DNA of 64,000 bases, taken from positions 147,458-211,457 of the forward strand of contig JAAGZO010000437.1 of assembly GCA_024206195.1 (NCBI GenBank), in the 5' to 3' direction. Below the pieces are notes generated by a model. It was not told the DNA's origin. It saw only the letters and a program-made list of their open reading frames with translations, and ran no database searches. The translations under genes and the position numbers were made by a program. Positions 1 to 64,000 of this stretch are shown here, piece by piece; positions within the stretch are counted from its first letter, which is position 1; every line of letters starts with the position of its first letter. The stretch is from a bacterium (GTDB lineage: Archaea > Nanoarchaeota > Nanoarchaeia > Woesearchaeales > UBA10216).

Positions 1-55
1 CTTCAGGCTTAGTTTCTTTTTTCAGAAACTCTATTCCATGATTGTTTTTCTTCAT
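1..55 (-). CDS. Start of an unknown gene, cut by the window edge
   Basis: Only the first 18 codons are present. The ATG (53-55) overlaps the TGA of the upstream AbrB-like gene, as is usual for translationally coupled archaeal genes. The visible N-terminus is short, basic and polar, and nothing in it identifies a family. It forms an operon with the two AbrB-like genes upstream, so the third gene of that unit may be a partner of those DNA-binding proteins. Function unknown. Confidence 0.45.
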   Translation of the reverse strand, partial: MKKNNHGIEFLKKETKPE

Positions 56-195
56 TTGATCTCTTTTAGTATCAAATCTCCGTGGGGATTCTCTATAAAT
101 CTTAATTTTGTCCCTGCTTTCCAGCCCTTTGACTCAGTAAGATCCTTTGGAATCGTTATCTTGAACTGTCCATTGAATACTACAACCTTAACCAT
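52..195 (-). CDS. AbrB/SpoVT-like small DNA-binding protein, second of a pair
   Basis: The product is 47 aa. It has the swapped-hairpin AbrB pattern: a beta strand with a QFKITIPKDL core, then GWKAGTKLRF, then a final DLILKEIK strand. The family forms DNA-binding dimers and often serves as antitoxin or transition-state regulator. The ATG lies inside the last codons of the preceding AbrB-like gene, and its own stop overlaps the next start, giving a three-gene unit. No toxin is visible before the window edge. The family call rests on pattern and length. Confidence 0.7.
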   Translation of the reverse strand: MVKVVVFNGQFKITIPKDLTESKGWKAGTKLRFIENPHGDLILKEIK

Positions 196-343
196 AAGAA
201 CTGCCTCCTATCTCCTTAACATGAACATTGCCTTCAGAATCCTCAACAAGTCTCAGGATTGTTCCTTTCTTCCAGTTCCGCAACTTTACAATCTCTTTAG
301 GAAGAGTTACTCGATATTGCCCGCCAAATGCTACTATTCTCAT
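188..343 (-). CDS. AbrB/SpoVT-like small DNA-binding protein, first of a pair
   Basis: The product is 51 aa. It begins with RIVAFGGQYRVTLPKEIV, a typical AbrB strand-turn-strand with the conserved LPKE, followed by W-x-K-G-T-ILRLVED. It resembles the next gene, which suggests a tandem duplication. The two may form a heterodimer. A perfect 6-bp inverted repeat lies just upstream (356-376) and is a natural candidate for its own operator. Too short to have been picked out by ORF length alone. Confidence 0.7.
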   Translation of the reverse strand: MRIVAFGGQYRVTLPKEIVKLRNWKKGTILRLVEDSEGNVHVKEIGGSSYG

Positions 344-355
344 TTTAGTAATAAA

Positions 356-376
356 ATAGTATTAAATTAGTACTAT
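356..376. promoter_or_regulatory. Inverted repeat upstream of the AbrB pair, candidate operator
   Basis: ATAGTA, a 9-nt spacer, then TACTAT, a perfect inverted repeat. It begins 13 bases before the first AbrB-like ATG and sits in the AT-rich promoter zone shared with the divergent aIF5B gene. AbrB-type regulators usually bind AT-rich repeats and repress their own genes. Binding is inferred. Confidence 0.45.
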
Positions 377-410
377 CTATATATAAGCTTTTCTGTTTCA
401 GCAAGCTTTA

Positions 411-428
411 AAAACAGGTTACTGTTTT
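411..428. promoter_or_regulatory. Inverted repeat over the aIF5B TATA/start region
   Basis: AAAACAG, GTTA, CTGTTTT: a 7-bp perfect inverted repeat overlapping the TATA-like CTTTAAAAA and ending 8 nt before the aIF5B ATG. TATA-to-ATG spacing of about 27 nt implies a leaderless transcript, so the repeat spans the transcription start. It could be an operator or chance. Confidence 0.3.
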
Positions 429-436
429 CTCATACT

Positions 437-2188
437 ATGATAAGGCAGCCATTAGTTGTTGTACTCGGCCATGTAGACCATGGCAAGACAAAACTCTTAG
501 ACAGTATTAGAGGTACGGCTATTGCTGCAAAGGAAGCTGGTGGAATAACGCAGTGCATTGGATGCAGCTATGTTCCTTTGAAAACAATCAAGACCATCTG
601 CGGAAGCATTCTTACTGCTACAAAAACAAATCTTTCACTTCCTGGTTTGCTTTTCATTGATTCACCAGGCCACGCTGCTTTCACTAATCTTAGAAAAAGA
701 GGCGGAAACCTTGCAGACATCGCAATTCTTGTAGTTGACATCAATGAGGGCTTTAAGCCGCAGACAGTTGAGTCAATTGAGATTCTTAAGCAGTACAAAA
801 CACCGTTCATTGTTGTTGCAAACAAGGTTGATCTTTTGCCTGGCTGGAGAGCAGCTGGAGAGAATATTCTTGAAAACATTTCATCACAGGCTGAAAATGT
901 ACAGCAGGAACTTGACAAAAAATTATACGAGCTTGTCGGAAAGCTTTCAGAGTTTGGAATAAACTCAGAGCGTTTCGACAGAGTAGAGGATTACACAAAC
1001 CAGATTGCAATTGTTCCATGTTCTGCAAAGACAAGAGAGGGCATACCTGCAGTCTTGATGGTTCTTTCAGGCCTTGCCCAGAAATATCTGGAAGAGTGCC
1101 TGACATGCAAAGAGGATAGCCCTGCAAAGGGTGTTGTTCTTGAGGTAAAGAAAGAAAGAGGCCTTGGAATGACAATTGATGTCATAGTCTATGATGGAAC
1201 ACTGAAAAAAGGATCTAAAATAGTTATCGGTGGATTGAATGCGCCAATTGTTACAAAGGTTAAGGCAATGTTTGAGCCAAAACCGCTTTCAGAGATGCGT
1301 GATTCCAAATCAAGCTTCAAGCCGGTTGAAAAGGTTACAGCTGCAACAGGTGTTAAGATTTCTGCAATTGGAATAGAAACTGTTGTTGCAGGAGCTCCAG
1401 TATTGACAGTAATGGGAGATGAAGCAAAAACAAAAGAAGAAGCGCAAAAAGAAGTGGAAGACGTAATAATTGAAACAGAAAAAGAGGGTGTTGTTGTAAA
1501 GGCAGACACATTAGGTTCTTTAGAAGCGCTTACAATGCTCCTTAAGGAAAAGGGAGTGCAAATCAGAAGTGCGTCAATAGGTCAAATCACAAGAAAAGAT
1601 GTTCTTGATGCAGAGAGCAACTATGAAAAGGATCCATTAAAGGCAGTTGTTCTCGGTTTTAATGTCAGTGCTGCTCCTGATGCAGAATCTCCAAGAGCAA
1701 AGATAATTACACAAGACGTTGTATACCGGCTTATTGAGGAATTTGAGAAATGGAGAGATAATGAGAAAAAGATGCAGGATGCAAAACAGATTGATAATGT
1801 TGTAAGGCCCTGCAAGATCCAGCTTCTAAAAGGATATGTTTTCAGGCAGAATAACCCTGCTGTTTCAGGTGTTGAGGTTCTCTCAGGAAAACTAAAAGTA
1901 GGAACACCCTTGATGAAAGGAAACCAGACAATCACATCTGTAAAGAGTATTCAGGAAGAAAAGGAAAGCGTTAATGAAGCAGAAAAAGGAAAGCAGGTTG
2001 CAATCTCAATGCCAGGTGTCACAATAGGAAGGCAGCTGTTTGAAGGAGACACACTCTACAGTTCAATCCCAGAAGAAGACTTCAGAAGGCTGAAGAATCT
2101 GAAGAAATTCCTTGAACCAGAGGAAAAAGAGATACTTAGAGAGATTGCCCAGTTAATGAGAGCAGATAATCCCATGTGGGGCATTTGA
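437..2188 (+). CDS. infB: Archaeal translation initiation factor aIF5B
   Basis: Translation GTPase that promotes ribosomal subunit joining and initiator tRNA placement. The 583 aa length is normal for archaeal aIF5B. G1 is GHVDHGKT (11-18), the archaeal GGITQ switch I segment follows, G3 is DSPGH (about 75-79), G4 is NKVD (about 129-132) and G5 is SAK near 197. Domains II-IV follow, including VVKADTLGSLEAL typical of domain III. The TATA-like box lies about 27 nt before the ATG. The downstream secreted-protein gene starts 53 nt after the stop. Confidence 0.97.
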   Translation: MIRQPLVVVLGHVDHGKTKLLDSIRGTAIAAKEAGGITQCIGCSYVPLKTIKTICGSILTATKTNLSLPGLLFIDSPGHAAFTNLRKRGGNLADIAILVVDINEGFKPQTVESIEILKQYKTPFIVVANKVDLLPGWRAAGENILENISSQAENVQQELDKKLYELVGKLSEFGINSERFDRVEDYTNQIAIVPCSAKTREGIPAVLMVLSGLAQKYLEECLTCKEDSPAKGVVLEVKKERGLGMTIDVIVYDGTLKKGSKIVIGGLNAPIVTKVKAMFEPKPLSEMRDSKSSFKPVEKVTAATGVKISAIGIETVVAGAPVLTVMGDEAKTKEEAQKEVEDVIIETEKEGVVVKADTLGSLEALTMLLKEKGVQIRSASIGQITRKDVLDAESNYEKDPLKAVVLGFNVSAAPDAESPRAKIITQDVVYRLIEEFEKWRDNEKKMQDAKQIDNVVRPCKIQLLKGYVFRQNNPAVSGVEVLSGKLKVGTPLMKGNQTITSVKSIQEEKESVNEAEKGKQVAISMPGVTIGRQLFEGDTLYSSIPEEDFRRLKNLKKFLEPEEKEILREIAQLMRADNPMWGI

Positions 2189-2241
2189 AAACAAAAGATT
2201 TAAATTCAGAAGCACCAATTATCATAAAAAAGGGGGAAATA

Positions 2242-2985
2242 ATGAAACAACTGCTACTATTCATTTTAGTATTCTTATGCTTAGTTGGAATAGCTGCTGC
2301 AGATGTTCGTGAACCTCATATTACACTTACAAATTCTGATATACAGGCTACCTCAGTTGTTATGGAGTGGAAGACAAATGAGCCTGCTGTTTCAACCTTT
2401 GAAATGAATGGCAACAGTGTTGATTTTGAGGAATCAGACAAGTTTGAGGTTGAGCTTTCAAGCCTGAAGCCAGATACAGTTTATGATTATAAGATAACTG
2501 CATGCGATGCATCAAACAACTGCTACAAATATGGCGGTTCATTCATCACAAAAGAAAAATCATTCAGCTCACCATTCACTGGAATGGCAGTTCTGGAAAT
2601 GCCTGAGTTTGAGTACGCAGGACTAATCTTCTTTGGTATTATGGGTGTGATAGTTCTTGTAATAGCAATGAACTTCATTTTTCAGCGTGCAGATTTCAGC
2701 ATGCCTACTGGTTCAAAAATGGGCAAGATGATCAAGAATGCTGAAAAGGCAATTGCAACAGGAAAACAGACAGATGCTTACAAGATATATGATCAGATAC
2801 GTCCAGAGTACGAGAAAATGAATCTTAAGTCAAAGGCAAACCATTATGACAAGATAATGGGCATCCATGAAAAGCTAAAGCTCTACGCAGATGCAAAAGA
2901 AGCACATGTTCTTGCAGACAAGTACATTGATGGAACAATCAATCGTGAAGAAACAACAAGATTAAGAGAACTTCTTACAAACTAA
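2242..2985 (+). CDS. Membrane-anchored protein with a fibronectin-III-like ectodomain
   Basis: The product is about 247 aa from the ATG that follows a strong AAGGGGGA ribosome site. An N-terminal signal peptide (KQLLLFILVFLCLVG) is followed by a region with FN3 features (PHITLTN, VVMEWKTNEPA, LKPDTVYDYKITA). A single TM helix near residues 130-150 follows, then a basic, helical TPR-like cytoplasmic tail. The ectodomain suggests ligand or surface binding. No enzyme motif is seen and the exact role is unknown. An earlier in-frame start overlapping aIF5B is less likely, because it would bury the signal peptide. Confidence 0.75.
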   Translation: MKQLLLFILVFLCLVGIAAADVREPHITLTNSDIQATSVVMEWKTNEPAVSTFEMNGNSVDFEESDKFEVELSSLKPDTVYDYKITACDASNNCYKYGGSFITKEKSFSSPFTGMAVLEMPEFEYAGLIFFGIMGVIVLVIAMNFIFQRADFSMPTGSKMGKMIKNAEKAIATGKQTDAYKIYDQIRPEYEKMNLKSKANHYDKIMGIHEKLKLYADAKEAHVLADKYIDGTINREETTRLRELLTN

Positions 2986-3257
2986 CCAACAGCTCTTCTA
3001 ACGTCAACTGCTTCTACACTGTTAACTTCTTCTATTTCAGAAATCTTTTTCTCTGTTTCATCGCTGCTTCCACTAGCTTCATCAGCAACGAACATTATCT
3101 TAATTGCAGTAAGCCCAAATGCAAAAGGCTCTTTGTCAACCTTTCCGACATTGCCTCCTGCAGCTGTGATTATCTCAGAAGCCTTCTGAACTATTGCTTC
3201 AATATCACTTTCAGGAGAAGCAGGCATTATCTTAAGTGTAATAATTACATTTGCCAT
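2982..3257 (-). CDS. Translation elongation factor aEF1-beta
   Basis: The product is 91 aa, beginning MANVIITLKIMPASPE and ending VEAVDVRRAVG, which is the archaeal aEF1B pattern of a small ferredoxin-like fold. The family is the nucleotide exchange factor for aEF1A. The AFGLTAIKIMFV segment and acidic SGSSDETE loop fit. I start at the MANV methionine because the upstream extension would run through the zinc-ribbon gene ending one base earlier. That gene pair is a common archaeal neighbourhood. It converges with the FN3 gene, overlapping by 4 nt. Confidence 0.93.
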   Translation of the reverse strand: MANVIITLKIMPASPESDIEAIVQKASEIITAAGGNVGKVDKEPFAFGLTAIKIMFVADEASGSSDETEKKISEIEEVNSVEAVDVRRAVG

Positions 3258-3258
3258 T

Positions 3259-3432
3259 TTAATTAGGTCCTGTGAAGCCGCACTCAGCGCACTTGTACTT
3301 AACAGCATTTGCCCTGCAGTTAGCGCATCTGACTATCTCTGTCTTGCCGCATGAAGGGCATAGAAATTTAGCTGCTGTAGAGCCGCTTGTGATCTTCTTT
3401 TTACATGATGAACAAAAAAGTTCTTGTGCCAT
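3259..3432 (-). CDS. Archaeal zinc-ribbon RNA-binding protein (COG2888-like)
   Basis: The product is 57 aa with four CxxC knuckles in order: CSSC, CPSC, CANC, CAEC, each followed by basic or short loops. This is the signature of the small archaeal double zinc-ribbon protein usually encoded beside aEF1-beta. It is expected to bind RNA or ribosomes, though its exact role is not settled. The gene ends one base before the aEF1-beta start, forming a two-gene operon. The TATA-like region lies in the short gap before the divergent trm1. Confidence 0.88.
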   Translation of the reverse strand: MAQELFCSSCKKKITSGSTAAKFLCPSCGKTEIVRCANCRANAVKYKCAECGFTGPN

Positions 3433-3512
3433 AGTATAACAAGGGATAAAGGGCTCATTTAAAAACTTTTGGGTTGCAAAGGTTTTTATACGCCCCTAAA
3501 TAACCTCTCGCT

Positions 3513-4535
3513 ATGGAGAAGATCAAAGAAGGCAAGGCAACATTATTTACATCAACAGGTAAGGTGTCAAAGAAGATGGGAGTCTTCTATAATCCTGTCA
3601 TGAAGCTAAACAGAGATATCTCAGTCATTCTTCTAAAAGCGCTAAACAAGAAGCAGATGCAGCTTGCAGATCCCTTTGCAGGGACAGGTGTAAGAAGCAT
3701 TCGCTTTCTTAAGGAGCTCAAAAGCATAAGAAGAGTATACTTGAATGACACTTCAAAGGATGCAGTCAAGCTCATAAAAAAGAATCTAAAGCTGAACAAG
3801 GTTAAAGCAGAGATACACAATGAGGATGCAAACATCTTTCTCCTAAACAGCAAAGGATTTGATTATATTGACATTGATCCATTTGGCTTTCCAGGGCGTT
3901 TTCTTTTTGCAGCTGCTGAAAGAATATCCAGAAATGGCGTTTTAGCAGTCACTGCAACAGATACATCCGCTTTATCAGGTACAATGCCTGCTGCATGCAA
4001 GAGAAAGTACTGGGCAAAGCCCATGAAAAATGAGCTAATGCATGAGGTTGGATTAAGAATCTTGATCAGAAAAGTGCAATTGGTTGCAGCTCAGTCAGAA
4101 AAAGCTTTGATACCAATCTTCTCATATTCAAAGGATCACTATATGAGGGTCTTTTTCTTTTGCGAAAAAGGAAGAAAAAAAGCAGACAAGCTAATCAATC
4201 AACAGGGAGTTCTTGTTTACAATAAGGACTACGCAGGCCCGATGTGGCTTGGTCCATTGTGGGACAAAAAACTTGTAAGTAAAATGGCAAAGCAGAAGAT
4301 GGATGATGAAACAATGAAATTCATCAATGTAATAAAAAAAGAATCAGCAATAAGCACTGTTGGATTCTTTGACATACATAAAATCTGCAAGAAAAACAAG
4401 CTCAACATTCCAAAGAGAGACATTTTAATCAAGAAAATAAAAAAAGCAGGCTTTAAAGTATCAGAAACGCATTTCAGCCTTACAGGTCTGAGAAGCAACA
4501 TCACAATGGAGAAACTAGTGAGAATCCTAAAATGA
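3513..4535 (+). CDS. trm1: tRNA (guanine26-N2)-dimethyltransferase Trm1
   Basis: SAM-dependent methyltransferase that makes N2,N2-dimethylguanosine at tRNA position 26. The product is 340 aa. The N-terminus has the family hallmark of a KEGKA stretch followed by VFYNPVMKLNRDIS. The SAM motif is DPFAGTGVRSIRF (about 52-64) and the catalytic region is YIDIDPFGFPG near 118-128. The C-terminal Trm1 domain includes GPMWLGPLWD and a winged-helix-like tail. The TATA box (about 3482-3491) is 26 nt before the ATG. The stop overlaps the next start by 4 nt. Confidence 0.96.
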   Translation: MEKIKEGKATLFTSTGKVSKKMGVFYNPVMKLNRDISVILLKALNKKQMQLADPFAGTGVRSIRFLKELKSIRRVYLNDTSKDAVKLIKKNLKLNKVKAEIHNEDANIFLLNSKGFDYIDIDPFGFPGRFLFAAAERISRNGVLAVTATDTSALSGTMPAACKRKYWAKPMKNELMHEVGLRILIRKVQLVAAQSEKALIPIFSYSKDHYMRVFFFCEKGRKKADKLINQQGVLVYNKDYAGPMWLGPLWDKKLVSKMAKQKMDDETMKFINVIKKESAISTVGFFDIHKICKKNKLNIPKRDILIKKIKKAGFKVSETHFSLTGLRSNITMEKLVRILK

Positions 4536-4981
4536 ATATTAAAATACTCAACACAAAAGAAGTCAAGGAAATCCGAAAGATGATCAAGGATCAGTGGGAT
4601 GCTGAGTTCAAGGAGGATTATGTTTTCCTGCAAAGCACAAATGACCACATCTTCATAATAAGCAGGGATGTATCACAAATTGACTTTGAAAAAATAAGAA
4701 TGAACTCAATGGGGCTTTACATTGCAGAGCTGAAGAATGATGAGCTCAGATTAAACATAGAAGGCTCTCAGCTAATCGGTCCGTTAGCAAAGAAGAATGT
4801 TGTCGAGGTTTCTGATGAAGAAGCAAAGCTTTGGCTTGCAGGAAAAGACCTGTCAACAAAGCTATCTGAAGCAGCATTTGTCATACTCAAGAATAAAAAC
4901 GTCTTCATCGGCTGCGGCAGAGTCAAAGAAAACAAGATTCTGAATTTTATATCAAAAGCAAGAAGAGTAAACTCGCTTTAG
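4532..4981 (+). CDS. PUA-domain protein of the RsmF-C-terminal/NIP7-like family (COG3270-like)
   Basis: The product is 149 aa. The central pattern YVFLQSTNDHIFIISRDVSQIDFEKIR and the C-terminal GCGRVKENKILNFISKARRV match the small archaeal proteins related to the C-terminal part of rRNA m5C methylases and PUA RNA-binding domains. It has no SAM motif of its own, so it is probably an RNA-binding or ribosome-biogenesis factor. It is coupled to trm1 by an ATGA overlap, which suits a role in RNA modification. Confidence 0.75.
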   Translation: MNIKILNTKEVKEIRKMIKDQWDAEFKEDYVFLQSTNDHIFIISRDVSQIDFEKIRMNSMGLYIAELKNDELRLNIEGSQLIGPLAKKNVVEVSDEEAKLWLAGKDLSTKLSEAAFVILKNKNVFIGCGRVKENKILNFISKARRVNSL

Positions 4982-4984
4982 TTT

Positions 4985-6328
4985 CTATTTTTTTTCCAAA
5001 TTTGCAATACCTCTCTTGTAAATTGCTTCGAACGCAGGCATCATGTATTCATCAACAAAGGTAGGGGCAAGTCTCTTTGCAAGCTCCCAGTGCCAATATG
5101 TGAAGTTATTAATCATTTCCTTTTCTTTTTTTGCTCGGTATGAAGGATGGTTAATTTCCGATTCTCCTTCTATTTTTGTGTAATCATCCTCGGTGTAAAT
5201 CTGATAACTGACAAAATTCTTTACAATCTGCCCTGTTGCAGGGTCTACACTTGGAACTGGGATGAACAGTTCACCAAATCTGGTTTTTGAATCCTTGTAC
5301 TCAATAGTGAAATCATTTCTGTCGATAAAACCTTTGTATTCCGGATATTTGCGTAACTCACCAATTATTTTTTTTACGTCTTTCTCTGTGTATCCTTTTA
5401 AGGTTAGTTTTGCATCAGTTAGATCCTGTCCTGGATTTGCTATGAATCCTTCGATAATATCTATTGTTTTCAACCATCTATTGATACCTGTTTCGCTATC
5501 TTCAGGTTCTCTTGATAGAACTGCAAGATAATCTTCTATAGATTCTCTTTCTTCACCGTCTGACCTTACATCCGTAAGATATTCAACGAGCTTGAACAAA
5601 TAACCAATGCCTGATTTTGTTCTGCAGTGAACCTTTGTTGTGTCATTAACATGATTTCCACTAGGTGTGACAACCTCCAGGGTATGGACAGTAGTTAACA
5701 GCTTAGAGATTTCAACACGATCCTTTATTTTGCTTCTTGGAGCATACACATCTCTTAATTGCGCATCATTTTCAAGTATTTCGTCTAAGAGAAAAATATC
5801 TTTTCTACCTTCGCAAAGTTCATGGTATCCATATACTCCCATGTCAAAGGGTCCTTCTTTTACAAAGCCTGCATTACGAAGTTTGTGGGCGTTTGGAATG
5901 CCTACCTTTCCTTCTGTTGCAAGGCGGTACGATATCTTATTCTTCTTTTCTTTTTCTATTACTTCAGGCATTACTGAAGGCACCACAACACTCAAAGTGG
6001 CCTTAAACAGAAGGTCTTCAAGAGCAGGTCTTTGGTCATTCCATGTTTCAAGACCGCTAAGTGCGCTCATGTCTTCTTCATTAATGCATCTGTCGAGCTC
6101 ACTTACAACTGTTTCATAATTAGCATTCAGTCCTTTTCTTTCTATTGTGGTCTTAACAAGCGCCCTTAGAAAACCAAGTTGTGAAGGAAGCATGACTCCT
6201 GTGGAAGGAGTATCATTTAGTATGGTGCTCTTAATATCCTTTTTATGATATTTTCCTAGAGAAGCAAATAGGTCAAGTTCTTCATCAAGCCCATCAGGAA
6301 GAATATTTTCCTTTTTCTTCTTTGCCAT
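4985..6328 (-). CDS. Unknown 447-aa cytoplasmic protein
   Basis: Not recognised. The protein opens with a Lys/Glu-rich segment, is soluble with no signal peptide or TM helix, and is rich in charged residues. It contains a short VVTPSGNHVND stretch and a C-terminal helical region with WHWELAKRLAPTFVDEYMMPAFEAIYKRG. Codon use matches its neighbours. The gene lies 20 nt downstream of the 393-aa unknown gene in the same direction, so the two are probably cotranscribed and may work together. It converges tail to tail with the PUA gene. Confidence 0.7.
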   Translation of the reverse strand: MAKKKKENILPDGLDEELDLFASLGKYHKKDIKSTILNDTPSTGVMLPSQLGFLRALVKTTIERKGLNANYETVVSELDRCINEEDMSALSGLETWNDQRPALEDLLFKATLSVVVPSVMPEVIEKEKKNKISYRLATEGKVGIPNAHKLRNAGFVKEGPFDMGVYGYHELCEGRKDIFLLDEILENDAQLRDVYAPRSKIKDRVEISKLLTTVHTLEVVTPSGNHVNDTTKVHCRTKSGIGYLFKLVEYLTDVRSDGEERESIEDYLAVLSREPEDSETGINRWLKTIDIIEGFIANPGQDLTDAKLTLKGYTEKDVKKIIGELRKYPEYKGFIDRNDFTIEYKDSKTRFGELFIPVPSVDPATGQIVKNFVSYQIYTEDDYTKIEGESEINHPSYRAKKEKEMINNFTYWHWELAKRLAPTFVDEYMMPAFEAIYKRGIANLEKK

Positions 6329-6348
6329 TGCTGTTGTTCCTCACATCA

Positions 6349-7530
6349 TTACTCATGTGTTGATAACTGTGCGTTAAGCACATCATCCTTAACATGCGAA
6401 CTTGTTAAGTTAACAATCTCTGTCACCGTCTCTTTTGCAATCTTATTTTTTACTGGTTCTGGGTCTATGCCGAACTTACTTGAATAATAATCAATTTTTT
6501 CATCAAAGAACTGCTCTGCTCCGTAGAAATTTGTATCGTCACGTACAACAAGGCCTATTCTTCCTCTGACTAGTTGGTCAACAACCTGCCCTTTCAGCGC
6601 TGTGTACACTATTTCAAATCCTTGGTTTTTGCCAATAAGTCCAGGCATTTCAATAAAGCTCTCTGCTCTGTCCAGGAATACATCTATCTTGCCAAGTCTC
6701 TTTTCCATTAACTTACGCTGGTTTGTCTGTGTTGTTGTTCTTAGGTTATCTATGATATTAAGGCCTTCTACAACAATGCCTACATCATATAAGTCATCGC
6801 CTTTGTTGAATCTCTGGTATGCATCTTTGAACAGGTCTGCAATATGATACTCATTCCCTTCTAGCTTCATTTCATCAAATATTGAAACATCTTCATCTTT
6901 CTTTATCTTGGCGTTAATCTTTCGGATATCTGTGTGTTCTATGATGCCCTTTACACCTTCAATCTCCTTTTTGAATCTCTCTTTAACTTCTTCGTCTGTT
7001 TCAGCCTCTATCTCTTCCATCGCCTTGCGAAGAATGTCCTTTGAATATCTTGTTGCTTCAACACTCTTTGTTTTGCTTTCAATAGAATCAATTATTGTTG
7101 AATAGAAATTTGAAACCATCTCAACATTATATGCAATCTCACTGCCGAACTGTTTTATTTCATCTAAGCGGTTATGTGCTTGTTCAAGGGTTTTGCAGGT
7201 GTCATTAACAATATCATGGAAAAGTGAAGTAGTAGTGTAATAGGTTCCGAACCTGAAAGGAAGGTTAAGCTTACGAGCGCTCTCATCAAGAAGATTTGCT
7301 CTTTCTGAGGTTTCAAACCAATGGGTTTCTTCTGAGACATCACAGTACCTTCGTTTTCCTTCTGAGAATGGGTGTATGTAGAGATATGCGTGATACATTC
7401 CCTGTCCAAGGCGCCCCTCAACCCAGGGCTTGCCTAGTTGCTCTCCATTTTGTAGCTGTAGTCTCTCATCTGACATAAGCCCTCTAGGAAATCCTAGTTC
7501 AAGTATTTCTTCTAGCTTTGATTTATTCAT
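6349..7530 (-). CDS. Unknown 393-aa protein with long helical middle
   Basis: Not recognised. The N-terminal 100 residues are mixed alpha/beta (GMYHAYLYIHPFSEGKRRYC). Residues about 110-200 are rich in E/K/I heptads and likely form a coiled coil. The C-terminal part contains KGQVVDQLVRGRIGLVVRDD. The TATA-like TTTATAAA (7556-7563) is 29 nt before the ATG, so the mRNA is probably leaderless. The 447-aa unknown gene follows. No nucleotide-binding loop was found, so enzymatic activity is not claimed. Confidence 0.7.
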   Translation of the reverse strand: MNKSKLEEILELGFPRGLMSDERLQLQNGEQLGKPWVEGRLGQGMYHAYLYIHPFSEGKRRYCDVSEETHWFETSERANLLDESARKLNLPFRFGTYYTTTSLFHDIVNDTCKTLEQAHNRLDEIKQFGSEIAYNVEMVSNFYSTIIDSIESKTKSVEATRYSKDILRKAMEEIEAETDEEVKERFKKEIEGVKGIIEHTDIRKINAKIKKDEDVSIFDEMKLEGNEYHIADLFKDAYQRFNKGDDLYDVGIVVEGLNIIDNLRTTTQTNQRKLMEKRLGKIDVFLDRAESFIEMPGLIGKNQGFEIVYTALKGQVVDQLVRGRIGLVVRDDTNFYGAEQFFDEKIDYYSSKFGIDPEPVKNKIAKETVTEIVNLTSSHVKDDVLNAQLSTHE

Positions 7531-7580
7531 TCTCCCCTCTATAAAATCATTATCCCTTTATAAATCTTTCCCTTTTTTTA

Positions 7581-7964
7581 CTATTCATTAGTGGTGATAT
7601 CAACATGCACCACTTTGCCTGCTTTCAGGTGCTCTACCAATGCCCTGTCAAGGTCAACAGCAGCCTTATTTGCGCGTATAGCAAATGTTCTTTCAGAATT
7701 ATAGTCGCTCTTTCTAATCACCAGTTCGTGATTGTCACTGAAATCAGTATTAACCCAGGCATCTATCTCTTCTACTAGGGATTCTGTTCTGATATATATT
7801 TTTATCTTTCCTTTGAGACTTTTCAGCTCATCAAGCGAGAAATCAGCATCCACACCTATTATACAATCCCCATTTTTTGTGACGTGTTTGTCTTTTGTGA
7901 ATTCAAATGTATTTTTGTGGGTGGCTTTTTTGTTGTCTTGGCCACGTGCACTGAATTTAATCAT
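7581..7964 (-). CDS. Unknown 127-aa protein
   Basis: Not recognised. Small soluble protein with repeated strand-like segments (KIKIYIRTESLVEEI, TFAIRANKAAVDLDRAL, KVVHVDITTNE), suggesting a compact alpha/beta or beta fold. Its ATG overlaps the stop of the 72-aa gene upstream by 4 nt, so the two are translationally coupled. It ends in the promoter zone of the 393-aa gene. No motif allows a functional statement. Confidence 0.65.
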   Translation of the reverse strand: MIKFSARGQDNKKATHKNTFEFTKDKHVTKNGDCIIGVDADFSLDELKSLKGKIKIYIRTESLVEEIDAWVNTDFSDNHELVIRKSDYNSERTFAIRANKAAVDLDRALVEHLKAGKVVHVDITTNE

Positions 7965-8179
7965 TTGATTATGTCTTCAATTGGTGCTTTTTTTTTCTTT
8001 GCAGCCTTTTCTGCTTCTTTTGTCAGGTCAACACCAAGGGTTTGAAGCTCCTTTACGTGAAGTTGCATAAGCTGCTCAACTATTGTTAGTATCTTTGTAA
8101 GCTCCTGTCTTTCTTTTGCTAGTGTTGACAGTGCTCCTTTATGAAATCCAATTTGTTCATCCTTGTTTTCCTTAGCCAT
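7961..8179 (-). CDS. Small helical prefoldin-like or coiled-coil protein
   Basis: The product is 72 aa, almost entirely helical. GALSTLAKERQELTKILTIVEQLMQLHVKELQTLG forms a helix with heptad leucines and isoleucines, followed by a Lys-rich stretch. It looks like a short coiled-coil adaptor. Prefoldin-like is a loose description, not a family match. Coupled by overlap to the 127-aa gene downstream. Confidence 0.6.
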   Translation of the reverse strand: MAKENKDEQIGFHKGALSTLAKERQELTKILTIVEQLMQLHVKELQTLGVDLTKEAEKAAKKKKAPIEDIIK

Positions 8180-8251
8180 TTAATACCACCTTTAATTTAG
8201 AGAAAGCTAAAACCTTATTTAAATTTATTGAAAATTGCGCAGGGTCAATTT

Positions 8252-8794
8252 TCATCTGCTCATTAAGTTAAATAGAGGACCATCACATTTTGTTAGATCC
8301 TTCATAGCAGCCTCAAGATCATCAGAATGATCATACCTGCAAGTCATCTCTGGACCAACTAGTTCAGGCATTGGATTGGATTCAAACCTCGAAATAACCT
8401 CGCAAAGCCCATTATTCTCCCCTTTTATCTCGTAATAATAAACCACTCCGGTAGTTACTTCTGTTGTGATGCTTGCTTTTTTGCATTTTGCAAACTTTTC
8501 TTCAAAGCAGCTCATGTCATTACATGCAATGTCTGAACTTGAAAGAAGAAGAAAAGCACCTGTTGCAACCACAACAACAAAGACAACCCATAGCATGACA
8601 ATTGTCATGAATGTTTTCGGCTCTTTTTCAAGTGGCTCCTCTCCTGTGTTAACATAGTGTATTGCTGCTTTCACGTCTTCAAATTTATGTCCCTGCTGTA
8701 CAAGGTACTTCAGTAATCTTTGAGAAGAATATCCCTCGTCAAACTTCTTCATAATCCATGCAACAAGCTGATGATTCAGTTCTTTTTTTCTCAT
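8252..8794 (-). CDS. Membrane protein with N-terminal small helical domain and Cys-containing ectodomain
   Basis: The product is 180 aa. Residues 5-50 form a helical module (WIMKKFDEGYSSQRLLKYLV...VKAAIHYV) resembling the start of the 12652 gene. One TM helix lies near 63-85 (TIVMLWVVFVVVVATGAFLL). The outer part has about six Cys, likely paired as disulfides. The topology is N-in, C-out. The shared N-terminal helical plus TM plus Cys design suggests a lineage-specific family of envelope proteins. Function unknown. Confidence 0.7.
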   Translation of the reverse strand: MRKKELNHQLVAWIMKKFDEGYSSQRLLKYLVQQGHKFEDVKAAIHYVNTGEEPLEKEPKTFMTIVMLWVVFVVVVATGAFLLLSSSDIACNDMSCFEEKFAKCKKASITTEVTTGVVYYYEIKGENNGLCEVISRFESNPMPELVGPEMTCRYDHSDDLEAAMKDLTKCDGPLFNLMSR

Positions 8795-8860
8795 TAATCC
8801 TTTCTGAGAAAGCTTGGTTTATAAATCTTTATAAATTGCAGACACTTTCACATTAATAGT

Positions 8861-9733
8861 ATGTTCTACAGCATAGTAAAAAATGGAAAACTGATTGAAG
8901 AGAGAGAATGGAAAAAGTTAGTCAATAGTCTAAAATCAAAAACAACTTTAGAAAAGAAACAGGCAAAATCACTCTTAAAAAAAGATCTCGAAGAAGCAGT
9001 GCAAGCAAGAGCAAAAGACAACTTTGGAATTCTTTTATCAGGCGGTATAGACAGTTCTCTCTTAGCATTAATAGCAAAGAAACCAAACCATGACTTCACC
9101 TGCTACTCAGTCGGCCTGAAAAACTCAGAGGACCTTGAATGGGCGCAAAAAGCCTCTTTATTGATGCATCTCAAATTGAAAACAAGAATATTATCCTTAG
9201 ATGAAGCAGAGACAATAATAAAGAAAGTAACAAAGATACTCAAAGAACCAAGCGTAGTCAAGGTTGGCGTTGCTTCTGTTGTCTATGCTGCAGCAGAGAT
9301 AGCAAAAAAAGACAAAATCAAGACCTTATTTTCTGGACTTGGCTCAGAAGAGCTCTTTGCAGGCTATCAAAGGCACAAACTTGCAAAGGATGTTAACAAG
9401 GAGTGCTGGTCAGGATTGAGAGGTATGTGGTCCAGAGATCTTGAGAGAGACTTTATAATAGCAAAAAAAGCCAAAATAAAGCTGGCAACACCATTTCTGG
9501 ACAAAAATGTGATAAAAACCTCGATGTCAATACCTTCAAAATACAAGCTGACCAAAGAAACAGACAAGGCAATCATTCGTGAAGTAGCTTTAGACCTTGG
9601 ATTGCCAAGAGAGATTGCCTACAGAAAAAAGAGAGCTGCACAGTATGGCAGCAGTTTTGACAAGGCAATCAAAAAGCTGTCAAAAAAGCATGGATTCAAA
9701 ACAAAAAAGGAATATCTGGCTAGTCTTCTTTAG
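8861..9733 (+). CDS. Stand-alone asparagine synthase (ATP-dependent) domain protein
   Basis: The product is 290 aa. The PP-loop is SGGIDSSLLAL (about 60-70) and the SGLGSEELFAGYQRH motif near 160 is typical of AsnB C-terminal domains. ATPFLDKNVIKTSMSIP and RKKRAAQYGS complete the family pattern. The whole N-terminal glutaminase domain is absent; a short segment of about 50 aa replaces it. Such a protein could use free ammonia or a separate glutaminase, or adenylate another substrate. The TATA box is about 29 nt before the ATG. Confidence 0.85.
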   Translation: MFYSIVKNGKLIEEREWKKLVNSLKSKTTLEKKQAKSLLKKDLEEAVQARAKDNFGILLSGGIDSSLLALIAKKPNHDFTCYSVGLKNSEDLEWAQKASLLMHLKLKTRILSLDEAETIIKKVTKILKEPSVVKVGVASVVYAAAEIAKKDKIKTLFSGLGSEELFAGYQRHKLAKDVNKECWSGLRGMWSRDLERDFIIAKKAKIKLATPFLDKNVIKTSMSIPSKYKLTKETDKAIIREVALDLGLPREIAYRKKRAAQYGSSFDKAIKKLSKKHGFKTKKEYLASLL

Positions 9734-9843
9734 TGTACTTAGAAGTGGTGGTGAATTTAACTTATTTTAAAGTGATAAAAAAAACAAAATTTATATATGA
9801 GTTAACTCAAAGAAATTGTATCGAAACCACAAAGAGGGGCATA

Positions 9844-10593
9844 ATGAGATTTTTTTCAATAGTACTTACATTAATTCTATTAGCTAGCTTTGTCTGTGCA
9901 CAGGAAGCTGTCCCTACGCTTTACGAGGAAGGCAACCTTGACACAGAGTGCAAGAAGCAGTATGAATGCCAGCAATCAGGGGATGACTATTGGTATGACT
10001 GCTTTGAAGATAATGGTGAATGCAGATGTCTTCTTGGTGAATTCTCAAAATGCGATTTTGAGAACAGCTCAATAAACCTTGACGAATGGTGCGCATACAA
10101 GTTCGAGTGCACGCCTAGAGGAGATGATTTTTACAAGGAGTGTTTCTATGACACAGAGATGGAAGGCGAGCATGAAGATAAATGCCGCTGTTATGTCGGA
10201 AATTTTGAGGACTGCAGGCTTGATCTAAGCTCTGTAATTATCGAGGAAGAGCCTGAAAAGGAAGAATCAAAGGAAATAATAGAACCTGAACCAGAAGAAG
10301 AGGAAGAATCTGAACCAGGAATCTTTGGATCCGCAATAAACCGCCTGAAAAACTTCTGGCAGTGGCTTCTCGGATACCCTGAATTTTTTAAAACAGGAAG
10401 CTGGGTGCTTGCTGTTATAATCATAATCATTATTGCGTTGCTATACTACTTTTACAGGGACAGCCCTTCAAATAATGTAAGAAGAGCAAGACGATATCAC
10501 AGGCTGGCTGAAAAAGCGCACAGCAGTGGAAAAGAAGAGAAGTCAAAGCGATACTACGCAATGGCTGAAGATTTCAGGACGAGGACAAAATAA
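9844..10593 (+). CDS. Secreted/membrane Cys-rich protein with acidic linker
   Basis: The product is 249 aa from the ATG after an AAAGAGGGG ribosome site. It has a signal peptide (RFFSIVLTLILLASFVCA), then two related Cys modules of about 45 aa (YECQQSGDDYWYDCF, FECTPRGDDFYKECF). A Glu/Pro-rich linker, a TM helix near 198-215 (VLAVIIIIIIALLYYFY) and a short basic cytoplasmic tail follow. The tail ends immediately before two ATPase genes, so it could be a surface component powered or controlled by them. Function unknown. Confidence 0.72.
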   Translation: MRFFSIVLTLILLASFVCAQEAVPTLYEEGNLDTECKKQYECQQSGDDYWYDCFEDNGECRCLLGEFSKCDFENSSINLDEWCAYKFECTPRGDDFYKECFYDTEMEGEHEDKCRCYVGNFEDCRLDLSSVIIEEEPEKEESKEIIEPEPEEEEESEPGIFGSAINRLKNFWQWLLGYPEFFKTGSWVLAVIIIIIIALLYYFYRDSPSNNVRRARRYHRLAEKAHSSGKEEKSKRYYAMAEDFRTRTK

Positions 10594-10594
10594 A

Positions 10595-11305
10595 ATGGAA
10601 TGGTTTGAAAAGCTTGACTACTACGAAAATCCGCTTACACCGGATGCAGTTGAAGAACCGTTTGCTATTGAAAAACTAGTTGATGACCTGCACTACAGAG
10701 TCGAGTCAGGCAGCATGGTTTTCATAGAGGGACCTGATGGTGTTGGCAAATCATCCCTGCTTATGAGCATTGTAAAGAAGTTCAGCGGCAAAAAAAGAGT
10801 TATTTTCCTAGATTGCACAAAACTAAAGAAAAATGTTGATATTGAAAGAGTGATGCATGAAAGATACGGTTTTTTCGGCAGGCTTTTCAACCTTACACCA
10901 CAGAACATGATCCTGCTTTTAGATGACATATCAGTTTTTTCAAAGAAGAATTTTGAGAGAGTTAAATACTTTTTTGACAACAACTACATCAGATCTGTTG
11001 TTTTCAGTGGAAAGAGCTATGCATCTGCAGGAATGCCAAAAGACATACAGGATCGCATTGGGAACAGGATATTCAGGATGAATCCTCTGTCAGAAGAAGA
11101 TTCTGTAAGGCTTTTCAGAGAGCGCGCAGGAAATATAGAGTTCATTACAGACGAAATAATCAAAAAGATTTATAAACTGTCAGGAAAGAGCACAAAACGA
11201 TTCCTAGAAAACTGCAATAAAGCGTGCAGTTACGCTGTTAATCACAACATTGACTTGATGTCTGACAGTGATTTAAAGAAGGCACTCGGTGGTAAACGTG
11301 GATAG
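10595..11305 (+). CDS. AAA ATPase of the ExeA/Orc1-like type, first of a tandem pair
   Basis: The product is 236 aa. Walker A is GPDGVGKSS near residue 49 and Walker B is MILLLDD near 107-113. A C-terminal helical lid includes LSEEDSVRLFRERAG, as in ExeA/GspA and ORC-like ATPases. The ATG lies 2 nt after the stop of the Cys-rich membrane gene. It is clearly paralogous to the next gene, sharing FEKLDYYENP against YKQLGFYSNP starts. Substrate unknown. Confidence 0.8.
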   Translation: MEWFEKLDYYENPLTPDAVEEPFAIEKLVDDLHYRVESGSMVFIEGPDGVGKSSLLMSIVKKFSGKKRVIFLDCTKLKKNVDIERVMHERYGFFGRLFNLTPQNMILLLDDISVFSKKNFERVKYFFDNNYIRSVVFSGKSYASAGMPKDIQDRIGNRIFRMNPLSEEDSVRLFRERAGNIEFITDEIIKKIYKLSGKSTKRFLENCNKACSYAVNHNIDLMSDSDLKKALGGKRG

Positions 11306-12179
11306 ACTTTGGTATAAACAACTTGGATTTTATAGTAACCCATTTAGCATTAAACCTGCTGCTTTTCACAATGAAGTGATTGGTTATAATCTTGAATTGG
11401 TATTTGATAAGCTTGAAGAGGGAACAATACAATTCATTAAGGGTCCTTTGGGTACAGGCAAGACAACAATTCTTAAGCATATTCTTAACCGCTTTGGCGG
11501 GAAAAAGAAGGTAATGTACTACTGCTATGGTCCATATGAGAAAATAAACACAAAAAACCTTCTCAATGGTCGCTATGGTATATGGGGTAAGATGCTTGAC
11601 ATGATGCCTCGCGACATGATTCTTCTTGTTGATGAATCAGATAACATGAAGAAAAAGGATGCAGAGGACATTTTACGTTACTTCAGAGAGGGCTATCTAA
11701 AATCTGTCGTGTTCTTTGGTTTTGATTTCAAAAAAAGCGGTTTCCCAAAAGAAATGGATAAGTTCATTAAGAAAAATACAGTCTCATTGAAAATACTTAA
11801 TGGATCTGACGCTGTTGAGCTAATAAGAAAACGAATAGGCAGCATAGGGATGCTTCCAGACAATATCATAAAGCAGCTCTACGCACTTTCAGACAACAAC
11901 ATGAGACTGCTTCTTGAGAACTGCGAGGATCTCTGCAGGGCTGCTGTGCTTAATGGTGATGATAAAGTAACTGAGAAGCAGCTGAAGGAGCTGATGCCTC
12001 AAAAAAAGAAAAAGACACCAAAGCCAAAAAAGGTTAAGAAAGAAAAAAAGCCGAAAAAGCAGGAACCTAAGATTACGATCAAGGAAGTAAATTACAACAG
12101 CGACATTAATCTAAGCAACATCAGAACTTACGAAGAAGAGATGGCCACAGCAAGGCCAGAAATCGAGAGGGAGGAATGA
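11289..12179 (+). CDS. AAA ATPase of the ExeA/Orc1-like type with basic tail, second of a pair
   Basis: The product is about 296 aa from a GTG. A second GTG three codons later aligns better with the paralogue's start and cannot be excluded. Walker A is GPLGTGKTT and Walker B is MILLVDE. The C-terminal 50 residues are Lys/Pro-rich (KKKKTPKPKKVKKEKKPKK), suggesting nucleic-acid or acidic-surface binding. The gene overlaps its upstream paralogue by 17 nt and the next gene by 4 nt. The pair may form a hetero-oligomer. Confidence 0.8.
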   Translation: MVNVDRLWYKQLGFYSNPFSIKPAAFHNEVIGYNLELVFDKLEEGTIQFIKGPLGTGKTTILKHILNRFGGKKKVMYYCYGPYEKINTKNLLNGRYGIWGKMLDMMPRDMILLVDESDNMKKKDAEDILRYFREGYLKSVVFFGFDFKKSGFPKEMDKFIKKNTVSLKILNGSDAVELIRKRIGSIGMLPDNIIKQLYALSDNNMRLLLENCEDLCRAAVLNGDDKVTEKQLKELMPQKKKKTPKPKKVKKEKKPKKQEPKITIKEVNYNSDINLSNIRTYEEEMATARPEIEREE

Positions 12180-12604
12180 TTGAAATAGATCTAGCTGCGG
12201 GACTAATTCGTGAAGATGCTTTTCCTTTTAGAAACGGTCAGGGAAAAGAGAATTCAAGTTTGATTCGTTTAGCTAATATACTAACATATAACGACTTAAT
12301 AGAAAGTGGCAAGATAGGTGATTTTAATTATGATAACAAGGGCATCAACATTTCACTGGATAATTTTGGTAAAAACACAAACACGGTTGGCGACAGGAAT
12401 TACTTCTGTAAACAACCCGTACTGAGGGTATTCCCTACTGACGGAGGAATAGAATTTGTTGAAGGTGTCAGTGTACAAGATCCGGAACATCCCAGATATA
12501 AGTGTGTCTTACATGTTCCTGAAGCTAATGTCACTTTAAAGTATTCTTCTAGGATAGATGAAGAGAAAATCCTCAAAGCACTGAAGGGCGAGATTTCTCA
12601 ATAA
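12176..12604 (+). CDS. Unknown 142-aa protein at the end of the ATPase operon
   Basis: Not recognised. Soluble, with mostly beta-like segments (FNYDNKGINISLDNFG, VLRVFPTDGGIEFVEGV, CVLHVPEANVTLKYS). It starts within an ATGA overlap with the second ATPase, so it belongs to the same operon. Its sequence is somewhat more AT-rich than the ATPases. No function is claimed. Confidence 0.6.
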   Translation: MIEIDLAAGLIREDAFPFRNGQGKENSSLIRLANILTYNDLIESGKIGDFNYDNKGINISLDNFGKNTNTVGDRNYFCKQPVLRVFPTDGGIEFVEGVSVQDPEHPRYKCVLHVPEANVTLKYSSRIDEEKILKALKGEISQ

Positions 12605-12651
12605 TAGCCAAAGTTTTTTATACCCCCCTATCTGTCTATTCATAAAAAGAG

Positions 12652-13308
12652 GTGTTTGGGATAGATAATACTGGTGTAAAGAGCTATATAAGAGAACAGC
12701 TGTTAAAAGGGCATGCTGTTGAAGATGTAAAGCATGCTTTACATAAAGCAGGCTATGAACCTAAGTATGTCCATGCTGCAGTGTCTTCAGTTAAGAGCAG
12801 CGGTATAAAGAGAGCAGCGAGAAGCCCTTTTTCTGGTTTAGAGATTAATTGGAGAGCCATGAGTTTAGTACTTCTTGCAATAGTTGTTATTGCATTGATT
12901 GCTTTTGCAGCAATAAGCTACGCAAAAGCACCAAAGACAGAAAAAATTGAAGTAACTCCTGAACCGCAACCAGAACCGATTCCAGAACCTGTTGTCAAAG
13001 AAACAACAGACATTTGCGAGCAAAACCCTACTTTCAAGAAATTCTGCTACTTTAAAAGAGCATTAGAGGAAAGAGACAGCAGCTATTGTACTAATATTGT
13101 TGAATCAACTGAATGCATAAAAAATGTTGCTGCTATTCTCAGGGATGACTTGCAGTGTGCAGGCAATCAGGAATGCATAACACATGTTTCTGAATGCAAT
13201 AAAGATGCAACCAGCAATGAATACTGCAGAATAAAAGAGAGCTTCTTATGCAACAGCCTCGGTGAACTCACTGCAGAATGCGTTGCTCACCAAGGACTTG
13301 CTACTTAA
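12652..13308 (+). CDS. Membrane protein with N-terminal helical module and Cys-rich ectodomain
   Basis: The product is 218 aa from a GTG that overlaps the GAGGTG ribosome site. The N-terminal module (VKSYIREQLLKGHAVEDVKH) resembles that of the 8252-8794 product. One TM helix lies near 72-92, then a Pro/Glu linker and an outer domain with about 12 Cys. The gene follows the ATPase operon after a 47-nt gap. A TATA-like TTTTTTATACC (about 12613) gives it its own promoter. Confidence 0.7.
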   Translation: MFGIDNTGVKSYIREQLLKGHAVEDVKHALHKAGYEPKYVHAAVSSVKSSGIKRAARSPFSGLEINWRAMSLVLLAIVVIALIAFAAISYAKAPKTEKIEVTPEPQPEPIPEPVVKETTDICEQNPTFKKFCYFKRALEERDSSYCTNIVESTECIKNVAAILRDDLQCAGNQECITHVSECNKDATSNEYCRIKESFLCNSLGELTAECVAHQGLAT

Positions 13309-13339
13309 AAACCAGCAAGGAGTATTATTTTTAAGAATT

Positions 13340-14434
13340 CTACTTCAGATTAATCTGAACAATATCTTTATCTTTCAATTCATGGTCTAATCTAAAGACC
13401 TGGCCAGGAAACTTTGCTGATTTGCCCCAGACCTTTGCAAACCTGAATTTAGATATGAACTCTCTGTGCAGCTTTTCGCAGACATCCTTCACAGTGCATC
13501 CTTTTCTCATGATCAATGGTTCTTCAAGGTCTGCTTTTTTGCCAACCTCTTTCAGATATATCCTTACAAACTGCAGCTTGTTGAAGATTTCATCCCTTAA
13601 ACAATCGAGATTGATGTTTTTCTCGCCAGAAATAGGCATTCCTCCTCTTACAGTGTAGAGCGCTTCATCAAGCTCTTCTTTGGTAACAAGATCCATCTTG
13701 TTCAGCAAGGTTATTGCTGGAATGTATTCCTTGTTCTTTTCAATGACATCAATCAATTGGTCAACAGAGATATCATCTCTGATCAATACATGAGCATTAT
13801 TCTGTTTGAATTCTTTCATAACACCTGTTATTGTCTCATTGTTCAGCTTTGTCAGCTTCACAGTTGTTCCTATCTGCACTCCGCCTCTAACAGTAGGCTT
13901 TATCTTGACAATAGGCTTTTCCTGATTCATCCTTATGTTGCTGTCATAGAGTTCTTTCTCAAGCACTTTCAGCTGCTTTAGATCAAATACATCTACAATC
14001 ATCAGTATCAAATCTGCGTTCCTTACAACAGCCAACACTTCTTTTCCTCTTCCTGTTCCTGCTGCTGCTCCGCTCACAATTCCAGGAACATCAAGTATCT
14101 GTATTTTTGCTGATTTATACTTTAGTAGTCCAGGAATACAAGTCAATGTTGTAAATGCGTATTTTGCTACTTTTGAATCTGCATTTGTAAGAGCATTAAG
14201 AAGTGTTGATTTTCCTACAGAAGGGAATCCAATGAGAACTACTGTTGCATCTCCTGTCTTTCTTACAGTATATCCGCTGGTTTTTCCTTTCCCGCGGGCT
14301 CTGCTAACTTCCTTTTGCCTGAGATTAGCTATCTTTGCCTTTGTCAGCCCTATGTGATGCTGTGTCCTCTTATTATAGGGCGTTTTCTTCAGCTCATCTT
14401 CAAGCTCCTTGATCTTTGCCTTATTATCAACCAT
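13340..14434 (-). CDS. DRG-family (Obg/HflX superfamily) GTPase
   Basis: The product is 364 aa. G1 is GFPSVGKSTLLNAL (about 68-81). G3 is DVPGIVSGAAAGTGRG, a hallmark of DRG proteins, and G4 is NKMD. The C-terminus is a TGS domain (MRKGCTVKDVCEKLH to KDKDIVQINL). The N-terminal helical pair (IKELEDELKKTPYNKRTQ) is also typical. DRG proteins associate with ribosomes. The TATA-like CTATATAAG lies about 26 nt before the ATG. Confidence 0.95.
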   Translation of the reverse strand: MVDNKAKIKELEDELKKTPYNKRTQHHIGLTKAKIANLRQKEVSRARGKGKTSGYTVRKTGDATVVLIGFPSVGKSTLLNALTNADSKVAKYAFTTLTCIPGLLKYKSAKIQILDVPGIVSGAAAGTGRGKEVLAVVRNADLILMIVDVFDLKQLKVLEKELYDSNIRMNQEKPIVKIKPTVRGGVQIGTTVKLTKLNNETITGVMKEFKQNNAHVLIRDDISVDQLIDVIEKNKEYIPAITLLNKMDLVTKEELDEALYTVRGGMPISGEKNINLDCLRDEIFNKLQFVRIYLKEVGKKADLEEPLIMRKGCTVKDVCEKLHREFISKFRFAKVWGKSAKFPGQVFRLDHELKDKDIVQINLK

Positions 14435-14474
14435 ATTACCTAAGAAGTCGCATTATCTCTTATATAGTTTTCTC

Positions 14475-14858
14475 TTAACCTAAACCATCAAGTCCTTCAT
14501 GAGGTGCATATTCATCTATGTATTCTGATATTCCTTTAACCTCTGCAGGATTATGCCAGTCTGCTTCTTCAGCTCTTTTTTGCAATTCAACTAAGAACTC
14601 TTTGTCTTTAGATGTAAGCTCATACCCTTCCTGATGAGAATATTGTTTTGGAAAAGGATCTCCTAGCATTCTTTTGCAGTTAAACATAAATATGCGCTTT
14701 ACTACATCCAGGTCAATTCTATAAGTGGAATCTTCTCCAGTAGGCGTGTCCAATGAATGATTGCGAAATTTTATTGTATCATGAAATACTTTTGCAACAG
14801 CCACATTACCTCTTAGATAATGTCTTACAGCTCCTAGCATAACATCGTCGATTGTCAT
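14475..14858 (-). CDS. Unknown 127-aa protein
   Basis: Not recognised. Soluble, helical, with a Tyr-rich DPFPKQYSHQEGYELTSKDKEFL segment split by turns and an acidic C-terminus ending GLDGLG. It begins directly at the stop of the 179-aa upstream product, so the two form an operon. No catalytic motif seen. Confidence 0.6.
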   Translation of the reverse strand: MTIDDVMLGAVRHYLRGNVAVAKVFHDTIKFRNHSLDTPTGEDSTYRIDLDVVKRIFMFNCKRMLGDPFPKQYSHQEGYELTSKDKEFLVELQKRAEEADWHNPAEVKGISEYIDEYAPHEGLDGLG

Positions 14859-15350
14859 TTACATCTCCTGTAATTGTCGTTGATATTCTCCCTTTAACTC
14901 AACATCAAGTTTAGAAAAAACATGATTTATGATTCGAGGTAATTGTCCAGGTCCCATTGATTCATCAAATCCGGATTCTGAAGCTATTGTCTCAAGTCTT
15001 GTCCTGTAATCAAGCAGGAATGTTCCATAATCTCCAAAAGGAAGTTCTCCATCCAATACAAGATAAGGATCTGGAAACTTATCTCCATCTATAGCAACAA
15101 TCTTAAGCACTTTATGAATCTCTGAGGTGGATACTTCAGATAGCTTGTCTGGCTCGCCTTTTATGCGTTGGATTAATGTTGCTTTTCCGCTTAAGAATGG
15201 TTTTGGTACACCATCAAGAATACCGAAAGTAATGCCGAAAACTAGATTTTCAACTTTTCCAGTGTATTTCACCTTCTTATTTCCGAATGGATCTTCTGTT
15301 CGATTTAGATAAAAAGTTCCTTCTATTTCCCTTACAGTGCCTGCTTCCAT
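14859..15350 (-). CDS. Unknown protein, about 163 aa
   Basis: Not recognised. Start chosen at MEAGTVREIEG because a TTTATAAA box (15373-15380) lies about 27 nt before it, as expected for a leaderless archaeal mRNA. An ATG 48 nt further upstream would lie upstream of the transcript. The N-terminal half looks beta-rich (GTFYLNRTEDPFGNKKVKYTG broken by a turn). Operon with the 127-aa gene downstream. Confidence 0.6.
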   Translation of the reverse strand: MEAGTVREIEGTFYLNRTEDPFGNKKVKYTGKVENLVFGITFGILDGVPKPFLSGKATLIQRIKGEPDKLSEVSTSEIHKVLKIVAIDGDKFPDPYLVLDGELPFGDYGTFLLDYRTRLETIASESGFDESMGPGQLPRIINHVFSKLDVELKGEYQRQLQEM

Positions 15351-15505
15351 AATGACTAGGAACATTTTTCCCTTTATAAATCTTTCCTCGATAACCACTC
15401 GAGAGGGGTTACATAGAAACTTGCTTTAGTGCCCTGTTTCTTCCTATAAATCGCCTCAAAATGCGAAGCTTTATAAACAGTTCCTCATCTCTAGCGTATT
15501 AGAAT

Positions 15506-15538
15506 ATAAAAGGGGCTTCGAAAGAAGTGTTCTTTTAT
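15506..15538 (+). promoter_or_regulatory. Conserved leader hairpin with GAAA tetraloop, copy 1
   Basis: In the leader of the first zinc-ribbon gene, ATAAAAG pairs with CTTTTAT as the outer stem. Inside it CTTC-GAAA-GAAG forms a hairpin with a GNRA tetraloop. A CTTTATAAAC box (about 15470) places transcription start just before the structure. The same hairpin recurs before the second copy (15868-15900), so it is probably a functional RNA element. Confidence 0.6.
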
Positions 15539-15559
15539 GATAATTTGGAGGAGAAAACA

Positions 15560-15718
15560 ATGGGAGAATTTGGCGGTGGCGGAAGAGATTTCGGTCCACG
15601 TGAAATGCATAAAGCAACTTGCGCTGAATGCGGCCAGGAATGTGAAGTTCCTTTTAAGCCGAGCGGCGACAGGCCTGTTTACTGCAAAGATTGTTACAAG
15701 AAGAAGAAGGGTTTTTAG
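15560..15718 (+). CDS. CxxC-x17-CxxC zinc-ribbon protein, copy 1
   Basis: The product is 52 aa. CAEC, 17 residues, CKDC exactly fits the CxxC-x17-CxxC domain found in small archaeal and bacterial proteins. It is preceded by a Gly-rich GEFGGGGRDFGPREMHK start and followed by KKKKGF. A strong GGAGGAG ribosome site sits 6-7 nt before this ATG; the in-frame extension upstream would run through the leader hairpin. A near-identical copy lies 429 bp downstream. Probable nucleic-acid-binding small protein; role unknown. Confidence 0.88.
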   Translation: MGEFGGGGRDFGPREMHKATCAECGQECEVPFKPSGDRPVYCKDCYKKKKGF

Positions 15719-15726
15719 TTCTTCGG

Positions 15727-15770
15727 ATGCAATAACTGCATTTAATTTTTTATTTTCTTTTTTTTTTATG
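15727..15770 (+). terminator. Hairpin plus T-rich terminator after zinc-ribbon copy 1
   Basis: ATGCA-ATAAC-TGCAT stem-loop followed by a long T-rich run. It lies 8 nt after the stop. The identical arrangement follows copy 2, so the terminator was duplicated with the gene. Confidence 0.6.
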
Positions 15771-15867
15771 ATATAACTATATTCTCAGAGAAAACATTAA
15801 ACCTCTGTTATTACCTCTAAAAAAGCTAATCTTTATAAACAGTTAACTACTTCTAGAGTATTAGAAT

Positions 15868-15900
15868 ATAAAAGGGCCTTCGAAAGAAGTGTTCTTTTAT
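15868..15900 (+). promoter_or_regulatory. Conserved leader hairpin with GAAA tetraloop, copy 2
   Basis: Same design as 15506-15538: the ATAAAAG/CTTTTAT outer stem and CTTC-GAAA-GAAG inner hairpin are kept, with a GG-GC versus GGGC-C difference in the internal loop. It lies about 30 nt after a CTTTATAAAC box. Confidence 0.6.
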
Positions 15901-15909
15901 AATACACAG

Positions 15910-15968
15910 AAATTGCGTACTAACGTAATTTCTTGTTCCAAAAATCCATCTATCAAGAGGGATTTTTG
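15910..15968 (+). promoter_or_regulatory. Two extra stem-loops in the copy 2 leader
   Basis: This segment, absent from the copy 1 leader, contains AAATTGCGT-ACTA-ACGTAATTT (9 pairs, one G-U) and CAAAAATCC-12 nt-GGATTTTTG (9 pairs). It sits between the tetraloop hairpin and the GGAGGAG ribosome site. It could separate regulation of the two copies. Confidence 0.45.
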
Positions 15969-15988
15969 TTAATTTGGAGGAGAAAACA

Positions 15989-16147
15989 ATGGGAGAATTT
16001 GGCGGTGGCGGAAGAAATTTCGGTCCACGTGAAATGCATAAAGCAACTTGCGCTGAATGTGGCCAGGAATGTGAAGTTCCTTTTAAGCCATCTGGTGACA
16101 AGCCTGTTTACTGCAAGGAATGTTATAAAAAGAAGAAGGGTTTTTAG
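15989..16147 (+). CDS. CxxC-x17-CxxC zinc-ribbon protein, copy 2
   Basis: The product is 52 aa, identical to copy 1 except for a few conservative changes (GRN for GRD, DKP for DRP, CKEC for CKDC). The ribosome site, coding length and terminator are conserved. The leader is longer by about 70 nt because of two additional stem-loops. A recent tandem duplication that includes promoter, leader and terminator explains both copies. Confidence 0.88.
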   Translation: MGEFGGGGRNFGPREMHKATCAECGQECEVPFKPSGDKPVYCKECYKKKKGF

Positions 16148-16155
16148 TTCTTCGG

Positions 16156-16196
16156 ATGCAATAACTGCATTTAATTTTTTATTTTCTTTTTTTTCT
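16156..16196 (+). terminator. Hairpin plus T-rich terminator after zinc-ribbon copy 2
   Basis: ATGCA-ATAAC-TGCAT stem-loop and T-rich run, the same as after copy 1. It also faces the end of the convergent membrane-protein gene. Confidence 0.6.
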
Positions 16197-16201
16197 ATAA
16201 A

Positions 16202-16501
16202 TTAACCTTTAGATACCATTACAATATACAAACCTATCTCTCCAGTTAGTATAATAATGAAGGATATTATGTAGTATATTGTGAATATTCTGCTTGTTTT
16301 AAGAATTTGATAGACTATTGCTGCCAGTATCACAAATGGAAGCAATTGGAAGAGTACGAGGTCTAAAAAGGTCCATACATTTGAACCCATAGCCAGGTTA
16401 ATCCAAATAACAAAGCTCTTGACAAACATAAGAACTCCCCAAGGCACTATAACGCCTGTTAATCCCTCGCGATTTTTCTGTTTGTCATCCTCTTTCTTCA
16501 T
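16202..16501 (-). CDS. Small membrane protein, three TM helices
   Basis: The product is 99 aa. A charged N-terminus (KKEDDKQKNRE) is followed by three hydrophobic helices, roughly residues 15-35, 42-62 and 73-95. A GAAGTGATA ribosome-site-like stretch precedes the ATG. No family is recognised. Expected in the cytoplasmic membrane. Confidence 0.65.
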   Translation of the reverse strand: MKKEDDKQKNREGLTGVIVPWGVLMFVKSFVIWINLAMGSNVWTFLDLVLFQLLPFVILAAIVYQILKTSRIFTIYYIISFIIILTGEIGLYIVMVSKG

Positions 16502-16559
16502 ATTATCACTTCAATTTTAAGAATATTTAAACCTTTCTAACAAAAAAAGCATTAATCTT

Positions 16560-16952
16560 CTAAAACTCATACTCAAATTCTGTCCATTTCTCCCTTAAGA
16601 AGTCAACCATTGGTCTTTTTTCTGGGTCAGCTACTGTTAGAATATCAATCCCTATCTGTCCGTAATTATCCTGCGGTGTCCCAACATAGAAATCAACATT
16701 GCATTTATTTATCTCTTTCAGATCAAAATCAAGAAAATTCCATGAACCTATAACCCCTTTTAAGGATTCCAGTGTGCATCCTGCAAACGGGTCTCTGTAT
16801 TTCCTTTGTTCATCAGTTAGTCCTGTATACGTCGTAAAGAATTCTTCTAAACACGCTTTGGTTTTCTCAAGAAACTGTTCTTCTGTTTCCTCGTCTTCAT
16901 AAGGAACAGGAACATAAAACCTGGACCACATATCAAGATCTTGTATTCTCAT
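16560..16952 (-). CDS. Unknown 130-aa protein
   Basis: Not recognised. Start placed at MRIQDLDMWSRF because a CTTTTTAAAAG box lies about 28 nt upstream; longer versions would overlap the gene before it. Acidic, soluble, with aromatic-rich segments (WSRFYVPVPYEDEE, YGQIGIDILTVAD). It ends FEYEF. Neighbouring genes give no functional hint. Confidence 0.6.
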   Translation of the reverse strand: MRIQDLDMWSRFYVPVPYEDEETEEQFLEKTKACLEEFFTTYTGLTDEQRKYRDPFAGCTLESLKGVIGSWNFLDFDLKEINKCNVDFYVGTPQDNYGQIGIDILTVADPEKRPMVDFLREKWTEFEYEF

Positions 16953-16992
16953 TTTCAGAAAGGGTATCTGAGTTTCTTTTAAAAAGTTTATT

Positions 16993-17928
16993 CTAACAAA
17001 CAACAACGCCTTCAACGTCATAGGTATACCATTCTCTGAAGGTGTGGACGAAGACATTGATCAATTCTTCAGAAACAGGTCCTTTCAGCTCTTGAATGGT
17101 TCTTCTTACAAGATCAACAAATTCCGGTCTGTTCACAAATTCAAAATTAATAGTAGGATGCATTTCCACAAGGCCTCGTGTCTCTAATTCGCGGACCTCG
17201 GCTTCAATAGCGTTGAAAACAGCTATGATCCATTGTTCAGTAATCTTTTTGTCGTTTTCATCAGGAGCAATCTGATGGTCGCGCTGCACTATTCTTCCAT
17301 TCATGCTTTGGAAAGCTGTTGGAAGGTCCTTCTTCATTTTCTTTAGAAGTCTTTTTTCTTTTGCATCCATGCTGTGGATTATGTGTTCTCCCTTAACAAG
17401 TGCAGGGAACATGTCCTGGAATGTTTCAAGCCCTCCTATCTGGGCCAGCACCTTTCTTTCAATAGCATATTCAGCTGAAAACTGGTCTACCAGTTTTATG
17501 TACGTTCTTATGCCTTTTGCATCTGATATTTTGTCCAGCAATTTTGCTTCTGTTTTAAGAGATGAATAAAGATTGAGTAAAAGCCCATAAAGATATTCAT
17601 GCCGCGTATCATACTGTGCTAGGCATGCTTCTAATCGCTCTATTCTTTTTACCTTATCAGACTTCTCAATTGATTCAAGATTTGGAAGAATATCCTTTTC
17701 CTCTTTTTTTGCTAGGCGTATATCAATCAGGTCTATGTACAATAGTCGCTTGAGCTTTTTCAGGGTAGCTGTTGCATGGCCAAACGCATCTGGCAGCACT
17801 TTTATCAGCTCTTCTTTTTCAATAACTGTTTTTAGGTAGCCTTCCCAGCATTTAAGAATAATCAATTCATCTTGTTCTGCCTTCTTTGCTTTGGTTTCTG
17901 TTGAGCTAAATAGGCTGTTCAGTACCAT
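16993..17928 (-). CDS. Unknown 311-aa largely helical protein
   Basis: Not recognised. Long helices rich in K/E/L run from about residue 15 to 230 (KEELIKVLPDAFGHATATL, RIERLEACLAQYDTRHEYL), consistent with a coiled-coil or helical-bundle protein. The C-terminal 60 residues are more mixed and end VEGVVVC. Soluble. It starts about 40 nt after the end of the helicase gene upstream in the same direction. Confidence 0.65.
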   Translation of the reverse strand: MVLNSLFSSTETKAKKAEQDELIILKCWEGYLKTVIEKEELIKVLPDAFGHATATLKKLKRLLYIDLIDIRLAKKEEKDILPNLESIEKSDKVKRIERLEACLAQYDTRHEYLYGLLLNLYSSLKTEAKLLDKISDAKGIRTYIKLVDQFSAEYAIERKVLAQIGGLETFQDMFPALVKGEHIIHSMDAKEKRLLKKMKKDLPTAFQSMNGRIVQRDHQIAPDENDKKITEQWIIAVFNAIEAEVRELETRGLVEMHPTINFEFVNRPEFVDLVRRTIQELKGPVSEELINVFVHTFREWYTYDVEGVVVC

Positions 17929-17968
17929 AAATCTGATTATAGAAGGTTTTATTTAATAAATTTTTCAT

Positions 17969-19888
17969 TCAGACCGCATCAATGTCTTTCATGCAGTTAC
18001 TTATCAGGTCCTGGCAGCTTGTTAACCTATCCCTAAGTCTGCTGTCTGGGGTGGCTTTTCTTATCTGGCCAATCCTGTCCAGCATCTGCCTGAAGAACCG
18101 GATTAGGTCCCCTTCAAGAAGATTTGTGTTTTCCAGCAGGTCAAATATTGATTTTCCATCGTAGCATGGATATATCAGTGCAGTGAGATTGTCCATCTGG
18201 TGGAATCTCTTGTCTCTGTAGAGGTTTCTGTCTTTCTTTATCCTGCCTTTGAGCTGCCCAGTGATCTTTCTAGGGTATGTTTTGTAGAACTCTGTCCTTT
18301 CCCTTGGCTCGTAGCAGAGGCATGCAATTATCATGAGCATCTGGTACTCATCAAGCCTTGTGTAGAAGTCTGTTGCAAAGATTTCTCCTGTCAGTATCTC
18401 ATCAGAATATATTCTGGATGAAAACTCGCCTTTGTCAGTGAGCTTGTCATTTTCTACATATTTCATCTTTTCAAGTCTGTGCTTTATCCTGTCAAAGGTA
18501 TTGAATATGCCCAGCTTTTTCTGCTTGTCAAAAGCCTTTCCGTATTTCTGGTATGTGAAGAAGCTCTTGCACAGTATGCTGTCAATCTCCTCTTTTTTGT
18601 GTTGTTTAATCAAGTTTAGTACAGTGTTTACAGAAAGCCTGAACTGGGATTTGATTGGTTCTGTGTCTGCTGTTGTCATCTTTTTCAGCATAGCATAGTC
18701 AAAATCTCTCCGGTTTACCATTGCATAAGCAAATCCTTCTTTGTCAATACCTCTTCTTCCTGCTCTTCCTGCAATCTGGAAGTACTCTTTTGAGTTTAGG
18801 AATCTGAAATTTACTCCATCATACTTTCTCAGTGAGTAAAAGCAGACTGTTTTTGCAGGCATGTTTATTCCTACTGCAAAGGTCTCTGTTGTGTACAGTA
18901 CTTGTATCAGTCCTTTTGAAAAGAGCTCTTCAACAATCTCTTTAATGATTGGTATCAGCCCTGCGTGGTGGAATCCTATTCCATAGGGCAAGGTTTGCCT
19001 CAATAGCTTTGTTGACTTTAAGCTGCGTATCTCAGGAGCAGCATCTGATAGTTTTTTTCTTATATAAGAGGTTATTTCAACATTATGCTTGAACATGTTT
19101 GTTTTAGAAAGCTCTAAAGCATTATCCTGGCATCTCTGCCTTGAGAATGTGAAAAAGAAGCAAGGCAGCTTGTTTTTTATTTCCTTTATCAGCTCTACAT
19201 GCGATGGCGGCTTTATTTTTGGCCTTCTTTGCTTTCCTCTTCTGGCATATCTGTATTCAGGCACATCTGCTATGTCATTCATCTCTCTTAGTGTTGTTAT
19301 GCCTAGTTCAGAATCAAAAAACGCTCTGTGCAGCGGAACATTTCTTACATCATGCTTAATTACATCAACCTTGTGCTTTTTTATTGAGCTTATCCATTCT
19401 GCAAACTCATTTGCATTGGGTATTGTTGCTGATAAGCAGAGAAACCTCACATGCGGCTTTGAGAATATGATTGATTCTTCCCATACATAGCCCCTTTCAA
19501 TGTCATTTATGAAATGGATCTCATCAAAGATGACATACGAGACAGATTCAGCAATAGGGTCGTTAACTAGAGCCATGTTCCTGTATATCTCTGTTGTCAT
19601 GATTAGAATAGGTGCTCCTGGATTCTTCACAATATCTCCTGTTAATAAACCAACATTCTTTTCTCCGTAATCTTCGGAGAATTCCTTGTATTTTTGGTTG
19701 GATAAGGCTTTGATTGGCGCAGTGTATATTACTCTTATCCCTTTCTGGATATCCTGGTTTATTATGTAGTCAGCTATCAGCGTCTTCCCTGAGCCTGTAG
19801 GTGCAGAAACAACAACAGAATGGTTCTTTTGTATTGCTGTTATTGAATCTTCCTGGAACTTGTCCAGTGTAAAGTTCTTGTACTCCAT
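17969..19888 (-). CDS. Ski2/Mtr4-type DExH RNA helicase
   Basis: The product is 639 aa. Walker A is SAPTGSGKT (28-36). The DExH box is DEIH, motif III is SATIPN, and motif VI is QIAGRAGRRG, the form typical of Ski2-like enzymes. Residues after the helicase core include the winged-helix/ratchet segments, but the protein is shorter than eukaryotic Ski2 or Mtr4. Family members unwind RNA for decay or processing; archaeal Hel308 also belongs to this superfamily, but the sequence is closer to the Mtr4/Ski2 branch. TATA box about 27 nt before the ATG. Confidence 0.9.
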   Translation of the reverse strand: MEYKNFTLDKFQEDSITAIQKNHSVVVSAPTGSGKTLIADYIINQDIQKGIRVIYTAPIKALSNQKYKEFSEDYGEKNVGLLTGDIVKNPGAPILIMTTEIYRNMALVNDPIAESVSYVIFDEIHFINDIERGYVWEESIIFSKPHVRFLCLSATIPNANEFAEWISSIKKHKVDVIKHDVRNVPLHRAFFDSELGITTLREMNDIADVPEYRYARRGKQRRPKIKPPSHVELIKEIKNKLPCFFFTFSRQRCQDNALELSKTNMFKHNVEITSYIRKKLSDAAPEIRSLKSTKLLRQTLPYGIGFHHAGLIPIIKEIVEELFSKGLIQVLYTTETFAVGINMPAKTVCFYSLRKYDGVNFRFLNSKEYFQIAGRAGRRGIDKEGFAYAMVNRRDFDYAMLKKMTTADTEPIKSQFRLSVNTVLNLIKQHKKEEIDSILCKSFFTYQKYGKAFDKQKKLGIFNTFDRIKHRLEKMKYVENDKLTDKGEFSSRIYSDEILTGEIFATDFYTRLDEYQMLMIIACLCYEPRERTEFYKTYPRKITGQLKGRIKKDRNLYRDKRFHQMDNLTALIYPCYDGKSIFDLLENTNLLEGDLIRFFRQMLDRIGQIRKATPDSRLRDRLTSCQDLISNCMKDIDAV

Positions 19889-19925
19889 AAGAATAAACTA
19901 GAATTCTGTTCTTTAATAAGTTTGC

Positions 19926-20108
19926 TCATTCTTTTGGATTGATAAATTCTTTTAGTAGAATGAACAGGATTGCTACCACTGAAAAGCACAATGAAATTGT
20001 TACAGGTATCTCAAAGTAACGAAGCTTCCCTCCGCGAAAAATGAAGGATATGACTATGCAAAAAACAAGTATTCCCACAAAGATAAGCAGCCATTTTAAA
20101 TCTTTCAT
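19926..20108 (-). CDS. Small membrane protein, two TM helices
   Basis: The product is 60 aa: two hydrophobic helices (WLLIFVGILVFCIVISFIF and PVTISLCFSVVAILFILL) separated by a short basic loop. A GGTTTAAATACC box about 28 nt before the ATG supports a leaderless transcript, so this is likely a real gene. No family assigned. Confidence 0.55.
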   Translation of the reverse strand: MKDLKWLLIFVGILVFCIVISFIFRGGKLRYFEIPVTISLCFSVVAILFILLKEFINPKE

Positions 20109-20208
20109 GAGCTATTATTAGCAGAACAGGTATTTAAACCTTTTCAGAACTCTTTTCCAAAAACTTTATTAAAGATCATTCTTATACTGGTGCTGAGGTG
20201 ATGATATC

Positions 20209-20805
20209 ATGAAAAAAATAATTGCATTTTTATCAATTTTACTTCTTGTTTTTACCTGGGGCTGCACTAACGAGCAGCCAATCGGTGGAGACACAGATGA
20301 GCAGGGCTGTCTGGTTGCAGCAGGATATTCTTATGATGAAGATATTAAAGCGTGCACCAGGAATTGGGAGTTAGATGAAAACCAGGCAAAAGCTGCTAAG
20401 ATTGCTGTTGAGTATCTGGAGCCTATGAAAGGCGCAACAATAAATAGTGTTGTTTCTGCAAGATGTCCTGGATGTTTCCTTGTAAAAGTAAAACTAGGTC
20501 TTAATGCTGGAGATAAAGAAGTTCAGGTAACTATCGTTGACTGGCAGGTATTAGAATCTGTAGACTGTAAGAATGGTGAGTGTGCTGAAGCGGATATTCC
20601 TGTAACAGAACCTGATGTTCCTGCAACATGCACAATGGACTGTAATAAGGTATGTGATCTTGAACTTGAGTGCTGCTATGAGGGATGCGTTTCAAGTGTT
20701 TGTAGTGAAGGAGGCAAGGATGTTGCTTACTATGAAGAACAAGGACTCCTTCAAGCGACTCAGGATATGATTGGCTGGTCTGCCTGCACTGAACCACTGC
20801 CTTAG
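20209..20805 (+). CDS. Secreted lipoprotein, mosaic family member 1
   Basis: The product is 198 aa. A signal peptide ends in a lipobox-like FTWGC. The N-terminal domain (EQPIGGDTDEQGCLVAAGY) is shared with the lipoprotein at 30192. The C-terminal Cys module (CDLELECCYEGC...GGKDVAYYEEQG) is shared with the next gene at 20852. The ribosome site is GAGGTGAT before the ATG. Expected outside the membrane. Each half occurs in a different partner elsewhere in the window, so the gene looks recombined from modules. No catalytic motif. Confidence 0.72.
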   Translation: MKKIIAFLSILLLVFTWGCTNEQPIGGDTDEQGCLVAAGYSYDEDIKACTRNWELDENQAKAAKIAVEYLEPMKGATINSVVSARCPGCFLVKVKLGLNAGDKEVQVTIVDWQVLESVDCKNGECAEADIPVTEPDVPATCTMDCNKVCDLELECCYEGCVSSVCSEGGKDVAYYEEQGLLQATQDMIGWSACTEPLP

Positions 20806-20851
20806 ACATGGTGAAGAAAGTTTTTTATAGTATCTTGCCAAAGGAGGTTGT

Positions 20852-21481
20852 ATGAAAAAAATAACTCTTTTAATATTTGTAGTTTCAATATTAATGATTT
20901 CTGGGTGCGGAAAAGATGAACTTTGTAAGCAGAAGGTAACTGGAGAAGGCGCCTGTGAGGCATTAGGCATTGGCTATGAGTATGATTCTTCATTGGATAA
21001 ATGTGTTGAACAAACAGCTGGCGGATGCACTTTTGAAATCCCTTTTACTTCTTTAGCAGAATGTCAAAGAACCTGTGAAGGAAAAGAAGTCTTTTGCGGT
21101 AGACCCACAGCTGGTCCGGGTTATGATGTCTCTAATTGTGATACTTCCTGCAGTGCAGATGCGGATTGCAAGTTCGGCTGTGGATGCGGTCCAATAAATA
21201 AGGACGAATCTTGCAAAGTGGGTGATTTAGAAAGGATTGCCTGTGAACAAACCAATGTAAAATGCAAGGATAATAAGTGTGTTGAGGATAATTATATTGT
21301 AGCATGCACAAAGGACTGCAGACAGATATGTGATGTTAAGCTTGAGTGCTGCTTTGATCAATGCGTTCCAGGCAGTTGCGAGGAAGGAGGCAAGGATGTT
21401 GCTTACTACGAAGAACAAGGATTCCTCATGGAGAATAATGCAATATCTGACTGGCCTGCATGCATTGAAATGTTACAGTAG
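20852..21481 (+). CDS. Secreted lipoprotein with Kunitz/BPTI-like domain
   Basis: The product is 209 aa with lipobox MISGC (Cys19). Residues 25-75 carry six Cys spaced C-x9-C-x15-C-x7-C-x11-C-x3-C, with a Y-x-Y segment before the third, AGGC at the fourth and F-x-S-x2-EC-x-RTC at the end. BPTI has spacing 8-15-7-12-3 and the same GGC, F-S and C-RTC landmarks. A second Cys-rich module and the C-terminal module shared with the 20209 gene follow. The residue after the second Cys, the P1 position in Kunitz inhibitors, is Glu36. Inhibitor activity is inferred. Confidence 0.72.
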   Translation: MKKITLLIFVVSILMISGCGKDELCKQKVTGEGACEALGIGYEYDSSLDKCVEQTAGGCTFEIPFTSLAECQRTCEGKEVFCGRPTAGPGYDVSNCDTSCSADADCKFGCGCGPINKDESCKVGDLERIACEQTNVKCKDNKCVEDNYIVACTKDCRQICDVKLECCFDQCVPGSCEEGGKDVAYYEEQGFLMENNAISDWPACIEMLQ

Positions 21482-21489
21482 CACCTAAA

Positions 21490-22236
21490 TTACCTATTTT
21501 TTTCAAGATCTTTCTTGAATTGCCAAATTACGAATTTGGCCATACTTTTTTTTAAGAAATTAATTTTTGTGTTGTAATAAAAGTTATTTTTATCTTTGTA
21601 ATACTGATAATCTGCTTTAAACGTGTCTTTATTCTCTTTCGACACATATTTGAACATGTTAAACATTATCACCTGCATCATTGTTGGTTTGTTCCTTTTT
21701 CCTTTTTTTATTCCAGAACTGAATTTTTCGAATGCTTCATTGATCTTTTCCTGATTGTATCTCTTTTCCCTTTCTGATTTTGTTGAAATTTGCAGTTCAA
21801 GGGAAGAAACAACATTAAAACCAAATGAGGTGAATATTCCATCCAAATATTTAGTCACTTCTTTTGCTCCAAATCCGCCGCATATTCCCATTACCATTGC
21901 AAATTTATCAAAGAAAACCGGCCTATGCCCGAAATAGCCTATTCTATCGATGAAGTTCTTCATCAGTGAACTGATATGGTTAACATATGTCGGAGATGCG
22001 AGTATTACTCCATCAGCAGATAGCATCTCTTTGATGATCATGTCTCTATCGTCCTTTAATGGGCAGTTCTCTTCACCATTCAGTACGCAGGTATAACAGC
22101 CCTTGCATTGCTTCAAATTCAGTTCATTAAGCATCAATATCTTGAAGTCAATAGAAGGATTCTTTTCTTTTATTGTCTTAAGTACAGAATAAGTGTTACC
22201 TTTATGCGGACTGCCGCAGATTGCGAGTATTTTCAT
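21490..22236 (-). CDS. NADPH-dependent FMN reductase/iron-sulfur flavoprotein family
   Basis: The product is 248 aa with a flavodoxin-like fold. The FMN-phosphate loop is CGSPHKGNTY (7-16). The CKGCYTCVLNGEENC region resembles the Cys cluster of iron-sulfur flavoproteins. ASPTYVNHISSLMKNFIDR is the family's flavin-contact segment. The C-terminal 80 residues are an uncommon extension, Lys-rich with MMQVIMFNMFKYVS, perhaps membrane-associating. Likely a cytoplasmic electron-transfer enzyme. Confidence 0.85.
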   Translation of the reverse strand: MKILAICGSPHKGNTYSVLKTIKEKNPSIDFKILMLNELNLKQCKGCYTCVLNGEENCPLKDDRDMIIKEMLSADGVILASPTYVNHISSLMKNFIDRIGYFGHRPVFFDKFAMVMGICGGFGAKEVTKYLDGIFTSFGFNVVSSLELQISTKSEREKRYNQEKINEAFEKFSSGIKKGKRNKPTMMQVIMFNMFKYVSKENKDTFKADYQYYKDKNNFYYNTKINFLKKSMAKFVIWQFKKDLEKNR

Positions 22237-22379
22237 TTTTTTGGTTTCACAGGCAGTAGACCCAGTAAAAACAACAAAGCCAGGAAGTGCAGGTAATGCA
22301 ACTTAGGTTCTACAAACCCTAAAAATCCCAAGAAACCTAGGAATCCTAGGAAACCAAGCGGATTGAATTCTTTTCCCAT
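22233..22379 (-). CDS. Short GFLGF-repeat membrane peptide
   Basis: The product is 48 aa from the ATG that follows a CTATATAAAC box by about 27 nt. It contains five tandem GFL or GF units, then a hydrophobic helix (LHYLHFLALLFLLGLLPV). The repeats resemble the start of DUF3796-type membrane proteins, as in the 25663 gene. It overlaps the start of the flavoprotein gene by 4 nt, so the two may be coupled. It may be a truncated DUF3796 relative. Confidence 0.5.
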   Translation of the reverse strand: MGKEFNPLGFLGFLGFLGFLGFVEPKLHYLHFLALLFLLGLLPVKPKK

Positions 22380-22423
22380 AAACCCTCTTACTCCACATCT
22401 GTTTATATAGTTTTCTAAGATAA

Positions 22424-23518
22424 CTAGCCAATAACTTTGTTCACAAAAGGAAGTTTTCTTACTAAAGCTGTAACTATGAAGCAAAGAGGCACAGCAAGTA
22501 TTGCCACTATCAAAGCTTTTAGAGAACTGGGTATTGCTACACCCAATAGAGGAACCATAAGCGAAACTATTACTATTGCATGGAATATATATGCTCCGTA
22601 GTAGTTAGGGCTTGCCCATCTAGCCAACCTTCCTTGTGTATCAAACCTTTTCTTGAATATAGAAAGCAAACTTATGATGATGCTGATGCCTGCTATAGTC
22701 TCCCAGAAAGACAGCAGTAATGATTGCCATCCAAAACCACCCATAAATACATTAATATCCCCGCCGCTTAGCATCATGCCAATAGTAAAAATTATAGGAA
22801 GAGTGATTATGGAAACAATTGCAACAATCTTCCAAAGCCTTACATTTCCCAAATGCTCAAACCAGCCATTATTGTATGCAATGATTCCAATAAAGAACGC
22901 AAATATGTAGGAAACATAATGTGCAACCTGGAAAACATGGACAAGAACACCAATTGGGAACATTATCCTTACTAAGAATGTTAATATTGCAAGTATAACC
23001 ATTACAAGAACAATTGAAGATGTGCTTGGAAACCTATCTTTAAACAAAACAAGAGTCTTTTTAGAATTAAATAATACGTAGATCAAGGAAAGTATCAATA
23101 ATGCTTCAACAAACCAAAGAGGACCAACAGCCCAACCAAAAGAGAAAGCTTCGAAAAAAGATACATCTTTGCCCATAGAGTAATTCAAAACCAGATAGTC
23201 AACTATAGGTGCAATTAGTATGGTATAGCCTACTAAGGGAATCCCTAATCTGACTAAACGGTCTTTCACAAATTTTACCTTGCCTTTTCTTGCTAATGAA
23301 CCCACTGTGAAAAATCCGGATAATAAGAAAAATAATCCCATGAAAAAACTCTGATTAAGAGCATTGAACAAAGTGAAGATTATTGGCGAAATCGGATCTG
23401 TAGCTGTCTCAAGTATAGGCCATTCACCGCCGCCGCCATACGCAACTGCAACATGGTGCAATATAACAAGAATAATAAGATATAGTTTTAAATTGTCTAC
23501 AAAGACCAGTCTTGCCAT
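22424..23518 (-). CDS. Acyltransferase-3 family membrane protein
   Basis: The product is 364 aa with about ten TM helices. The N-terminal RLVFVDNLKLYLIILVILHH, with its Asp-Asn and His-His, and the FFLLSGFFTVGSLARKG segment match OafA/YrhL-like acyltransferases. Such enzymes acylate cell-surface sugars or lipids. The ATG used lies about 28 nt after an ATTTATATAG box; an upstream TTG is rejected. It is divergent from the serpin gene. Confidence 0.85.
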   Translation of the reverse strand: MARLVFVDNLKLYLIILVILHHVAVAYGGGGEWPILETATDPISPIIFTLFNALNQSFFMGLFFLLSGFFTVGSLARKGKVKFVKDRLVRLGIPLVGYTILIAPIVDYLVLNYSMGKDVSFFEAFSFGWAVGPLWFVEALLILSLIYVLFNSKKTLVLFKDRFPSTSSIVLVMVILAILTFLVRIMFPIGVLVHVFQVAHYVSYIFAFFIGIIAYNNGWFEHLGNVRLWKIVAIVSIITLPIIFTIGMMLSGGDINVFMGGFGWQSLLLSFWETIAGISIIISLLSIFKKRFDTQGRLARWASPNYYGAYIFHAIVIVSLMVPLLGVAIPSSLKALIVAILAVPLCFIVTALVRKLPFVNKVIG

Positions 23519-23643
23519 ATTGGTTCTAAACAATCTCCTCTATATAAATATTTTGAGAAATAAGTTCTGTACATACCCTAAGATTTCAACTCAATTAGAA
23601 CCCATCGATATGTTTATATATCATCTTCTCTATAGTTTCAAAT

Positions 23644-24990
23644 ATGACACGAATAATTATAATCGGACTATTATTAACAATACTTTTGTTTGGATGCACT
23701 ACTGAAGACCCAACAGTCGAGCCAGAGCTTCCTTATGATCCTCCAGAGGTCCCTTCTGTTAATCATTCGAGTCCGCCAGAAACACCTCCAGAAGTCCCAC
23801 CAGAAGTACCTCCTGAAGTTCCACCAGAAACACCACCAGAGGTTACACCTCCAGTTGAGGTAAAACCTGAAGATACTGCTACAGTGGTGGAAGCAAACAA
23901 CAAGTTTGCATTTGACCTTTACTCAGAATACAAGTCAGAAGAAGGAAATGTCTTTTTCTCTCCTTACAGCATTTCAACAGCATTGGCAATGACATATGAG
24001 GGAGCAAAAGGAAAAACAGCTGAAGAAATGAGATCTGTTTTTTATTTCCCAGAAGATAATGATGTAAGAAGAACTGAATATGCCAGTTTATATGCTGAAA
24101 TAAACAAAAAAGACCAGGAATACGAGCTTCACACTGCAAATGCTCTGTGGCCAAGCATAAATTTTCAATTACTAGAAGACTATCAGGGCACAATTGAAAC
24201 GTATTATGGAGGCAAAGCCACTCGTTTGGATTTTGCAGGCGCTACAGAAGAATCAAGACAAACAATTAATGGGTGGGTGGAAGATGAAACAGAAGACAAA
24301 ATCAAGGAGTTGATTCCTCCAGATATTTTAAATGGACTTACTGTTATGGTTTTAACAAATGCAATCTACTTCAAAGGCACATGGATAACCCAGTTTGAAG
24401 AGGATGATACGCAAGAAGAGGAATTTACAATCAGTTCTGAAGATGCTGTGGAGGTTCCTATGATGAGGCTGGTTAATACAGATGAACTGTTTAACTATGC
24501 TGAAACTGAAGATCTTCAGATTCTTGAACTTCCTTACAAAGGAGAGGATCTTTCAATGCTGATTCTATTGCCAGAAGAAGATTTAGATTCAATAGAACTC
24601 ACTGCAGAAAAGCTTTCTGAATATAGAGATGCGCTTCATACAAGTGAAGTAAACATTTACCTTCCAAAATTCAAGTTTGAAACCAAGTATTTCATGAAGG
24701 ATACTCTTGCTGAAATGGGAATGCCAACTGCATTTGATCAGGCTGCAGATTTCTCAGGCATGAATGGAGGCGGCGGCATATGGATTGATCAGGTAATCCA
24801 TCAGGCCTTTGTTGAGGTCAATGAAGAAGGCACTGAAGCTGCTGCAGCAACAGCTGTAATTATGACGAGAGAAAGTGCTGCTGCAGGAGGGACTAAAACC
24901 TTCAGAGCAGATCATCCATTCATCTTCATAATACAGCAGAAGGACACTGGAAACATCCTGTTCATGGGAAGAGTCAGCGATCCAAGCTGA
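23644..24990 (+). CDS. Serpin, secreted lipoprotein
   Basis: The product is 448 aa. A signal peptide ends in LLFGC, then a linker of tandem PPEV/PPET repeats (about 40-72), then a full serpin domain. Serpin landmarks seen are NVFFSPYSISTALAM, VLTNAIYFKGTW and HPFIFII. The reactive-loop hinge starts near residue 394 (EEGTEAAAATA), the small-residue pattern of inhibitory serpins. Counting 17 residues from the hinge Glu puts P1 at Glu410 with Ser at P1'. It would act outside the cell on serine or cysteine proteases. Confidence 0.93.
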   Translation: MTRIIIIGLLLTILLFGCTTEDPTVEPELPYDPPEVPSVNHSSPPETPPEVPPEVPPEVPPETPPEVTPPVEVKPEDTATVVEANNKFAFDLYSEYKSEEGNVFFSPYSISTALAMTYEGAKGKTAEEMRSVFYFPEDNDVRRTEYASLYAEINKKDQEYELHTANALWPSINFQLLEDYQGTIETYYGGKATRLDFAGATEESRQTINGWVEDETEDKIKELIPPDILNGLTVMVLTNAIYFKGTWITQFEEDDTQEEEFTISSEDAVEVPMMRLVNTDELFNYAETEDLQILELPYKGEDLSMLILLPEEDLDSIELTAEKLSEYRDALHTSEVNIYLPKFKFETKYFMKDTLAEMGMPTAFDQAADFSGMNGGGGIWIDQVIHQAFVEVNEEGTEAAAATAVIMTRESAAAGGTKTFRADHPFIFIIQQKDTGNILFMGRVSDPS

Positions 24991-25000
24991 TGACAGTTCC

Positions 25001-25429
25001 TTAGAAGAAAATCTGGCGTTCAGGACAGTCTAGTTGCAGCCTTTTTTCGTAAAGCCATTGCTCTACTGGGACGTTATCATATATTTTATTCTGGACTGTT
25101 TCTATTTGCGGCTGTATTTCCCTGTATGCATCTAAAAGTTTCGGAGCAAACAGTTCCATTATATCCTGGTGCATTTTCCCAAGCTCTGCAGAAAGTCCTT
25201 CGAGAGTGAGTATCTTAGGGTCAGCATTCCTCGCGCTTCCCCCTGCGATAACATTCTCTAGAGGTATATTGTATTGAGTAGCAACACCCTTATGTATCAA
25301 TTCAGGGTAATATTCTAATGAGTGATAGACAAGGCTTTCTCCATCCTTGCTTACAATAAACTTGTGGTATGTATCCCCGCCAATTTCTCCTTCAATATTC
25401 CCAATCCTAAGCTCTCTAATAACCGGCAT
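25001..25429 (-). CDS. Unknown 142-aa protein
   Basis: Not recognised. Soluble; the first 60 residues look beta-rich (RELRIGNIEGEIGG, KFIVSKDGESLVYHSLEYY), the rest helical (LEGLSAELGKMHQDIMEL). It lies between the convergent serpin and the XRE-regulator operon. Confidence 0.6.
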   Translation of the reverse strand: MPVIRELRIGNIEGEIGGDTYHKFIVSKDGESLVYHSLEYYPELIHKGVATQYNIPLENVIAGGSARNADPKILTLEGLSAELGKMHQDIMELFAPKLLDAYREIQPQIETVQNKIYDNVPVEQWLYEKRLQLDCPERQIFF

Positions 25430-25468
25430 ACTCGATAGAATCCAGTTGAAATATAAAAATATTATGCA

Positions 25469-25666
25469 CTATGTCTTTCCAAAAATAAACAGTTCTTCAA
25501 TAGTGGTTTTCAGGGCTTTTGCAACATCATGGGCCATTTGAAGGGATGGATTGTATTTCCCTTTTTCGAGAAATACAATGGTTTCCCTTCGGACTCCAAC
25601 TTTTTTTGCAAGATCTTCCTGGGTGAAATCATAACGTGCTCTGAATTCTTTTATTCTTGTTTTCAT
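25469..25666 (-). CDS. XRE-family HTH transcription regulator
   Basis: The product is 65 aa, a single helix-turn-helix: [20 protein letters not shown] then [17 protein letters not shown], typical of short archaeal and bacterial XRE regulators. It overlaps the DUF3796-like gene upstream by 4 nt, so it is the last gene of a three-gene operon. A perfect inverted repeat upstream of the operon (26468-26491) is a candidate operator. Confidence 0.92.
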
Positions 25667-25992
25667 TTTTTACTGACCTTATCATAGTAAAACAAAGAAA
25701 AAAGGCATACTATTAAACATCCTCCAAAAAGAACTACAAATGCTGGAGCGAATAATTCAATGCTGTGTGTAATATATATGTACACCACGGTTGCAACACC
25801 AAAAAATATTGTATACGCAAAAGCATTCTTTGTTGCTTTGCCTAGATTTATTTCTAATCTTTCATCAGTTATTTTGTACGTTGCAAAGTAAGGAACAAAT
25901 CCGAGGAAGCCAAGGAATCCTATTTTTCCCTCAACAAAATACAACAAACTCAATAAGCTCAAAAATCCAAGATACCAAAGTATATTTTTCAT
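25663..25992 (-). CDS. DUF3796-like membrane protein with GFLGF repeat
   Basis: The product is 109 aa with about four TM helices. The segment [16 protein letters not shown] and the overall size resemble DUF3796 membrane proteins that are typically encoded with XRE regulators. Coupled to both neighbours by short overlaps or gaps. The function of the family is unknown; a role in membrane stress or signalling is possible. Confidence 0.7.
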
Positions 25993-26415
25993 TTACATCG
26001 CCTTCCTGTTGTAATACACCCAAAATCCAGCAAACAGTATTGCCATCATGCCTACTGTAATGCTTGTTGCCTGGCTCACATCCCTGAATGGGATTGCATC
26101 TTCAGATAAAAATCCAACTGCAAGCAACAGGTAAAGAGACACATAAAACGCCATTGAGCTTGCTTTTTCTACTACTCTTCTGCTCCTTTCATCCTTCAAT
26201 GGAAGACCTTGTTTCAGGTCCCTGTTTCCCCTTACGAAAACAAAGAGAGCGAATAAAAGTATGGTAATTGCAACAAACCCTCCTGCTATCCCGCTTTCAA
26301 CATCTCCTCTTGAAAAAGCCTGTATTGAGAAAAACGCCCCGGTTACGATTACAAGTAGGCTTACTATAAGAACTGCTATTATCCTTATTTTGTCTGTATT
26401 CTTTTTTGCCTTCAT
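25993..26415 (-). CDS. DUF2178-like membrane protein
   Basis: The product is 140 aa with four TM helices. The motif LKDERSRRVVEKASSMAFYVSLY after the second helix pair matches the DUF2178 family pattern (DERS...KAS..AF). First gene of the operon with the DUF3796-like and XRE genes. Function of the family unknown. Confidence 0.75.
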   Translation of the reverse strand: MKAKKNTDKIRIIAVLIVSLLVIVTGAFFSIQAFSRGDVESGIAGGFVAITILLFALFVFVRGNRDLKQGLPLKDERSRRVVEKASSMAFYVSLYLLLAVGFLSEDAIPFRDVSQATSITVGMMAILFAGFWVYYNRKAM

Positions 26416-26467
26416 CTTAATGTCCTCCTGTGACTTATTTTACACATTTTGTGATATATATGTAACC

Positions 26468-26491
26468 TTATGTTAGAAATAGATAACATAA
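26468..26491. promoter_or_regulatory. Perfect inverted repeat upstream of the XRE operon
   Basis: TTATGTTA, 8 nt, TAACATAA. It lies 53 bases before the DUF2178-like start, between that operon and the end of the CPBP-like gene. Its spacing of about two half-turns suits a dimeric XRE regulator. Confidence 0.5.
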
Positions 26492-26532
26492 CATATATTT
26501 AAATCTTTCGTTTTTATCATGTTCAAGGGCAA

Positions 26533-27219
26533 TTAATAGAATATATATGGCCATACAATGTGCCATATAGAATAAAAGCTTATTCTGAATATTAAACTTG
26601 ACAGGAAACCATATTTTTTCAATAATTTAAATGCAGCCAGTTCACTTGAAATGACCAGTATCCCCAGTAATCCAAACAAAAACGGATTTGGCATATTTAA
26701 GGGAATGTCAGGATTTAAGAATGCGCTTAGCATGCTAAATGCTGCAAAAAACGAAAGGATGCCTGCTACTGTCCAATATACTTTGTTTTTGTGATTCTTA
26801 AAAATTAACGCTCCGATCCAGGTGAATAAACCTATTGCAAACAGCCTGAAGATAGTTTCTGAGCTTATTGCTCCCCAAATGTAAAATAAGATTGATATTG
26901 GCAAACCTACACTGATATCCCCGATTCTTGCGATTGAGTCATAGATTACAAAAAGCAAGGCAAACCCTAAACCCAGCCCAATAGAAGTAAAAATTGTTTT
27001 TTTAGTTTTGAATCGTTTATTTAAAAAAACAGGAAAGCCAAGTTTATTATAAAAAAATATGCCTGCTGTGCCAAGAGCAAGTGTAATCGCCAGTTCTATC
27101 CATGAAAATACTGCGGTTCTTCCGTCAAATATCTTGTTTGGATCAAAAATCATGTCAATGGCTTTAATTAAAACCATTAAACCGATCAATACAAAAAATA
27201 CCTTGTAATTATTTTTCAT
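26533..27219 (-). CDS. CPBP-like intramembrane protease homologue
   Basis: The product is 228 aa with seven or eight TM helices. SSETIFRLFAIGL resembles the CPBP (CAAX protease/bacteriocin-processing) motif EExxxR, but the second Glu is Thr. A later FRISFYSIWHIVW fits the motif carrying the metal-binding His. With the altered motif, activity is uncertain. It starts within an ATGA overlap at the end of a run of four tiny genes. CPBP proteins in bacteria often confer self-immunity to peptides. Confidence 0.6.
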   Translation of the reverse strand: MKNNYKVFFVLIGLMVLIKAIDMIFDPNKIFDGRTAVFSWIELAITLALGTAGIFFYNKLGFPVFLNKRFKTKKTIFTSIGLGLGFALLFVIYDSIARIGDISVGLPISILFYIWGAISSETIFRLFAIGLFTWIGALIFKNHKNKVYWTVAGILSFFAAFSMLSAFLNPDIPLNMPNPFLFGLLGILVISSELAAFKLLKKYGFLSSLIFRISFYSIWHIVWPYIFY

Positions 27220-27371
27220 TTTTTCTTTATTTCATGATGTTGAAATATATGCACTAAAATAAGTGTAATCGCTGATCCAAGAACAGCCGCTCCAAGGGGT
27301 TTTTGAAACTGGCTTATAATCATCCCTATTGGCGCTAAAAAAAGGCCTATGATGTTTAATGTTATTTTCAC
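27216..27371 (-). CDS. Tiny membrane protein (fourth gene of five-gene operon)
   Basis: The product is 51 aa from a GTG overlapping the TGA of the preceding gene. Two short hydrophobic segments (ITLNIIGLFLAPIGMII and AAVLGSAITLILVHIF) lie around a QFQKP turn, with a basic end HHEIKKK. No family known. Its tight packing in the operon supports it as real. Confidence 0.5.
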   Translation of the reverse strand: MKITLNIIGLFLAPIGMIISQFQKPLGAAVLGSAITLILVHIFQHHEIKKK

Positions 27372-27544
27372 TTCAGGCTCCTGTGGATAACTATCCCTGA
27401 AGATACTCCGATTAAGAATAAAAGCAAAGGACCGGGCTGATGTTTTGATATTAACAAGACAGATATTACAACAACAGGAGCTATTGCAAATAATGTTTTT
27501 CTTTTGATTGTAAAAGATTTTTCTTTCTCTATTTTTTTGGCCAT
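27368..27544 (-). CDS. Tiny membrane protein (third gene of five-gene operon)
   Basis: The product is 58 aa. Basic N-terminus (AKKIEKEKSFTIKRK), then two hydrophobic stretches (LFAIAPVVVISVLL and LLLFLIGVSSGIVIH). It overlaps both flanking genes. Unknown function. Confidence 0.5.
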   Translation of the reverse strand: MAKKIEKEKSFTIKRKTLFAIAPVVVISVLLISKHQPGPLLLFLIGVSSGIVIHRSLK

Positions 27545-27702
27545 TTTTCTTTATTTTTCCCTCCAATAATCATATACATTGCTCCAAGGCCGATAAATGC
27601 CGCTCCGATCCCTGCATTCACAGCAGACATGAAAACAACTCCCAATCCTACAAATGAAATACCCATATAGAATATCGCTTGGTAATTGATTTGTTTTTTC
27701 AT
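27529..27702 (-). CDS. Tiny membrane protein (second gene of five-gene operon)
   Basis: The product is 57 aa: KKQINYQAIFYMG then Gly/Ala-rich hydrophobic helices and a basic tail GGKNKEKWPKK. The ATG follows the zinc-ribbon stop by one base. Overlaps the next gene by 16 nt. No family recognised. Confidence 0.5.
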   Translation of the reverse strand: MKKQINYQAIFYMGISFVGLGVVFMSAVNAGIGAAFIGLGAMYMIIGGKNKEKWPKK

Positions 27703-27703
27703 T

Positions 27704-27835
27704 TTACTCTTTTTTATCTTTGCAATTTTTGCATCTGGCTGCATATTCGTCAACAACATGCTTTGCTATTCTGCTTATCCTGCTATCAAGAGCAACCATG
27801 TAACACGCTTCTGCTCCGCATATAGAACATCTCAT
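27704..27835 (-). CDS. Small zinc-ribbon protein (first gene of five-gene operon)
   Basis: The product is 43 aa: CSIC near the start and CKNC near the end, with DSRISRIAKHVVDEYA between. Ribosome site GAGGTG precedes the ATG by 6 nt. The fold could be a mini zinc ribbon binding DNA or a partner protein, possibly the regulator of the membrane genes that follow. Confidence 0.55.
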   Translation of the reverse strand: MRCSICGAEACYMVALDSRISRIAKHVVDEYAARCKNCKDKKE

Positions 27836-27937
27836 TTCTTCACCTCAAATTAAAAACACAGTTACTAGTATAAATATCTTGTTATGGCTCCGGAGAGCTA
27901 GGCAGGGCTGTTAGTAATCTTCAGTAGAATTTGGCTC

Positions 27938-29167
27938 TTAAGAATCCATTGGTTCAACAAACTGATTTAATTCTCTATTTGAAACAAACGGTATGAACCC
28001 TAATTTTTTAGATTCAGTATATGCATAATTGATGTTTCTTTCTTTAATCGCATAATCTACGGTAAATACAATTAATCCTTTGTCCTTGGCAATATTCAGA
28101 TAATCAATATATTCCTCTGAACTAACATGTAATGTGCCCTCAGGCAAGTCAAAATAGGTATTCAGGCACTCTTTTGAAAGAGAATCCTCATACTCTTCTG
28201 TTTCAATATCTTCATCTGTTGCTGGCAAAGGACAATCTCCTTCTGGATTTCCATCAGCACCACCATCAAACCATACCTGTTCCTGGGCAATAGCATCTAT
28301 TGTAGAAACATAATCATCATCTTTGCACAATTCTGCTGCATTTTGCGATATAACAATGAAATCTGGATCAAAACCTGTTCCATAATCCCCTATTTTTTTA
28401 ACAAAGTTCTTCATTTCTTCAACAGCGTTTATTCCTTCATTTTCCGCTTGTTCCATAACATTATAATCAGAATAAGCTTCTACCCAATCAAGATAAACAC
28501 CATCAAAACCTGCATCAATAATCATTTTTAATTGTGCATCATATCCATCTACCCCTCTAAACCAGATATCCTGCCATGTATTATCCCAAAAAGCAACAGG
28601 ATAGCACTCTTCCCATAGATCAGGATCTTCTCCAACAATAAATCTTGGATCTCCAATTTCCCATCCATCTCTCCAATAATAACGGAAAGATTCAGCCTGT
28701 CCAATATCAATATATGCGATAACGATCTTATTTTCTACATTGGCTCCAGCTGAATTCTTGATTTTATTAATGATTTCTTTGTCAAAATCCTGATTTTCTT
28801 TTTCAGTAAAAATTGGTTCAATAACAACCATATCATAATCTGAATCAATAATTTCATCAATAGCTGGCTCTATATCAAAACCCAAAAAATATAGCCATGT
28901 TTGCACTTTATTTAAATCCGATGTAACATTCGAAATATTCTCATATGTCACTATTTCAGGCACTTCTTCTACTTTTGCAGGTTCAGGAGTATGTATTGTT
29001 GTTATGGTTGGTTTATCATAATCGCAAGCTGTTAAATAAAAAGAAAGCCCTATTAAGAGCGGGATTAGCATTGATTTACGTGCCTTATCAAAAAACGAAT
29101 TGTTCTTTCTAGTTCTGTATCCTACGTCCGGAACTTTTTCGAATTTATCATCTAAAGTCTTTCCCAT
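27938..29167 (-). CDS. GH114/TM1410-like TIM-barrel lipoprotein
   Basis: The product is 409 aa. A basic N-terminal stretch precedes a hydrophobic segment ending SFYLTAC, a likely lipoprotein or anchor site at residues 34-48. The barrel has the family's ESFRYYWRDGWEIGDP, PVAFWDNTWQDIW and FDGVYLDWVEAY motifs. This family (endo-alpha-1,4-polygalactosaminidase and relatives) is thought to cleave or bind extracellular polysaccharide. Asp in GVYLDW is a candidate catalytic residue. Confidence 0.82.
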   Translation of the reverse strand: MGKTLDDKFEKVPDVGYRTRKNNSFFDKARKSMLIPLLIGLSFYLTACDYDKPTITTIHTPEPAKVEEVPEIVTYENISNVTSDLNKVQTWLYFLGFDIEPAIDEIIDSDYDMVVIEPIFTEKENQDFDKEIINKIKNSAGANVENKIVIAYIDIGQAESFRYYWRDGWEIGDPRFIVGEDPDLWEECYPVAFWDNTWQDIWFRGVDGYDAQLKMIIDAGFDGVYLDWVEAYSDYNVMEQAENEGINAVEEMKNFVKKIGDYGTGFDPDFIVISQNAAELCKDDDYVSTIDAIAQEQVWFDGGADGNPEGDCPLPATDEDIETEEYEDSLSKECLNTYFDLPEGTLHVSSEEYIDYLNIAKDKGLIVFTVDYAIKERNINYAYTESKKLGFIPFVSNRELNQFVEPMDS

Positions 29168-29229
29168 AACATGATGGGTTGTGAGAATAAATATAAAAAC
29201 ATTGTCTTAAATGAGAAGTGTGCAAGTAA

Positions 29230-29532
29230 TCACTTCAGCAGATCATACACTGTGTTAGCTATGCCCATATCTGTTCCACTTTCAGGAATTTGTAGATCAT
29301 GTATGCCATCTGTTCGTATTTCCAGATCTGATCTTTCTTCAGTCTCAAAATGCTCAAGTCTGTGGCTGCATTGGTCAGTAAAATAATGATACATTGCAGG
29401 AATGAATAAAGCAGTAAATGCTATTGCCCCTGCAGTAACTTTCAATTTATATCCTAGGGATTTAGGTACTGTTATTCCTGCATCCACTTTCGCTTTATAT
29501 CCAAAGAATCCCTTTTCTTCTATAAACACCAT
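29230..29532 (-). CDS. Unknown single-TM protein
   Basis: The product is 100 aa. One TM helix near residues 32-50 (VTAGAIAFTALFIPAMYHYF) separates a basic N-terminal part from an acidic His/Glu-rich C-terminal part. Not recognised. Confidence 0.5.
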   Translation of the reverse strand: MVFIEEKGFFGYKAKVDAGITVPKSLGYKLKVTAGAIAFTALFIPAMYHYFTDQCSHRLEHFETEERSDLEIRTDGIHDLQIPESGTDMGIANTVYDLLK

Positions 29533-29612
29533 GCCTGTGGGGGAATCAAATTTCTTTTAAAAATGTTATTCCTCTACATAGGCAGTGTGTTTAGTGCTGT
29601 AAGAATGCCGTT

Positions 29613-29816
29613 TTAATACTCTTGCTCTTCCAGGTGAGGTATTGCCTTTTGTGGACATGCAGATACGCATCTGCCTTCACTATCGCACTTTTCTGGAGCT
29701 ACCATAGTTGATTTTCCATCAACTAATTTTAAACATTTTGGATGACATGCTAATACGCAATGTCCGCATCCTATGCAATACTCTTTTATTATTTTTGGTA
29801 ATTTTTTAGTTGCCAT
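29613..29816 (-). CDS. Ferredoxin with two [4Fe-4S]-type Cys motifs
   Basis: The product is 67 aa. The first motif is CIGCGHCVLACHPKC (CxxCxxCxxxC). The second is KCDSEGRCVSACP, with five residues between its first two Cys, an atypical spacing for the second cluster. Cytoplasmic electron carrier. The small size fits a free ferredoxin. A divergent promoter is shared with the 29901 gene. Confidence 0.88.
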   Translation of the reverse strand: MATKKLPKIIKEYCIGCGHCVLACHPKCLKLVDGKSTMVAPEKCDSEGRCVSACPQKAIPHLEEQEY

Positions 29817-29900
29817 ATATGATATTATGACCTGCTTGTATAAAAACCTTGCTGTGGTTGTGAAGAAAGGTTTATATAACCCTAGATCAAATATAGTATT

Positions 29901-30173
29901 ATGTCAAGAACATTTGTGCTCATCGCGACAATTATCTATGCCTTGCTTGGCTTAACTACTGTTGTTTCAATAAACATTACTGCAGATTCCTTGTTTACTG
30001 TTATCTTGTTTGGACTTTTATTCATAATGCATATTGTTCTGTTCTTTGCAGTATATGGTGATGCAGGAGATAGGGGTCTGAACAAAAACTGGTTTTTAGT
30101 GCCATTTATCTTTGGCTGGATTGGCGGCCTGATATATTACATCGTCAGCATGAATAAAGGACAGCAGAGTTAG
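29901..30173 (+). CDS. Small membrane protein, three TM helices
   Basis: The product is 90 aa: helices near 5-25, 30-52 and 65-83, with YGDAGDRGLNKNWFLVPFI before the last. A GGTTTATATAACC box 26 nt before the ATG gives a leaderless transcript. The next lipoprotein gene starts 18 nt after the stop with its own ribosome site, so they are an operon. Unknown function. Confidence 0.65.
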   Translation: MSRTFVLIATIIYALLGLTTVVSINITADSLFTVILFGLLFIMHIVLFFAVYGDAGDRGLNKNWFLVPFIFGWIGGLIYYIVSMNKGQQS

Positions 30174-30191
30174 ATCTGAGGTGATAATCAA

Positions 30192-30914
30192 ATGAAAAAA
30201 ATAATTGCAATTCTTTCAATTTTAGTTCTTGTTTTTATCGGGGGCTGTACTGATGAGCAGCCAATTGGTGGAGAAACAGACGATCATGGCTGTCTGGGAG
30301 CAGCAGGGTACACTTATGATGAAGATATTCAAGCATGTGTTAGGGATTGGGAGTTAAATGACAACCAGGCAAAAGCTGCTAAGATTGCAGTTGAATCTTT
30401 AGATGTTATGGGAGAAGCAACCATAAATGAAGTGGTTGTTGCAAGATGCCCTGGATGTTTTGTTGTTGATGTAAAATTACATTCTTATGATAAAAATGTT
30501 AAGGTAAATTTAGCAGATTGGGAAGTAGTAAAACCACCTAAGGAAGAAATCGAATTAAGTCCAGAAGATTGTGAAGCCAAAGGGGGAAGGCCAGTAAACA
30601 TTGTTGGTGGAGACTCATGCAACGATGAAGAAGTAACTATAGGTCCTGTAGTTGGTTTTATCTCTCCAAACATCTGCTGTATTCCTGGTGAAAGATTGAC
30701 AGAAGAAGAAGCGATAAATATTGCAAAAAACAGCGAGTGTGTTAAAGAAGGATCACTTACAGATAAGATTATGTATAATGAAGACACAGATACATATTGG
30801 ATCGACTTGAATCTGGAACAGCCAGGTTGCAATCCAGCATGTGTTGTATATGAAGCATACAAAAAAGCAACAATCAACTATAGATGCACTGGAGCCTTAC
30901 CACCAAAAGAATAA
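30192..30914 (+). CDS. Secreted lipoprotein, mosaic family member 3
   Basis: The product is 240 aa. Lipobox FIGGC. The first 125 residues are clearly homologous to the 20209 product (EQPIGGETDDHGCLGAAGY, RCPGCFVVDVKL). The C-terminal half is different: two Cys-bearing domains including CEAKGGRPVNIVGGDSC and EEAINIAKNSECVKEG. Ribosome site GAGGTGAT matches that of 20209. Extracellular, role unknown. Confidence 0.7.
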   Translation: MKKIIAILSILVLVFIGGCTDEQPIGGETDDHGCLGAAGYTYDEDIQACVRDWELNDNQAKAAKIAVESLDVMGEATINEVVVARCPGCFVVDVKLHSYDKNVKVNLADWEVVKPPKEEIELSPEDCEAKGGRPVNIVGGDSCNDEEVTIGPVVGFISPNICCIPGERLTEEEAINIAKNSECVKEGSLTDKIMYNEDTDTYWIDLNLEQPGCNPACVVYEAYKKATINYRCTGALPPKE

Positions 30915-30993
30915 GAACTCCTTAAGATTTGGAGCGTGTTGTGCATTACTATTATCAGTAAAACATATAAATAAGAGCTGCTAAGGAGTTCTC

Positions 30994-31389
30994 ATGAGGC
31001 CAAGGACCAAGGAAAGAATCAAGGATAATGTCAAGAAAGGCGTAAATATCAACACCTATAACAAATACCTGTTCATATTTGAGACAGTTTTGTTTGTTGC
31101 AGTGGTTGAAGAGTTTATTGAAATCAAAATGCTCGCTCTTGACATCAATTTGTATCTGAATATCCTGTTGGTCATGCTTCTCGTTGGAACCTCATTCACA
31201 GGGCTGATATTCGTTCTTGAGCCATTCCTCAAAGGGACAATCACAAAGGTTGTTAGATTCAGCAACAGCAAGATTGTCAGGGTAGTCCTGCACTCTGTGA
31301 TTCTCTTCGTATTGTTCCTCCTATACGCCTTTGTATACTTTGGAGAAAAGATCACACCAGCTATTAGTATTGGTTTGAATGCTGGTTAG
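30994..31389 (+). CDS. Membrane protein, intact target of a 3'-end duplication
   Basis: The product is 131 aa with four TM helices. Basic N-terminus RPRTKERIKDNVKKG, then hydrophobic segments, ending EKITPAISIGLNAG. The box AACATATAAATAAG lies 27 nt before the ATG. The last 71 nt of the gene recur at 32329-32399 behind the lipoprotein gene with four differences, all synonymous. Function unknown. Confidence 0.7.
   Translation: MRPRTKERIKDNVKKGVNINTYNKYLFIFETVLFVAVVEEFIEIKMLALDINLYLNILLVMLLVGTSFTGLIFVLEPFLKGTITKVVRFSNSKIVRVVLHSVILFVLFLLYAFVYFGEKITPAISIGLNAG
31319..31389 (+). repeat. 3' end of the 30994 gene, repeat copy A
   Basis: This stretch encodes the final YAFVYFGEKITPAISIGLNAG and stop. 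It recurs at 32329-32399 with four single-base differences in about 71, each in a third codon position. Confidence 0.8.
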
Positions 31390-31440
31390 GAAGAACATGG
31401 CGGAGAAAGGTTTATATATCTCGTTATTTCAATGTAATCT

Positions 31441-32295
31441 ATGAAATTGAACTATCTTTTTACACTGGTTTTCATAACTTTTTTAATTATTGGATGCCAA
31501 ACTGAAAACCCTCTTGTTGATGATTCAGATGAACGATCTGACGTTCTAAAATCTATAATAGAGGATTTGAAACTATGTAAAGACATGTCTAATTCTTTGA
31601 ATAGACAAGGTTGTGTATCTGATCAAGGTCATAAGTACGGAAAAAACGTAGTAGACTTTACTCAATGTAATGACCTTGAATTTGATTATTCACTTTCACT
31701 TGCAAAAGAATCATGTTTGTATACTGCAGCTTTTTATTTAAATGATTCGGAAATTTGTGAACATTTAAAAATGGAGAGAAGCAATAGTGGCGTTATTGCA
31801 TCTGGGGGGAAAAGCCCTGATGTTAGTAAGGAAAGCTGTAAACGTCGTCTCTTGCTTCAGATCTTGGATGAAAATGATCCAGAATATTGTGAGTTACAAC
31901 AATTTGATAAATCACCGGGACGGTATTATGGCTGTATTTCTGAATTAGCCCCAAGAATAAAAGATTGCACGTTATGCGAGAAGATTAATGTATCTAAAAA
32001 ACCACTACTACAAAACGCGAAAGATAAATGTGTCAGCGATTGTGCAATAGTAACTGATGATCTTGAATTGTGTAACTCAGTTTGGGGAGAGTACGAAAAA
32101 AGAGACTGTGCCTCTTCAATTGCACGTCAAACATCAAATATAGAGGTATGTGATATTTTGGGTGAAAAATCCAAAATATCATGTGTAAACTCATATTACA
32201 GGGCGCTCGCAAAGAAGAATTCTGATCCTGGAATTTGTGAAAAAATTACTTATGAAGATAGTATGGCAGACTGTAAAAGATACGTTGAAGGCTAA
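31441..32295 (+). CDS. Secreted Cys-repeat lipoprotein inserted between repeat copies
   Basis: The product is 284 aa. Lipobox IIGC. The rest is a run of helical Cys-bearing repeats of the form S-x-C-x2-I...K-x2-C, similar in style to the 56695 lipoprotein. A GTTTATATATC box lies 27 nt before the ATG, so it carries its own promoter. It lies between the intact 30994 gene and a truncated copy of that gene's end, so it looks like an inserted gene. Visibly AT-rich. Unknown function. Confidence 0.68.
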   Translation: MKLNYLFTLVFITFLIIGCQTENPLVDDSDERSDVLKSIIEDLKLCKDMSNSLNRQGCVSDQGHKYGKNVVDFTQCNDLEFDYSLSLAKESCLYTAAFYLNDSEICEHLKMERSNSGVIASGGKSPDVSKESCKRRLLLQILDENDPEYCELQQFDKSPGRYYGCISELAPRIKDCTLCEKINVSKKPLLQNAKDKCVSDCAIVTDDLELCNSVWGEYEKRDCASSIARQTSNIEVCDILGEKSKISCVNSYYRALAKKNSDPGICEKITYEDSMADCKRYVEG

Positions 32296-32328
32296 ACAGG
32301 GATTAGGACGCTAAATCTTTTCGCTCTT

Positions 32329-32399
32329 TCCTATACGCCTTTGTATACTTCGGAGAAAAGATCACACCAGCTATAAGTATTGGGTTGAATGCTGGATAG
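32329..32399 (+). pseudogene. Truncated second copy of the 30994 gene end
   Basis: It encodes LYAFVYFGEKITPAISIGLN-AG and a stop, identical in protein to the end of 30994-31389. The four base changes are all synonymous (TTT/TTC, ATT/ATA, GGT/GGG, GGT/GGA). The rest of the gene is absent, so it is a 5'-truncated remnant. The synonymous-only divergence shows it came from a copy under protein-level selection. Confidence 0.8.
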
Positions 32400-32425
32400 G
32401 ACCGCTAAGGTAAAGAAGATGGTTT

Positions 32426-32713
32426 TTAGGTGATTTCTGGCAGATATTGTGTATGAGGAAGTGGCAGCGAATGAATTAGCCTGCTTAGGTTTCTGGCTTC
32501 TTGTTCTTCATGAATCAGTTTTTCATCATGCCACCCTTCACAGCCACGCTCTTCTGCTTCTTCACAGATGTTGCATATGTTATAAACCAGTAGACGGCAT
32601 GAACATAAGAGGCCAGATGGGCATTCAATATAAGACTCAAGAGGATCATAATGATACTCATATCCCTTATCAAAGTATGCTCTTATTCCTTCCTGTTTTT
32701 CATTCAAGTCCAT
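32426..32713 (-). CDS. Unknown Cys-containing 95-aa protein
   Basis: Not recognised. Several Cys in a CSCRLLVYNICNICEEAEERGC stretch and two His-rich patches could bind a metal. The TATA-like ATTATAAACG lies about 27 nt before the ATG, supporting a real leaderless gene. Confidence 0.5.
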   Translation of the reverse strand: MDLNEKQEGIRAYFDKGYEYHYDPLESYIECPSGLLCSCRLLVYNICNICEEAEERGCEGWHDEKLIHEEQEARNLSRLIHSLPLPHTQYLPEIT

Positions 32714-32738
32714 AAGACAACAGCTAACTAAGAAGCGT

Positions 32739-32984
32739 TTATAATGGTTTTTGAGGGGAGAAAGAACCTTCCAAGTACTTTTTTGTTTTAGAACTATTCT
32801 TAATTGGATAAATCAAAAATACAAGACCGACAATAAAAAAGATAACTGAAGTAATAATAGCATTCTTATTCAAATCATCAAGCAGTATTAGGGTAACAAA
32901 CATTCCTAATGAATAGCCTATAGCCATCATTCCAAATATTAGGCTTAGAAACATATTTTTAAAGTATATTTTATCAAGTTCCAT
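32739..32984 (-). CDS. Small membrane protein, two TM helices
   Basis: The product is 81 aa: helices near 12-34 (LSLIFGMMAIGYSLGMFVTL) and 43-62, with a basic tail. Not recognised. Lies between the Cys-containing protein and the AAA ATPase operon. Confidence 0.55.
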   Translation of the reverse strand: MELDKIYFKNMFLSLIFGMMAIGYSLGMFVTLILLDDLNKNAIITSVIFFIVGLVFLIYPIKNSSKTKKYLEGSFSPQKPL

Positions 32985-33059
32985 ACTTTTATATTATTAT
33001 GGGAAGTATTTAATAGTTTCTATACTTTCTTCTTCTCCATTACCAACAGCACTCCACAA

Positions 33060-34403
33060 TCACATTATATAACTCACATCCTTTTTGCTGCATATCTTCT
33101 TGGATCCTTTTACAAGCGTGATTGCTTCTGATAGATGATTCTTCATTATCTTCGGAGAGTTCTCTTTTGCTGCAATCCCTGCTGCATTCAGCGCTACATT
33201 CTTGATATCGCCTCCGCTGAGATTCTCCAGGTTAAAGCTGTTCAAATCCATTCTTTCATCTCTTGACCTTTTTGGAAGCACTTTATTAAGAATCTCGATT
33301 CCCTGCTTGTTGTCAGGCAGTGCAAAGTCAATGTGCATTGTCAATCGTCTTTCAAAAGCAGGATCATATTTTTCTGAAAAATTTGTTGCAAATATGCACA
33401 CGCCGTCAAATCTTTCAAGTTCTTTAAGCAGGGTATTCACCTGGCTCATTTCCCAGCTTTGTTCAAGTGAAGCCCTGTTCAGGGCTATTGCATCAGCTTC
33501 ATCAAAGAACAAGACCGCGTTTTTTACCTTTGCAATGCTGAAGATTTGCTGGATATGCTTTTCTGTGACACCTATAAAACAGTTTTGGAGCTGATCATAC
33601 CTCACCATAAGCAGCTTTGTTCCAAGTTCTTTTGCCAGGCAGTGTGCAGACAGGGTTTTTCCTGTTCCTGGAGGCCCTCTGAAGTTCAGAGTGGTTCCTT
33701 TGCCGTATTCTATAACTCTGTTGAAACCCCATTTTTTGAATATCAGGTCTTTCTTCTGTTCTCTGGAGAGAGCAGCTTTTAGTTTTTCTTTTAATGCTGA
33801 AGCTGCAACCAGATCGCTGAAACCGGATTTTGGTTCGATAATGTAATACAGGCTTTCCAGCGCATCAGGTGAATTTCTTTTTGCTTCCTCTTCCAAGGCC
33901 ATGTCCAGCTGTTGGTACTCATCAGTGTATTTCTTGTTTTTTAGGGCTAACTGGGCTTTGTATGAGACTTCATACACTGTTTTCATTGGCCTGAGCGGGT
34001 CAACAATCTTAAACACCAGCTTGTACCTCTTGAGGCTGCTTGACCTGAATCTTACTTTATGTTTCTTGAAGACGTCATTGGTCACTTTTATTCCGTTCTC
34101 ATGCTCAAGATCGCCTTTGTCGTTGCTCTCTTCAACAAGGTCCAGAAGGCAGCAGAACTCCTTGAACTTCAAAGGATATTCTGCCAGGAATTTTCCAATA
34201 GCGCTTTTGCTGTTCTTTGATGCTTCATATTTTTCTTTAACACGCTCCAGCCAGATTTTTTTCACTCTTTTCACAATTCGAGGATCTATGAACTCTTCTG
34301 GCTCAAAGTAGGAATGGCCGAAACGGGACATTTTGTCCTCAGGGTCAAACTCTTCCATGTAATTTATGTCATTGATAATCTGCAGATAGGATGTGTAGCT
34401 CAT
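33060..34403 (-). CDS. AAA+ ATPase of the FtsH/Cdc48 type with unique N-terminal half
   Basis: The product is about 447 aa. Residues 1-200 are a helical region not recognised. The AAA+ module follows: Walker A FRGPPGTGKTLSAH, Walker B VLFFDEADAIALNR, and an AFERRLTMHIDFALPD segment with arginine-finger-like residues. The start used overlaps the upstream stop as ATGA and has an AAGGGAG site at good distance. Last gene of an operon with a zinc ribbon and a DNA-binding-like protein. Proteins of this kind remodel or unfold partners; a phage-defence role is possible but unproven. Confidence 0.85.
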   Translation of the reverse strand: MSYTSYLQIINDINYMEEFDPEDKMSRFGHSYFEPEEFIDPRIVKRVKKIWLERVKEKYEASKNSKSAIGKFLAEYPLKFKEFCCLLDLVEESNDKGDLEHENGIKVTNDVFKKHKVRFRSSSLKRYKLVFKIVDPLRPMKTVYEVSYKAQLALKNKKYTDEYQQLDMALEEEAKRNSPDALESLYYIIEPKSGFSDLVAASALKEKLKAALSREQKKDLIFKKWGFNRVIEYGKGTTLNFRGPPGTGKTLSAHCLAKELGTKLLMVRYDQLQNCFIGVTEKHIQQIFSIAKVKNAVLFFDEADAIALNRASLEQSWEMSQVNTLLKELERFDGVCIFATNFSEKYDPAFERRLTMHIDFALPDNKQGIEILNKVLPKRSRDERMDLNSFNLENLSGGDIKNVALNAAGIAAKENSPKIMKNHLSEAITLVKGSKKICSKKDVSYIM

Positions 34404-34945
34404 CTGAACCATCTCCCTTTTGCTTCATGAAGCTTGTTTTGGTCTATCATTTCATTCAGCCATTTGCGCCAGTTATTTTTGCATATTTGGCTCATAATGA
34501 CACTCAGTTCTGTTTTGCCGAAGCTTCCCTGCGATTTGATAAAGCGTATGAACTCTGTTTTGGTCTCTATTTTACTGGGAATCAGTTCGTATAGTCTTTT
34601 CAATCGGCCTGATTTGAAGGCATTGCTTGACAGTATCTTTTTATAGTGCGCCTTGCTGACATAATTTGCTCCAAAACATTCTTTCACAAAAAAACCAATG
34701 CTGTAAACATCGCTTAGAGAGTCATGAGTGGCTATCAACTGCAGGTCATAATCAGAATAACTCCTTTTCTTTATAGTGTTCCTGAATCTCTTGGAAGCTC
34801 TTGCGAGCCTTAAATCAACCCTCTTCTTGAAGAATGAGGTTAATGTCTCCCCTTCCCTTCCGGGATCTATCTTTTTTGCAATCCTGTAGAACTGGTAGTC
34901 CTGAACAAATTGCTTTAACGAGCTATAGCCCTTCATTTTTTTCAC
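34400..34945 (-). CDS. Unknown 181-aa basic helical protein in AAA operon
   Basis: Not recognised. Lys/Arg-rich, helical, with a C-terminal IMSQICKNNWRKWLNEMIDQ segment that could be winged-helix-like. Coupled to the AAA ATPase gene by ATGA overlap and probably acts with it. Ribosome site GAAGGTG before the ATG. Confidence 0.65.
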   Translation of the reverse strand: MKKMKGYSSLKQFVQDYQFYRIAKKIDPGREGETLTSFFKKRVDLRLARASKRFRNTIKKRSYSDYDLQLIATHDSLSDVYSIGFFVKECFGANYVSKAHYKKILSSNAFKSGRLKRLYELIPSKIETKTEFIRFIKSQGSFGKTELSVIMSQICKNNWRKWLNEMIDQNKLHEAKGRWFR

Positions 34946-34977
34946 CTTCTTTCTTAACCTTACATGTAGCTAAGTAA

Positions 34978-35130
34978 TCATTCATCGAAAATATTCCTTG
35001 CATTCTCCAGCATTTCTTCCATCATTGCTTTCTCATCATTATAGCATTTCCTGCAGAGATACTCCCCCTCGTTTATTTTTATCAAACGTTTCCCTTCCTT
35101 TGAGCAGTGCAGGCATTTCATTTTAGTCAT
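34978..35130 (-). CDS. Small zinc-ribbon protein in AAA operon
   Basis: The product is 50 aa: CLHC and CRKC pairs separated by 16 residues, then a helical acidic tail (DEKAMMEEMLENARNIF). The ATG overlaps the stop of the upstream gene (TAATG). Possibly a regulator or adaptor of the operon. Confidence 0.62.
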   Translation of the reverse strand: MTKMKCLHCSKEGKRLIKINEGEYLCRKCYNDEKAMMEEMLENARNIFDE

Positions 35131-35474
35131 TATTTTTTCTTTTTTGCCTTCAAACCCCTTTTCTCTTTTTCATCCCGGCTTACGCTTACAAGGGCATCCC
35201 TTATTGCGTTCCTTGCACCGTCAAAAGCAGAGAATTTTTTCAGTGCCAATACGCTTGAGGGCTTTATTCCCAATAAGTCCCTGTACTTCTTTTCAGATAT
35301 TTCATTTGAGATAAACATGTATTCAATGTCCAGTTCTATTGTCTTCCTCTCGTCTGCGATGACCTTTGCCATTTTCGCGCAGAGCCAGCGTTTCCAGCTT
35401 TGCGAATAGAACCTGCTTATGAATTCAAGGTTCTGCATCTGTTCATCGCTTATCCTCAGCTTTATTTCGGTCAT
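35130..35474 (-). CDS. Ribbon-helix-helix-like DNA-binding protein, first gene of AAA operon
   Basis: The product is 114 aa. The N-terminus EIKLRISDEQMQNLEFISRF resembles an RHH strand followed by a helix. The C-terminal half is helical and very basic (DEKEKRGLKAKKKK). It may autoregulate the four-gene operon; a weak inverted repeat CAGTA-8 nt-TACTG lies upstream (35519-35536). The operon is divergent from the CARF regulator, sharing the intergenic region. Confidence 0.6.
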   Translation of the reverse strand: MTEIKLRISDEQMQNLEFISRFYSQSWKRWLCAKMAKVIADERKTIELDIEYMFISNEISEKKYRDLLGIKPSSVLALKKFSAFDGARNAIRDALVSVSRDEKEKRGLKAKKKK

Positions 35475-35633
35475 TCCGTAAGGTAATCATATACTAATAT
35501 AAAAGCTTTTCTATCATTCAGTAGAATAGTATACTGCTCAATAGAAATTCTTATAAAGCCAAGTTGATTTACCTGATTCATGGAAAACTATATATACCCT
35601 GCTGCACATTTATCTGAAAATGGGGGTGAAGAC

Positions 35634-36239
35634 ATGGGCAATAAGGTACTTATAGCTACATTATACAATCCTGATCCTGTTATTCTTGCAGCTACAAAGC
35701 TTGGTCCTGACAGGCTTATTCTTCTTATTGATGATAAACCAGACAAAGAGCAGGATAAGGCTCTGAAACTCATTCAGTCATCTCTTGGGAAGGTTATTGA
35801 GGTCAAATCAGTCAAATGTTCAGTATATGACATTGTAAAGACTGCAACTAAATGCGTTGAAGTCATTGATTTGCAGCCAAAGGATGACATTGTATATGTA
35901 AATATCACATCCGGCAGGAAAACAAAGGCTATTGGCCTTCTGTTTGCTGCTTATGCAAGGCATGACAAGGTCAAGAAGATAGCTTATAATCCTGAAGAGA
36001 ACAAAAAGGAGGTCATCTATCTTCCAAGGCTGAGCTTCAAGCTCACAGAAAGCCAGAAGAAGATACTTGAGTATTTGGAAGCAGAGAACTACAAAACAAC
36101 GAAAGAGCTCTCAGAAAAGGTTGACCTCTCGACAGCAATGCTCTACAGGGCAATCGATGAGCTCAAGGACATGGATCTCATCATATCAACCGAAGAAGGC
36201 ACAAAACTTACCGATGCAGGTAGGATAGCGGGGTTGTGA
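35634..36239 (+). CDS. CARF-wHTH regulator (Csa3-like)
   Basis: The product is about 201 aa from the ATG after GGGGGTGA. Residues 1-125 form a Rossmann-like CARF domain: KVLIATLYNPDPVILAATKL, then YVNITSGRKTKAIGLLFAAY, the ligand-loop signature. Residues 135-200 are a winged helix (LTESQKKILEYLEAENYKTT, STAMLYRAIDELKD). Csa3 proteins are transcription factors controlled by cyclic oligoadenylate. No CRISPR array or other cas gene is in the window. After an inserted amidotransferase gene, the drm genes follow. Its 3' end is duplicated at 37055-37093. Confidence 0.85.
   Translation: MGNKVLIATLYNPDPVILAATKLGPDRLILLIDDKPDKEQDKALKLIQSSLGKVIEVKSVKCSVYDIVKTATKCVEVIDLQPKDDIVYVNITSGRKTKAIGLLFAAYARHDKVKKIAYNPEENKKEVIYLPRLSFKLTESQKKILEYLEAENYKTTKELSEKVDLSTAMLYRAIDELKDMDLIISTEEGTKLTDAGRIAGL
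36201..36239 (+). repeat. 3' end of the CARF gene, repeat copy A
   Basis: This stretch encodes TKLTDAGRIAGL and the stop. It recurs at 37055-37093 with three differences in 39 bases, two of them synonymous. Confidence 0.8.
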
Positions 36240-36243
36240 AAGA

Positions 36244-37038
36244 ATGTGTGAATTATTAGGCATGTCATGTAATAAAGAAGTTGGTTTGGACTTCTCTTTT
36301 AAAGAGTTAGAAGAGCATAGCGAAGGCAATCCAGATGGGTGGGGTTTTGGTTTTTATGAAGGCCGTTTTGCGCAGGTTTTTAGGGAGCCCAAACAAGCAA
36401 AAATTAGTAAATTGGCTGATTTTTTCAAAGAGCCAGATTTTGTTAAGAGCAAAATAATAATATCTCATATACGTCGTTGGACTCAGAGTTCTTGTAAATA
36501 TAAAAACTGCCATCCTTTTGAAAGAGAACTGTTTGGTAGATCATGGATTCTTGCTCATAATGGTTCTGTTGTCAAAGACAGGATTAAGAATCTTCCTCAA
36601 GAACGCTTTTTTTCTCCTATTGGAACTACAGATACAGAAGTCGCTTTTTGTTATATAACGAACAAACTTAAAGAAAAACTTAAAAGCTTTGATGATCAGG
36701 AAAAGAAAGTTGAAATAATTAAGAATTGTGCAAAAGAAATTGGACCTAACTTTAATTTCTTATTGTCAGATTCAGAATACTTGTATGCTTATAGAAATGG
36801 TGAATATAAGAACTTGTACTATTTACTTCGGCATCCTCCCCATGAAGGTCTTGTAAAATTAAAGGACAACCAGTTAGAATTAGATTTATCTGTAATGAAA
36901 GGCGGTACTGAAAAAGCAGCCATAATAGCAACAGCAAAGTTAACTAATGAAACCCTGTTGAAAAAATTCGAAGTAAACGAGTTCATTGTTTTTAAAGATG
37001 GTGAAGTTGTTGAAAAGGAAATTATACAAAATGATTAA
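36244..37038 (+). CDS. Class II glutamine amidotransferase (YafJ-like), inserted gene
   Basis: The product is 264 aa. Cys2 follows the initiator Met (MCELLGMSC), the Ntn nucleophile. GNPDGWGFGFYEG, HIRRWTQ, AHNGSV and GTTDTEVAF are the family's active-site segments. The enzyme class hydrolyses glutamine or related amides. The start lies 4 nt after the CARF stop. It sits between the intact CARF gene and a truncated copy of that gene's end, so it appears inserted. Visibly more AT-rich than the CARF gene. Confidence 0.85.
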   Translation: MCELLGMSCNKEVGLDFSFKELEEHSEGNPDGWGFGFYEGRFAQVFREPKQAKISKLADFFKEPDFVKSKIIISHIRRWTQSSCKYKNCHPFERELFGRSWILAHNGSVVKDRIKNLPQERFFSPIGTTDTEVAFCYITNKLKEKLKSFDDQEKKVEIIKNCAKEIGPNFNFLLSDSEYLYAYRNGEYKNLYYLLRHPPHEGLVKLKDNQLELDLSVMKGGTEKAAIIATAKLTNETLLKKFEVNEFIVFKDGEVVEKEIIQND

Positions 37039-37054
37039 AAACAATATGTTAGGA

Positions 37055-37093
37055 ATAAAACTTACCGATGCTGGGAGGATAGCGGGGTTGTGA
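37055..37093 (+). pseudogene. Truncated second copy of the CARF gene end
   Basis: It encodes IKLTDAGRIAGL and stop, homologous to the last codons of 35634-36239. It lies 12 nt before the drmA start. Removing the segment from 36240 to here would place the CARF gene directly before drmA. Confidence 0.8.
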
Positions 37094-37105
37094 GTTTTGA
37101 TTATA

Positions 37106-40100
37106 ATGCATGAAGACACTAATATTGCTGAAAAGAAATTTTATGAAGATCTGATTAGTAATGTAACCTCAAAATTGACAGGTTCACATGATAAATATAA
37201 ACGTCTTATACTTCCAAATTATCCTAAAAAACTATTAATATTAGGGTCTCTTTCTGAAGAAGACCCCAATTTTATGGATAATGATTCTACAAGTGTCAAA
37301 GCAAATAGTCTTACAGTTATGTTTATGACTGATAAGCCAGTCAGTATCAAAGTAAAACCCGTTTTAAGTTTATACTATGGTATAAAAGAAGCAGAGGGAG
37401 AATTGGAAGAATATGGTTATAAAAGGGATAAAAATGTCCCATTTGTTTGGAAAAGATTGAAGACTTTTTTTCCAGAAGTAGAATTAAATGAAGATAAGAA
37501 GGAAGCTTTACTTAACTTTGGTGACTATAAAAAAAGTATCGAGGGAGATATAGAACACGAGTCTTTATATGAAGAGAAGAAACCAATATATGATTGGAGG
37601 GGGATGATAAGATTAGAGATCGATAGTTATCCTGAATTAGGGGGGAAGAATGTTGTTAAAGTCCAACTAATTAACAAGACACAACCTCAAAAGAGAAAAG
37701 ATGCTAAATATGAAACTTCATTTTTTGATTGTGGACTTAAAATTGAATTGGGAGGTATCGAGACTATTGATTTTGTTGATAAAAGAAAAAATTATTTTGA
37801 TAACCTCATAGAAATAAAATCGAAGTTTAAGACCTTTAATTGCGGATATAACTATGATTCTGAAAGAAATACCTTAGTTACTGTGCCTTTCAAAAAAATT
37901 GAACAGAAAAAAGTTGTACCAGCAAATAGTTTTGAATATAACGGGGAAGAAATGTTAACCAAATTTTCGGATCTTTCTAAATCAAATAAAATACTCAAAA
38001 ATCTTTTGGAGGTTATAAAAGAAAAACTAAAAGAGTATCAGAATGGGGACAAGTATGGCTCTGATAAGGATTATACGAAGATAACTCAGAATTTTGAAAA
38101 TGTATTGAACCGATATGAAGAAGGAATAAAATGTTTAGAAAGAAATGATAAAGCAAGAAAAGCTTTCCAGCTAATGCAAGAATCATTTGATAAATATACA
38201 GAAAAAGAGGAGTACCATTCATGGAGAATATTCCAAATAGTATTTATTGTTTCAATTATTCCAGATATTGTAGAAAATAAGCGAAGAGATCAAGTTGGAC
38301 TATTACATGTGCCTACAGGTGGAGGAAAATCCGAGTCTTATTTTGGTTTGGTAGTATTCTCTGCTTTTTATGATAGGTTAGTAGGTAAGAAATTTGGGAC
38401 AACAGCGATTACAAAATTTCCTCTTAGAATGTTATCTGTTGACCAACTTCAGAGAATCGCAGGCATATTTATTTTTGCTGAAGAAGTAAGAAAGAACAAA
38501 TTAAATCAAAGTGGTGACTTCCCCTTTTCCGTTGCGTATTTTGTGGGTTCAAGTGATGAATTTCCCAGAAAGACGAGGAAGGTGGTTGAAGACATTCAAA
38601 AATACGAAAAAGTAGGTAAAGAAAAAGAAGGCAAAATCATACAGGAATGTCCCTTATGCGGTGATAAAGTTATTCTACATTATGATAAACATAATAAAAT
38701 AATTCACATTTGTAAAAATGATCAATGTAAAAAGGAGTACGAACTTTTTTTCACTGATGAAGAAATCTACAGATATTTACCAACATTTATTGTTTCCACA
38801 GTAGACAAATTTGCTGGAATTGCTTCGCAAAGAAGATTTAGAAATTTATTGGGTGGAAAGCTTAATCTTTGTACGAAAGGTCATGGGTTTATCCCTCAAG
38901 GAGATTTTTGTGAAGTTGAGAGTAAACATGAAACCTGCAAAGATCCAGGAGAACCTTATGAAATTAATTTTCATACTTCTCCTTCATTGATAATACAGGA
39001 TGAAATGCACTTGATTAGGGAAGGGTTTGGAACAATAAATAGTCATTTTGAAACGTTTATCGAAGCATTAAGTTGTGTTATGGGTAATAATCCATTTAAG
39101 CATATTACAATGACTGCAACAGTAAAAGGAGCTGAACAACAAAACCACACTATTTATTGGAAGGAAAAAACTAATATATTTCCATGGCATTCTCCATTGG
39201 GTAAGGGAGAAAATGATATATTCTACAAAAAGTTCAAAAATAAAAATCAAAGGATAATCATTGGATTAAAACCAAACTTTAGAGATAATCAATATGCTAC
39301 ACTAATCACTTTAAGATATTTAGCAGAATTTATCAATTCTTTCGAGAGCAATATCGAGAAGTATTCAAAAGAATATGGTGTTGATCCAAAAGTCTTAAAA
39401 TCAATCATAATAAAATACAAATCTTTGATGACATATCATAACAAAAAATCGGATGTTAATTCAATGAATTTCTATATGAATGATGTGGTTAATAGTAAAC
39501 TTACAAGGATTGATTATTCAGTAGTTCATAATATTTTATCAGGGGATAATACCTTAGACCAGATCCGAGATCATATTGAGAAAATTAAAAGATTTAATCT
39601 GTACGAGAAAAAAATATCTGCGCTTTCTTGCACAAGTATTGTATCTCATGGGGTGGATATATCTAGATGGAACTTTATGTGTTTTCAAGGCGTACCCGGT
39701 TCTACATCAGAATATATCCAAGCTTTGAGTAGGGTTGGTAGAAAAGATACTGGTTTAATCTTTCTATGGTTTTATCCAAATAGGGTTAGGGATATAAGTT
39801 TTTATGATGCATTTAAAGAGTTTCATAGCCAAATAGACTTATTTGTAGAAACTGTACCTGTGGAAAGATGGACAAAACTAGGTTTTAAGCAGACCTTTCA
39901 TTCACTTTTCTGTGGAGCAATATTAAACTATATGTCCCATACTCTCAACAAAGCAATATATAATGTGAATCATATAATTGAGGTCTTCTTTACTGATGAT
40001 AACCTAACTAATAATGAGAGAAAAAAGCAGTTAATTGATTTTCTAAATGATGCTTATTGTGTTTTTGATGGTCAACCAAACAGTAATTTCATGGTACAAG

Positions 40101-40309
40101 AGATTGCGAAAGGTGTTAATGAAAGACTAAATGCATTATATGCATATCATAGTAATCAGGCTAATGATCCTAAAGTATTCTTTCCTATGGCCTTAAGCAA
40201 GAATGATAAGAAGTATTGGAAGACTCAGTTTGGTATGAGAGGGATCCAAGACACAATAGGTTTATCGAATTATGAAGGCAATTTTATTAAGAGGTACAGA
40301 AATGAGTGA
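37106..40309 (+). CDS. drmA: DISARM helicase DrmA
   Basis: Large helicase-like ATPase, 1067 aa. Walker A is VPTGGGKSES (about 402-411). The DExH-like motif is DEMHLIREGFG. A zinc knuckle CPLCGDK...CKNDQC lies near 515-550. Helicase C-terminal motifs are SHGVDISRWNFMCFQG and YIQALSRVGRKDTG. The length and the combination with the next genes match DrmA, the DNA-translocating core of the DISARM anti-phage system. Start chosen at ATG 37106, not the in-frame TTG upstream. Confidence 0.88.
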   Translation: MHEDTNIAEKKFYEDLISNVTSKLTGSHDKYKRLILPNYPKKLLILGSLSEEDPNFMDNDSTSVKANSLTVMFMTDKPVSIKVKPVLSLYYGIKEAEGELEEYGYKRDKNVPFVWKRLKTFFPEVELNEDKKEALLNFGDYKKSIEGDIEHESLYEEKKPIYDWRGMIRLEIDSYPELGGKNVVKVQLINKTQPQKRKDAKYETSFFDCGLKIELGGIETIDFVDKRKNYFDNLIEIKSKFKTFNCGYNYDSERNTLVTVPFKKIEQKKVVPANSFEYNGEEMLTKFSDLSKSNKILKNLLEVIKEKLKEYQNGDKYGSDKDYTKITQNFENVLNRYEEGIKCLERNDKARKAFQLMQESFDKYTEKEEYHSWRIFQIVFIVSIIPDIVENKRRDQVGLLHVPTGGGKSESYFGLVVFSAFYDRLVGKKFGTTAITKFPLRMLSVDQLQRIAGIFIFAEEVRKNKLNQSGDFPFSVAYFVGSSDEFPRKTRKVVEDIQKYEKVGKEKEGKIIQECPLCGDKVILHYDKHNKIIHICKNDQCKKEYELFFTDEEIYRYLPTFIVSTVDKFAGIASQRRFRNLLGGKLNLCTKGHGFIPQGDFCEVESKHETCKDPGEPYEINFHTSPSLIIQDEMHLIREGFGTINSHFETFIEALSCVMGNNPFKHITMTATVKGAEQQNHTIYWKEKTNIFPWHSPLGKGENDIFYKKFKNKNQRIIIGLKPNFRDNQYATLITLRYLAEFINSFESNIEKYSKEYGVDPKVLKSIIIKYKSLMTYHNKKSDVNSMNFYMNDVVNSKLTRIDYSVVHNILSGDNTLDQIRDHIEKIKRFNLYEKKISALSCTSIVSHGVDISRWNFMCFQGVPGSTSEYIQALSRVGRKDTGLIFLWFYPNRVRDISFYDAFKEFHSQIDLFVETVPVERWTKLGFKQTFHSLFCGAILNYMSHTLNKAIYNVNHIIEVFFTDDNLTNNERKKQLIDFLNDAYCVFDGQPNSNFMVQEIAKGVNERLNALYAYHSNQANDPKVFFPMALSKNDKKYWKTQFGMRGIQDTIGLSNYEGNFIKRYRNE

Positions 40310-42215
40310 GCGATTTGTAGAATATTCAGGTAACTCGGCCCCTTTTCATGTGGGGATAGGATTAATGCTCTTTAACAGGGGTTTATCTTTTATCACTACT
40401 AAAGTCTTTCCTGATGATAATGAGAGTAGAGGCTTAAAGATTAATGATGAAATCGCTCTCAAGAATAAACTCTTCAGAACTATTCAGAGAAGATATAATG
40501 CCCGAATACATAACAATATGTTAAAATATAGGGACTTATCACCAAATCATCTAGATAAATTAAGGATCGTTAGATATAAATTTCTTAAGGGTTTTGACGA
40601 TGATGATCCTTCAGGTGAATATAAGCTTTACCCTAACTCATTTGTCTGTAAATGTTGTGGCCATTATGCGATAAATAAGCCTCTTAATATTTTTAATCCA
40701 AATAAATGCCTTTTATGTAATAAAGGTGAATATGAACAAATATCCTTATTAAGATTCTGTAAGGACTGTGGTATAATAGACAAATTTTATTATCAATGCA
40801 AAAAACACGGCAAGGATTATATAAAATTAGTTAGAGGGGATAAGGATAATCTTCTGACCTGGAAATTCAAGTGTGATAAATGCGAGAAAGTTGAACTTGA
40901 TATATTCAAATTTAAATGTAAACACAACTTAAGCCCCAATACAGAACCCATAAGGGATGGGGAAACAAGGTTCCAACCAATAACAATAAGAGAGTCGGGT
41001 ATATTCTCCCCCCAGGTCGTTACCCATATTGACCTCCCAAAAACAGAGCAGTTAGAAAAAGTAAATATTGATAAGGATTTAGTAATGCTTGGTTTCTATT
41101 TTGATGCATTTAAGAATATTGAAAAAATTAAATCAATATCAGATATATACAAATCTCTGAAAACGTATGAGAGTCTCGAATCTATGAATTATTCTATGCC
41201 ACCAGAACTTAAGCAAGACCTTGATAAGATCAAATCAATACTTACAGAATTAGAAAAACTAAGGCAAGGAGTAGCTGAAGATACACTCAATGAGTTTAAT
41301 GAACTCAGTATTCTAAAAGGAACTGCTGGTCAATTAAATCAACCCCCTAAATTTATTGATTACATTAAAGAACACGAATCAGAGGAGTTACTTATTACAG
41401 AGAAAATTGATCATTATAATGCGATTTTAGAAGAATTTGGAATTGAAGACATAACTTACTTGTCAAATGTTAAGCTGATTAATTCTTTGATAGGACTTAT
41501 CAAAGGAGTAAACAAGTTCTGGGATGAATCTAGCACGCCCCACTTTGAATTATTTTGGCAAGGTCTCTTGGATGAGATTATCCGCCCATATTACAAACAG
41601 GTAGATAGAGAGAATGAATCATTTTATGTTTACTCTTATCCTTTTGAGACAGAATCGATCTTGATAGAATTAAAACCCGAAAATATTTGTTCCTGGTTGT
41701 TTAAAAACAAGCTGATATCAGAAGAGTATAAGGATAAAAGTAAAGCAAAGGAGTTCTTACTTAAATTAAATAAGGAGAGTAATGAAAAAGCTTACAATTC
41801 AGTTTATAAACTTCTCCATACCCTATCACATGTTTTACTTAAGAAAATTCACCTATATACAGGTATTGGGATAGATTCTTCAGGTGAGAAAATATTTGTA
41901 AATGGGGGGGCAATATTACTTTATTCCAATAATAACCTTAATATTGGGGCTTTCCAGTATTTATTTGAAAATAAAATGTTCTGTGAAGACAGCATCTTTA
42001 CCGATATTAAGAAACATATAAGAGATTGTAGTTTTGATCCTTTGTGCATTGAAGGGAAGAGAGACCATGGAAAACAAGCAAAGGGAGGGGCTTGTTTCTC
42101 TTGTTTGTACATTCCAGAATTTGTTTGTTGTAATTTTAATTTTAATTTAGACAGAGATGTTTTCATTGGAAAAGGAAAAAGAGGCATAATAAATTCATAT
42201 TGGGGTCTAAAATGA
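40302..42215 (+). CDS. drmB: DISARM protein DrmB (DUF1998 domain)
   Basis: The product is 637 aa. A first zinc cluster CKCCGHYAINKP...CLLCNKG lies near 109-140 and a second CKDCG...C about 25 residues later. The C-terminal Cys cluster DPLCIEGKRDHGKQAKGG...CFSCLYIPE is characteristic of DUF1998. DrmB partners DrmA and controls its loading on DNA. The ATG overlaps the end of drmA (8 nt). Confidence 0.86.
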   Translation: MSERFVEYSGNSAPFHVGIGLMLFNRGLSFITTKVFPDDNESRGLKINDEIALKNKLFRTIQRRYNARIHNNMLKYRDLSPNHLDKLRIVRYKFLKGFDDDDPSGEYKLYPNSFVCKCCGHYAINKPLNIFNPNKCLLCNKGEYEQISLLRFCKDCGIIDKFYYQCKKHGKDYIKLVRGDKDNLLTWKFKCDKCEKVELDIFKFKCKHNLSPNTEPIRDGETRFQPITIRESGIFSPQVVTHIDLPKTEQLEKVNIDKDLVMLGFYFDAFKNIEKIKSISDIYKSLKTYESLESMNYSMPPELKQDLDKIKSILTELEKLRQGVAEDTLNEFNELSILKGTAGQLNQPPKFIDYIKEHESEELLITEKIDHYNAILEEFGIEDITYLSNVKLINSLIGLIKGVNKFWDESSTPHFELFWQGLLDEIIRPYYKQVDRENESFYVYSYPFETESILIELKPENICSWLFKNKLISEEYKDKSKAKEFLLKLNKESNEKAYNSVYKLLHTLSHVLLKKIHLYTGIGIDSSGEKIFVNGGAILLYSNNNLNIGAFQYLFENKMFCEDSIFTDIKKHIRDCSFDPLCIEGKRDHGKQAKGGACFSCLYIPEFVCCNFNFNLDRDVFIGKGKRGIINSYWGLK

Positions 42216-42985
42216 AGAATATATTAGAATATACTAACCAAATTTTGAAGAATGATACGATGGATTTAGATGAATTTAAAGAAAGGTTGCTAAAAGAGTT
42301 TAACAACCTTCAATTAATAGATGTAATAATAAGAAAAGGTTTGCAGGATAATAATCTCGAAATAGAAAATGATACTGTTAACCTCCTTAAGGAGTTTGAT
42401 TACAAGAAATCTCAATCATCAGTGGACATTTGTTTTAGTATACCTCCCTTCGAGAAAGTTGCTCTAGAAACGATATTGAAAACAAAGAGGGTAAATTTAG
42501 TTACTATTGAAGACTCTTTTAAGCATTTAATCAACATATCAAAAAATAAAATTAAAATATCCTCTCCTTTCTTTGAACTTAGTGGGTGGAATGTATTAGA
42601 AAAAGATTTTATTAAATTTATGGAATTTGGGGGAAAAATATTTATCTTATGCAGAGGTAAGGAGATAAATAGTTCTGATAATAGGTGCATAGCTATAAAA
42701 AAGTTATTACAAAAAGTTAGGGATTTAGGGTTTCAGAATAATATTGAATTTAGAGAGTATCATTATGCCAATAAACAAAAGAATAAAAAAGGATATATCA
42801 AATCGAGCACACATGCTAAACTATTCATATCTGATAAGGAAGAAGCATATGTTGGTAGTGGAGAAATTAGAAAGAACAGTTTTGATATAAACTTTGAAAT
42901 GGGAGTTTTAATCAAAGGAGACCTTGTTAAAGATATTGAGGGCGTCTTTGATTTAATGTTTGAAAGTTCTAAAAAGATAGTCTAA
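42212..42985 (+). CDS. drmC: DISARM phospholipase-D-like protein DrmC
   Basis: The product is 257 aa. One HKD-type motif STHAKLFISDKEEAYVGSG near residues 202-220 is followed by RKNSFDINFE, the pattern of PLD-family nucleases. DrmC is the PLD member of DISARM. Start at ATG 42212 overlaps the drmB stop; an in-frame TTG upstream is rejected. The N-terminal half is helical with no known motif. Confidence 0.84.
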   Translation: MKNILEYTNQILKNDTMDLDEFKERLLKEFNNLQLIDVIIRKGLQDNNLEIENDTVNLLKEFDYKKSQSSVDICFSIPPFEKVALETILKTKRVNLVTIEDSFKHLINISKNKIKISSPFFELSGWNVLEKDFIKFMEFGGKIFILCRGKEINSSDNRCIAIKKLLQKVRDLGFQNNIEFREYHYANKQKNKKGYIKSSTHAKLFISDKEEAYVGSGEIRKNSFDINFEMGVLIKGDLVKDIEGVFDLMFESSKKIV

Positions 42986-42987
42986 AA

Positions 42988-45465
42988 ATGGAAGATTTCA
43001 AAACCAGTTTAGTTACATATTCTGTAGAAAAAGACAAACCTATTGAAGACCTCAGTTTAACAAAATTATCAGAAACACTAATTTTTACATTTAATAGAGC
43101 TATAGAAACAAAAAAAAATCTTATAGTTGTTTATCCAGAAAGTATATTTCGTCCTTCAGTTATATTAGGTTACAACTTCATGAAAGATCAAGGAAAAGAT
43201 GTTCTTTTCTTTTCTCACTACTTGAAAGAACACCTTAAGAATTTCTGTATGCTGCAGGAAAAGCAAGCTGGTTGGTTTCTTTGGCATAACTATCTTCCTT
43301 GCATATTGGATGATAAGAGTCTGAATATTAAACTTAATTTCAGAAAAGGGGTTAAGACAACAACCAAAAAAAGTGAGATCGATGAATTAATAGATAAATT
43401 AGAGAACAATATGGGTCAGTTCAATAAATTAATTTTTTGTAGTTCTTTAGTTAATGCACGAAAACTAGCAGAAATAAAAGATTTAAACTTTGAGGATGTA
43501 GCTTATAGTTTTAAAGAAAACTTAGGATTATGCATCTTTGAAAACCTTTCACTAAAAATATTTAGTGAAGATGATATTAATTCTTTCACTCAATGGTTAA
43601 CCCCCTTAATGGACAAAAACACATTCTTCATATTTCACTTTTCAAATTTCATAGATTCAGGATTCATAAAGCAATTACAGGAAAAATCTAACTCTGTAGT
43701 ATTATATTTAACGCCTGACTTTTTATATAAAACTAAAAAATTCTTTTATGAAGGATCTAACCTCCTTAAATCACCTAATGAATACTTGAGTAATCAATAC
43801 ATAATTGAATCAAAACATATATATGAAAAAGACGAAAAGAAGATAGAATTAGTTACAATAAAAGGTTTAAAATATTCTTTATCAGACCTTTTTAAAGATA
43901 TTCATATTGCTTCAGTTAAGAATTTATTACCTGGAGTAATGCTAAATAGGATAAAAAAGGTTTTGTTTATGCTTCCAAGACTTAGTGTTCACCCTTCTTC
44001 ATGGGGAAGGGCATTGAGGTTTAAATTTAGAGATGGAAGTTGGAGACACATCTCAATACTTCAATTAGTAGACGAACTTGATGGGTACATAAAAGAGAAA
44101 AAAGAAGGGAATGATATACTTAATAGAATTAAACATAAAGTTGTTTCTTTATACAATCTTTTCGATGAAACAGATAGATATAAAGAAAGTCACCCATTTA
44201 AGATTAAATCTAAACCATACATAACGCTTGAGATGGTTGATAAATTTAGTAAATCCTCTGATGGAGGTAATATTATTGTTGGAGTGTATGACTCAAGTGA
44301 GAGAAGAATCTTAGAAGAGAGTGTAAAAAGCTTAGTAAGCTCTTCTGATAAAATTAGTGTAAGAACAATTAGGTCTATAATACAACATAATAATGTAGAT
44401 AGTGAGAGTATTCTCATACTTCCATCATATTTAATATCTAGGTATATAGCTGAGTATTTTAAACCGTTTAAAAAGATTATCATTCTATCTTATGAGGGAG
44501 AAGAAGTGTCACAAGTTAAAAAACAAATGAAGATATTGGGGGACTCAAAAAATATATACACTGATTTAGTTATTGATAGTTTTGAGAGTTTATATAGCTC
44601 ATTAAACTGGAAGAAGGATAATTTCTTACAAGAACTTGAAAAGTTCAGAGTTGTAGTAGAGACTGAAACTCCTGCAAAAGAAGGCGCTACAGCTAGTAAT
44701 CCTGGTGATGTTTTGGATATGATAAAAGAAAGGATATTGGACGATTCCAGTCTAAAAGCCAATGAGAATGCATTTGAAGAGTCTCAAGATGAAGAAGTAC
44801 TCGATGAAGAGTATAATGTACTGAGAAAAGATTATATGTTAATACTCTCTTCTCTGGATGGGGAAGGAACAAAGAATATTGAACTGCCAAAGACTGCCAC
44901 CTTACTTTACATAGATGAAAACCAAGAGGTTCAAGAAAGAGATATTAGGGAAATAAAAGAAGGAGATAGAATTGCTTTAATTCAAGGGGATGAAAGGAAA
45001 TCATTTATTGATTATTTGGCTAAAAGGTCAGGCTTAGAAGATGAGATCGATCTATTCCATATTAAGAGATGGAAAGAAAAACTAAATCTATTCATTGAGG
45101 AAAAATCATTAAATGAAAATAAACTGTTTGATATATACATTAATAAAGGAGGGGATAAAAAAAGCAACCCTTTCAGAAGATGGAAAGATTCAATTAGAAA
45201 CATCGCCCCTCAACGGAAAGAAGATCTGAAAATAATTGGTGAGATTATTGAATATGAATATCTTGTAGAAAATATTGATAAAATATTCTTTGATATTAAG
45301 AAGCTAAGAAAGTCTCATAGATTAATCGGAAGGGAGATAAATAAGATAATACGAGATAAAATCTCCGGGCAATTTACAGATTCTTCATTTGATGATTTTG
45401 AACTATCAAACAAGATAAATATATACAGAATAGATAAACTCTGTAAGAATGATCAAAAGATTTAA
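42988..45465 (+). CDS. drmE: DISARM class 2 protein DrmE
   Basis: The product is 825 aa, soluble, AT-rich. Size, position directly after drmC and overall alpha/beta repeated segments (NLIVVYPESIFRPSVILG, KIIILSYEGEEVSQVKK) fit DrmE of class 2 DISARM. I recognise it mainly by operon position and length, so confidence is lower than for drmA-C. DrmE's biochemical function is not established. No methyltransferase gene follows. Confidence 0.7.
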   Translation: MEDFKTSLVTYSVEKDKPIEDLSLTKLSETLIFTFNRAIETKKNLIVVYPESIFRPSVILGYNFMKDQGKDVLFFSHYLKEHLKNFCMLQEKQAGWFLWHNYLPCILDDKSLNIKLNFRKGVKTTTKKSEIDELIDKLENNMGQFNKLIFCSSLVNARKLAEIKDLNFEDVAYSFKENLGLCIFENLSLKIFSEDDINSFTQWLTPLMDKNTFFIFHFSNFIDSGFIKQLQEKSNSVVLYLTPDFLYKTKKFFYEGSNLLKSPNEYLSNQYIIESKHIYEKDEKKIELVTIKGLKYSLSDLFKDIHIASVKNLLPGVMLNRIKKVLFMLPRLSVHPSSWGRALRFKFRDGSWRHISILQLVDELDGYIKEKKEGNDILNRIKHKVVSLYNLFDETDRYKESHPFKIKSKPYITLEMVDKFSKSSDGGNIIVGVYDSSERRILEESVKSLVSSSDKISVRTIRSIIQHNNVDSESILILPSYLISRYIAEYFKPFKKIIILSYEGEEVSQVKKQMKILGDSKNIYTDLVIDSFESLYSSLNWKKDNFLQELEKFRVVVETETPAKEGATASNPGDVLDMIKERILDDSSLKANENAFEESQDEEVLDEEYNVLRKDYMLILSSLDGEGTKNIELPKTATLLYIDENQEVQERDIREIKEGDRIALIQGDERKSFIDYLAKRSGLEDEIDLFHIKRWKEKLNLFIEEKSLNENKLFDIYINKGGDKKSNPFRRWKDSIRNIAPQRKEDLKIIGEIIEYEYLVENIDKIFFDIKKLRKSHRLIGREINKIIRDKISGQFTDSSFDDFELSNKINIYRIDKLCKNDQKI

Positions 45466-45490
45466 ATATGACTGGTTATTAAATATATTC

Positions 45491-46633
45491 ATGTCTGAAA
45501 AGAGGAAGATATTACTTGTAGAACCAGATTTTCCAATTCCCAATAAAAGTAAAAACCACTCGAATTTTCTGCCTATAGGATTATTAAAACTTGCTGCTTA
45601 TTATAGAAAAAAAGGCCATAAAATAAAACTAAATAGGGGAAATCACCCAGCCGGATTTTATCCAGATAGAATTTTGGTAACTTCGCTCTTTACTTACTGG
45701 TCGAAGTATGTAAAAGAAACTGTTCAATATTACAAAAAATGTTATCCCAAAGCTAGAATCGAGGTGGGAGGAATATATGCAACGCTTATGCCAGAACATT
45801 GTAAAAGACAGACAGGTTGCGATAAGGTGTTCATAGCTCAACACAAAGGAGCAGATAAGTGTTTTCCTGCTTATGATCTTGTTAATGTTGATTATCAAAT
45901 TATTCATGGTATGAGGGGATGTACAAATAAATGTCCCTTTTGCGGTATTTGGAAAATTGAAAGAAAAGGATTTAAGAATGCAGAGCAAATAAAGAAAGAA
46001 ATATCTTCAAATAGAATTATCTTTTATGATAATAATATGCTAGTAAACCCATACATTGAAGAAATTTTGAAGATGCTTGCAAATACTACTAATAATGGAA
46101 AAGTACTACACTGCGAGTGTCAAAGCGGTTTCGATGGAAGGGTCTTGATGCAGAAACCCCATTTAGCAGAAATGCTAAAAAAGGCACGTTTTGAAAATAT
46201 TAGGGTCGCCTGGGATTTTCCATGCACTGAAAAAAATTTACAAATGGTTGAAGGGTGGATAGAGCTCTTAGAAAATGCAGGATATAAGCGTAAAGATATT
46301 TATATATTTATGATCTATAATTGGGACTATCCACATTCTCATATGGAACTAAAAAGGGAAAAATGTTATGAATTGGGTGTACAAATAGCTGATTGTAGGT
46401 ATAGGCCGCTGAATCAGACATTTGATATGTATAATCCTAGAGCAGATAATCAGACTAATGAGGATTACTATATTCATCCGAATTGGACTGATGCTGAGAT
46501 AAGAAGATTTAGAAAAAACGTGAGGAAACATAATATTTGTATTCGACATAAAATACCTTGGGATAGATACGATCAAGAACTTGAAAGGTTAAATAGCAGA
46601 AGATTAATTGAAATAAAAGTAAGAAAAAAGTAG
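45491..46633 (+). CDS. Radical SAM protein with B12-binding-like N-terminal domain
   Basis: The product is 380 aa. The N-terminal 130 residues resemble a cobalamin-binding-like Rossmann domain (KILLVEPDFPIPNKS, PDRILVTSLFTYWSKYV, KARIEVGGIYATLMPEHC) without an obvious DxHxxG motif. The radical SAM core has GCTNKCPFCGIWK, a CxxxCxxC cluster. Start chosen because a GATTTAAATATG box lies about 25 nt upstream. It follows drmE closely and takes the place where a DISARM methyltransferase could be. Substrate unknown. Confidence 0.85.
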   Translation: MSEKRKILLVEPDFPIPNKSKNHSNFLPIGLLKLAAYYRKKGHKIKLNRGNHPAGFYPDRILVTSLFTYWSKYVKETVQYYKKCYPKARIEVGGIYATLMPEHCKRQTGCDKVFIAQHKGADKCFPAYDLVNVDYQIIHGMRGCTNKCPFCGIWKIERKGFKNAEQIKKEISSNRIIFYDNNMLVNPYIEEILKMLANTTNNGKVLHCECQSGFDGRVLMQKPHLAEMLKKARFENIRVAWDFPCTEKNLQMVEGWIELLENAGYKRKDIYIFMIYNWDYPHSHMELKREKCYELGVQIADCRYRPLNQTFDMYNPRADNQTNEDYYIHPNWTDAEIRRFRKNVRKHNICIRHKIPWDRYDQELERLNSRRLIEIKVRKK

Positions 46634-46646
46634 AGTGTCCACTACA

Positions 46647-46819
46647 CCTACAACACCCCCTCCAAATCCACTTCTTTGGCTTTCTCAGCCTTATGCCCAT
46701 TCTTCCCCCTCACCACTAATACTACCCATATCGCGAAATACGCGATGATTAAGACCCCTATCTTGATTAGTCCTGCTTTGTAAATATTCCAGAAATACCT
46801 GTTAAACGTGTAATAACCA
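46647..46819 (-). pseudogene. 5'-truncated copy of the 47572 small membrane gene
   Basis: It encodes ...GLIKIGVLIIAYFAIWVVLVV..., ending KEVDLEGVL, homologous to the middle of the 47572-47709 product. No in-frame ATG, GTG or TTG precedes the homologous part; its start has been replaced by the end of the nuclease gene. 75 bases (46701-46775) match 47595-47669 with four differences. Confidence 0.75.
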
Positions 46820-46820
46820 A

Positions 46821-47579
46821 CTATTCAGAACGCTTTAACTCTTCAACAACTTTATCAACAGCTTTCTTAAAACATATTTTGTTATCTAATGGACATTTAC
46901 CATCTTTATCGTAACTTGGATTAATGATAAATTTCACTTGGCTCTTGTTAGCTTCTTTCACAGTACTTGTGTAGTTCTTTTTTGGTGGAATAGATAGAAT
47001 GCTAAATTTAAGCCCTTCTCCAACAAATTTTCCCATTTTTTCAATATCTTTTTCGAGAGAATCCGCGTTGACACAATAAATCTTAATTTCAAATACTGCT
47101 ACAGGTTCATATTTCCCGTTTTTCTTTTTGAAAACCGCAATGTCTGGTTTTATAGATCTGCCATGATTCTTGGGCACCTTACGTTCCAAAAAAATTTGGT
47201 TTTGCACTTTAGGGTAGATGCTTAAATCGTGCGTGACTATAACCGTCTTGTCTTCTGAAATAAAGCAGTATGTTCGATCTTCTTTTTGTTTGCCTTCAAT
47301 ATATGCTTTGTCAGAAGGCTCAAGCTTGAAACCCTTAGCTTCTAGTTGCAAAAGCAGAGCCTTAAAAAAGATGTATTCAGATAACCCAGAAAAGCCAGAT
47401 GATGTGCCCTTTATTTTCTTTAACTCAAGCGAGAAAGTGTTGTATATCTCCCATAATGCTTTATCACATTCCATGTTAGACTTATCTAGTGCTTCTCTTA
47501 TCTGTTTATCAATACAGTCAAAAACATTCTCAACCCGGCTGCCCATACAGTGCTGTCTTGTTTTCTTGTATTTAAACAT
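46821..47579 (-). CDS. PD-(D/E)XK-type nuclease, inserted gene
   Basis: The product is 252 aa. KPDIAVFKKKNGKYEPV then VAVFEIKIY gives the D...ExK core of the PD-(D/E)XK fold (near residues 140-165). A helical N-terminal domain (ENVFDCIDKQIREALDKS) precedes it. The ATG overlaps the end of the small membrane gene by 8 nt and its stop abuts a truncated copy of that same gene. Possibly a restriction-like effector in the defence island. Confidence 0.65.
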   Translation of the reverse strand: MFKYKKTRQHCMGSRVENVFDCIDKQIREALDKSNMECDKALWEIYNTFSLELKKIKGTSSGFSGLSEYIFFKALLLQLEAKGFKLEPSDKAYIEGKQKEDRTYCFISEDKTVIVTHDLSIYPKVQNQIFLERKVPKNHGRSIKPDIAVFKKKNGKYEPVAVFEIKIYCVNADSLEKDIEKMGKFVGEGLKFSILSIPPKKNYTSTVKEANKSQVKFIINPSYDKDGKCPLDNKICFKKAVDKVVEELKRSE

Positions 47580-47709
47580 TGTTACTTATAGTCTTCTTCC
47601 CCCTCACCACTAGCACTGCCCACATCGCGAAATACGCGATGATTAAGACCCCTATCTTGATTAGTCCTGTTATTGACTCTTCTAGTGTGTAATAGCTTCC
47701 GAAATGCAT
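47572..47709 (-). CDS. Tiny single-TM protein, intact target of a 3'-end duplication
   Basis: The product is 45 aa: HFGSYYTLEESIT then GLIKIGVLIIAYFAMWAVL as a TM helix and a basic tail. Ribosome site AAGGTGAT before the ATG. TATA-like ACTATATAAAAAC (47755-47767) lies between two GGTACC palindromes on the opposite strand, placing it under the same control as the AbrB gene. The second, startless copy at 46647-46819 lies behind the nuclease gene. Confidence 0.55.
   Translation of the reverse strand: MHFGSYYTLEESITGLIKIGVLIIAYFAMWAVLVVRGKKTISNNV
47595..47669 (-). repeat. 75-bp repeat copy shared with 46701-46775
   Basis: Direct repeat within the two copies of the small membrane gene, four mismatches in 75 bases, flanking the inserted nuclease gene. 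Confidence 0.8.
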
Positions 47710-47740
47710 GATATCACCTTGATTTTTGTTTATTTGTATA

Positions 47741-47816
47741 TTCGGTACCGAATGAACTATATAAAAACGTCGGTACCGAAAAGAAATAATTGGAATATGT
47801 GTATTGGGGTACCGAA
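47741..47816. promoter_or_regulatory. Three GGTACC-centred palindromes between divergent promoters
   Basis: Site 1 TTCGGTACCGAA (47741-47752), a perfect 12-bp palindrome, site 2 TCGGTACCGAA (47770-47780) and site 3 GGGTACCGAA (47807-47816). Site 3 abuts the ATATTTAT box of the AbrB gene; sites 1 and 2 flank the TATA of the divergent gene. These look like operators of one regulator, probably the AbrB protein itself. Confidence 0.65.
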
Positions 47817-47843
47817 ATATTTATGAAGGGATCTTGACTAAGT

Positions 47844-48011
47844 ATGCCTATGCGCCTTCAAAAACAGCTTTCTAAGAAGATTGGGGATAAAGAATACGCA
47901 AAATACGTTATAGTGATACCTCCAAAGACAATAGAAAAACTTGGGTGGAAAACAGGACAAGAGCTAAAAGCCAAACTCGAAAAAGGAAAGCTAATCATAG
48001 AAAAAGAATAA
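47844..48011 (+). CDS. AbrB/SpoVT-like regulator
   Basis: The product is 55 aa. KEYAKYVIVIPPKTIEKLGW and KTGQELKAKLEKGKLIIEKE form the AbrB strand-hairpin pattern. The box ATATTTAT lies 27 nt before the ATG, giving a leaderless mRNA. The membrane HNH gene starts 26 nt after its stop and is probably cotranscribed. Likely binds the nearby palindromes. Confidence 0.72.
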   Translation: MPMRLQKQLSKKIGDKEYAKYVIVIPPKTIEKLGWKTGQELKAKLEKGKLIIEKE

Positions 48012-48037
48012 ATGATACGTATAAAACGAGGCAAATT

Positions 48038-49492
48038 ATGAGAAGAACATTATTCTTTTTAGCTCTATTTCTCATTTTACTTAACTTTTCAAGTCTGGTT
48101 GACGCAAAATGTCAATATGAAACTATAGAAGAATACGATGAGTCTGGTAATGTTTTAACCTATGAAGGAACAGATATTATTGCAGGAGAGGCACTTAACA
48201 TTTCTGATTTTAGTGAAGGGAATCATGCTTCCTTCATGGTTTATAACCCGAATTCGTTTAAATTAATGGCAGTTTTCAATTTCACAGTTGATGGTTTTAT
48301 TCAGGAAGAAAAGTCATATGGTAAGTGGATAGATCCATTATCATTTGAAAAAGTGCAGGAAACATGTTATAATGGCGAACAATTCGGAAATTGTTCGATA
48401 AATCAGTCTACTTTGTTTTACTATGTATCAAAACCAGAAGTAATGTTTGTTACTGAAGGGAAAATCAAGAGAAATAGGACGCTCTGTGATAAATCATGCT
48501 CAAGTGATGGTGAGTGCGGTTTTGGAGTATGTAATATAAACGGTTATTGTGGAAATGAAAAGATAGTTCCTTGTTCAAGCGGGACTCAAAATTGTCAAAA
48601 TTTAAGTTGTGAGACTCCTGGAGCTAAAAAGTTTGGTGAAGCTTTTTCATGCGTATGGGAATGTAAATCAGGTGTTGGAAGTGATGGAATATGCAAATTA
48701 AATGATAAAGAAGAATGTTCTAGCGATTCTGATTGCTTTTCTGGGATGTGCAATATTGCAGGAGTGTGTGGAGAATTTGTTGCTTGTCCGAACAGAAAAC
48801 AAAAGTGTAATGATGAATTGTGTGTGTTTCCCTCTGTTAAAAAAGTAGGTCAGGCTTATTCTTGCGAATGGGAATGCAAAAGCGGTGTTGGAGAAGATGG
48901 TGTTTGTAAAGAAAGTTTCATGACACTCGTTAAAAGATTTATTCTATTTACAGCTTTAATAGCATTGATTATTGCTCTTACAATATTCTTAATCAAGCGG
49001 GCAACTGGTGAAGGACCGCTAAGAAAATTAAGAAAGCAAATTAATGAACTAGAGAAGCAGCGTGAAGAAAAAAAGCAGGATTTTAGAAAAGCAGAAATTA
49101 AATTAAAAAAACAGTGGAAATCACACGAGATTTCAAAAGGAGACTTAAATAAGCGTAATGAAGAATTAACTCAAGAAGCCCAAGAAATGGAAGATATATC
49201 AATACTAATTGAACTTAACATTAAGAAGGTTTTAAGCTCCTATGAAAAAATGTATGGGCATCCTTTTGTTTTAGATGGAAGAGGTTATGTCAGATTCGCT
49301 AAAGATTGGTTAGACCCTTCCAAAATGGGGGGATATTTGCATCATCATGTTTGGAAAATAAACAACAAAGGAAAAGAAAAACCTCCAGGTTATGAGATAC
49401 ACCATAAGGATGGAAATAAATTGAATAATTCAATTGAGAATCTAGAATTGTTAACAGAAAAAGAACATATGAAAAAACATGGTAAGTTTTGA
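48038..49492 (+). CDS. Cys-rich ectodomain, TM helix and cytoplasmic HNH nuclease fusion
   Basis: The product is 484 aa from the ATG before the signal peptide (RRTLFFLALFLILLNFSSLV). An ectodomain follows, then two Cys modules each ending CxxxWECKSGVG. One TM helix near 302-320 (FILFTALIALIIALTIFLI) is followed by a basic stop-transfer. A charged coiled coil comes next. The C-terminal 60 residues are an HNH_3-type nuclease: YEIHHKDGNKLNNSIENLEL then EKEH, with the His-His, Asn and final His. The nuclease faces the cytoplasm. An unusual architecture; a membrane receptor with a nuclease effector is one reading. Confidence 0.82.
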   Translation: MRRTLFFLALFLILLNFSSLVDAKCQYETIEEYDESGNVLTYEGTDIIAGEALNISDFSEGNHASFMVYNPNSFKLMAVFNFTVDGFIQEEKSYGKWIDPLSFEKVQETCYNGEQFGNCSINQSTLFYYVSKPEVMFVTEGKIKRNRTLCDKSCSSDGECGFGVCNINGYCGNEKIVPCSSGTQNCQNLSCETPGAKKFGEAFSCVWECKSGVGSDGICKLNDKEECSSDSDCFSGMCNIAGVCGEFVACPNRKQKCNDELCVFPSVKKVGQAYSCEWECKSGVGEDGVCKESFMTLVKRFILFTALIALIIALTIFLIKRATGEGPLRKLRKQINELEKQREEKKQDFRKAEIKLKKQWKSHEISKGDLNKRNEELTQEAQEMEDISILIELNIKKVLSSYEKMYGHPFVLDGRGYVRFAKDWLDPSKMGGYLHHHVWKINNKGKEKPPGYEIHHKDGNKLNNSIENLELLTEKEHMKKHGKF

Positions 49493-49602
49493 TATCTCGA
49501 AAACCCCAATTATCCCAAACCCTCAGAATTTATCTCAGTACTGCTTTGTAAAAGCGAAAACTTTATACATTATTAATGGATATCTTATTATTGTGGGATA
49601 TT

Positions 49603-50505
49603 ATGACAATACCAGACTATCAATCATTGATGTTACCTTTATTGAAGTTTCTCTCTGATGAACAGGAACATAAAACAAGAGAAGCAGTCGAAAAGCTATC
49701 TGATGAATTTAACCTATCTGAAGATGAAAGAAAAGAATTATTACCTTCTGGTCAGCAACCAATTATAGATAACAGAGTAGGATGGGCAAGAACATATATG
49801 CTTAAAGCAGGATTGCTTGAAGCTCCAAAAAGAGGCTATATCAAGATTTCAGAAAAGGGTAAAGAAATATTAAAACAAAATCCAGAAAGAATAAATGTAA
49901 AATTCCTTGAACAATTTCCAGATTTTATCGAATTTAGAACTATTAAAAAAGAGACCTCAAAGGAAAATTCAAAAGAAGATGAAGAATTAGAAGATATTAC
50001 TCCTGATGAATTAATGGGAAAAGGTTATAATTTAATAACTGCAAGTTTGGCTCAAGAGTTGCTTGAAAAAATAAGAAAAGTCGATCCCTCTTTTTTTGAA
50101 GAAGTTGTTGGAAAATTGCTTTTTGCAATGGGTTATGGTACCTGTGAAATAACTGGAGGTTCAGGCGACAAAGGAGTTGATGGAATTGTAAATCAAGATA
50201 AATTAGGTTTGGATAGAATATTTTTTCAAGCAAAGAGGTATGATGAATCAAATTCTGTAAATGCAAGGGATGTTCGAGATTTTGTTGGAACCTTAGATTT
50301 ACACGGAGTAAATAAAGGTATATTTATTACAACTTCTCGGTTTCCAAAAGATACAAATGAAATTCTTAAAAAAACTCCAAAAAATATTATTTTAATAGAT
50401 GGGCCAAAACTTGCTAAATTAATGATGGAACACAATGTTGGTGTGAGCTCACAAAAAACTTATCAAATTAAACAAATAGATACTGATTTCTTCCCTGAAG
50501 AATAG
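49603..50505 (+). CDS. mrr: Mrr-type restriction endonuclease
   Basis: The product is about 300 aa. The N-terminal winged-helix Mrr_N domain starts MTIPDYQSLMLPLLKFL. The C-terminal PD-(D/E)XK domain has EVVGKLLFAMGYGTCEITGG, GDKGVDGIV (catalytic Asp) and FFQAKRYDES (QxK). Mrr enzymes cut modified DNA. Start chosen at MTIPDYQ, the family's usual start; a more upstream ATG would precede the expected transcript start from the CTTTATAC box. Confidence 0.93.
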   Translation: MTIPDYQSLMLPLLKFLSDEQEHKTREAVEKLSDEFNLSEDERKELLPSGQQPIIDNRVGWARTYMLKAGLLEAPKRGYIKISEKGKEILKQNPERINVKFLEQFPDFIEFRTIKKETSKENSKEDEELEDITPDELMGKGYNLITASLAQELLEKIRKVDPSFFEEVVGKLLFAMGYGTCEITGGSGDKGVDGIVNQDKLGLDRIFFQAKRYDESNSVNARDVRDFVGTLDLHGVNKGIFITTSRFPKDTNEILKKTPKNIILIDGPKLAKLMMEHNVGVSSQKTYQIKQIDTDFFPEE

Positions 50506-50547
50506 GCTACTTCTTTATGCAAACTTGACTCTTTCCACACCCCCCTC

Positions 50548-51009
50548 CTAACACCCACCCCTCCTAGCCCAACTCTCGTTCCCGAACTCACTTGCATTGC
50601 AGTACTCTTTCCAGGTTATCTGGGTGTGGCCTGATTCGAGGAGTTGTTCGTTGAGGTTGTGTTCTTTGCAGTAAACAACAGCAACCATTCTTCCATAGCT
50701 TCCATCAGCCTGTCCGTCATCTTCATCAACTAATACATGAGAGTCAAGAGGGCAAAGGTTTTCAGATAAGTCTATAGCTTCAAAAAAGCCTTCTTCATTT
50801 TTCTCTGGCGCGTCAGTTAAAGCTAATCTTATTGTTATTCCATCTACTGATAATGTATCGCCGTCATATATCTTCTCAACAGCTCCGACAAAGCAGTCAG
50901 CAGAGCCTTTGCATAAGGACAGATTGTAAGGATATGGAGGATTTTCAGAATAACGGGAACATGAAACTAGCAATACAAGTATGATCAGAAACAAGATGCT
51001 TTTATTCAT
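50548..51009 (-). CDS. Secreted thermonuclease (SNase family) lipoprotein
   Basis: The product is 153 aa. Signal peptide with lipobox LLVSC. The SNase domain has YDGDTLSVDGITIRLALTDAPEKNEEG broken by turns, giving the conserved Asp, Arg and Asp, and SYGRMVAVVYC with the second Arg. Expected outside the membrane, digesting nucleic acid, perhaps to salvage nucleotides. Confidence 0.9.
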   Translation of the reverse strand: MNKSILFLIILVLLVSCSRYSENPPYPYNLSLCKGSADCFVGAVEKIYDGDTLSVDGITIRLALTDAPEKNEEGFFEAIDLSENLCPLDSHVLVDEDDGQADGSYGRMVAVVYCKEHNLNEQLLESGHTQITWKEYCNASEFGNESWARRGGC

Positions 51010-51087
51010 AACATGCTATACTATTATGAAGGTTATTAAATGTTTTGCTAGAAAGTTTTATATATGTCATCTGCGAATAGATATTTG

Positions 51088-52053
51088 ATGACTTTAAAAA
51101 AAGGTTTAGCTATTGCATCCTTTGTACTAGGATTATTCTTTTGGTTTCCTCTGTTTGGAATTATATGTACTGGTTTGGCATTAATATTTGGAATTAATTC
51201 TTTGGTTAATCATCATAGAAATCCTAAAGAGTATGGTGGAACAGTATTTTCAATTCTGGGGATAATGCTTGGAATTGTTGGTTTATTGTTACCAATTATA
51301 CTCCCGATTTTGCTGATTTTAATAGATGAATTAAGAATTTCCCGTTTTCTATATGAGTCTGGATTACTGGAGATCATATGGCCGATGTACGGTATAACCA
51401 TAATGTTTTTCTTATTAATTTTTGCTATACTTGGATCAACCAAATTAAAAACATTTACAAAAAGCATAATAGCTTTAACATCTAGTTTTAGTATCAGCAT
51501 AATACTTGTTCTTCTACATGCAACTGGCTCTTATCCAATGGGATATAGTATTGTAGAGATTATTGTAAGAAGCTTTGAATTAACACATCCTGTTATTGGA
51601 AATTTCATATTTGCTTTATTACCGCTATCCTTAATCTTAAGAAAAAAAGCTTTTTTTATATCACAAATCGCATTGATTTTTGCAATACTTATTTCTTTAT
51701 TTATACTTTTCTCACCCTCAATATTAGGATTAATTGCAGCTTTACTTATTGGTACGACTTTAGCAGTTTTTATATTTCCAGTTGTAATACTGGTATTCCA
51801 GTATAATCACTTATTAAAGAAAATCAATCCTGCAATTTTTAAGATTATATCCATCATTGCGCTGCTCTTATTTGCGTTTAGATTGATTTCATCTCCATTA
51901 TCTTTTATGGACATTGTTTCTTCCTCTGGTCCGGAATCAGCTATTCTGTCACTTGTTGGTCTATTAGTAGGTGTCGTTATCTGGTCAATTTTTACAATAC
52001 GCCTCTTTAGAAATCCTGATTTCTATAAGATTAAGACAGACAGAGAAAATTAA
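51088..52053 (+). CDS. Polytopic membrane protein, DUF4190-like start
   Basis: The product is about 321 aa with eight or nine TM helices. The first two helices around LALIFGINSLVNHHRNPKEYGG resemble the DUF4190 small membrane module; the rest is not recognised. Start placed at ATG 51088 because a TTTTATATATG box is centred 28 nt upstream; the earlier in-frame ATG at 51064 would overlap the box itself. Confidence 0.7.
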   Translation: MTLKKGLAIASFVLGLFFWFPLFGIICTGLALIFGINSLVNHHRNPKEYGGTVFSILGIMLGIVGLLLPIILPILLILIDELRISRFLYESGLLEIIWPMYGITIMFFLLIFAILGSTKLKTFTKSIIALTSSFSISIILVLLHATGSYPMGYSIVEIIVRSFELTHPVIGNFIFALLPLSLILRKKAFFISQIALIFAILISLFILFSPSILGLIAALLIGTTLAVFIFPVVILVFQYNHLLKKINPAIFKIISIIALLLFAFRLISSPLSFMDIVSSSGPESAILSLVGLLVGVVIWSIFTIRLFRNPDFYKIKTDREN

Positions 52054-53772
52054 TCACCTATGATGGTGAGTTGGATGATCGTGTCCTAGCTGTTTTCTGT
52101 TGTTTATGTGCTCTAGATGTGCTATCTTTTCCTCTAAGAATTTATCTACCCTCAGTTTATTTCTTTCAAGCATAGTGGAGAAATGCTGGCCGCCTAAGAA
52201 ATGAGGCATAATAACATAGGTAGCTCCTGCTTCGTATAACATTTCAGCTTCCTCAATCTGATGAGAAACAACCACCACAATCGCTTTCTTGTTTACTTCT
52301 TTTACTTTATTGATAATAAGAAGGTTAGTGTCTATTAAAGGGATAGTGGATATTATCATTTTTGCCCTGGCAAGATTCAGTTCATCTAAAAGTTCAGAAT
52401 CATTAGCATCCCCGTATCTGCAATCATACCCTTCTTTAGACAGTTTGGTTATAACTTCAGGATCATAATCAATTATGAAGAATTTCTTCTTAATTTTTTT
52501 AAGCGATTCGAGTATGTCCAGGCCTATGCGGTTGTAACCGAATAAGATTATGTCATGGTCGTCATGTTCATGATACTTATGCTCATCAACCTTCTTGCCT
52601 TTCCTTTCAAATATCGATAAAAACTTGGATATTTTAGGATATATCTTTTGCGAATACATTATCATATAAGTTGAGCCTGCAAATGTTATCAGTCCTACTG
52701 CTGTAACCAAGGAGAGAGTTTCGTTGTTCAGGTGGCCCAGGGATACCCCCATTGCGATTATAATAAGTGAGAATTCACTTATCTGAGCAACTGTAAGGCC
52801 CGCTAGAAAACTATTTCTTTTTGTATAGCCTAATGAGCCCATCAGCATCATGACTATGATGGGGTTGCCTATTAAAACAAAGAATGACATCAATAATATT
52901 GCTGTTAGGTTTGAAAGTATGCTTGAGAAGACCATTTGAGAGCCAAGCACAATAAAAAATAGTATCAGGAAAAAATCCCTAAGGGGTCTCATCCTGCAGC
53001 TTATCTCAAAGTGGTAGGGAGACATTGATAAGGTTATGCCTGCAAGCAATGCTCCGGCTTCAATAGAGAAATTTATGTAATGAAAGGCAGATGCAACAAT
53101 AAAACACCAGCTAAGCGAGAAAAGGAGCAAAAATTCTTGGGATTTTGCGATAATCTTTGTTAATCTAGGCAAGACATAAATTGTTAGTAAAAATAAGACT
53201 ACGATTCCGCCTGACCCTTTCAATATTGTCTCAAGGGCAACTGAAGCAAAATCAACACCTGTATTTAAAGTCGAAATAACAAGAAGCGCTAGTATAGCTA
53301 TAAAATCCTGCACTATCAGAAAGCCGATGGATATTCTCCCATAGACTGTCTCTAAATCCCTCTTATCAGACAATAATTTCATGATGATTATTGTGCTGCT
53401 AAATGCTAGAGCGATTGCAAGATAAAATGAAGCAGTGTTTGAAAATCCAAGAGCCTTTGCGATAAAAAAACCAATAGATGTCGTAAAAAGTACCTGCCCT
53501 ACTCCGGTAATAAGCGCTATTTTTCCAACTTCTTTGATAACCCTTGGATTAAGGTTTAATCCAACTAGAAACAATAGAAGAGCTATCCCTATCTGGGAAA
53601 AAGCAGATAATGTATCATGTGAATCGATTATGTTGAAAACAACGGGTCCGGCTAAAATACCGCTTATGAGATATCCTATAATTGCAGGTTGTTTGAGCAA
53701 TCTAATAAACCCTGTTACAACTAATGTTATGAAAAGTATGACGCTTAGCTCTGTAAAAATCTCTGGATTCAT
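52054..53772 (-). CDS. Kef-type cation:proton antiporter with TrkA-N domain
   Basis: The product is 572 aa. About 12 TM helices of the CPA2/Kef family (ILFITLVVTGFIRLL, LLLFLVGLNLNPRVI) come first. A cytoplasmic Rossmann TrkA-N domain follows (DIILFGYNRIGLDIL, FFIIDYDPEVI). The C-terminus is His-rich (DHPTHHH). Moves K+ or Na+ in exchange for H+. The ATG lies 1 nt after the stop of the CBS gene, so they are an operon. Confidence 0.92.
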   Translation of the reverse strand: MNPEIFTELSVILFITLVVTGFIRLLKQPAIIGYLISGILAGPVVFNIIDSHDTLSAFSQIGIALLLFLVGLNLNPRVIKEVGKIALITGVGQVLFTTSIGFFIAKALGFSNTASFYLAIALAFSSTIIIMKLLSDKRDLETVYGRISIGFLIVQDFIAILALLVISTLNTGVDFASVALETILKGSGGIVVLFLLTIYVLPRLTKIIAKSQEFLLLFSLSWCFIVASAFHYINFSIEAGALLAGITLSMSPYHFEISCRMRPLRDFFLILFFIVLGSQMVFSSILSNLTAILLMSFFVLIGNPIIVMMLMGSLGYTKRNSFLAGLTVAQISEFSLIIIAMGVSLGHLNNETLSLVTAVGLITFAGSTYMIMYSQKIYPKISKFLSIFERKGKKVDEHKYHEHDDHDIILFGYNRIGLDILESLKKIKKKFFIIDYDPEVITKLSKEGYDCRYGDANDSELLDELNLARAKMIISTIPLIDTNLLIINKVKEVNKKAIVVVVSHQIEEAEMLYEAGATYVIMPHFLGGQHFSTMLERNKLRVDKFLEEKIAHLEHINNRKQLGHDHPTHHHR

Positions 53773-53773
53773 C

Positions 53774-54268
53774 TTAATGGTCCTGAAGCAGGTTGATGAT
53801 GCTGCTTGGTGTAATAACTCCAACTACTCTTTCATTTTTATCTAAAACCGGCACATATTCAAATCCTTTTTTATATATCAATCCTATAACTTCATTTATC
53901 GGAGTATCTAATTTTGCAAAAAACTTATGCTTATTCGCCATGTCTACCGCTTTTTTATATATGAATTCCCTGCGGTACCCCCTGTTTAGGATTTTTACGA
54001 GCGGCTCAAATTTAGTCTGCTGCAAAAAAAGCTTTATGATATCATTATCACTTATTTCACCAATAAATTTTCTTTCTTTTGTAACAACAATGCATGCGTT
54101 TATGTGCTCTTTTTTCAGTTTTTTTAATATAGATTCTGAACTTGCATCTGGAAACAGAAAAACCGGTTTTATCATCGCATCTCTTGCACAAAGTTTCTTA
54201 ATTTTGTATTCCTGCGATAATACCTCTGCCTGATTTTTTATCAGCCTGCTTTTATTTTTTAGCCTCAT
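53774..54268 (-). CDS. CBS-domain-pair protein
   Basis: The product is 164 aa. Two CBS domains: AMIKPVFLFPDASSESILKKL...CIVVTKERKFIGEISDND and KLDTPINEVIGLIYKKG...VPVLDKNERVVGVITPS. Such pairs bind adenosine nucleotides. Coupled to the antiporter gene, so it probably senses energy state and controls transport. Confidence 0.93.
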   Translation of the reverse strand: MRLKNKSRLIKNQAEVLSQEYKIKKLCARDAMIKPVFLFPDASSESILKKLKKEHINACIVVTKERKFIGEISDNDIIKLFLQQTKFEPLVKILNRGYRREFIYKKAVDMANKHKFFAKLDTPINEVIGLIYKKGFEYVPVLDKNERVVGVITPSSIINLLQDH

Positions 54269-54348
54269 TTTGTCTAAACCATCCTGAGCTAGAACAGTAT
54301 TTAAGCTTTTCGATGAAAACTTTCTTCTTCAGAATTAAACTCTCAGAA

Positions 54349-54930
54349 CTATTTAATATTCCATCGAAGCAGATTCTCAGAAACTTCATCAAAACACTTA
54401 TCAAGTTTGGATGTTGCTTCCTTTATCGATTTCTCTGCGAATTCAATGTATTTTTTCTTAGCTTTTTTAAAATCAGCTGGCTCTTCGTCCAAATTCTCAA
54501 GTACAATTTCTCGAAGATCAGCAATTGTCTCATTAAGTACTTCAATTTGGTCATTTGCATAAAATATTAGATTAGATAATCTCTTTGTGCTCTTTCCTTT
54601 AACGTTCAATGGAAGCTCTATATCAAATAAAGCAATTGAATACATAGGCACATTATCTTTATATTTGCGTTTTTTAAAATACTCTACCTTACTTTCAACC
54701 TGCTTCTTTCCTCTTAAAATATCGCTTAGTGAGTTTAAATCGTCTTTCTCCCATTTTCGTTTATTGATACATTCTTTCACAACAAATAGAATGATTATGG
54801 CTACAAGAGCGTAGAACGTCATAATCCCTGAATAGTTCACTAATACGTCAGAAAGGAGAACTATTTCTAGAATAATCACAGCTGCTAATACACATAAAAA
54901 CAATTGGAAAATCCTAGTATATGATGTCAT
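54349..54930 (-). CDS. Membrane protein with two N-terminal TM helices and cytoplasmic helical tail
   Basis: The product is 193 aa. Two TM helices near 8-30 and 36-53, then a long helical cytoplasmic domain (LSNLIFYANDQIEVLNETIADLR with breaks) rich in E/K, probably coiled coil. Not recognised. Confidence 0.62.
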   Translation of the reverse strand: MTSYTRIFQLFLCVLAAVIILEIVLLSDVLVNYSGIMTFYALVAIIILFVVKECINKRKWEKDDLNSLSDILRGKKQVESKVEYFKKRKYKDNVPMYSIALFDIELPLNVKGKSTKRLSNLIFYANDQIEVLNETIADLREIVLENLDEEPADFKKAKKKYIEFAEKSIKEATSKLDKCFDEVSENLLRWNIK

Positions 54931-55042
54931 TTTATATATGGAAACACATGACCATTTATAAACCTTTTCATTTTGTAACTACTTGCAGGGGGCTACATAA
55001 TCGAAAGGTTTAAATAGGAGTTATGTTTGTTTGTATATTAAC

Positions 55043-55414
55043 ATGTTGGATAAACTAAACCAAATATTGCACTTGGGGCATAAAGCAAAGGATAGAGGAG
55101 TTGTTATAGTGCCTGATTGGCTAGATGAAGATTTGTTTTTTCATGTCTGGGATTTTATAAGAGTTAATCCTGATTATGCTTTTTTAGATAATGTTGATTA
55201 TGCTGTTCCTAAACATAATAAGGGTTTAGAATCTAAAAATCCTCATAATGCAGGTCCAACAATTGATGAACTTGCTGATTTATATGGGGGTAAGGCCATC
55301 AAAAAAGCACAAGAGTTCGCTGAAGAGAACAATGCATCATTAGTTCTGCTCCATACTTCAAGAGGTTTTGGTCAATTGGGCGTAAGTGCTTCACTTTATG
55401 GAAAAGTTGAATAA
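55043..55414 (+). CDS. Unknown 123-aa protein
   Basis: Not recognised. Soluble; VVIVPDWLDEDLFFHVWDFIR and SLVLLHTSRGFGQLGVSASLYG suggest an alpha/beta fold. The box GGTTTAAATAGG lies about 31 nt before this ATG; the upstream in-frame TTG is rejected. Confidence 0.6.
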   Translation: MLDKLNQILHLGHKAKDRGVVIVPDWLDEDLFFHVWDFIRVNPDYAFLDNVDYAVPKHNKGLESKNPHNAGPTIDELADLYGGKAIKKAQEFAEENNASLVLLHTSRGFGQLGVSASLYGKVE

Positions 55415-55450
55415 TTTTATTCTTGCCCTTGATTCTTCAGAAAGGTTACT

Positions 55451-55837
55451 TCACCCGCTCTCATGATACTTGCAGTGGGTGCACATGGCGAGTCCTTGTT
55501 TTATTGCATTGTCTAGATGAAATTTGTCTTCACCGAGCCAGTCGTGACTTGGATCATCTATAAGACCTAGAACGAAAAGTAGTGCTACTGGAGTGTATCC
55601 TCCTTGCTCATTTGGAATTCCATCACCTAAATAAGCATTTGATGCTATTAATTCAGGATGAGTGCAGTAATGCCATTGATTAATACATTCTTCTCTGAAT
55701 ATTGCATCTCTTTCAGATTCCGGAAAGATTTTCCGCATTAAACTAACTTCATTTTTAGCCTTTGCAATTGCATCTAAGTCAATATCCAAATCCCCAAGAT
55801 GATGCTTGCAGGTGTCCCATGATTGTTCTTCTGTCAT
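55451..55837 (-). CDS. Unknown 128-aa Cys/His-containing protein
   Basis: Not recognised. The end AMCTHCKYHESG and earlier NQWHYCTHPEL carry Cys and His that could bind metal. Start taken at MTEEQSWD because an ACTTTTTAAAG box lies 25 nt upstream. Soluble. Confidence 0.58.
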   Translation of the reverse strand: MTEEQSWDTCKHHLGDLDIDLDAIAKAKNEVSLMRKIFPESERDAIFREECINQWHYCTHPELIASNAYLGDGIPNEQGGYTPVALLFVLGLIDDPSHDWLGEDKFHLDNAIKQGLAMCTHCKYHESG

Positions 55838-55914
55838 GAAGCCAGTTAATATTGGATTCTTTAAAAAGTTTACACACAACAACCTTTAAATACCCTTAAT
55901 CTTAAGAAGACACT

Positions 55915-56262
55915 ATGAACAAGAAACGTATCATACCAGCTGCAGTTGTTTTGGTTATCATTTTTCTTATTATGAGTTATCCTAGCTTTCTTATCTTAAA
56001 GCCTTATGCTCATAGCGGAGGATTTGCTCCTGTTCCTCAAAATAAAATATGTGATTGCGTTGGAATAGACTATTCTTATTATCCTAAAGGGTGTAGTGAC
56101 TGTCCCACTTCACATTACTGTTTAGGTGTTACTAAGAACTGCATATGTTATGATGAATCCAAAGTGCAGGAATACCGGGACAAAGTAGACGCTGGAATAA
56201 TCACTGAAGATAATAAAAAAGAATATTTAACCGCTGAGACCTTTTACAGCGAATGCCCATAA
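55915..56262 (+). CDS. Secreted or membrane-anchored small Cys-rich protein
   Basis: The product is 115 aa. N-terminal hydrophobic segment (IPAAVVLVIIFLIMSYPSFLI), then an outer domain with eight Cys (CDCVGIDYSYYPKGCSDC...CICY). The box AACCTTTAAATACCC lies 26 nt before the ATG. Unknown function. Confidence 0.65.
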   Translation: MNKKRIIPAAVVLVIIFLIMSYPSFLILKPYAHSGGFAPVPQNKICDCVGIDYSYYPKGCSDCPTSHYCLGVTKNCICYDESKVQEYRDKVDAGIITEDNKKEYLTAETFYSECP

Positions 56263-56273
56263 GGTTTCACACA

Positions 56274-56372
56274 AAAACCTTTAAATACTTTCAATTCTAA
56301 GAGTATTCTATGAAGAAAATACTGCTAATTTTACTCTTGATGTTAGTTATTTCATCTGCTCTTGTTTCTGCT
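56274..56372 (+). repeat. 99-bp repeat, promoter plus signal peptide, copy 1
   Basis: Identical to 57234-57332 with no mismatch, in contrast to about half-identical proteins beyond it. This pattern suggests recent gene conversion of the 5' ends. Confidence 0.8.
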
Positions 56373-56645
56373 AGGTGTACTTTTAACGGTGAGGAGGTTC
56401 CTTGCGATGTTTTATGGAATGATTTTGGTAAACCTTTTATTATCACTCTTGTAATTGGTTTGATGATAGCTATTCCTTGGTCTATCTTTACATTAATAAT
56501 GATTTATAATTTTTTTATAAGAGTATTGAAGAATCCGAAATCAGTGGATACTAACTGGGTTATAAAGTGGGTTATCATTTTTGGTCTTACGGGTGGCATA
56601 GGCGCCATTGTATACTACTTCAAAGAATATAGGAAGAAAAATTAA
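56310..56645 (+). CDS. Small membrane protein, duplicated family copy 1
   Basis: The product is 111 aa. Signal peptide (KKILLILLLMLVISSALVSA), a short loop with two Cys, then two TM helices, ending YYFKEYRKKN. The promoter box AACCTTTAAATAC lies about 28 nt before the ATG. Bases 56274-56372, covering promoter and signal peptide, are identical to 57234-57332, while the rest of the two genes has diverged. Confidence 0.68.
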   Translation: MKKILLILLLMLVISSALVSARCTFNGEEVPCDVLWNDFGKPFIITLVIGLMIAIPWSIFTLIMIYNFFIRVLKNPKSVDTNWVIKWVIIFGLTGGIGAIVYYFKEYRKKN

Positions 56646-56694
56646 TTCTTCAAAACCTTTTAATACTGCCAATTTTTCTCTTAATGTCAGTTAG

Positions 56695-57183
56695 CTAAGA
56701 AAAATTACTTATACACCGCTTATATAACATGTCATCTTTGTTTTCACTTACTTCTTCACATAAATTAACATCGCTCATATTAATAGCCAGATCATAATAA
56801 CAACCAGAATTAACTCCAGTTACTGGAGAGACAGCTTTTTTGCACACATTTTTATCCTTCAATGCTATAGCTAATTGAGTATAACACTCGTTTCTCATAA
56901 CAGAATTTGTTACGCCTACCTTAGGAGATTTAATAGCATGCAGGCTCTCACACAAATTTTGATCTTTTTTTTGAACAGCTAATTCTATAATCCTATAATT
57001 TTCCTGGATACATTGATCAATTTCAGGAGTATTAAACTCAAAATTTGGACACATATCCGCATAATTAAATGTATCTTCCTTTGTTAGATCTGTATCTTTT
57101 GGATCATCAATTTGATTTGAAGTGCAACCAACTATAAGCACTACAGTGGCGATAATAAGTATGCAGAATATTGTTGTTTTCAT
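56695..57183 (-). CDS. Secreted Cys-repeat lipoprotein
   Basis: The product is 162 aa. Lipobox LIVGC. About nine Cys in helical repeats (CESLHAIKS, CYTQLAIALKDKNVCKKA, CYYDLAINMSDVNLCEE), the same design as the 31441 product. Lies between the two duplicated membrane genes on the other strand. Unknown function. Confidence 0.65.
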   Translation of the reverse strand: MKTTIFCILIIATVVLIVGCTSNQIDDPKDTDLTKEDTFNYADMCPNFEFNTPEIDQCIQENYRIIELAVQKKDQNLCESLHAIKSPKVGVTNSVMRNECYTQLAIALKDKNVCKKAVSPVTGVNSGCYYDLAINMSDVNLCEEVSENKDDMLYKRCISNFS

Positions 57184-57233
57184 TTTATTATAAACAAGCT
57201 AACAGACTTATAATACTTTCGCTAGCCAACGTC

Positions 57234-57332
57234 AAAACCTTTAAATACTTTCAATTCTAAGAGTATTCTATGAAGAAAATACTGCTAATTTTACTCTTGA
57301 TGTTAGTTATTTCATCTGCTCTTGTTTCTGCT
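57234..57332 (+). repeat. 99-bp repeat, promoter plus signal peptide, copy 2
   Basis: See 56274-56372; exact match. Confidence 0.8.
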
Positions 57333-57605
57333 GCGTGTTATGTTAATGATAAAGAGGTCCCTTGCGATGTTTTCTGGAAAGATTATGGCGTACCTGGCCT
57401 TTTAATTATTTTATTTATTTTCTTACTAATAGTTGTTTGGATGATCTTTTTAATATTGATTGTTGTTGATTTTACTAAAAGAGTAAGGAAGAATCCTGAA
57501 TTGAAAAAAAATAACTGGGCTGCGAAATGGCTCTTAATAATGCTTCTTACAGGACCTATAGGATTCATTGCATACTATTTCAAGGTTTATAGGAAGAAAA
57601 TATAG
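57270..57605 (+). CDS. Small membrane protein, duplicated family copy 2
   Basis: The product is 111 aa with the same layout as the 56310 product: identical signal peptide, a two-Cys loop (CYVNDKEVPC), two TM helices and a basic end YYFKVYRKKI. Beyond residue 21 the copies differ at many positions but keep length and topology. Confidence 0.68.
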   Translation: MKKILLILLLMLVISSALVSAACYVNDKEVPCDVFWKDYGVPGLLIILFIFLLIVVWMIFLILIVVDFTKRVRKNPELKKNNWAAKWLLIMLLTGPIGFIAYYFKVYRKKI

Positions 57606-57652
57606 AAAGGAGTTCTGCTTTATATGAGTTTTACTTAATAGCAAGCTAAGAA

Positions 57653-58069
57653 CTAAACTCCCTTGCTTTCATAGAGCGCAACTGCTTCATCGATTGTTTC
57701 AACTGAAACCTTTTTGAATCTATTTTCAATATTCCACTTAGGATATATCTCATTTTCTGATACGATTCTTTCAACTCCTTGTGGAAATACATTTGCTCCC
57801 ATCCATCGGAAATAATTCCCATCTTTGTCTTTATGAACAGTTATGTCATATCTTCCTCTTTTTCCATCAGGAGTATCTTTTATAGCATATTCATTAACAA
57901 TTGCAACAGGTCTTTTACCAAACCCAGGAAGTCTTTCCTTTAAAACCAGAATGTCTCCTTCATCAAACTTGTGGTATTCATGTCCTTCATACCATCTTCC
58001 AAGTCTATTAAGTAAAAGCTTGCCTGGAACTACATTTCCTACAAACTTCCCAGCTAGTTCAGATATCAT
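57653..58069 (-). CDS. Unknown 138-aa protein
   Basis: Not recognised. Beta-rich middle (EGDILVLKERLPGFGKRPVAIV, RYDITVHKDKDGNYFRWMG) that could be a small barrel. The box TTTTATATCC lies about 26 nt before the ATG. Soluble. Confidence 0.58.
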   Translation of the reverse strand: MISELAGKFVGNVVPGKLLLNRLGRWYEGHEYHKFDEGDILVLKERLPGFGKRPVAIVNEYAIKDTPDGKRGRYDITVHKDKDGNYFRWMGANVFPQGVERIVSENEIYPKWNIENRFKKVSVETIDEAVALYESKGV

Positions 58070-58268
58070 AATCAGAGGGGTTATTACAGGATATAAAAAG
58101 TTTTTTGAAGATTTTACGTTCGTTAGCTTTTATGCTTCTCTCGTAAACCTCACTGGACATTTCGGAAGATTTCTATGACGAGAACCATTCCCCACTGGAC
58201 ATCTGCGCGCGTAAGGTTTAATAGTTAAACATGATTGTAAACATAAAATCGGAAGATTTATATAGCAG

Positions 58269-58284
58269 GTAAGATTAATCTTAC
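58269..58284. promoter_or_regulatory. 16-bp palindrome, operator of the toxin-antitoxin pair
   Basis: GTAAGATTAATCTTAC, a perfect palindrome, immediately after the GATTTATATAG box (58254-58264) and 13 nt before the antitoxin ATG. It covers the expected transcription start, so binding would block transcription. Confidence 0.65.
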
Positions 58285-58297
58285 TTGGTGATGTAAA

Positions 58298-58564
58298 ATG
58301 GATGTTGCTATAACAAGAATGAGTTCAAAAGGTCAGGTTGTTATACCTGCTGAAATGAGAGAAGGCATTAGCGAGGGTGATAAATTAGTTGTTATTAGAA
58401 ACAAGAACCAGATAATAATGAAAAGAGCCAACAACTTAAATGAAAATTTTAAAGACGACCTTGCATTCGCAAAAAAAACAGAAGAAGCATGGAAAAGAAT
58501 AAGCGAAGGAAAAGGCACTAAGATGAACTTTGATGATTTTGTTGAAGAGATGAAAAAGTGGTAA
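58298..58564 (+). CDS. AbrB-type antitoxin
   Basis: The product is 88 aa. SSKGQVVIPAEMREGI and GDKLVVIRNKNQIIMKRA form a classical AbrB domain. The C-terminal 40 residues are a charged helix that would wrap the toxin. It overlaps the toxin gene by 7 nt. Likely binds the 58269-58284 palindrome. Confidence 0.9.
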   Translation: MDVAITRMSSKGQVVIPAEMREGISEGDKLVVIRNKNQIIMKRANNLNENFKDDLAFAKKTEEAWKRISEGKGTKMNFDDFVEEMKKW

Positions 58565-58800
58565 ATGTAATCTTTGACCCGGAATTCGAAAAGGATTTCA
58601 AAAAGATAAAAGACAAAACAATAAAAGAAAGAATAATTAAACAAGTTTCAAAATTAAGAGACAACCCAACCATAGGCAAACCGATGATGTATGGCCGAAA
58701 AGGGACAAGAGAACTCTATATGCCGCCTTTTCGCTTATCATATAACACAGATGGGAACACCATATACCTCCTTGCTTTATACCACAAAGATGAACAGTAA
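58558..58800 (+). CDS. RelE/ParE-family toxin
   Basis: The product is 80 aa from a GTG inside the end of the antitoxin gene. FDPEFEKDFKKIKDKTIKER, then GKPMMYGRKGTRELYMPPFR and TIYLLALYHKDEQ follow the RelE fold order. RelE toxins cut mRNA on the ribosome. Arg and His in the last strands are candidate active residues. Confidence 0.88.
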   Translation: MVNVIFDPEFEKDFKKIKDKTIKERIIKQVSKLRDNPTIGKPMMYGRKGTRELYMPPFRLSYNTDGNTIYLLALYHKDEQ

Positions 58801-58856
58801 TTTTTCAACAACCTTTAAATACTCACTCAACTAATTCAACCATGAGGTGGTCCAAT

Positions 58857-59087
58857 ATGCCAGCTAAAAAAGAAAAACCAATACCAGTTAAAAAAATGAA
58901 AAAATGCAAGCCACAGAATATGTGCGGTGGTGGCGGAGGATGCGCTTATTTCTTAGGTTTTATTGGCGCAGCAGTGTATTACATATCAGTATCAACAGGT
59001 TTCTGGGGCGGAGTACTAGGATTCCTAAAGGCAATTGTATGGCCAGCTTTCCTTGTATTCGAAGTGCTCAGATTCGTAGGCGCATAA
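58857..59087 (+). CDS. Small membrane protein with Gly/Cys loop
   Basis: The product is 76 aa from the ATG preceded by GAGGTGG. Basic N-terminus (KKEKPIPVKKMKKCK), a CGGGGGC turn, then one or two hydrophobic segments. Followed two bases later by a 38-aa membrane gene, so probably an operon. Unknown function. Confidence 0.55.
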   Translation: MPAKKEKPIPVKKMKKCKPQNMCGGGGGCAYFLGFIGAAVYYISVSTGFWGGVLGFLKAIVWPAFLVFEVLRFVGA

Positions 59088-59089
59088 TA

Positions 59090-59206
59090 ATGTTAGATGG
59101 CTTAGCAAGTCCAGCTGCATGGGCAACCCCTGGCGGAATAGGTTTTTTACTCGCCTGTTTAGGTGTATTCTTCTGGGGAGTAGCTAAAGTCAGTAAGATT
59201 AAGTGA
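59090..59206 (+). CDS. Tiny single-TM protein
   Basis: The product is 38 aa: LDGLASPAAWATP then one hydrophobic helix and a basic end KVSKIK. Starts 2 nt after the preceding gene. Plausible by position, no further evidence. Confidence 0.45.
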   Translation: MLDGLASPAAWATPGGIGFLLACLGVFFWGVAKVSKIK

Positions 59207-59324
59207 GTTCATTCGGAAAAGAACATATGAAAGTAAAGATTTAATGTTATGGATATTTGTAATGCTTAATTCTATATTATTTGGGTTGCATGGCGATGGA
59301 AAAACCCTAAGAAAAAATAAAATC

Positions 59325-59441
59325 TTATTTCTTTATAGCTTTGGCAACTTTTTCTAGCCCAGCGTATATGATTCCTCCTCCGACTACGAACCCTACAAAT
59401 ATCATTGTACCAGCGACTATATATGCTATTTCAATTTCCAT
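59325..59441 (-). CDS. Tiny single-TM protein
   Basis: The product is 38 aa: hydrophobic helix AYIVAGTMIFVGFVVGGGIIYAG split by glycines and a basic tail. A strong AAGGAGGTGG ribosome site (59449-59458) precedes the ATG at proper distance, which is why this start is preferred over an ATG 6 nt upstream. Confidence 0.55.
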   Translation of the reverse strand: MEIEIAYIVAGTMIFVGFVVGGGIIYAGLEKVAKAIKK

Positions 59442-59549
59442 ATTCATCCACCTCCTTTCTTTTTCTTATAAAATACTTAAAAGGTTTATAATACTTTTGC
59501 CAGCTAAGAATGCTAAGCTTTAAATAAAAGCATAGCCATATTCTAATAT

Positions 59550-59657
59550 ATGAAAACTAAACACATAATTGGCATAGTTGTTGCAGTAATCCTGTTAATA
59601 GCTGGATTATTGTTTATGCAGTATATGGGCATCTTCGCGCCAGCTACAAAACTTTGA
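59550..59657 (+). CDS. Tiny single-TM protein
   Basis: The product is 35 aa: KTKHIIGIVVAVILLIAGLL then LFMQYMGIF. A CTTTAAATAAA box lies about 27 nt before the ATG. Small, but promoter placement supports it. Confidence 0.42.
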   Translation: MKTKHIIGIVVAVILLIAGLLFMQYMGIFAPATKL

Positions 59658-59681
59658 TAACTCTGCCAGCTAAGAATTAGT

Positions 59682-60008
59682 TCATCCCATAATCTCTTGG
59701 GCTTTTGCGAAGAAGGAGTCTTCTATAGCAGCTTCATCTACGCTGCTTGAATACGCTTGCAGGTAAATAGATGCTTCTAAGTTCCCTGTTTCAGTTAATT
59801 TAAGAATTAGTTTGGTGTCACCAGAATACTTTGAGCCAAGTTTGTTTTCATAGCGTGGAAATGTTGCCCATGAATCAGGGTTTTGTATGACTGGAACAAT
59901 AAGGCTGGGATGCGTTAGAAAATTGTCAATGCCTATTCCTCCTAGTTCTTGCTTGTACATCTCAAGTAACGCCAAGCAAATCTCGTCATCAAATTCTTCA
60001 GGTTTCAT
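59682..60008 (-). CDS. Unknown 108-aa protein
   Basis: Not recognised. Soluble, mixed alpha/beta (FDDEICLALLEMYKQELG, TKLILKLTETGNLEASIYLQ). A TATATACATAAATA box precedes the ATG on this strand. Confidence 0.55.
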   Translation of the reverse strand: MKPEEFDDEICLALLEMYKQELGGIGIDNFLTHPSLIVPVIQNPDSWATFPRYENKLGSKYSGDTKLILKLTETGNLEASIYLQAYSSSVDEAAIEDSFFAKAQEIMG

Positions 60009-60088
60009 AGTCCTGGGGGTTATTTATGTATATAAGAAATTTTCTCACTCAAAACCTTTAAATACTCCTAACTTGATTATTCTATTCA

Positions 60089-60961
60089 ATGAATTGGAAA
60101 ATTATCGTGTTTAGCGTAATATTCGTTCTTGTTGTATTATGTACATTATTTATTTATGCATATTCCAGTGAAACAACTGAGGAAATTGTTGAAACAGTCA
60201 ATAAATCCAGGATTGTTACTGAAACTAAAGAAGTGCAGCAAACAACATCGTTCAAGAGATACTTTAATGATGTCTATGAGTATGAAGGAAAGGATGTAAC
60301 ATTAACAGGTTTCTTGTCGCTATATATCAAGGGAGATGAAAAGTCAGGAATTTATACTACAGGCATATTCGATGATTACGGAAGGATCATTGATTTATCT
60401 GGAGTAAAAAAAGAATATGAATCCTTGTTTCCTAAAGATGAGGTTACTGAAGAACTGTATGCTGTGAGTGGAGTTTTGTTGAGGGACTATCAAACCCCAA
60501 GATTAAAGGCAAGAACAATAACTTTAACAGAAAGAGAGCCTCCTGTGCAAAAAGAGGTTACTAAAACAGTTTACGCTATGGAAGATGAAACTACTTACAT
60601 TCATCATCCAAGATTTCCGTTAATTAGGAATTTTGTGGATAATCTTTTTGGAAGAGAAGTTTCTTGTGAAGATGGAACGCCATTGGAAGAATGTTCAGAG
60701 AACAAACCATATTTCTGTGAAGTAAAAGGTTTAGTAAAGAACCCAATCGAATGTGGATGCCCGGAAGGTGAAAGATTATATGATTCCAATTGTATTCCTG
60801 TAGTAAAATGTTCAGATGGGACTTTTGAGCCGGAATGTTCAGAGACCAAGCCAATGAAGTGTGTTAATAAAGAACTTGTTGAAAAGGCTTCAGAGTGCGG
60901 CTGCCCTGATGATCTCTCTGTTGAAGAAGATGCTTGTGTAAGAATTCTAAAGATAGAATGA
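60089..60961 (+). CDS. Anchored protein with OB-like domain and two Cys repeats
   Basis: The product is 290 aa. One N-terminal TM helix (IIVFSVIFVLVVLCTLFIYA). Residues about 60-150 look like an OB-fold domain (DVTLTGFLSLYIKG, IFDDYGRIIDLSG). The C-terminus has two 45-aa Cys repeats: CEDGTPLEECSENKPYFC...ECGCP and CSDGTFEPECSETKPMKC...ECGCP. Such repeats are common in DPANN surface proteins. Box AACCTTTAAATAC 32 nt before the ATG. Confidence 0.7.
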   Translation: MNWKIIVFSVIFVLVVLCTLFIYAYSSETTEEIVETVNKSRIVTETKEVQQTTSFKRYFNDVYEYEGKDVTLTGFLSLYIKGDEKSGIYTTGIFDDYGRIIDLSGVKKEYESLFPKDEVTEELYAVSGVLLRDYQTPRLKARTITLTEREPPVQKEVTKTVYAMEDETTYIHHPRFPLIRNFVDNLFGREVSCEDGTPLEECSENKPYFCEVKGLVKNPIECGCPEGERLYDSNCIPVVKCSDGTFEPECSETKPMKCVNKELVEKASECGCPDDLSVEEDACVRILKIE

Positions 60962-61079
60962 TGGTTAACAGCTTTGACCTGAAGTCTAGTTTTTCCATCA
61001 TGTTCACTTATGATTTATTCTTATTTAAGCTTTTCCCACAATAACCTTTTTAAGTTAATTTAGCTTACCTGTACTTGAA

Positions 61080-61532
61080 ATGGCAGTAAAAAGAATAAGC
61101 GCTTACGAGTGTGACGTGTGTAATGAAATAGGAACGGGTAAGTATTTCAAGAGACAGCACACTGAAACTCCTGTTACAGGTGCGGATTTAAGATCTTGTG
61201 AGGTCTTCTGGTATAATCATCCTGTAAAATCAGCAGATCCAAGTAAGATAATAATAATCTCAAAAGTAAATACCCCGGATATTGATCACAAGAGAGTATA
61301 CGAAGCCTTATTCTTTGATTTACCTTTTGAATGGGAATCACTAGATGATAACCCTGAGGTTAAAACACTGTACACTGACAAGTTATATGAGATTGATGAT
61401 ATTTCTTTTGACATGTTCGCAGAAAAGGTTTTTGAAAATAAGTCTGTTGCAACATTGGTAAACACTATGATGAAAAGTCATGGCGTTGCATTTAATAAAG
61501 GTACGCTTGAAAAAGAAGTTCATTCTGAGTAA
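61080..61532 (+). CDS. Unknown 150-aa protein with possible zinc site
   Basis: Not recognised. N-terminal ECDVCNEIGTG and a later SCEVFWYNH could supply zinc ligands. Soluble. Ends EVHSE. Confidence 0.55.
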   Translation: MAVKRISAYECDVCNEIGTGKYFKRQHTETPVTGADLRSCEVFWYNHPVKSADPSKIIIISKVNTPDIDHKRVYEALFFDLPFEWESLDDNPEVKTLYTDKLYEIDDISFDMFAEKVFENKSVATLVNTMMKSHGVAFNKGTLEKEVHSE

Positions 61533-61575
61533 GCAGGACGTTTAGAAATCTTTATATAGGTCTTTGTTCAATTTA

Positions 61576-61827
61576 ATGATCATGGAAGCAATCATTGATT
61601 TTTTGTCATCACTTGGAGTTTTTAGTGTAATCTTGCCGTTCTTAATCAGCTTTGTTATTTCTGGTTTAATCATTTATTTTGTTTGTATGAAGCTGTTTGT
61701 AAAATCCCATCTTGAAAAAAGATCTAAGATTATACTTTCAGTAGTAATCGCTGTTGTACTGTCCAGTATCATCTCTTTTCTTGTTGTCAGGAGCGGTTTT
61801 TTGTTTATGCTGTTGTTCAGTAGGTAG
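61576..61827 (+). CDS. Small membrane protein, three TM helices
   Basis: The product is 83 aa. Helices near 15-38, 48-68 and 70-82. The CTTTATATAGG box is centred 25 nt before this ATG, so it is preferred over an upstream TTG. Confidence 0.58.
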   Translation: MIMEAIIDFLSSLGVFSVILPFLISFVISGLIIYFVCMKLFVKSHLEKRSKIILSVVIAVVLSSIISFLVVRSGFLFMLLFSR

Positions 61828-61882
61828 AGCATAACCTTCGCACACCAAAACCTTTATTAACTGTTTATTCTAATAATATGTT

Positions 61883-62068
61883 ATGTGTACAGGTCCATAC
61901 TATGGTGTTGTGGTTCTTCTATTGTTAGGTCTTTATTCTATCACAGTGTACATAACACGGAGCATACATCATAAAGATTGGACAATGTACAGGAAATCAT
62001 ACTTAACCATAGGCATTATCCTGCTGATCTTAGCTGCTTTTTTCGGTTATTTCGGCTTCTTATGCTGA
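61883..62068 (+). CDS. Small membrane protein, two TM helices
   Basis: The product is 61 aa: YYGVVVLLLLGLYSITVYIT, a His-containing loop, then LTIGIILLILAAFFGYFGFL. The box CCTTTATTAAC lies about 27 nt before the ATG. Unknown function. Confidence 0.55.
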   Translation: MCTGPYYGVVVLLLLGLYSITVYITRSIHHKDWTMYRKSYLTIGIILLILAAFFGYFGFLC

Positions 62069-62109
62069 TTTCCGCAAGCTTTATTAACTATATAACCAAC
62101 TATTACCTT

Positions 62110-62673
62110 ATGGCTGAGATCACAGCATTCGAGACACTCTTCAACACAATAAAGGATGTGTTCTCTGGGATATTGAATAATCTGATTATAGCAGCTATTA
62201 TTCTCTTGATTGGATTCATTGCTGGCAGGCTTCTTGGCAAGTTTGTTCATAAGCTGCTGCATGAGATAGAGCTTAACAAGGCAATTAGACTTTCAACAGG
62301 AATAAAACTATCCTTAGAAGAGATCATAAGCACATTCGTGAGCTATTTCACGTATTTTGTGTCATTTGTATTAGCTTTAGACCAATTGGGAGTAGACACC
62401 TTGGTTTTCAATATTATTGCTGCAGGTGTTATCGTAGTAATCGTGCTATCTGCTTTATTGGCAGTAAAAGATTTCATACCTAATGTTGTTGCAGGCTTTT
62501 TCATCAAGCAGAAGGGTTTAATCAAGAAAGGAGATAAGATTAAGTTTGGTGATTTGGAAGGAAAAATAGTTCAGATTGAGCTTATTGAAACAAGACTGGA
62601 GACAAAAAAGAAGGATATGATATTTGTTCCGAATTCTGCTATTCTAAAGGGAAAGATTGTAAAAAAACATTAA
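62110..62673 (+). CDS. MscS-type small-conductance mechanosensitive channel
   Basis: The product is 187 aa. Three TM helices; the pore-lining helix region (LSALLAVKDFIPNVVAGFFI) is followed by a beta domain KKGDKIKFGDLEGKIVQIEL...ETRLETKKKDMIFVPNSAIL, the MscS signature. The usual C-terminal vestibule is cut short, so a minimal form. Protects against osmotic shock. An earlier in-frame start overlapping the previous gene is rejected. Confidence 0.88.
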   Translation: MAEITAFETLFNTIKDVFSGILNNLIIAAIILLIGFIAGRLLGKFVHKLLHEIELNKAIRLSTGIKLSLEEIISTFVSYFTYFVSFVLALDQLGVDTLVFNIIAAGVIVVIVLSALLAVKDFIPNVVAGFFIKQKGLIKKGDKIKFGDLEGKIVQIELIETRLETKKKDMIFVPNSAILKGKIVKKH

Positions 62674-62921
62674 ACTTTTTCGAGAAGGCTTACGATGTTC
62701 CATATCTGTGTTCTTGTGTATGATTGAAGATTAGTATCATCTGAAATTTCGTCAAGTTTCTGAAGAGCTTTGTCTATTCTCATGGAAACATCCAGTTCCT
62801 TGTTTTCCATTGATTCTATTGTGTTCTTTATCTTGTCCTTAATGTTTCTTGGCACTGTGCTGTCTTCTTCAAGCTCTTTTAAGGCTTCCATTACATTCTC
62901 TACATCTTCATTCTGCGTCAT
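62670..62921 (-). CDS. UPF0147 family protein
   Basis: The product is 83 aa, helical. VMEALKELEEDSTVPRNIKDKIKN and DVSMRIDKALQKLDEISDD match the archaeal UPF0147 pattern. Last gene of the eL43-RpoP-Pcc1-prefoldin operon. Role unknown. Confidence 0.92.
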   Translation of the reverse strand: MTQNEDVENVMEALKELEEDSTVPRNIKDKIKNTIESMENKELDVSMRIDKALQKLDEISDDTNLQSYTRTQIWNIVSLLEKV

Positions 62922-62926
62922 TTTCG

Positions 62927-63259
62927 TTACTTCTCCTTCATCTCTCCGATTACTTCTTTTTGCAGAGCAGATGCCTGATCTCTTATGCCGCTCTCTTGCT
63001 TCTCAATAGCTTTCACTCTTAGTTCTGTGGTCTCTTTCTTTGTTGTTAATTCCTTTACAAGTTCTTCTTTTTTTGCAGAAACCATAATGCTGCCTACAAT
63101 CTTGTAGGCGTCAGTAGTATTCTGAAGTTCTTTAATTGCAGAGTCTATCTCTGATAGCTGCATATGAAATCCCTGTTTTTGCATAAGAAGGTTCTGTAGA
63201 CTTTGTTCCATCATCTGAAGTTGCTGTATCTTTTGCTCTGTTTCTTTTTTTCCAGTCAT
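62927..63259 (-). CDS. pfdB: Prefoldin subunit beta
   Basis: The product is 110 aa: two long coiled-coil helices (EQKIQQLQMMEQSLQNLLMQ; ELTTKKETTELRVKAIEKQ) joined by a hairpin with DAYKIVGSIMV, the beta-subunit hallmark. Holds unfolded proteins for the thermosome. Start at MTGKKETEQ, as upstream codons belong to the Pcc1 gene. Confidence 0.95.
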   Translation of the reverse strand: MTGKKETEQKIQQLQMMEQSLQNLLMQKQGFHMQLSEIDSAIKELQNTTDAYKIVGSIMVSAKKEELVKELTTKKETTELRVKAIEKQESGIRDQASALQKEVIGEMKEK

Positions 63260-63260
63260 T

Positions 63261-63488
63261 TTAGATTTTTCCGCTCTTTTCAAGCACATTGAGCAGTTTT
63301 GATATAGAGTTAAGCGATATTCGCAGCGCTGTGCTGTCAGCTGCACTAATCTTAAACTCAACCCCTTTTTTCGTTTTTTTTATTGTATATCCTGCTCTGT
63401 CCTTTTTAGTAACTTTTAACTCAGGCTCAAAGCATTTTAGTATAAGGTTGCCATCCCCCTCAACCTTTAAACTAGCAGTGAATATCAT
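63261..63488 (-). CDS. pcc1: KEOPS complex subunit Pcc1
   Basis: The product is 75 aa. EGDGNLILKCFEPELK and ISAADSTALRISLNSISKLL match Pcc1, the dimerisation subunit of the KEOPS complex that makes t6A in tRNA. Its ATG overlaps the RpoP stop by 4 nt. Confidence 0.9.
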   Translation of the reverse strand: MIFTASLKVEGDGNLILKCFEPELKVTKKDRAGYTIKKTKKGVEFKISAADSTALRISLNSISKLLNVLEKSGKI

Positions 63489-63622
63489 CGCGCCTTAATC
63501 TTTGTAAGTGTTTTTCTAGGCTTGAAAAGTATCTTGCTTCCGCAATAAGGGCATCTTACCTTCTTTCTAAGGTAATCTGTAGACACCTTCTTGTTACAGT
63601 CAAAGCATTTGTATTCTACCAT
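63485..63622 (-). CDS. rpoP: DNA-directed RNA polymerase subunit P (RpoP)
   Basis: The product is 45 aa. CFDC and CPYC zinc pairs around VSTDYLRKKVR, then GSKILFKPRKT, the RpoP/Rpb12 pattern. Placed between eL43 and Pcc1, the usual archaeal context. Start 2 nt after the eL43 stop. Confidence 0.95.
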   Translation of the reverse strand: MVEYKCFDCNKKVSTDYLRKKVRCPYCGSKILFKPRKTLTKIKAR

Positions 63623-63624
63623 TT

Positions 63625-63879
63625 TTAAGCAGTGCTCTCCTTGGATTCCACTTTAACTATTATTTTTCCAGGAGTATAAGCTCTTCCAGTGAACTTGCTT
63701 TCGCATTTATTACATTGCCAGATTCCTACAGACAGCTTCTTAACTCCCTTCTTCAGGCAGTAAGGGCACTTGTCTGATTTTCTTCTTTCTCCCTCTATTG
63801 CGCCAAGCCTGTTCTTAAGCTTTCTACCGTATCTTGGTCCGAATCTCTTTACAGAACCATGTTTCTTTGTCTTTGCCAT
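63625..63879 (-). CDS. rpl37ae: Ribosomal protein eL43 (L37Ae)
   Basis: The product is 84 aa. GSVKRFGPRYGRKLKNRLG, then zinc ribbon CPYC and CNKC with KLSVGIWQCNKCESKFTGRAYTP broken by ligands. First gene of the information operon. A CTTTATAAAG box precedes it. Confidence 0.97.
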   Translation of the reverse strand: MAKTKKHGSVKRFGPRYGRKLKNRLGAIEGERRKSDKCPYCLKKGVKKLSVGIWQCNKCESKFTGRAYTPGKIIVKVESKESTA

Positions 63880-63969
63880 CTTCTCGATTCAAGGATTAAT
63901 TAATCCTTTATAAAGTTATTGGATTTTACTCTCGAAACTTTTTTATATAAGATGTTTTTTTTAGCAGGT

Positions 63970-64000
63970 ATGCAAAATCCATGGCATTTTTTTGTACCAC
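63970..64000 (+). CDS. Start of an unknown gene at the window edge
   Basis: A TTTTTATATAA box (about 63940-63950) lies 25 nt before this ATG; an in-frame ATG at 63952 would be too close to the box. The ten visible codons (QNPWHFFVP) do not identify it. Divergent from the eL43 operon. Confidence 0.4.
   Translation, partial: MQNPWHFFVP

Follow-up and report, generated by a model that had tools for sequence, protein, structure and literature searches.

A divergent DISARM-like operon behind a CARF regulator gene, with a cobalamin-type radical SAM enzyme as the candidate modification enzyme

The locus lies in a 64,000-nt stretch of DNA (hereafter, the window), in which seven genes on one strand (+) occupy positions 35580-46633 and encode a CARF-wHTH protein, a GATase_4 protein, DrmA, DrmB, DrmC, DrmE, and a radical SAM protein, termed rSAM. 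The source is probably an archaeon of the Woesearchaeota type, to which several of the named close relatives of these proteins belong. The open frames of drmA and drmB, drmB and drmC, and drmE and rSAM overlap, and drmC and drmE are separated by 2 bp. The order drmA, drmB, drmC, and drmE given in the first-pass annotation was confirmed, as the coordinates, PADLOC, Pfam, PDB, and motif results all agreed. The PADLOC match was strong for DrmA, moderate for DrmB and DrmC, and confined to the C-terminal domain for DrmE, for which Pfam DrmE_C gave 7.2e-16 and 58.8 bits (cut-off 27). In the PDB search, DrmA matched DrmA of 7s9v with 3.7e-43 and DrmB matched DrmB of the same entry with 2.3e-7 (chains A and B). 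The catalytic motifs of DrmA (GGGKS, DEMH, and QALSRVGR) were intact, the HxK(x)4D motif of DrmC was present as HAKLFISD, and the cluster motif of rSAM and Cys2 of the GATase were also present. Modelling suggests an SF2-helicase-like fold for the DrmE-like protein.

Table 1 Genes and repeat copies at the locus (positions in the window)
Feature	Position	Strand	Remarks
CARF-wHTH regulator (Csa3/CasR-like)	35580..36239	+	PADLOC CARF3 5.6e-68; TIGR01884 Csa3
CARF 3' end, first copy of 43-bp direct repeat	36197..36239	+	39/43 identical to 37051-37093
GATase_4 class-II glutamine amidotransferase	36244..37038	+	Pfam GATase_4 3.6e-69
Second copy of CARF 3' end	37051..37093	+	ends 3 bp before drmA TTG start
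DrmA-type SF2 helicase	37097..40309	+	TTG start, next ATG 37106; PADLOC DrmA 5.3e-124
DrmB-like protein (DUF1998 family)	40272..42215	+	PADLOC DrmB 4.4e-23
DrmC-like PLD-family nuclease	42200..42985	+	PADLOC DrmC 3.1e-16; PLDc_2 6.8e-10
DrmE-like protein	42988..45465	+	PADLOC DrmE 2.7e-9; Pfam DrmE_C
Radical SAM protein (rSAM) with N-terminal B12-binding-type domain; candidate self-marking enzyme	45449/45491..46633	+	

DISARM class 2 consists of drmMII, drmA, drmB, drmC, and drmE. The window operon resembles it in encoding DrmA, DrmB, DrmC, and a DrmE-like protein, that is, the DrmA and DrmB core, the PLD nuclease DrmC, and the class 2 protein DrmE (gene roles according to the available part of PMC9142583). 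The proposed relation to DISARM held in the profile search: each of the four Drm proteins matched NCBI DISARM models, yet under the cut-off and hence as a divergent member (NCBIfam bits/cut-off: DrmA 325.8/950, DrmB 88.6/240, DrmC 30.2/133, DrmE_fam 70.6/80, and DISARM_DrmE 46.8/250). The locus further differs from class 2 in its separate DrmA clade, described below, and in having rSAM instead of a visible methyltransferase. Because the operon DNA methyltransferase, DrmMI or DrmMII, was not found, the locus is filed here as a DISARM variant.

Pfam analysis of 30 window proteins yielded no DNA methyltransferase, TRM1 at 3513-4535, which acts on tRNA, being the sole match of this kind. When start-to-stop frames of at least 90 aa were screened for motifs, the only matches were NPPY (153-aa frame), SPPP (113-aa frame), and isolated ENV triplets. 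The earlier statement that no methyltransferase is visible in the window was thus borne out for the 35.6 kb upstream and the 17.4 kb downstream of the locus; the scope of this search was the 64,000-nt window of a contig of 211,457 bp.

The CARF-wHTH gene stands ahead of the drm genes as annotated. Its start had been placed at 35634, which is an internal ATG, and the GATase_4 gene between CARF and drmA had been passed over. Judging from its sequence, the CARF protein is a CARF domain followed by a wHTH of the Csa3/CasR type with a putative ligand (TIGR01884 Csa3, 77.4 bits; cut-off 60.2). The GC content was 0.411 for CARF and 0.415 for the AAA gene at 33060, and 0.28-0.33 from the GATase gene through rSAM. 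This AAA gene (33060-34412, - strand) encodes an ATPase resembling IetA (PADLOC 1.6e-36). Two copies of the CARF tail flank the GATase gene, and we regard this 43-bp repeat as a relic of either cassette insertion or recombination downstream of CARF. The repeat suggests that a cassette was inserted at the 3' end of CARF, with drmA then directly after it, and that the GATase gene is probably a later insertion; no GATase relatives were found among the frames of the rSAM stretches described below (best 80 of 88).

Relatives of the CARF protein were identified in 15/237 genomes of the phylum of the Woesearchaeota record (17 matches), and 14 of them were examined (L178-L191). A same-strand gene follows within 400 bp in 12 of the 14, the sequence ending there in L180 and L184, and in eight a start codon of that gene is no more than 5 bp away from the CARF stop (L179, L181, L182, L186, L188, L189, L190, and L191). 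HMM scans of ten proteins from seven of these stretches revealed restriction- or defence-type genes in 7/7. CARF is followed by GmrSD-type genes in L179, L182, and L191, by a YhcG/NucS-like nuclease and, at some distance, an Eco57I methylase in L181, and by a PD-(D/E)XK protein with PbeA-PbeC further on in L188; HsdM lies further on in L189, and L178 has a UvrD-PD-(D/E)XK protein not touching CARF. A touching start together with restriction-type genes was therefore seen in 6/14 relatives, with 7 of the 14 stretches scanned and no control-gene baseline. A copy of the CARF tail was weakly discernible in L183 only (30/45) and not clearly seen in the other relatives. These results lend some support to regulation by ligand, which had been offered as one route to self-protection, and the locus suggests that CARF regulators of related archaea stand at the head of restriction cassettes that can be swapped. 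The other rSAM/DISARM loci yielded no CARF relative in the 0 to ~3.6 kb covered upstream of DrmA, nor did L111-L115, where 5-6 kb was covered. Given this, CARF is not counted as a DISARM component.

rSAM has a CxxxCxxC motif and an N-terminal domain of the B12-binding type, the Pfam B12-binding match being below its cut-off. Its best whole-length matches were B12-type radical SAM enzymes, not viperins. rSAM is thus classed from its sequence as a B12-type radical SAM enzyme with predicted cobalamin binding. AprD4, MgmA, MiaB, and TsrM, which have the B12-type radical SAM fold, showed 10-16% identity to it. Their substrates are a sugar, a protein, tRNA, and tryptophan, not DNA. In the open-licence literature searched, we found no paper describing rSAM as a partner in DISARM or Pbe systems or in defence islands. 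The archaeal radical SAM family without conserved context, arCOG00938, mentioned in the available part of PMC4158269, is not equated with rSAM here.

DrmA was used for a survey, in which it was found in 19/294 genomes of the phylum of the Methanoperedens record, 1/371 of that of the Woesearchaeota record, and 15/395 of that of the Bacteroidota record. Haloferax volcanii, taken as a control, also gave a DrmA match. rSAM was present in 11 of these 35 genomes, within 10 kb of DrmA in 10 and on another contig in G304. A C5 methyltransferase lay within 20 kb of DrmA at 0/10 rSAM-adjacent loci versus 16/25 others, and anywhere in the genome (E <= 1e-10) in 3/10 versus 20/25. Nine DrmA loci had neither rSAM nor a nearby C5 methyltransferase, several of them finishing near a contig end. 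In the 12 genomes of Drm-rSAM loci, a C5 match exceeded the family cut-off in four and was full-length in three. Two of the 10 adjacent rSAMs are possibly damaged (G266 and G012, the match in G012 beginning at profile position 112 of 378). In L113 (G266:C10:88204-89319), one in-frame TAG interrupts the rSAM match, the gene being either broken or read through a recoded stop.

In a DrmA tree of 33 rows, all 16 rSAM-linked DrmAs, including that of the window, formed one clade (SH-aLRT 100). The 10 rSAM-adjacent DrmAs of the survey all fell inside it, 17 of the 25 others were placed outside, and eight were unplaced. Because the rSAM-linked DrmAs form one clade, the contrast between rSAM and C5 methyltransferase is a single evolutionary switch, and a Fisher test of it counts one event many times. 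Within the clade, rSAM either precedes the drm genes (L111, L112, and L114) or follows them, and the rSAMs of these loci come from very different rSAM branches. One Drm-rSAM locus, L036, is outside the DrmA tree.

A scan of genome contigs for rSAM yielded 79 distinct loci (best 80 of 88 stretches) in many archaeal and bacterial groups. Partners within five genes were counted at the 78 loci with a called rSAM gene (again from the best 80 of 88 stretches, as are all counts out of 78 given here); families were named from one scanned member each or from a match to window proteins. DrmB occurred in 12/78 and DrmA in 11/78 (either or both, 12/78), PbeC in 19/78 and PbeA in 15/78 (either or both, 19/78), and a GHKL ATPase and a ParB-DpnII family protein in 13/78 each; at 18/78 loci, all ten families scored as partners were absent. 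Among named strains, Methanobrevibacter curvatus DSM 11111 (L051) has PbeA-PbeC-rSAM, and M. filiformis DSM 11501 (L054) has PbeC-rSAM where a contig ends. DndB-family proteins (PF14072) adjoin rSAM in L014, L060, L112, L114, and L115. In the same best 80 of 88 stretches, 11/12 Drm loci have rSAM after the drm genes and in the same orientation, and in L042 rSAM and the drm genes are convergent; screening the genes for motifs revealed one PP-loop protein and no C5 methyltransferase. Amino-methyltransferases near rSAM comprised two in L036, a DISARM locus, on the downstream side, and one locus, L080; family F14 occurred in 5/78 loci, and L006, L007, L012, L013, and L023 had one by motif only. 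A search with DrmE found 10 proteins besides the query, seven of them close, among the 7,995 candidates scored, which were those with most words in common. For two of these proteins, the longest contig has the same length as that of a close rSAM relative (16,069 and 25,417), which suggests that the genes are linked. A set of three genes, encoding a GHKL ATPase, a protein of ~300-350 aa, and rSAM, was also seen repeatedly (L003, L006, L007, L011, L012, L018, L030, L038, and L045). Two scanned members of the ~300-350 aa protein gave no Pfam match and one weak PADLOC match, to DpdC (0.001); the unit is possibly an undescribed defence system.

On a rapidly built tree of 82 rSAMs, in which many branches are weak, the seven context labels that we assigned require a minimum of 26 changes; the minimum is 10 for DISARM against all other labels and 11 for Pbe against all others. 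The nearest relatives of the window rSAM (L002, L060, L003, L004, and L005) lie beside ParB-DpnII, DndB, or GHKL genes, and the search of these five stretches yielded no Drm genes. Such partner exchange fits the behaviour expected of a shared modification enzyme. The radical SAM gene had been annotated as one that follows the drm genes; its position was right, but it is not a mere follower, since it lies beside DrmA in 10/10 surveyed clade members. For this reason, and because rSAM is common to other restriction-type modules, it is the foremost candidate for the modification function that is otherwise missing.

Phages use modification enzymes as counter-defence. We identified 15 rSAM loci on viral contigs, 11 of them with 40-49% best-segment identity, and none of the restriction genes used as queries was found in those 11. 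A C5 methyltransferase or a fragment of one was present in 7/11 stretches (L148, L149, L150, L152, L153, L155, and L156), a count without a background rate, in which several contigs look closely related by gene order. As phages employ such enzymes in this manner, a viral rSAM fits a DNA-modifying role.

Pbe modules were compared in 21 genomes of one phylum with PbeA at E <= 1e-130, out of 29/294 genomes with hits. DndC was present in 10 and rSAM in three, never both; DndC in 0/3 rSAM genomes versus 10/18 others gave p = 0.21, the numbers being too small for significance. One of the three rSAMs lies ~0.14 kb from PbeA and is divergent, the only adjacent case among the 21, and two are partial and on other contigs, one of them with an internal stop. 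C5 methyltransferases were found in 9/21 PbeA genomes, in 0/3 of those with rSAM, and within 20 kb of PbeA only in G222. In the window itself, no Pbe family, and hence no PbeA-PbeC pair, was among the PADLOC matches listed for ten proteins. According to the available text of PMC6459918, the published Pbe module relies on phosphorothioate marks, and 165/553 PbeAC homologues lack a neighbouring modification component.

With regard to known systems, the locus resembles the DndCDEA-PbeABCD (PMC6459918) and CxC-ABC-ATPase (PMC10853773) systems, which, as far as the accessible parts of these papers describe them, are multi-gene restriction modules with a non-methyl DNA mark, PbeA being an HKD nuclease and SF2 helicase. 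Unlike the rSAM loci, their published versions pair with DndC or methyltransferases, and no mention of an rSAM of this kind was found in those parts. Dpd and BRIGADE likewise combine YprA/DrmA-type helicases, base hypermodification, and PLD nucleases in the available part of PMC12458937, where the mark is a 7-deazaguanine derivative and this kind of rSAM was not found.

Here, we propose that the locus is a DISARM-derived cassette with a separate DrmA clade, in which a cobalamin-type rSAM replaces the methyltransferase and marks host DNA; we put the probability of this reading at roughly 0.55. rSAM would mark host DNA as self, whereas DNA that is incoming or lacks the mark would be loaded with DrmAB(E), acting together with the DrmC nuclease, and thereby blocked or degraded. 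The operon would have entered behind the CARF-wHTH gene and is probably expressed under CARF control, so that a nucleotide ligand made upon infection could tune it through CARF. DrmAB senses methylation and 5' overhangs according to the available part of PMC9142583, and by analogy this sensing may have been carried over to the rSAM mark. The mark may nonetheless be non-essential, because DISARM is proposed in the same source to discriminate also by DNA ends. Of the routes to self-protection without methylation that had been listed, another modification is thus favoured, with rSAM as its putative enzyme.

The main proposal has to be weighed against other roles of rSAM. An unlikely one, deserving attention nevertheless, is that rSAM makes a small antiviral molecule like viperin or modifies tRNA like MiaB, as an extra effector in defence islands. 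The B12-type fold group indeed also includes enzymes acting on tRNA, proteins, and small molecules, but the best whole-length matches are not viperins, and the partner swaps among restriction-type modules, the DndB-family neighbours, and the C5 methyltransferases near viral rSAMs point to DNA. It is more doubtful still that no self-mark is needed, with DrmAB reading DNA structure, CARF keeping the system off until infection, and rSAM serving the effector, e.g., by modifying Drm proteins. Specificity for 5' overhangs and a trigger loop, proposed in the accessible part of PMC9142583, and the CARF stop touching restriction-type cassettes in 6/14 relatives agree with this, but rSAM accompanies every surveyed DrmA of the clade (10/10), whereas no CARF relative was found in the 5-6 kb covered upstream of DrmA in L111-L115. 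A common protein substrate is also not evident, because no single family is common to all rSAM-carrying module types.

Least probable by far is an ordinary DISARM with its methyltransferase elsewhere in the genome and an incidental rSAM. The search was confined to 64 kb of a contig reaching 211 kb, and three of the 10 rSAM-adjacent genomes do carry C5 methyltransferases elsewhere; against this, 7/10 genomes, which are possibly incomplete, had no C5 match at E <= 1e-10 (G008 had two short weak ones), and rSAM adjoins DrmA in 10/10 surveyed clade members.

Beyond this locus, the marking of host DNA by rSAM can be extended to a broader reading, which we hold tentatively and at a little less than even odds: the rSAM family would be an exchangeable DNA-marking module for an undescribed modification. 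This modification would identify self to no fewer than four unrelated restriction machineries (DISARM-like, Pbe-like, GHKL-ATPase, and ParB-DpnII cassettes), and phages would have copied the module for counter-defence. Known self-marks in restriction are methylation, phosphorothioation, and 7-deazaguanine insertion. If true, an rSAM mark common to several restriction modules would be a new self-recognition chemistry and a testable DNA modification for the many archaea and bacteria carrying the gene. rSAM might then also partner some of the 165/553 PbeAC homologues without a modification neighbour.

Several other genes of the window were noted. An Mrr-type modification-dependent restriction enzyme is encoded at 49576-50505, 3 kb downstream of rSAM (PADLOC mREase_IV 9.7e-77); if rSAM marks DNA, this enzyme must be compatible with the mark. 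The product of the gene at 47945-49492 resembles an HNH endonuclease in its C-terminal region (PHROG HNH 1.9e-12), and a serpin gene was identified in this archaeal contig at 23644-24990 (Pfam 3.5e-120).
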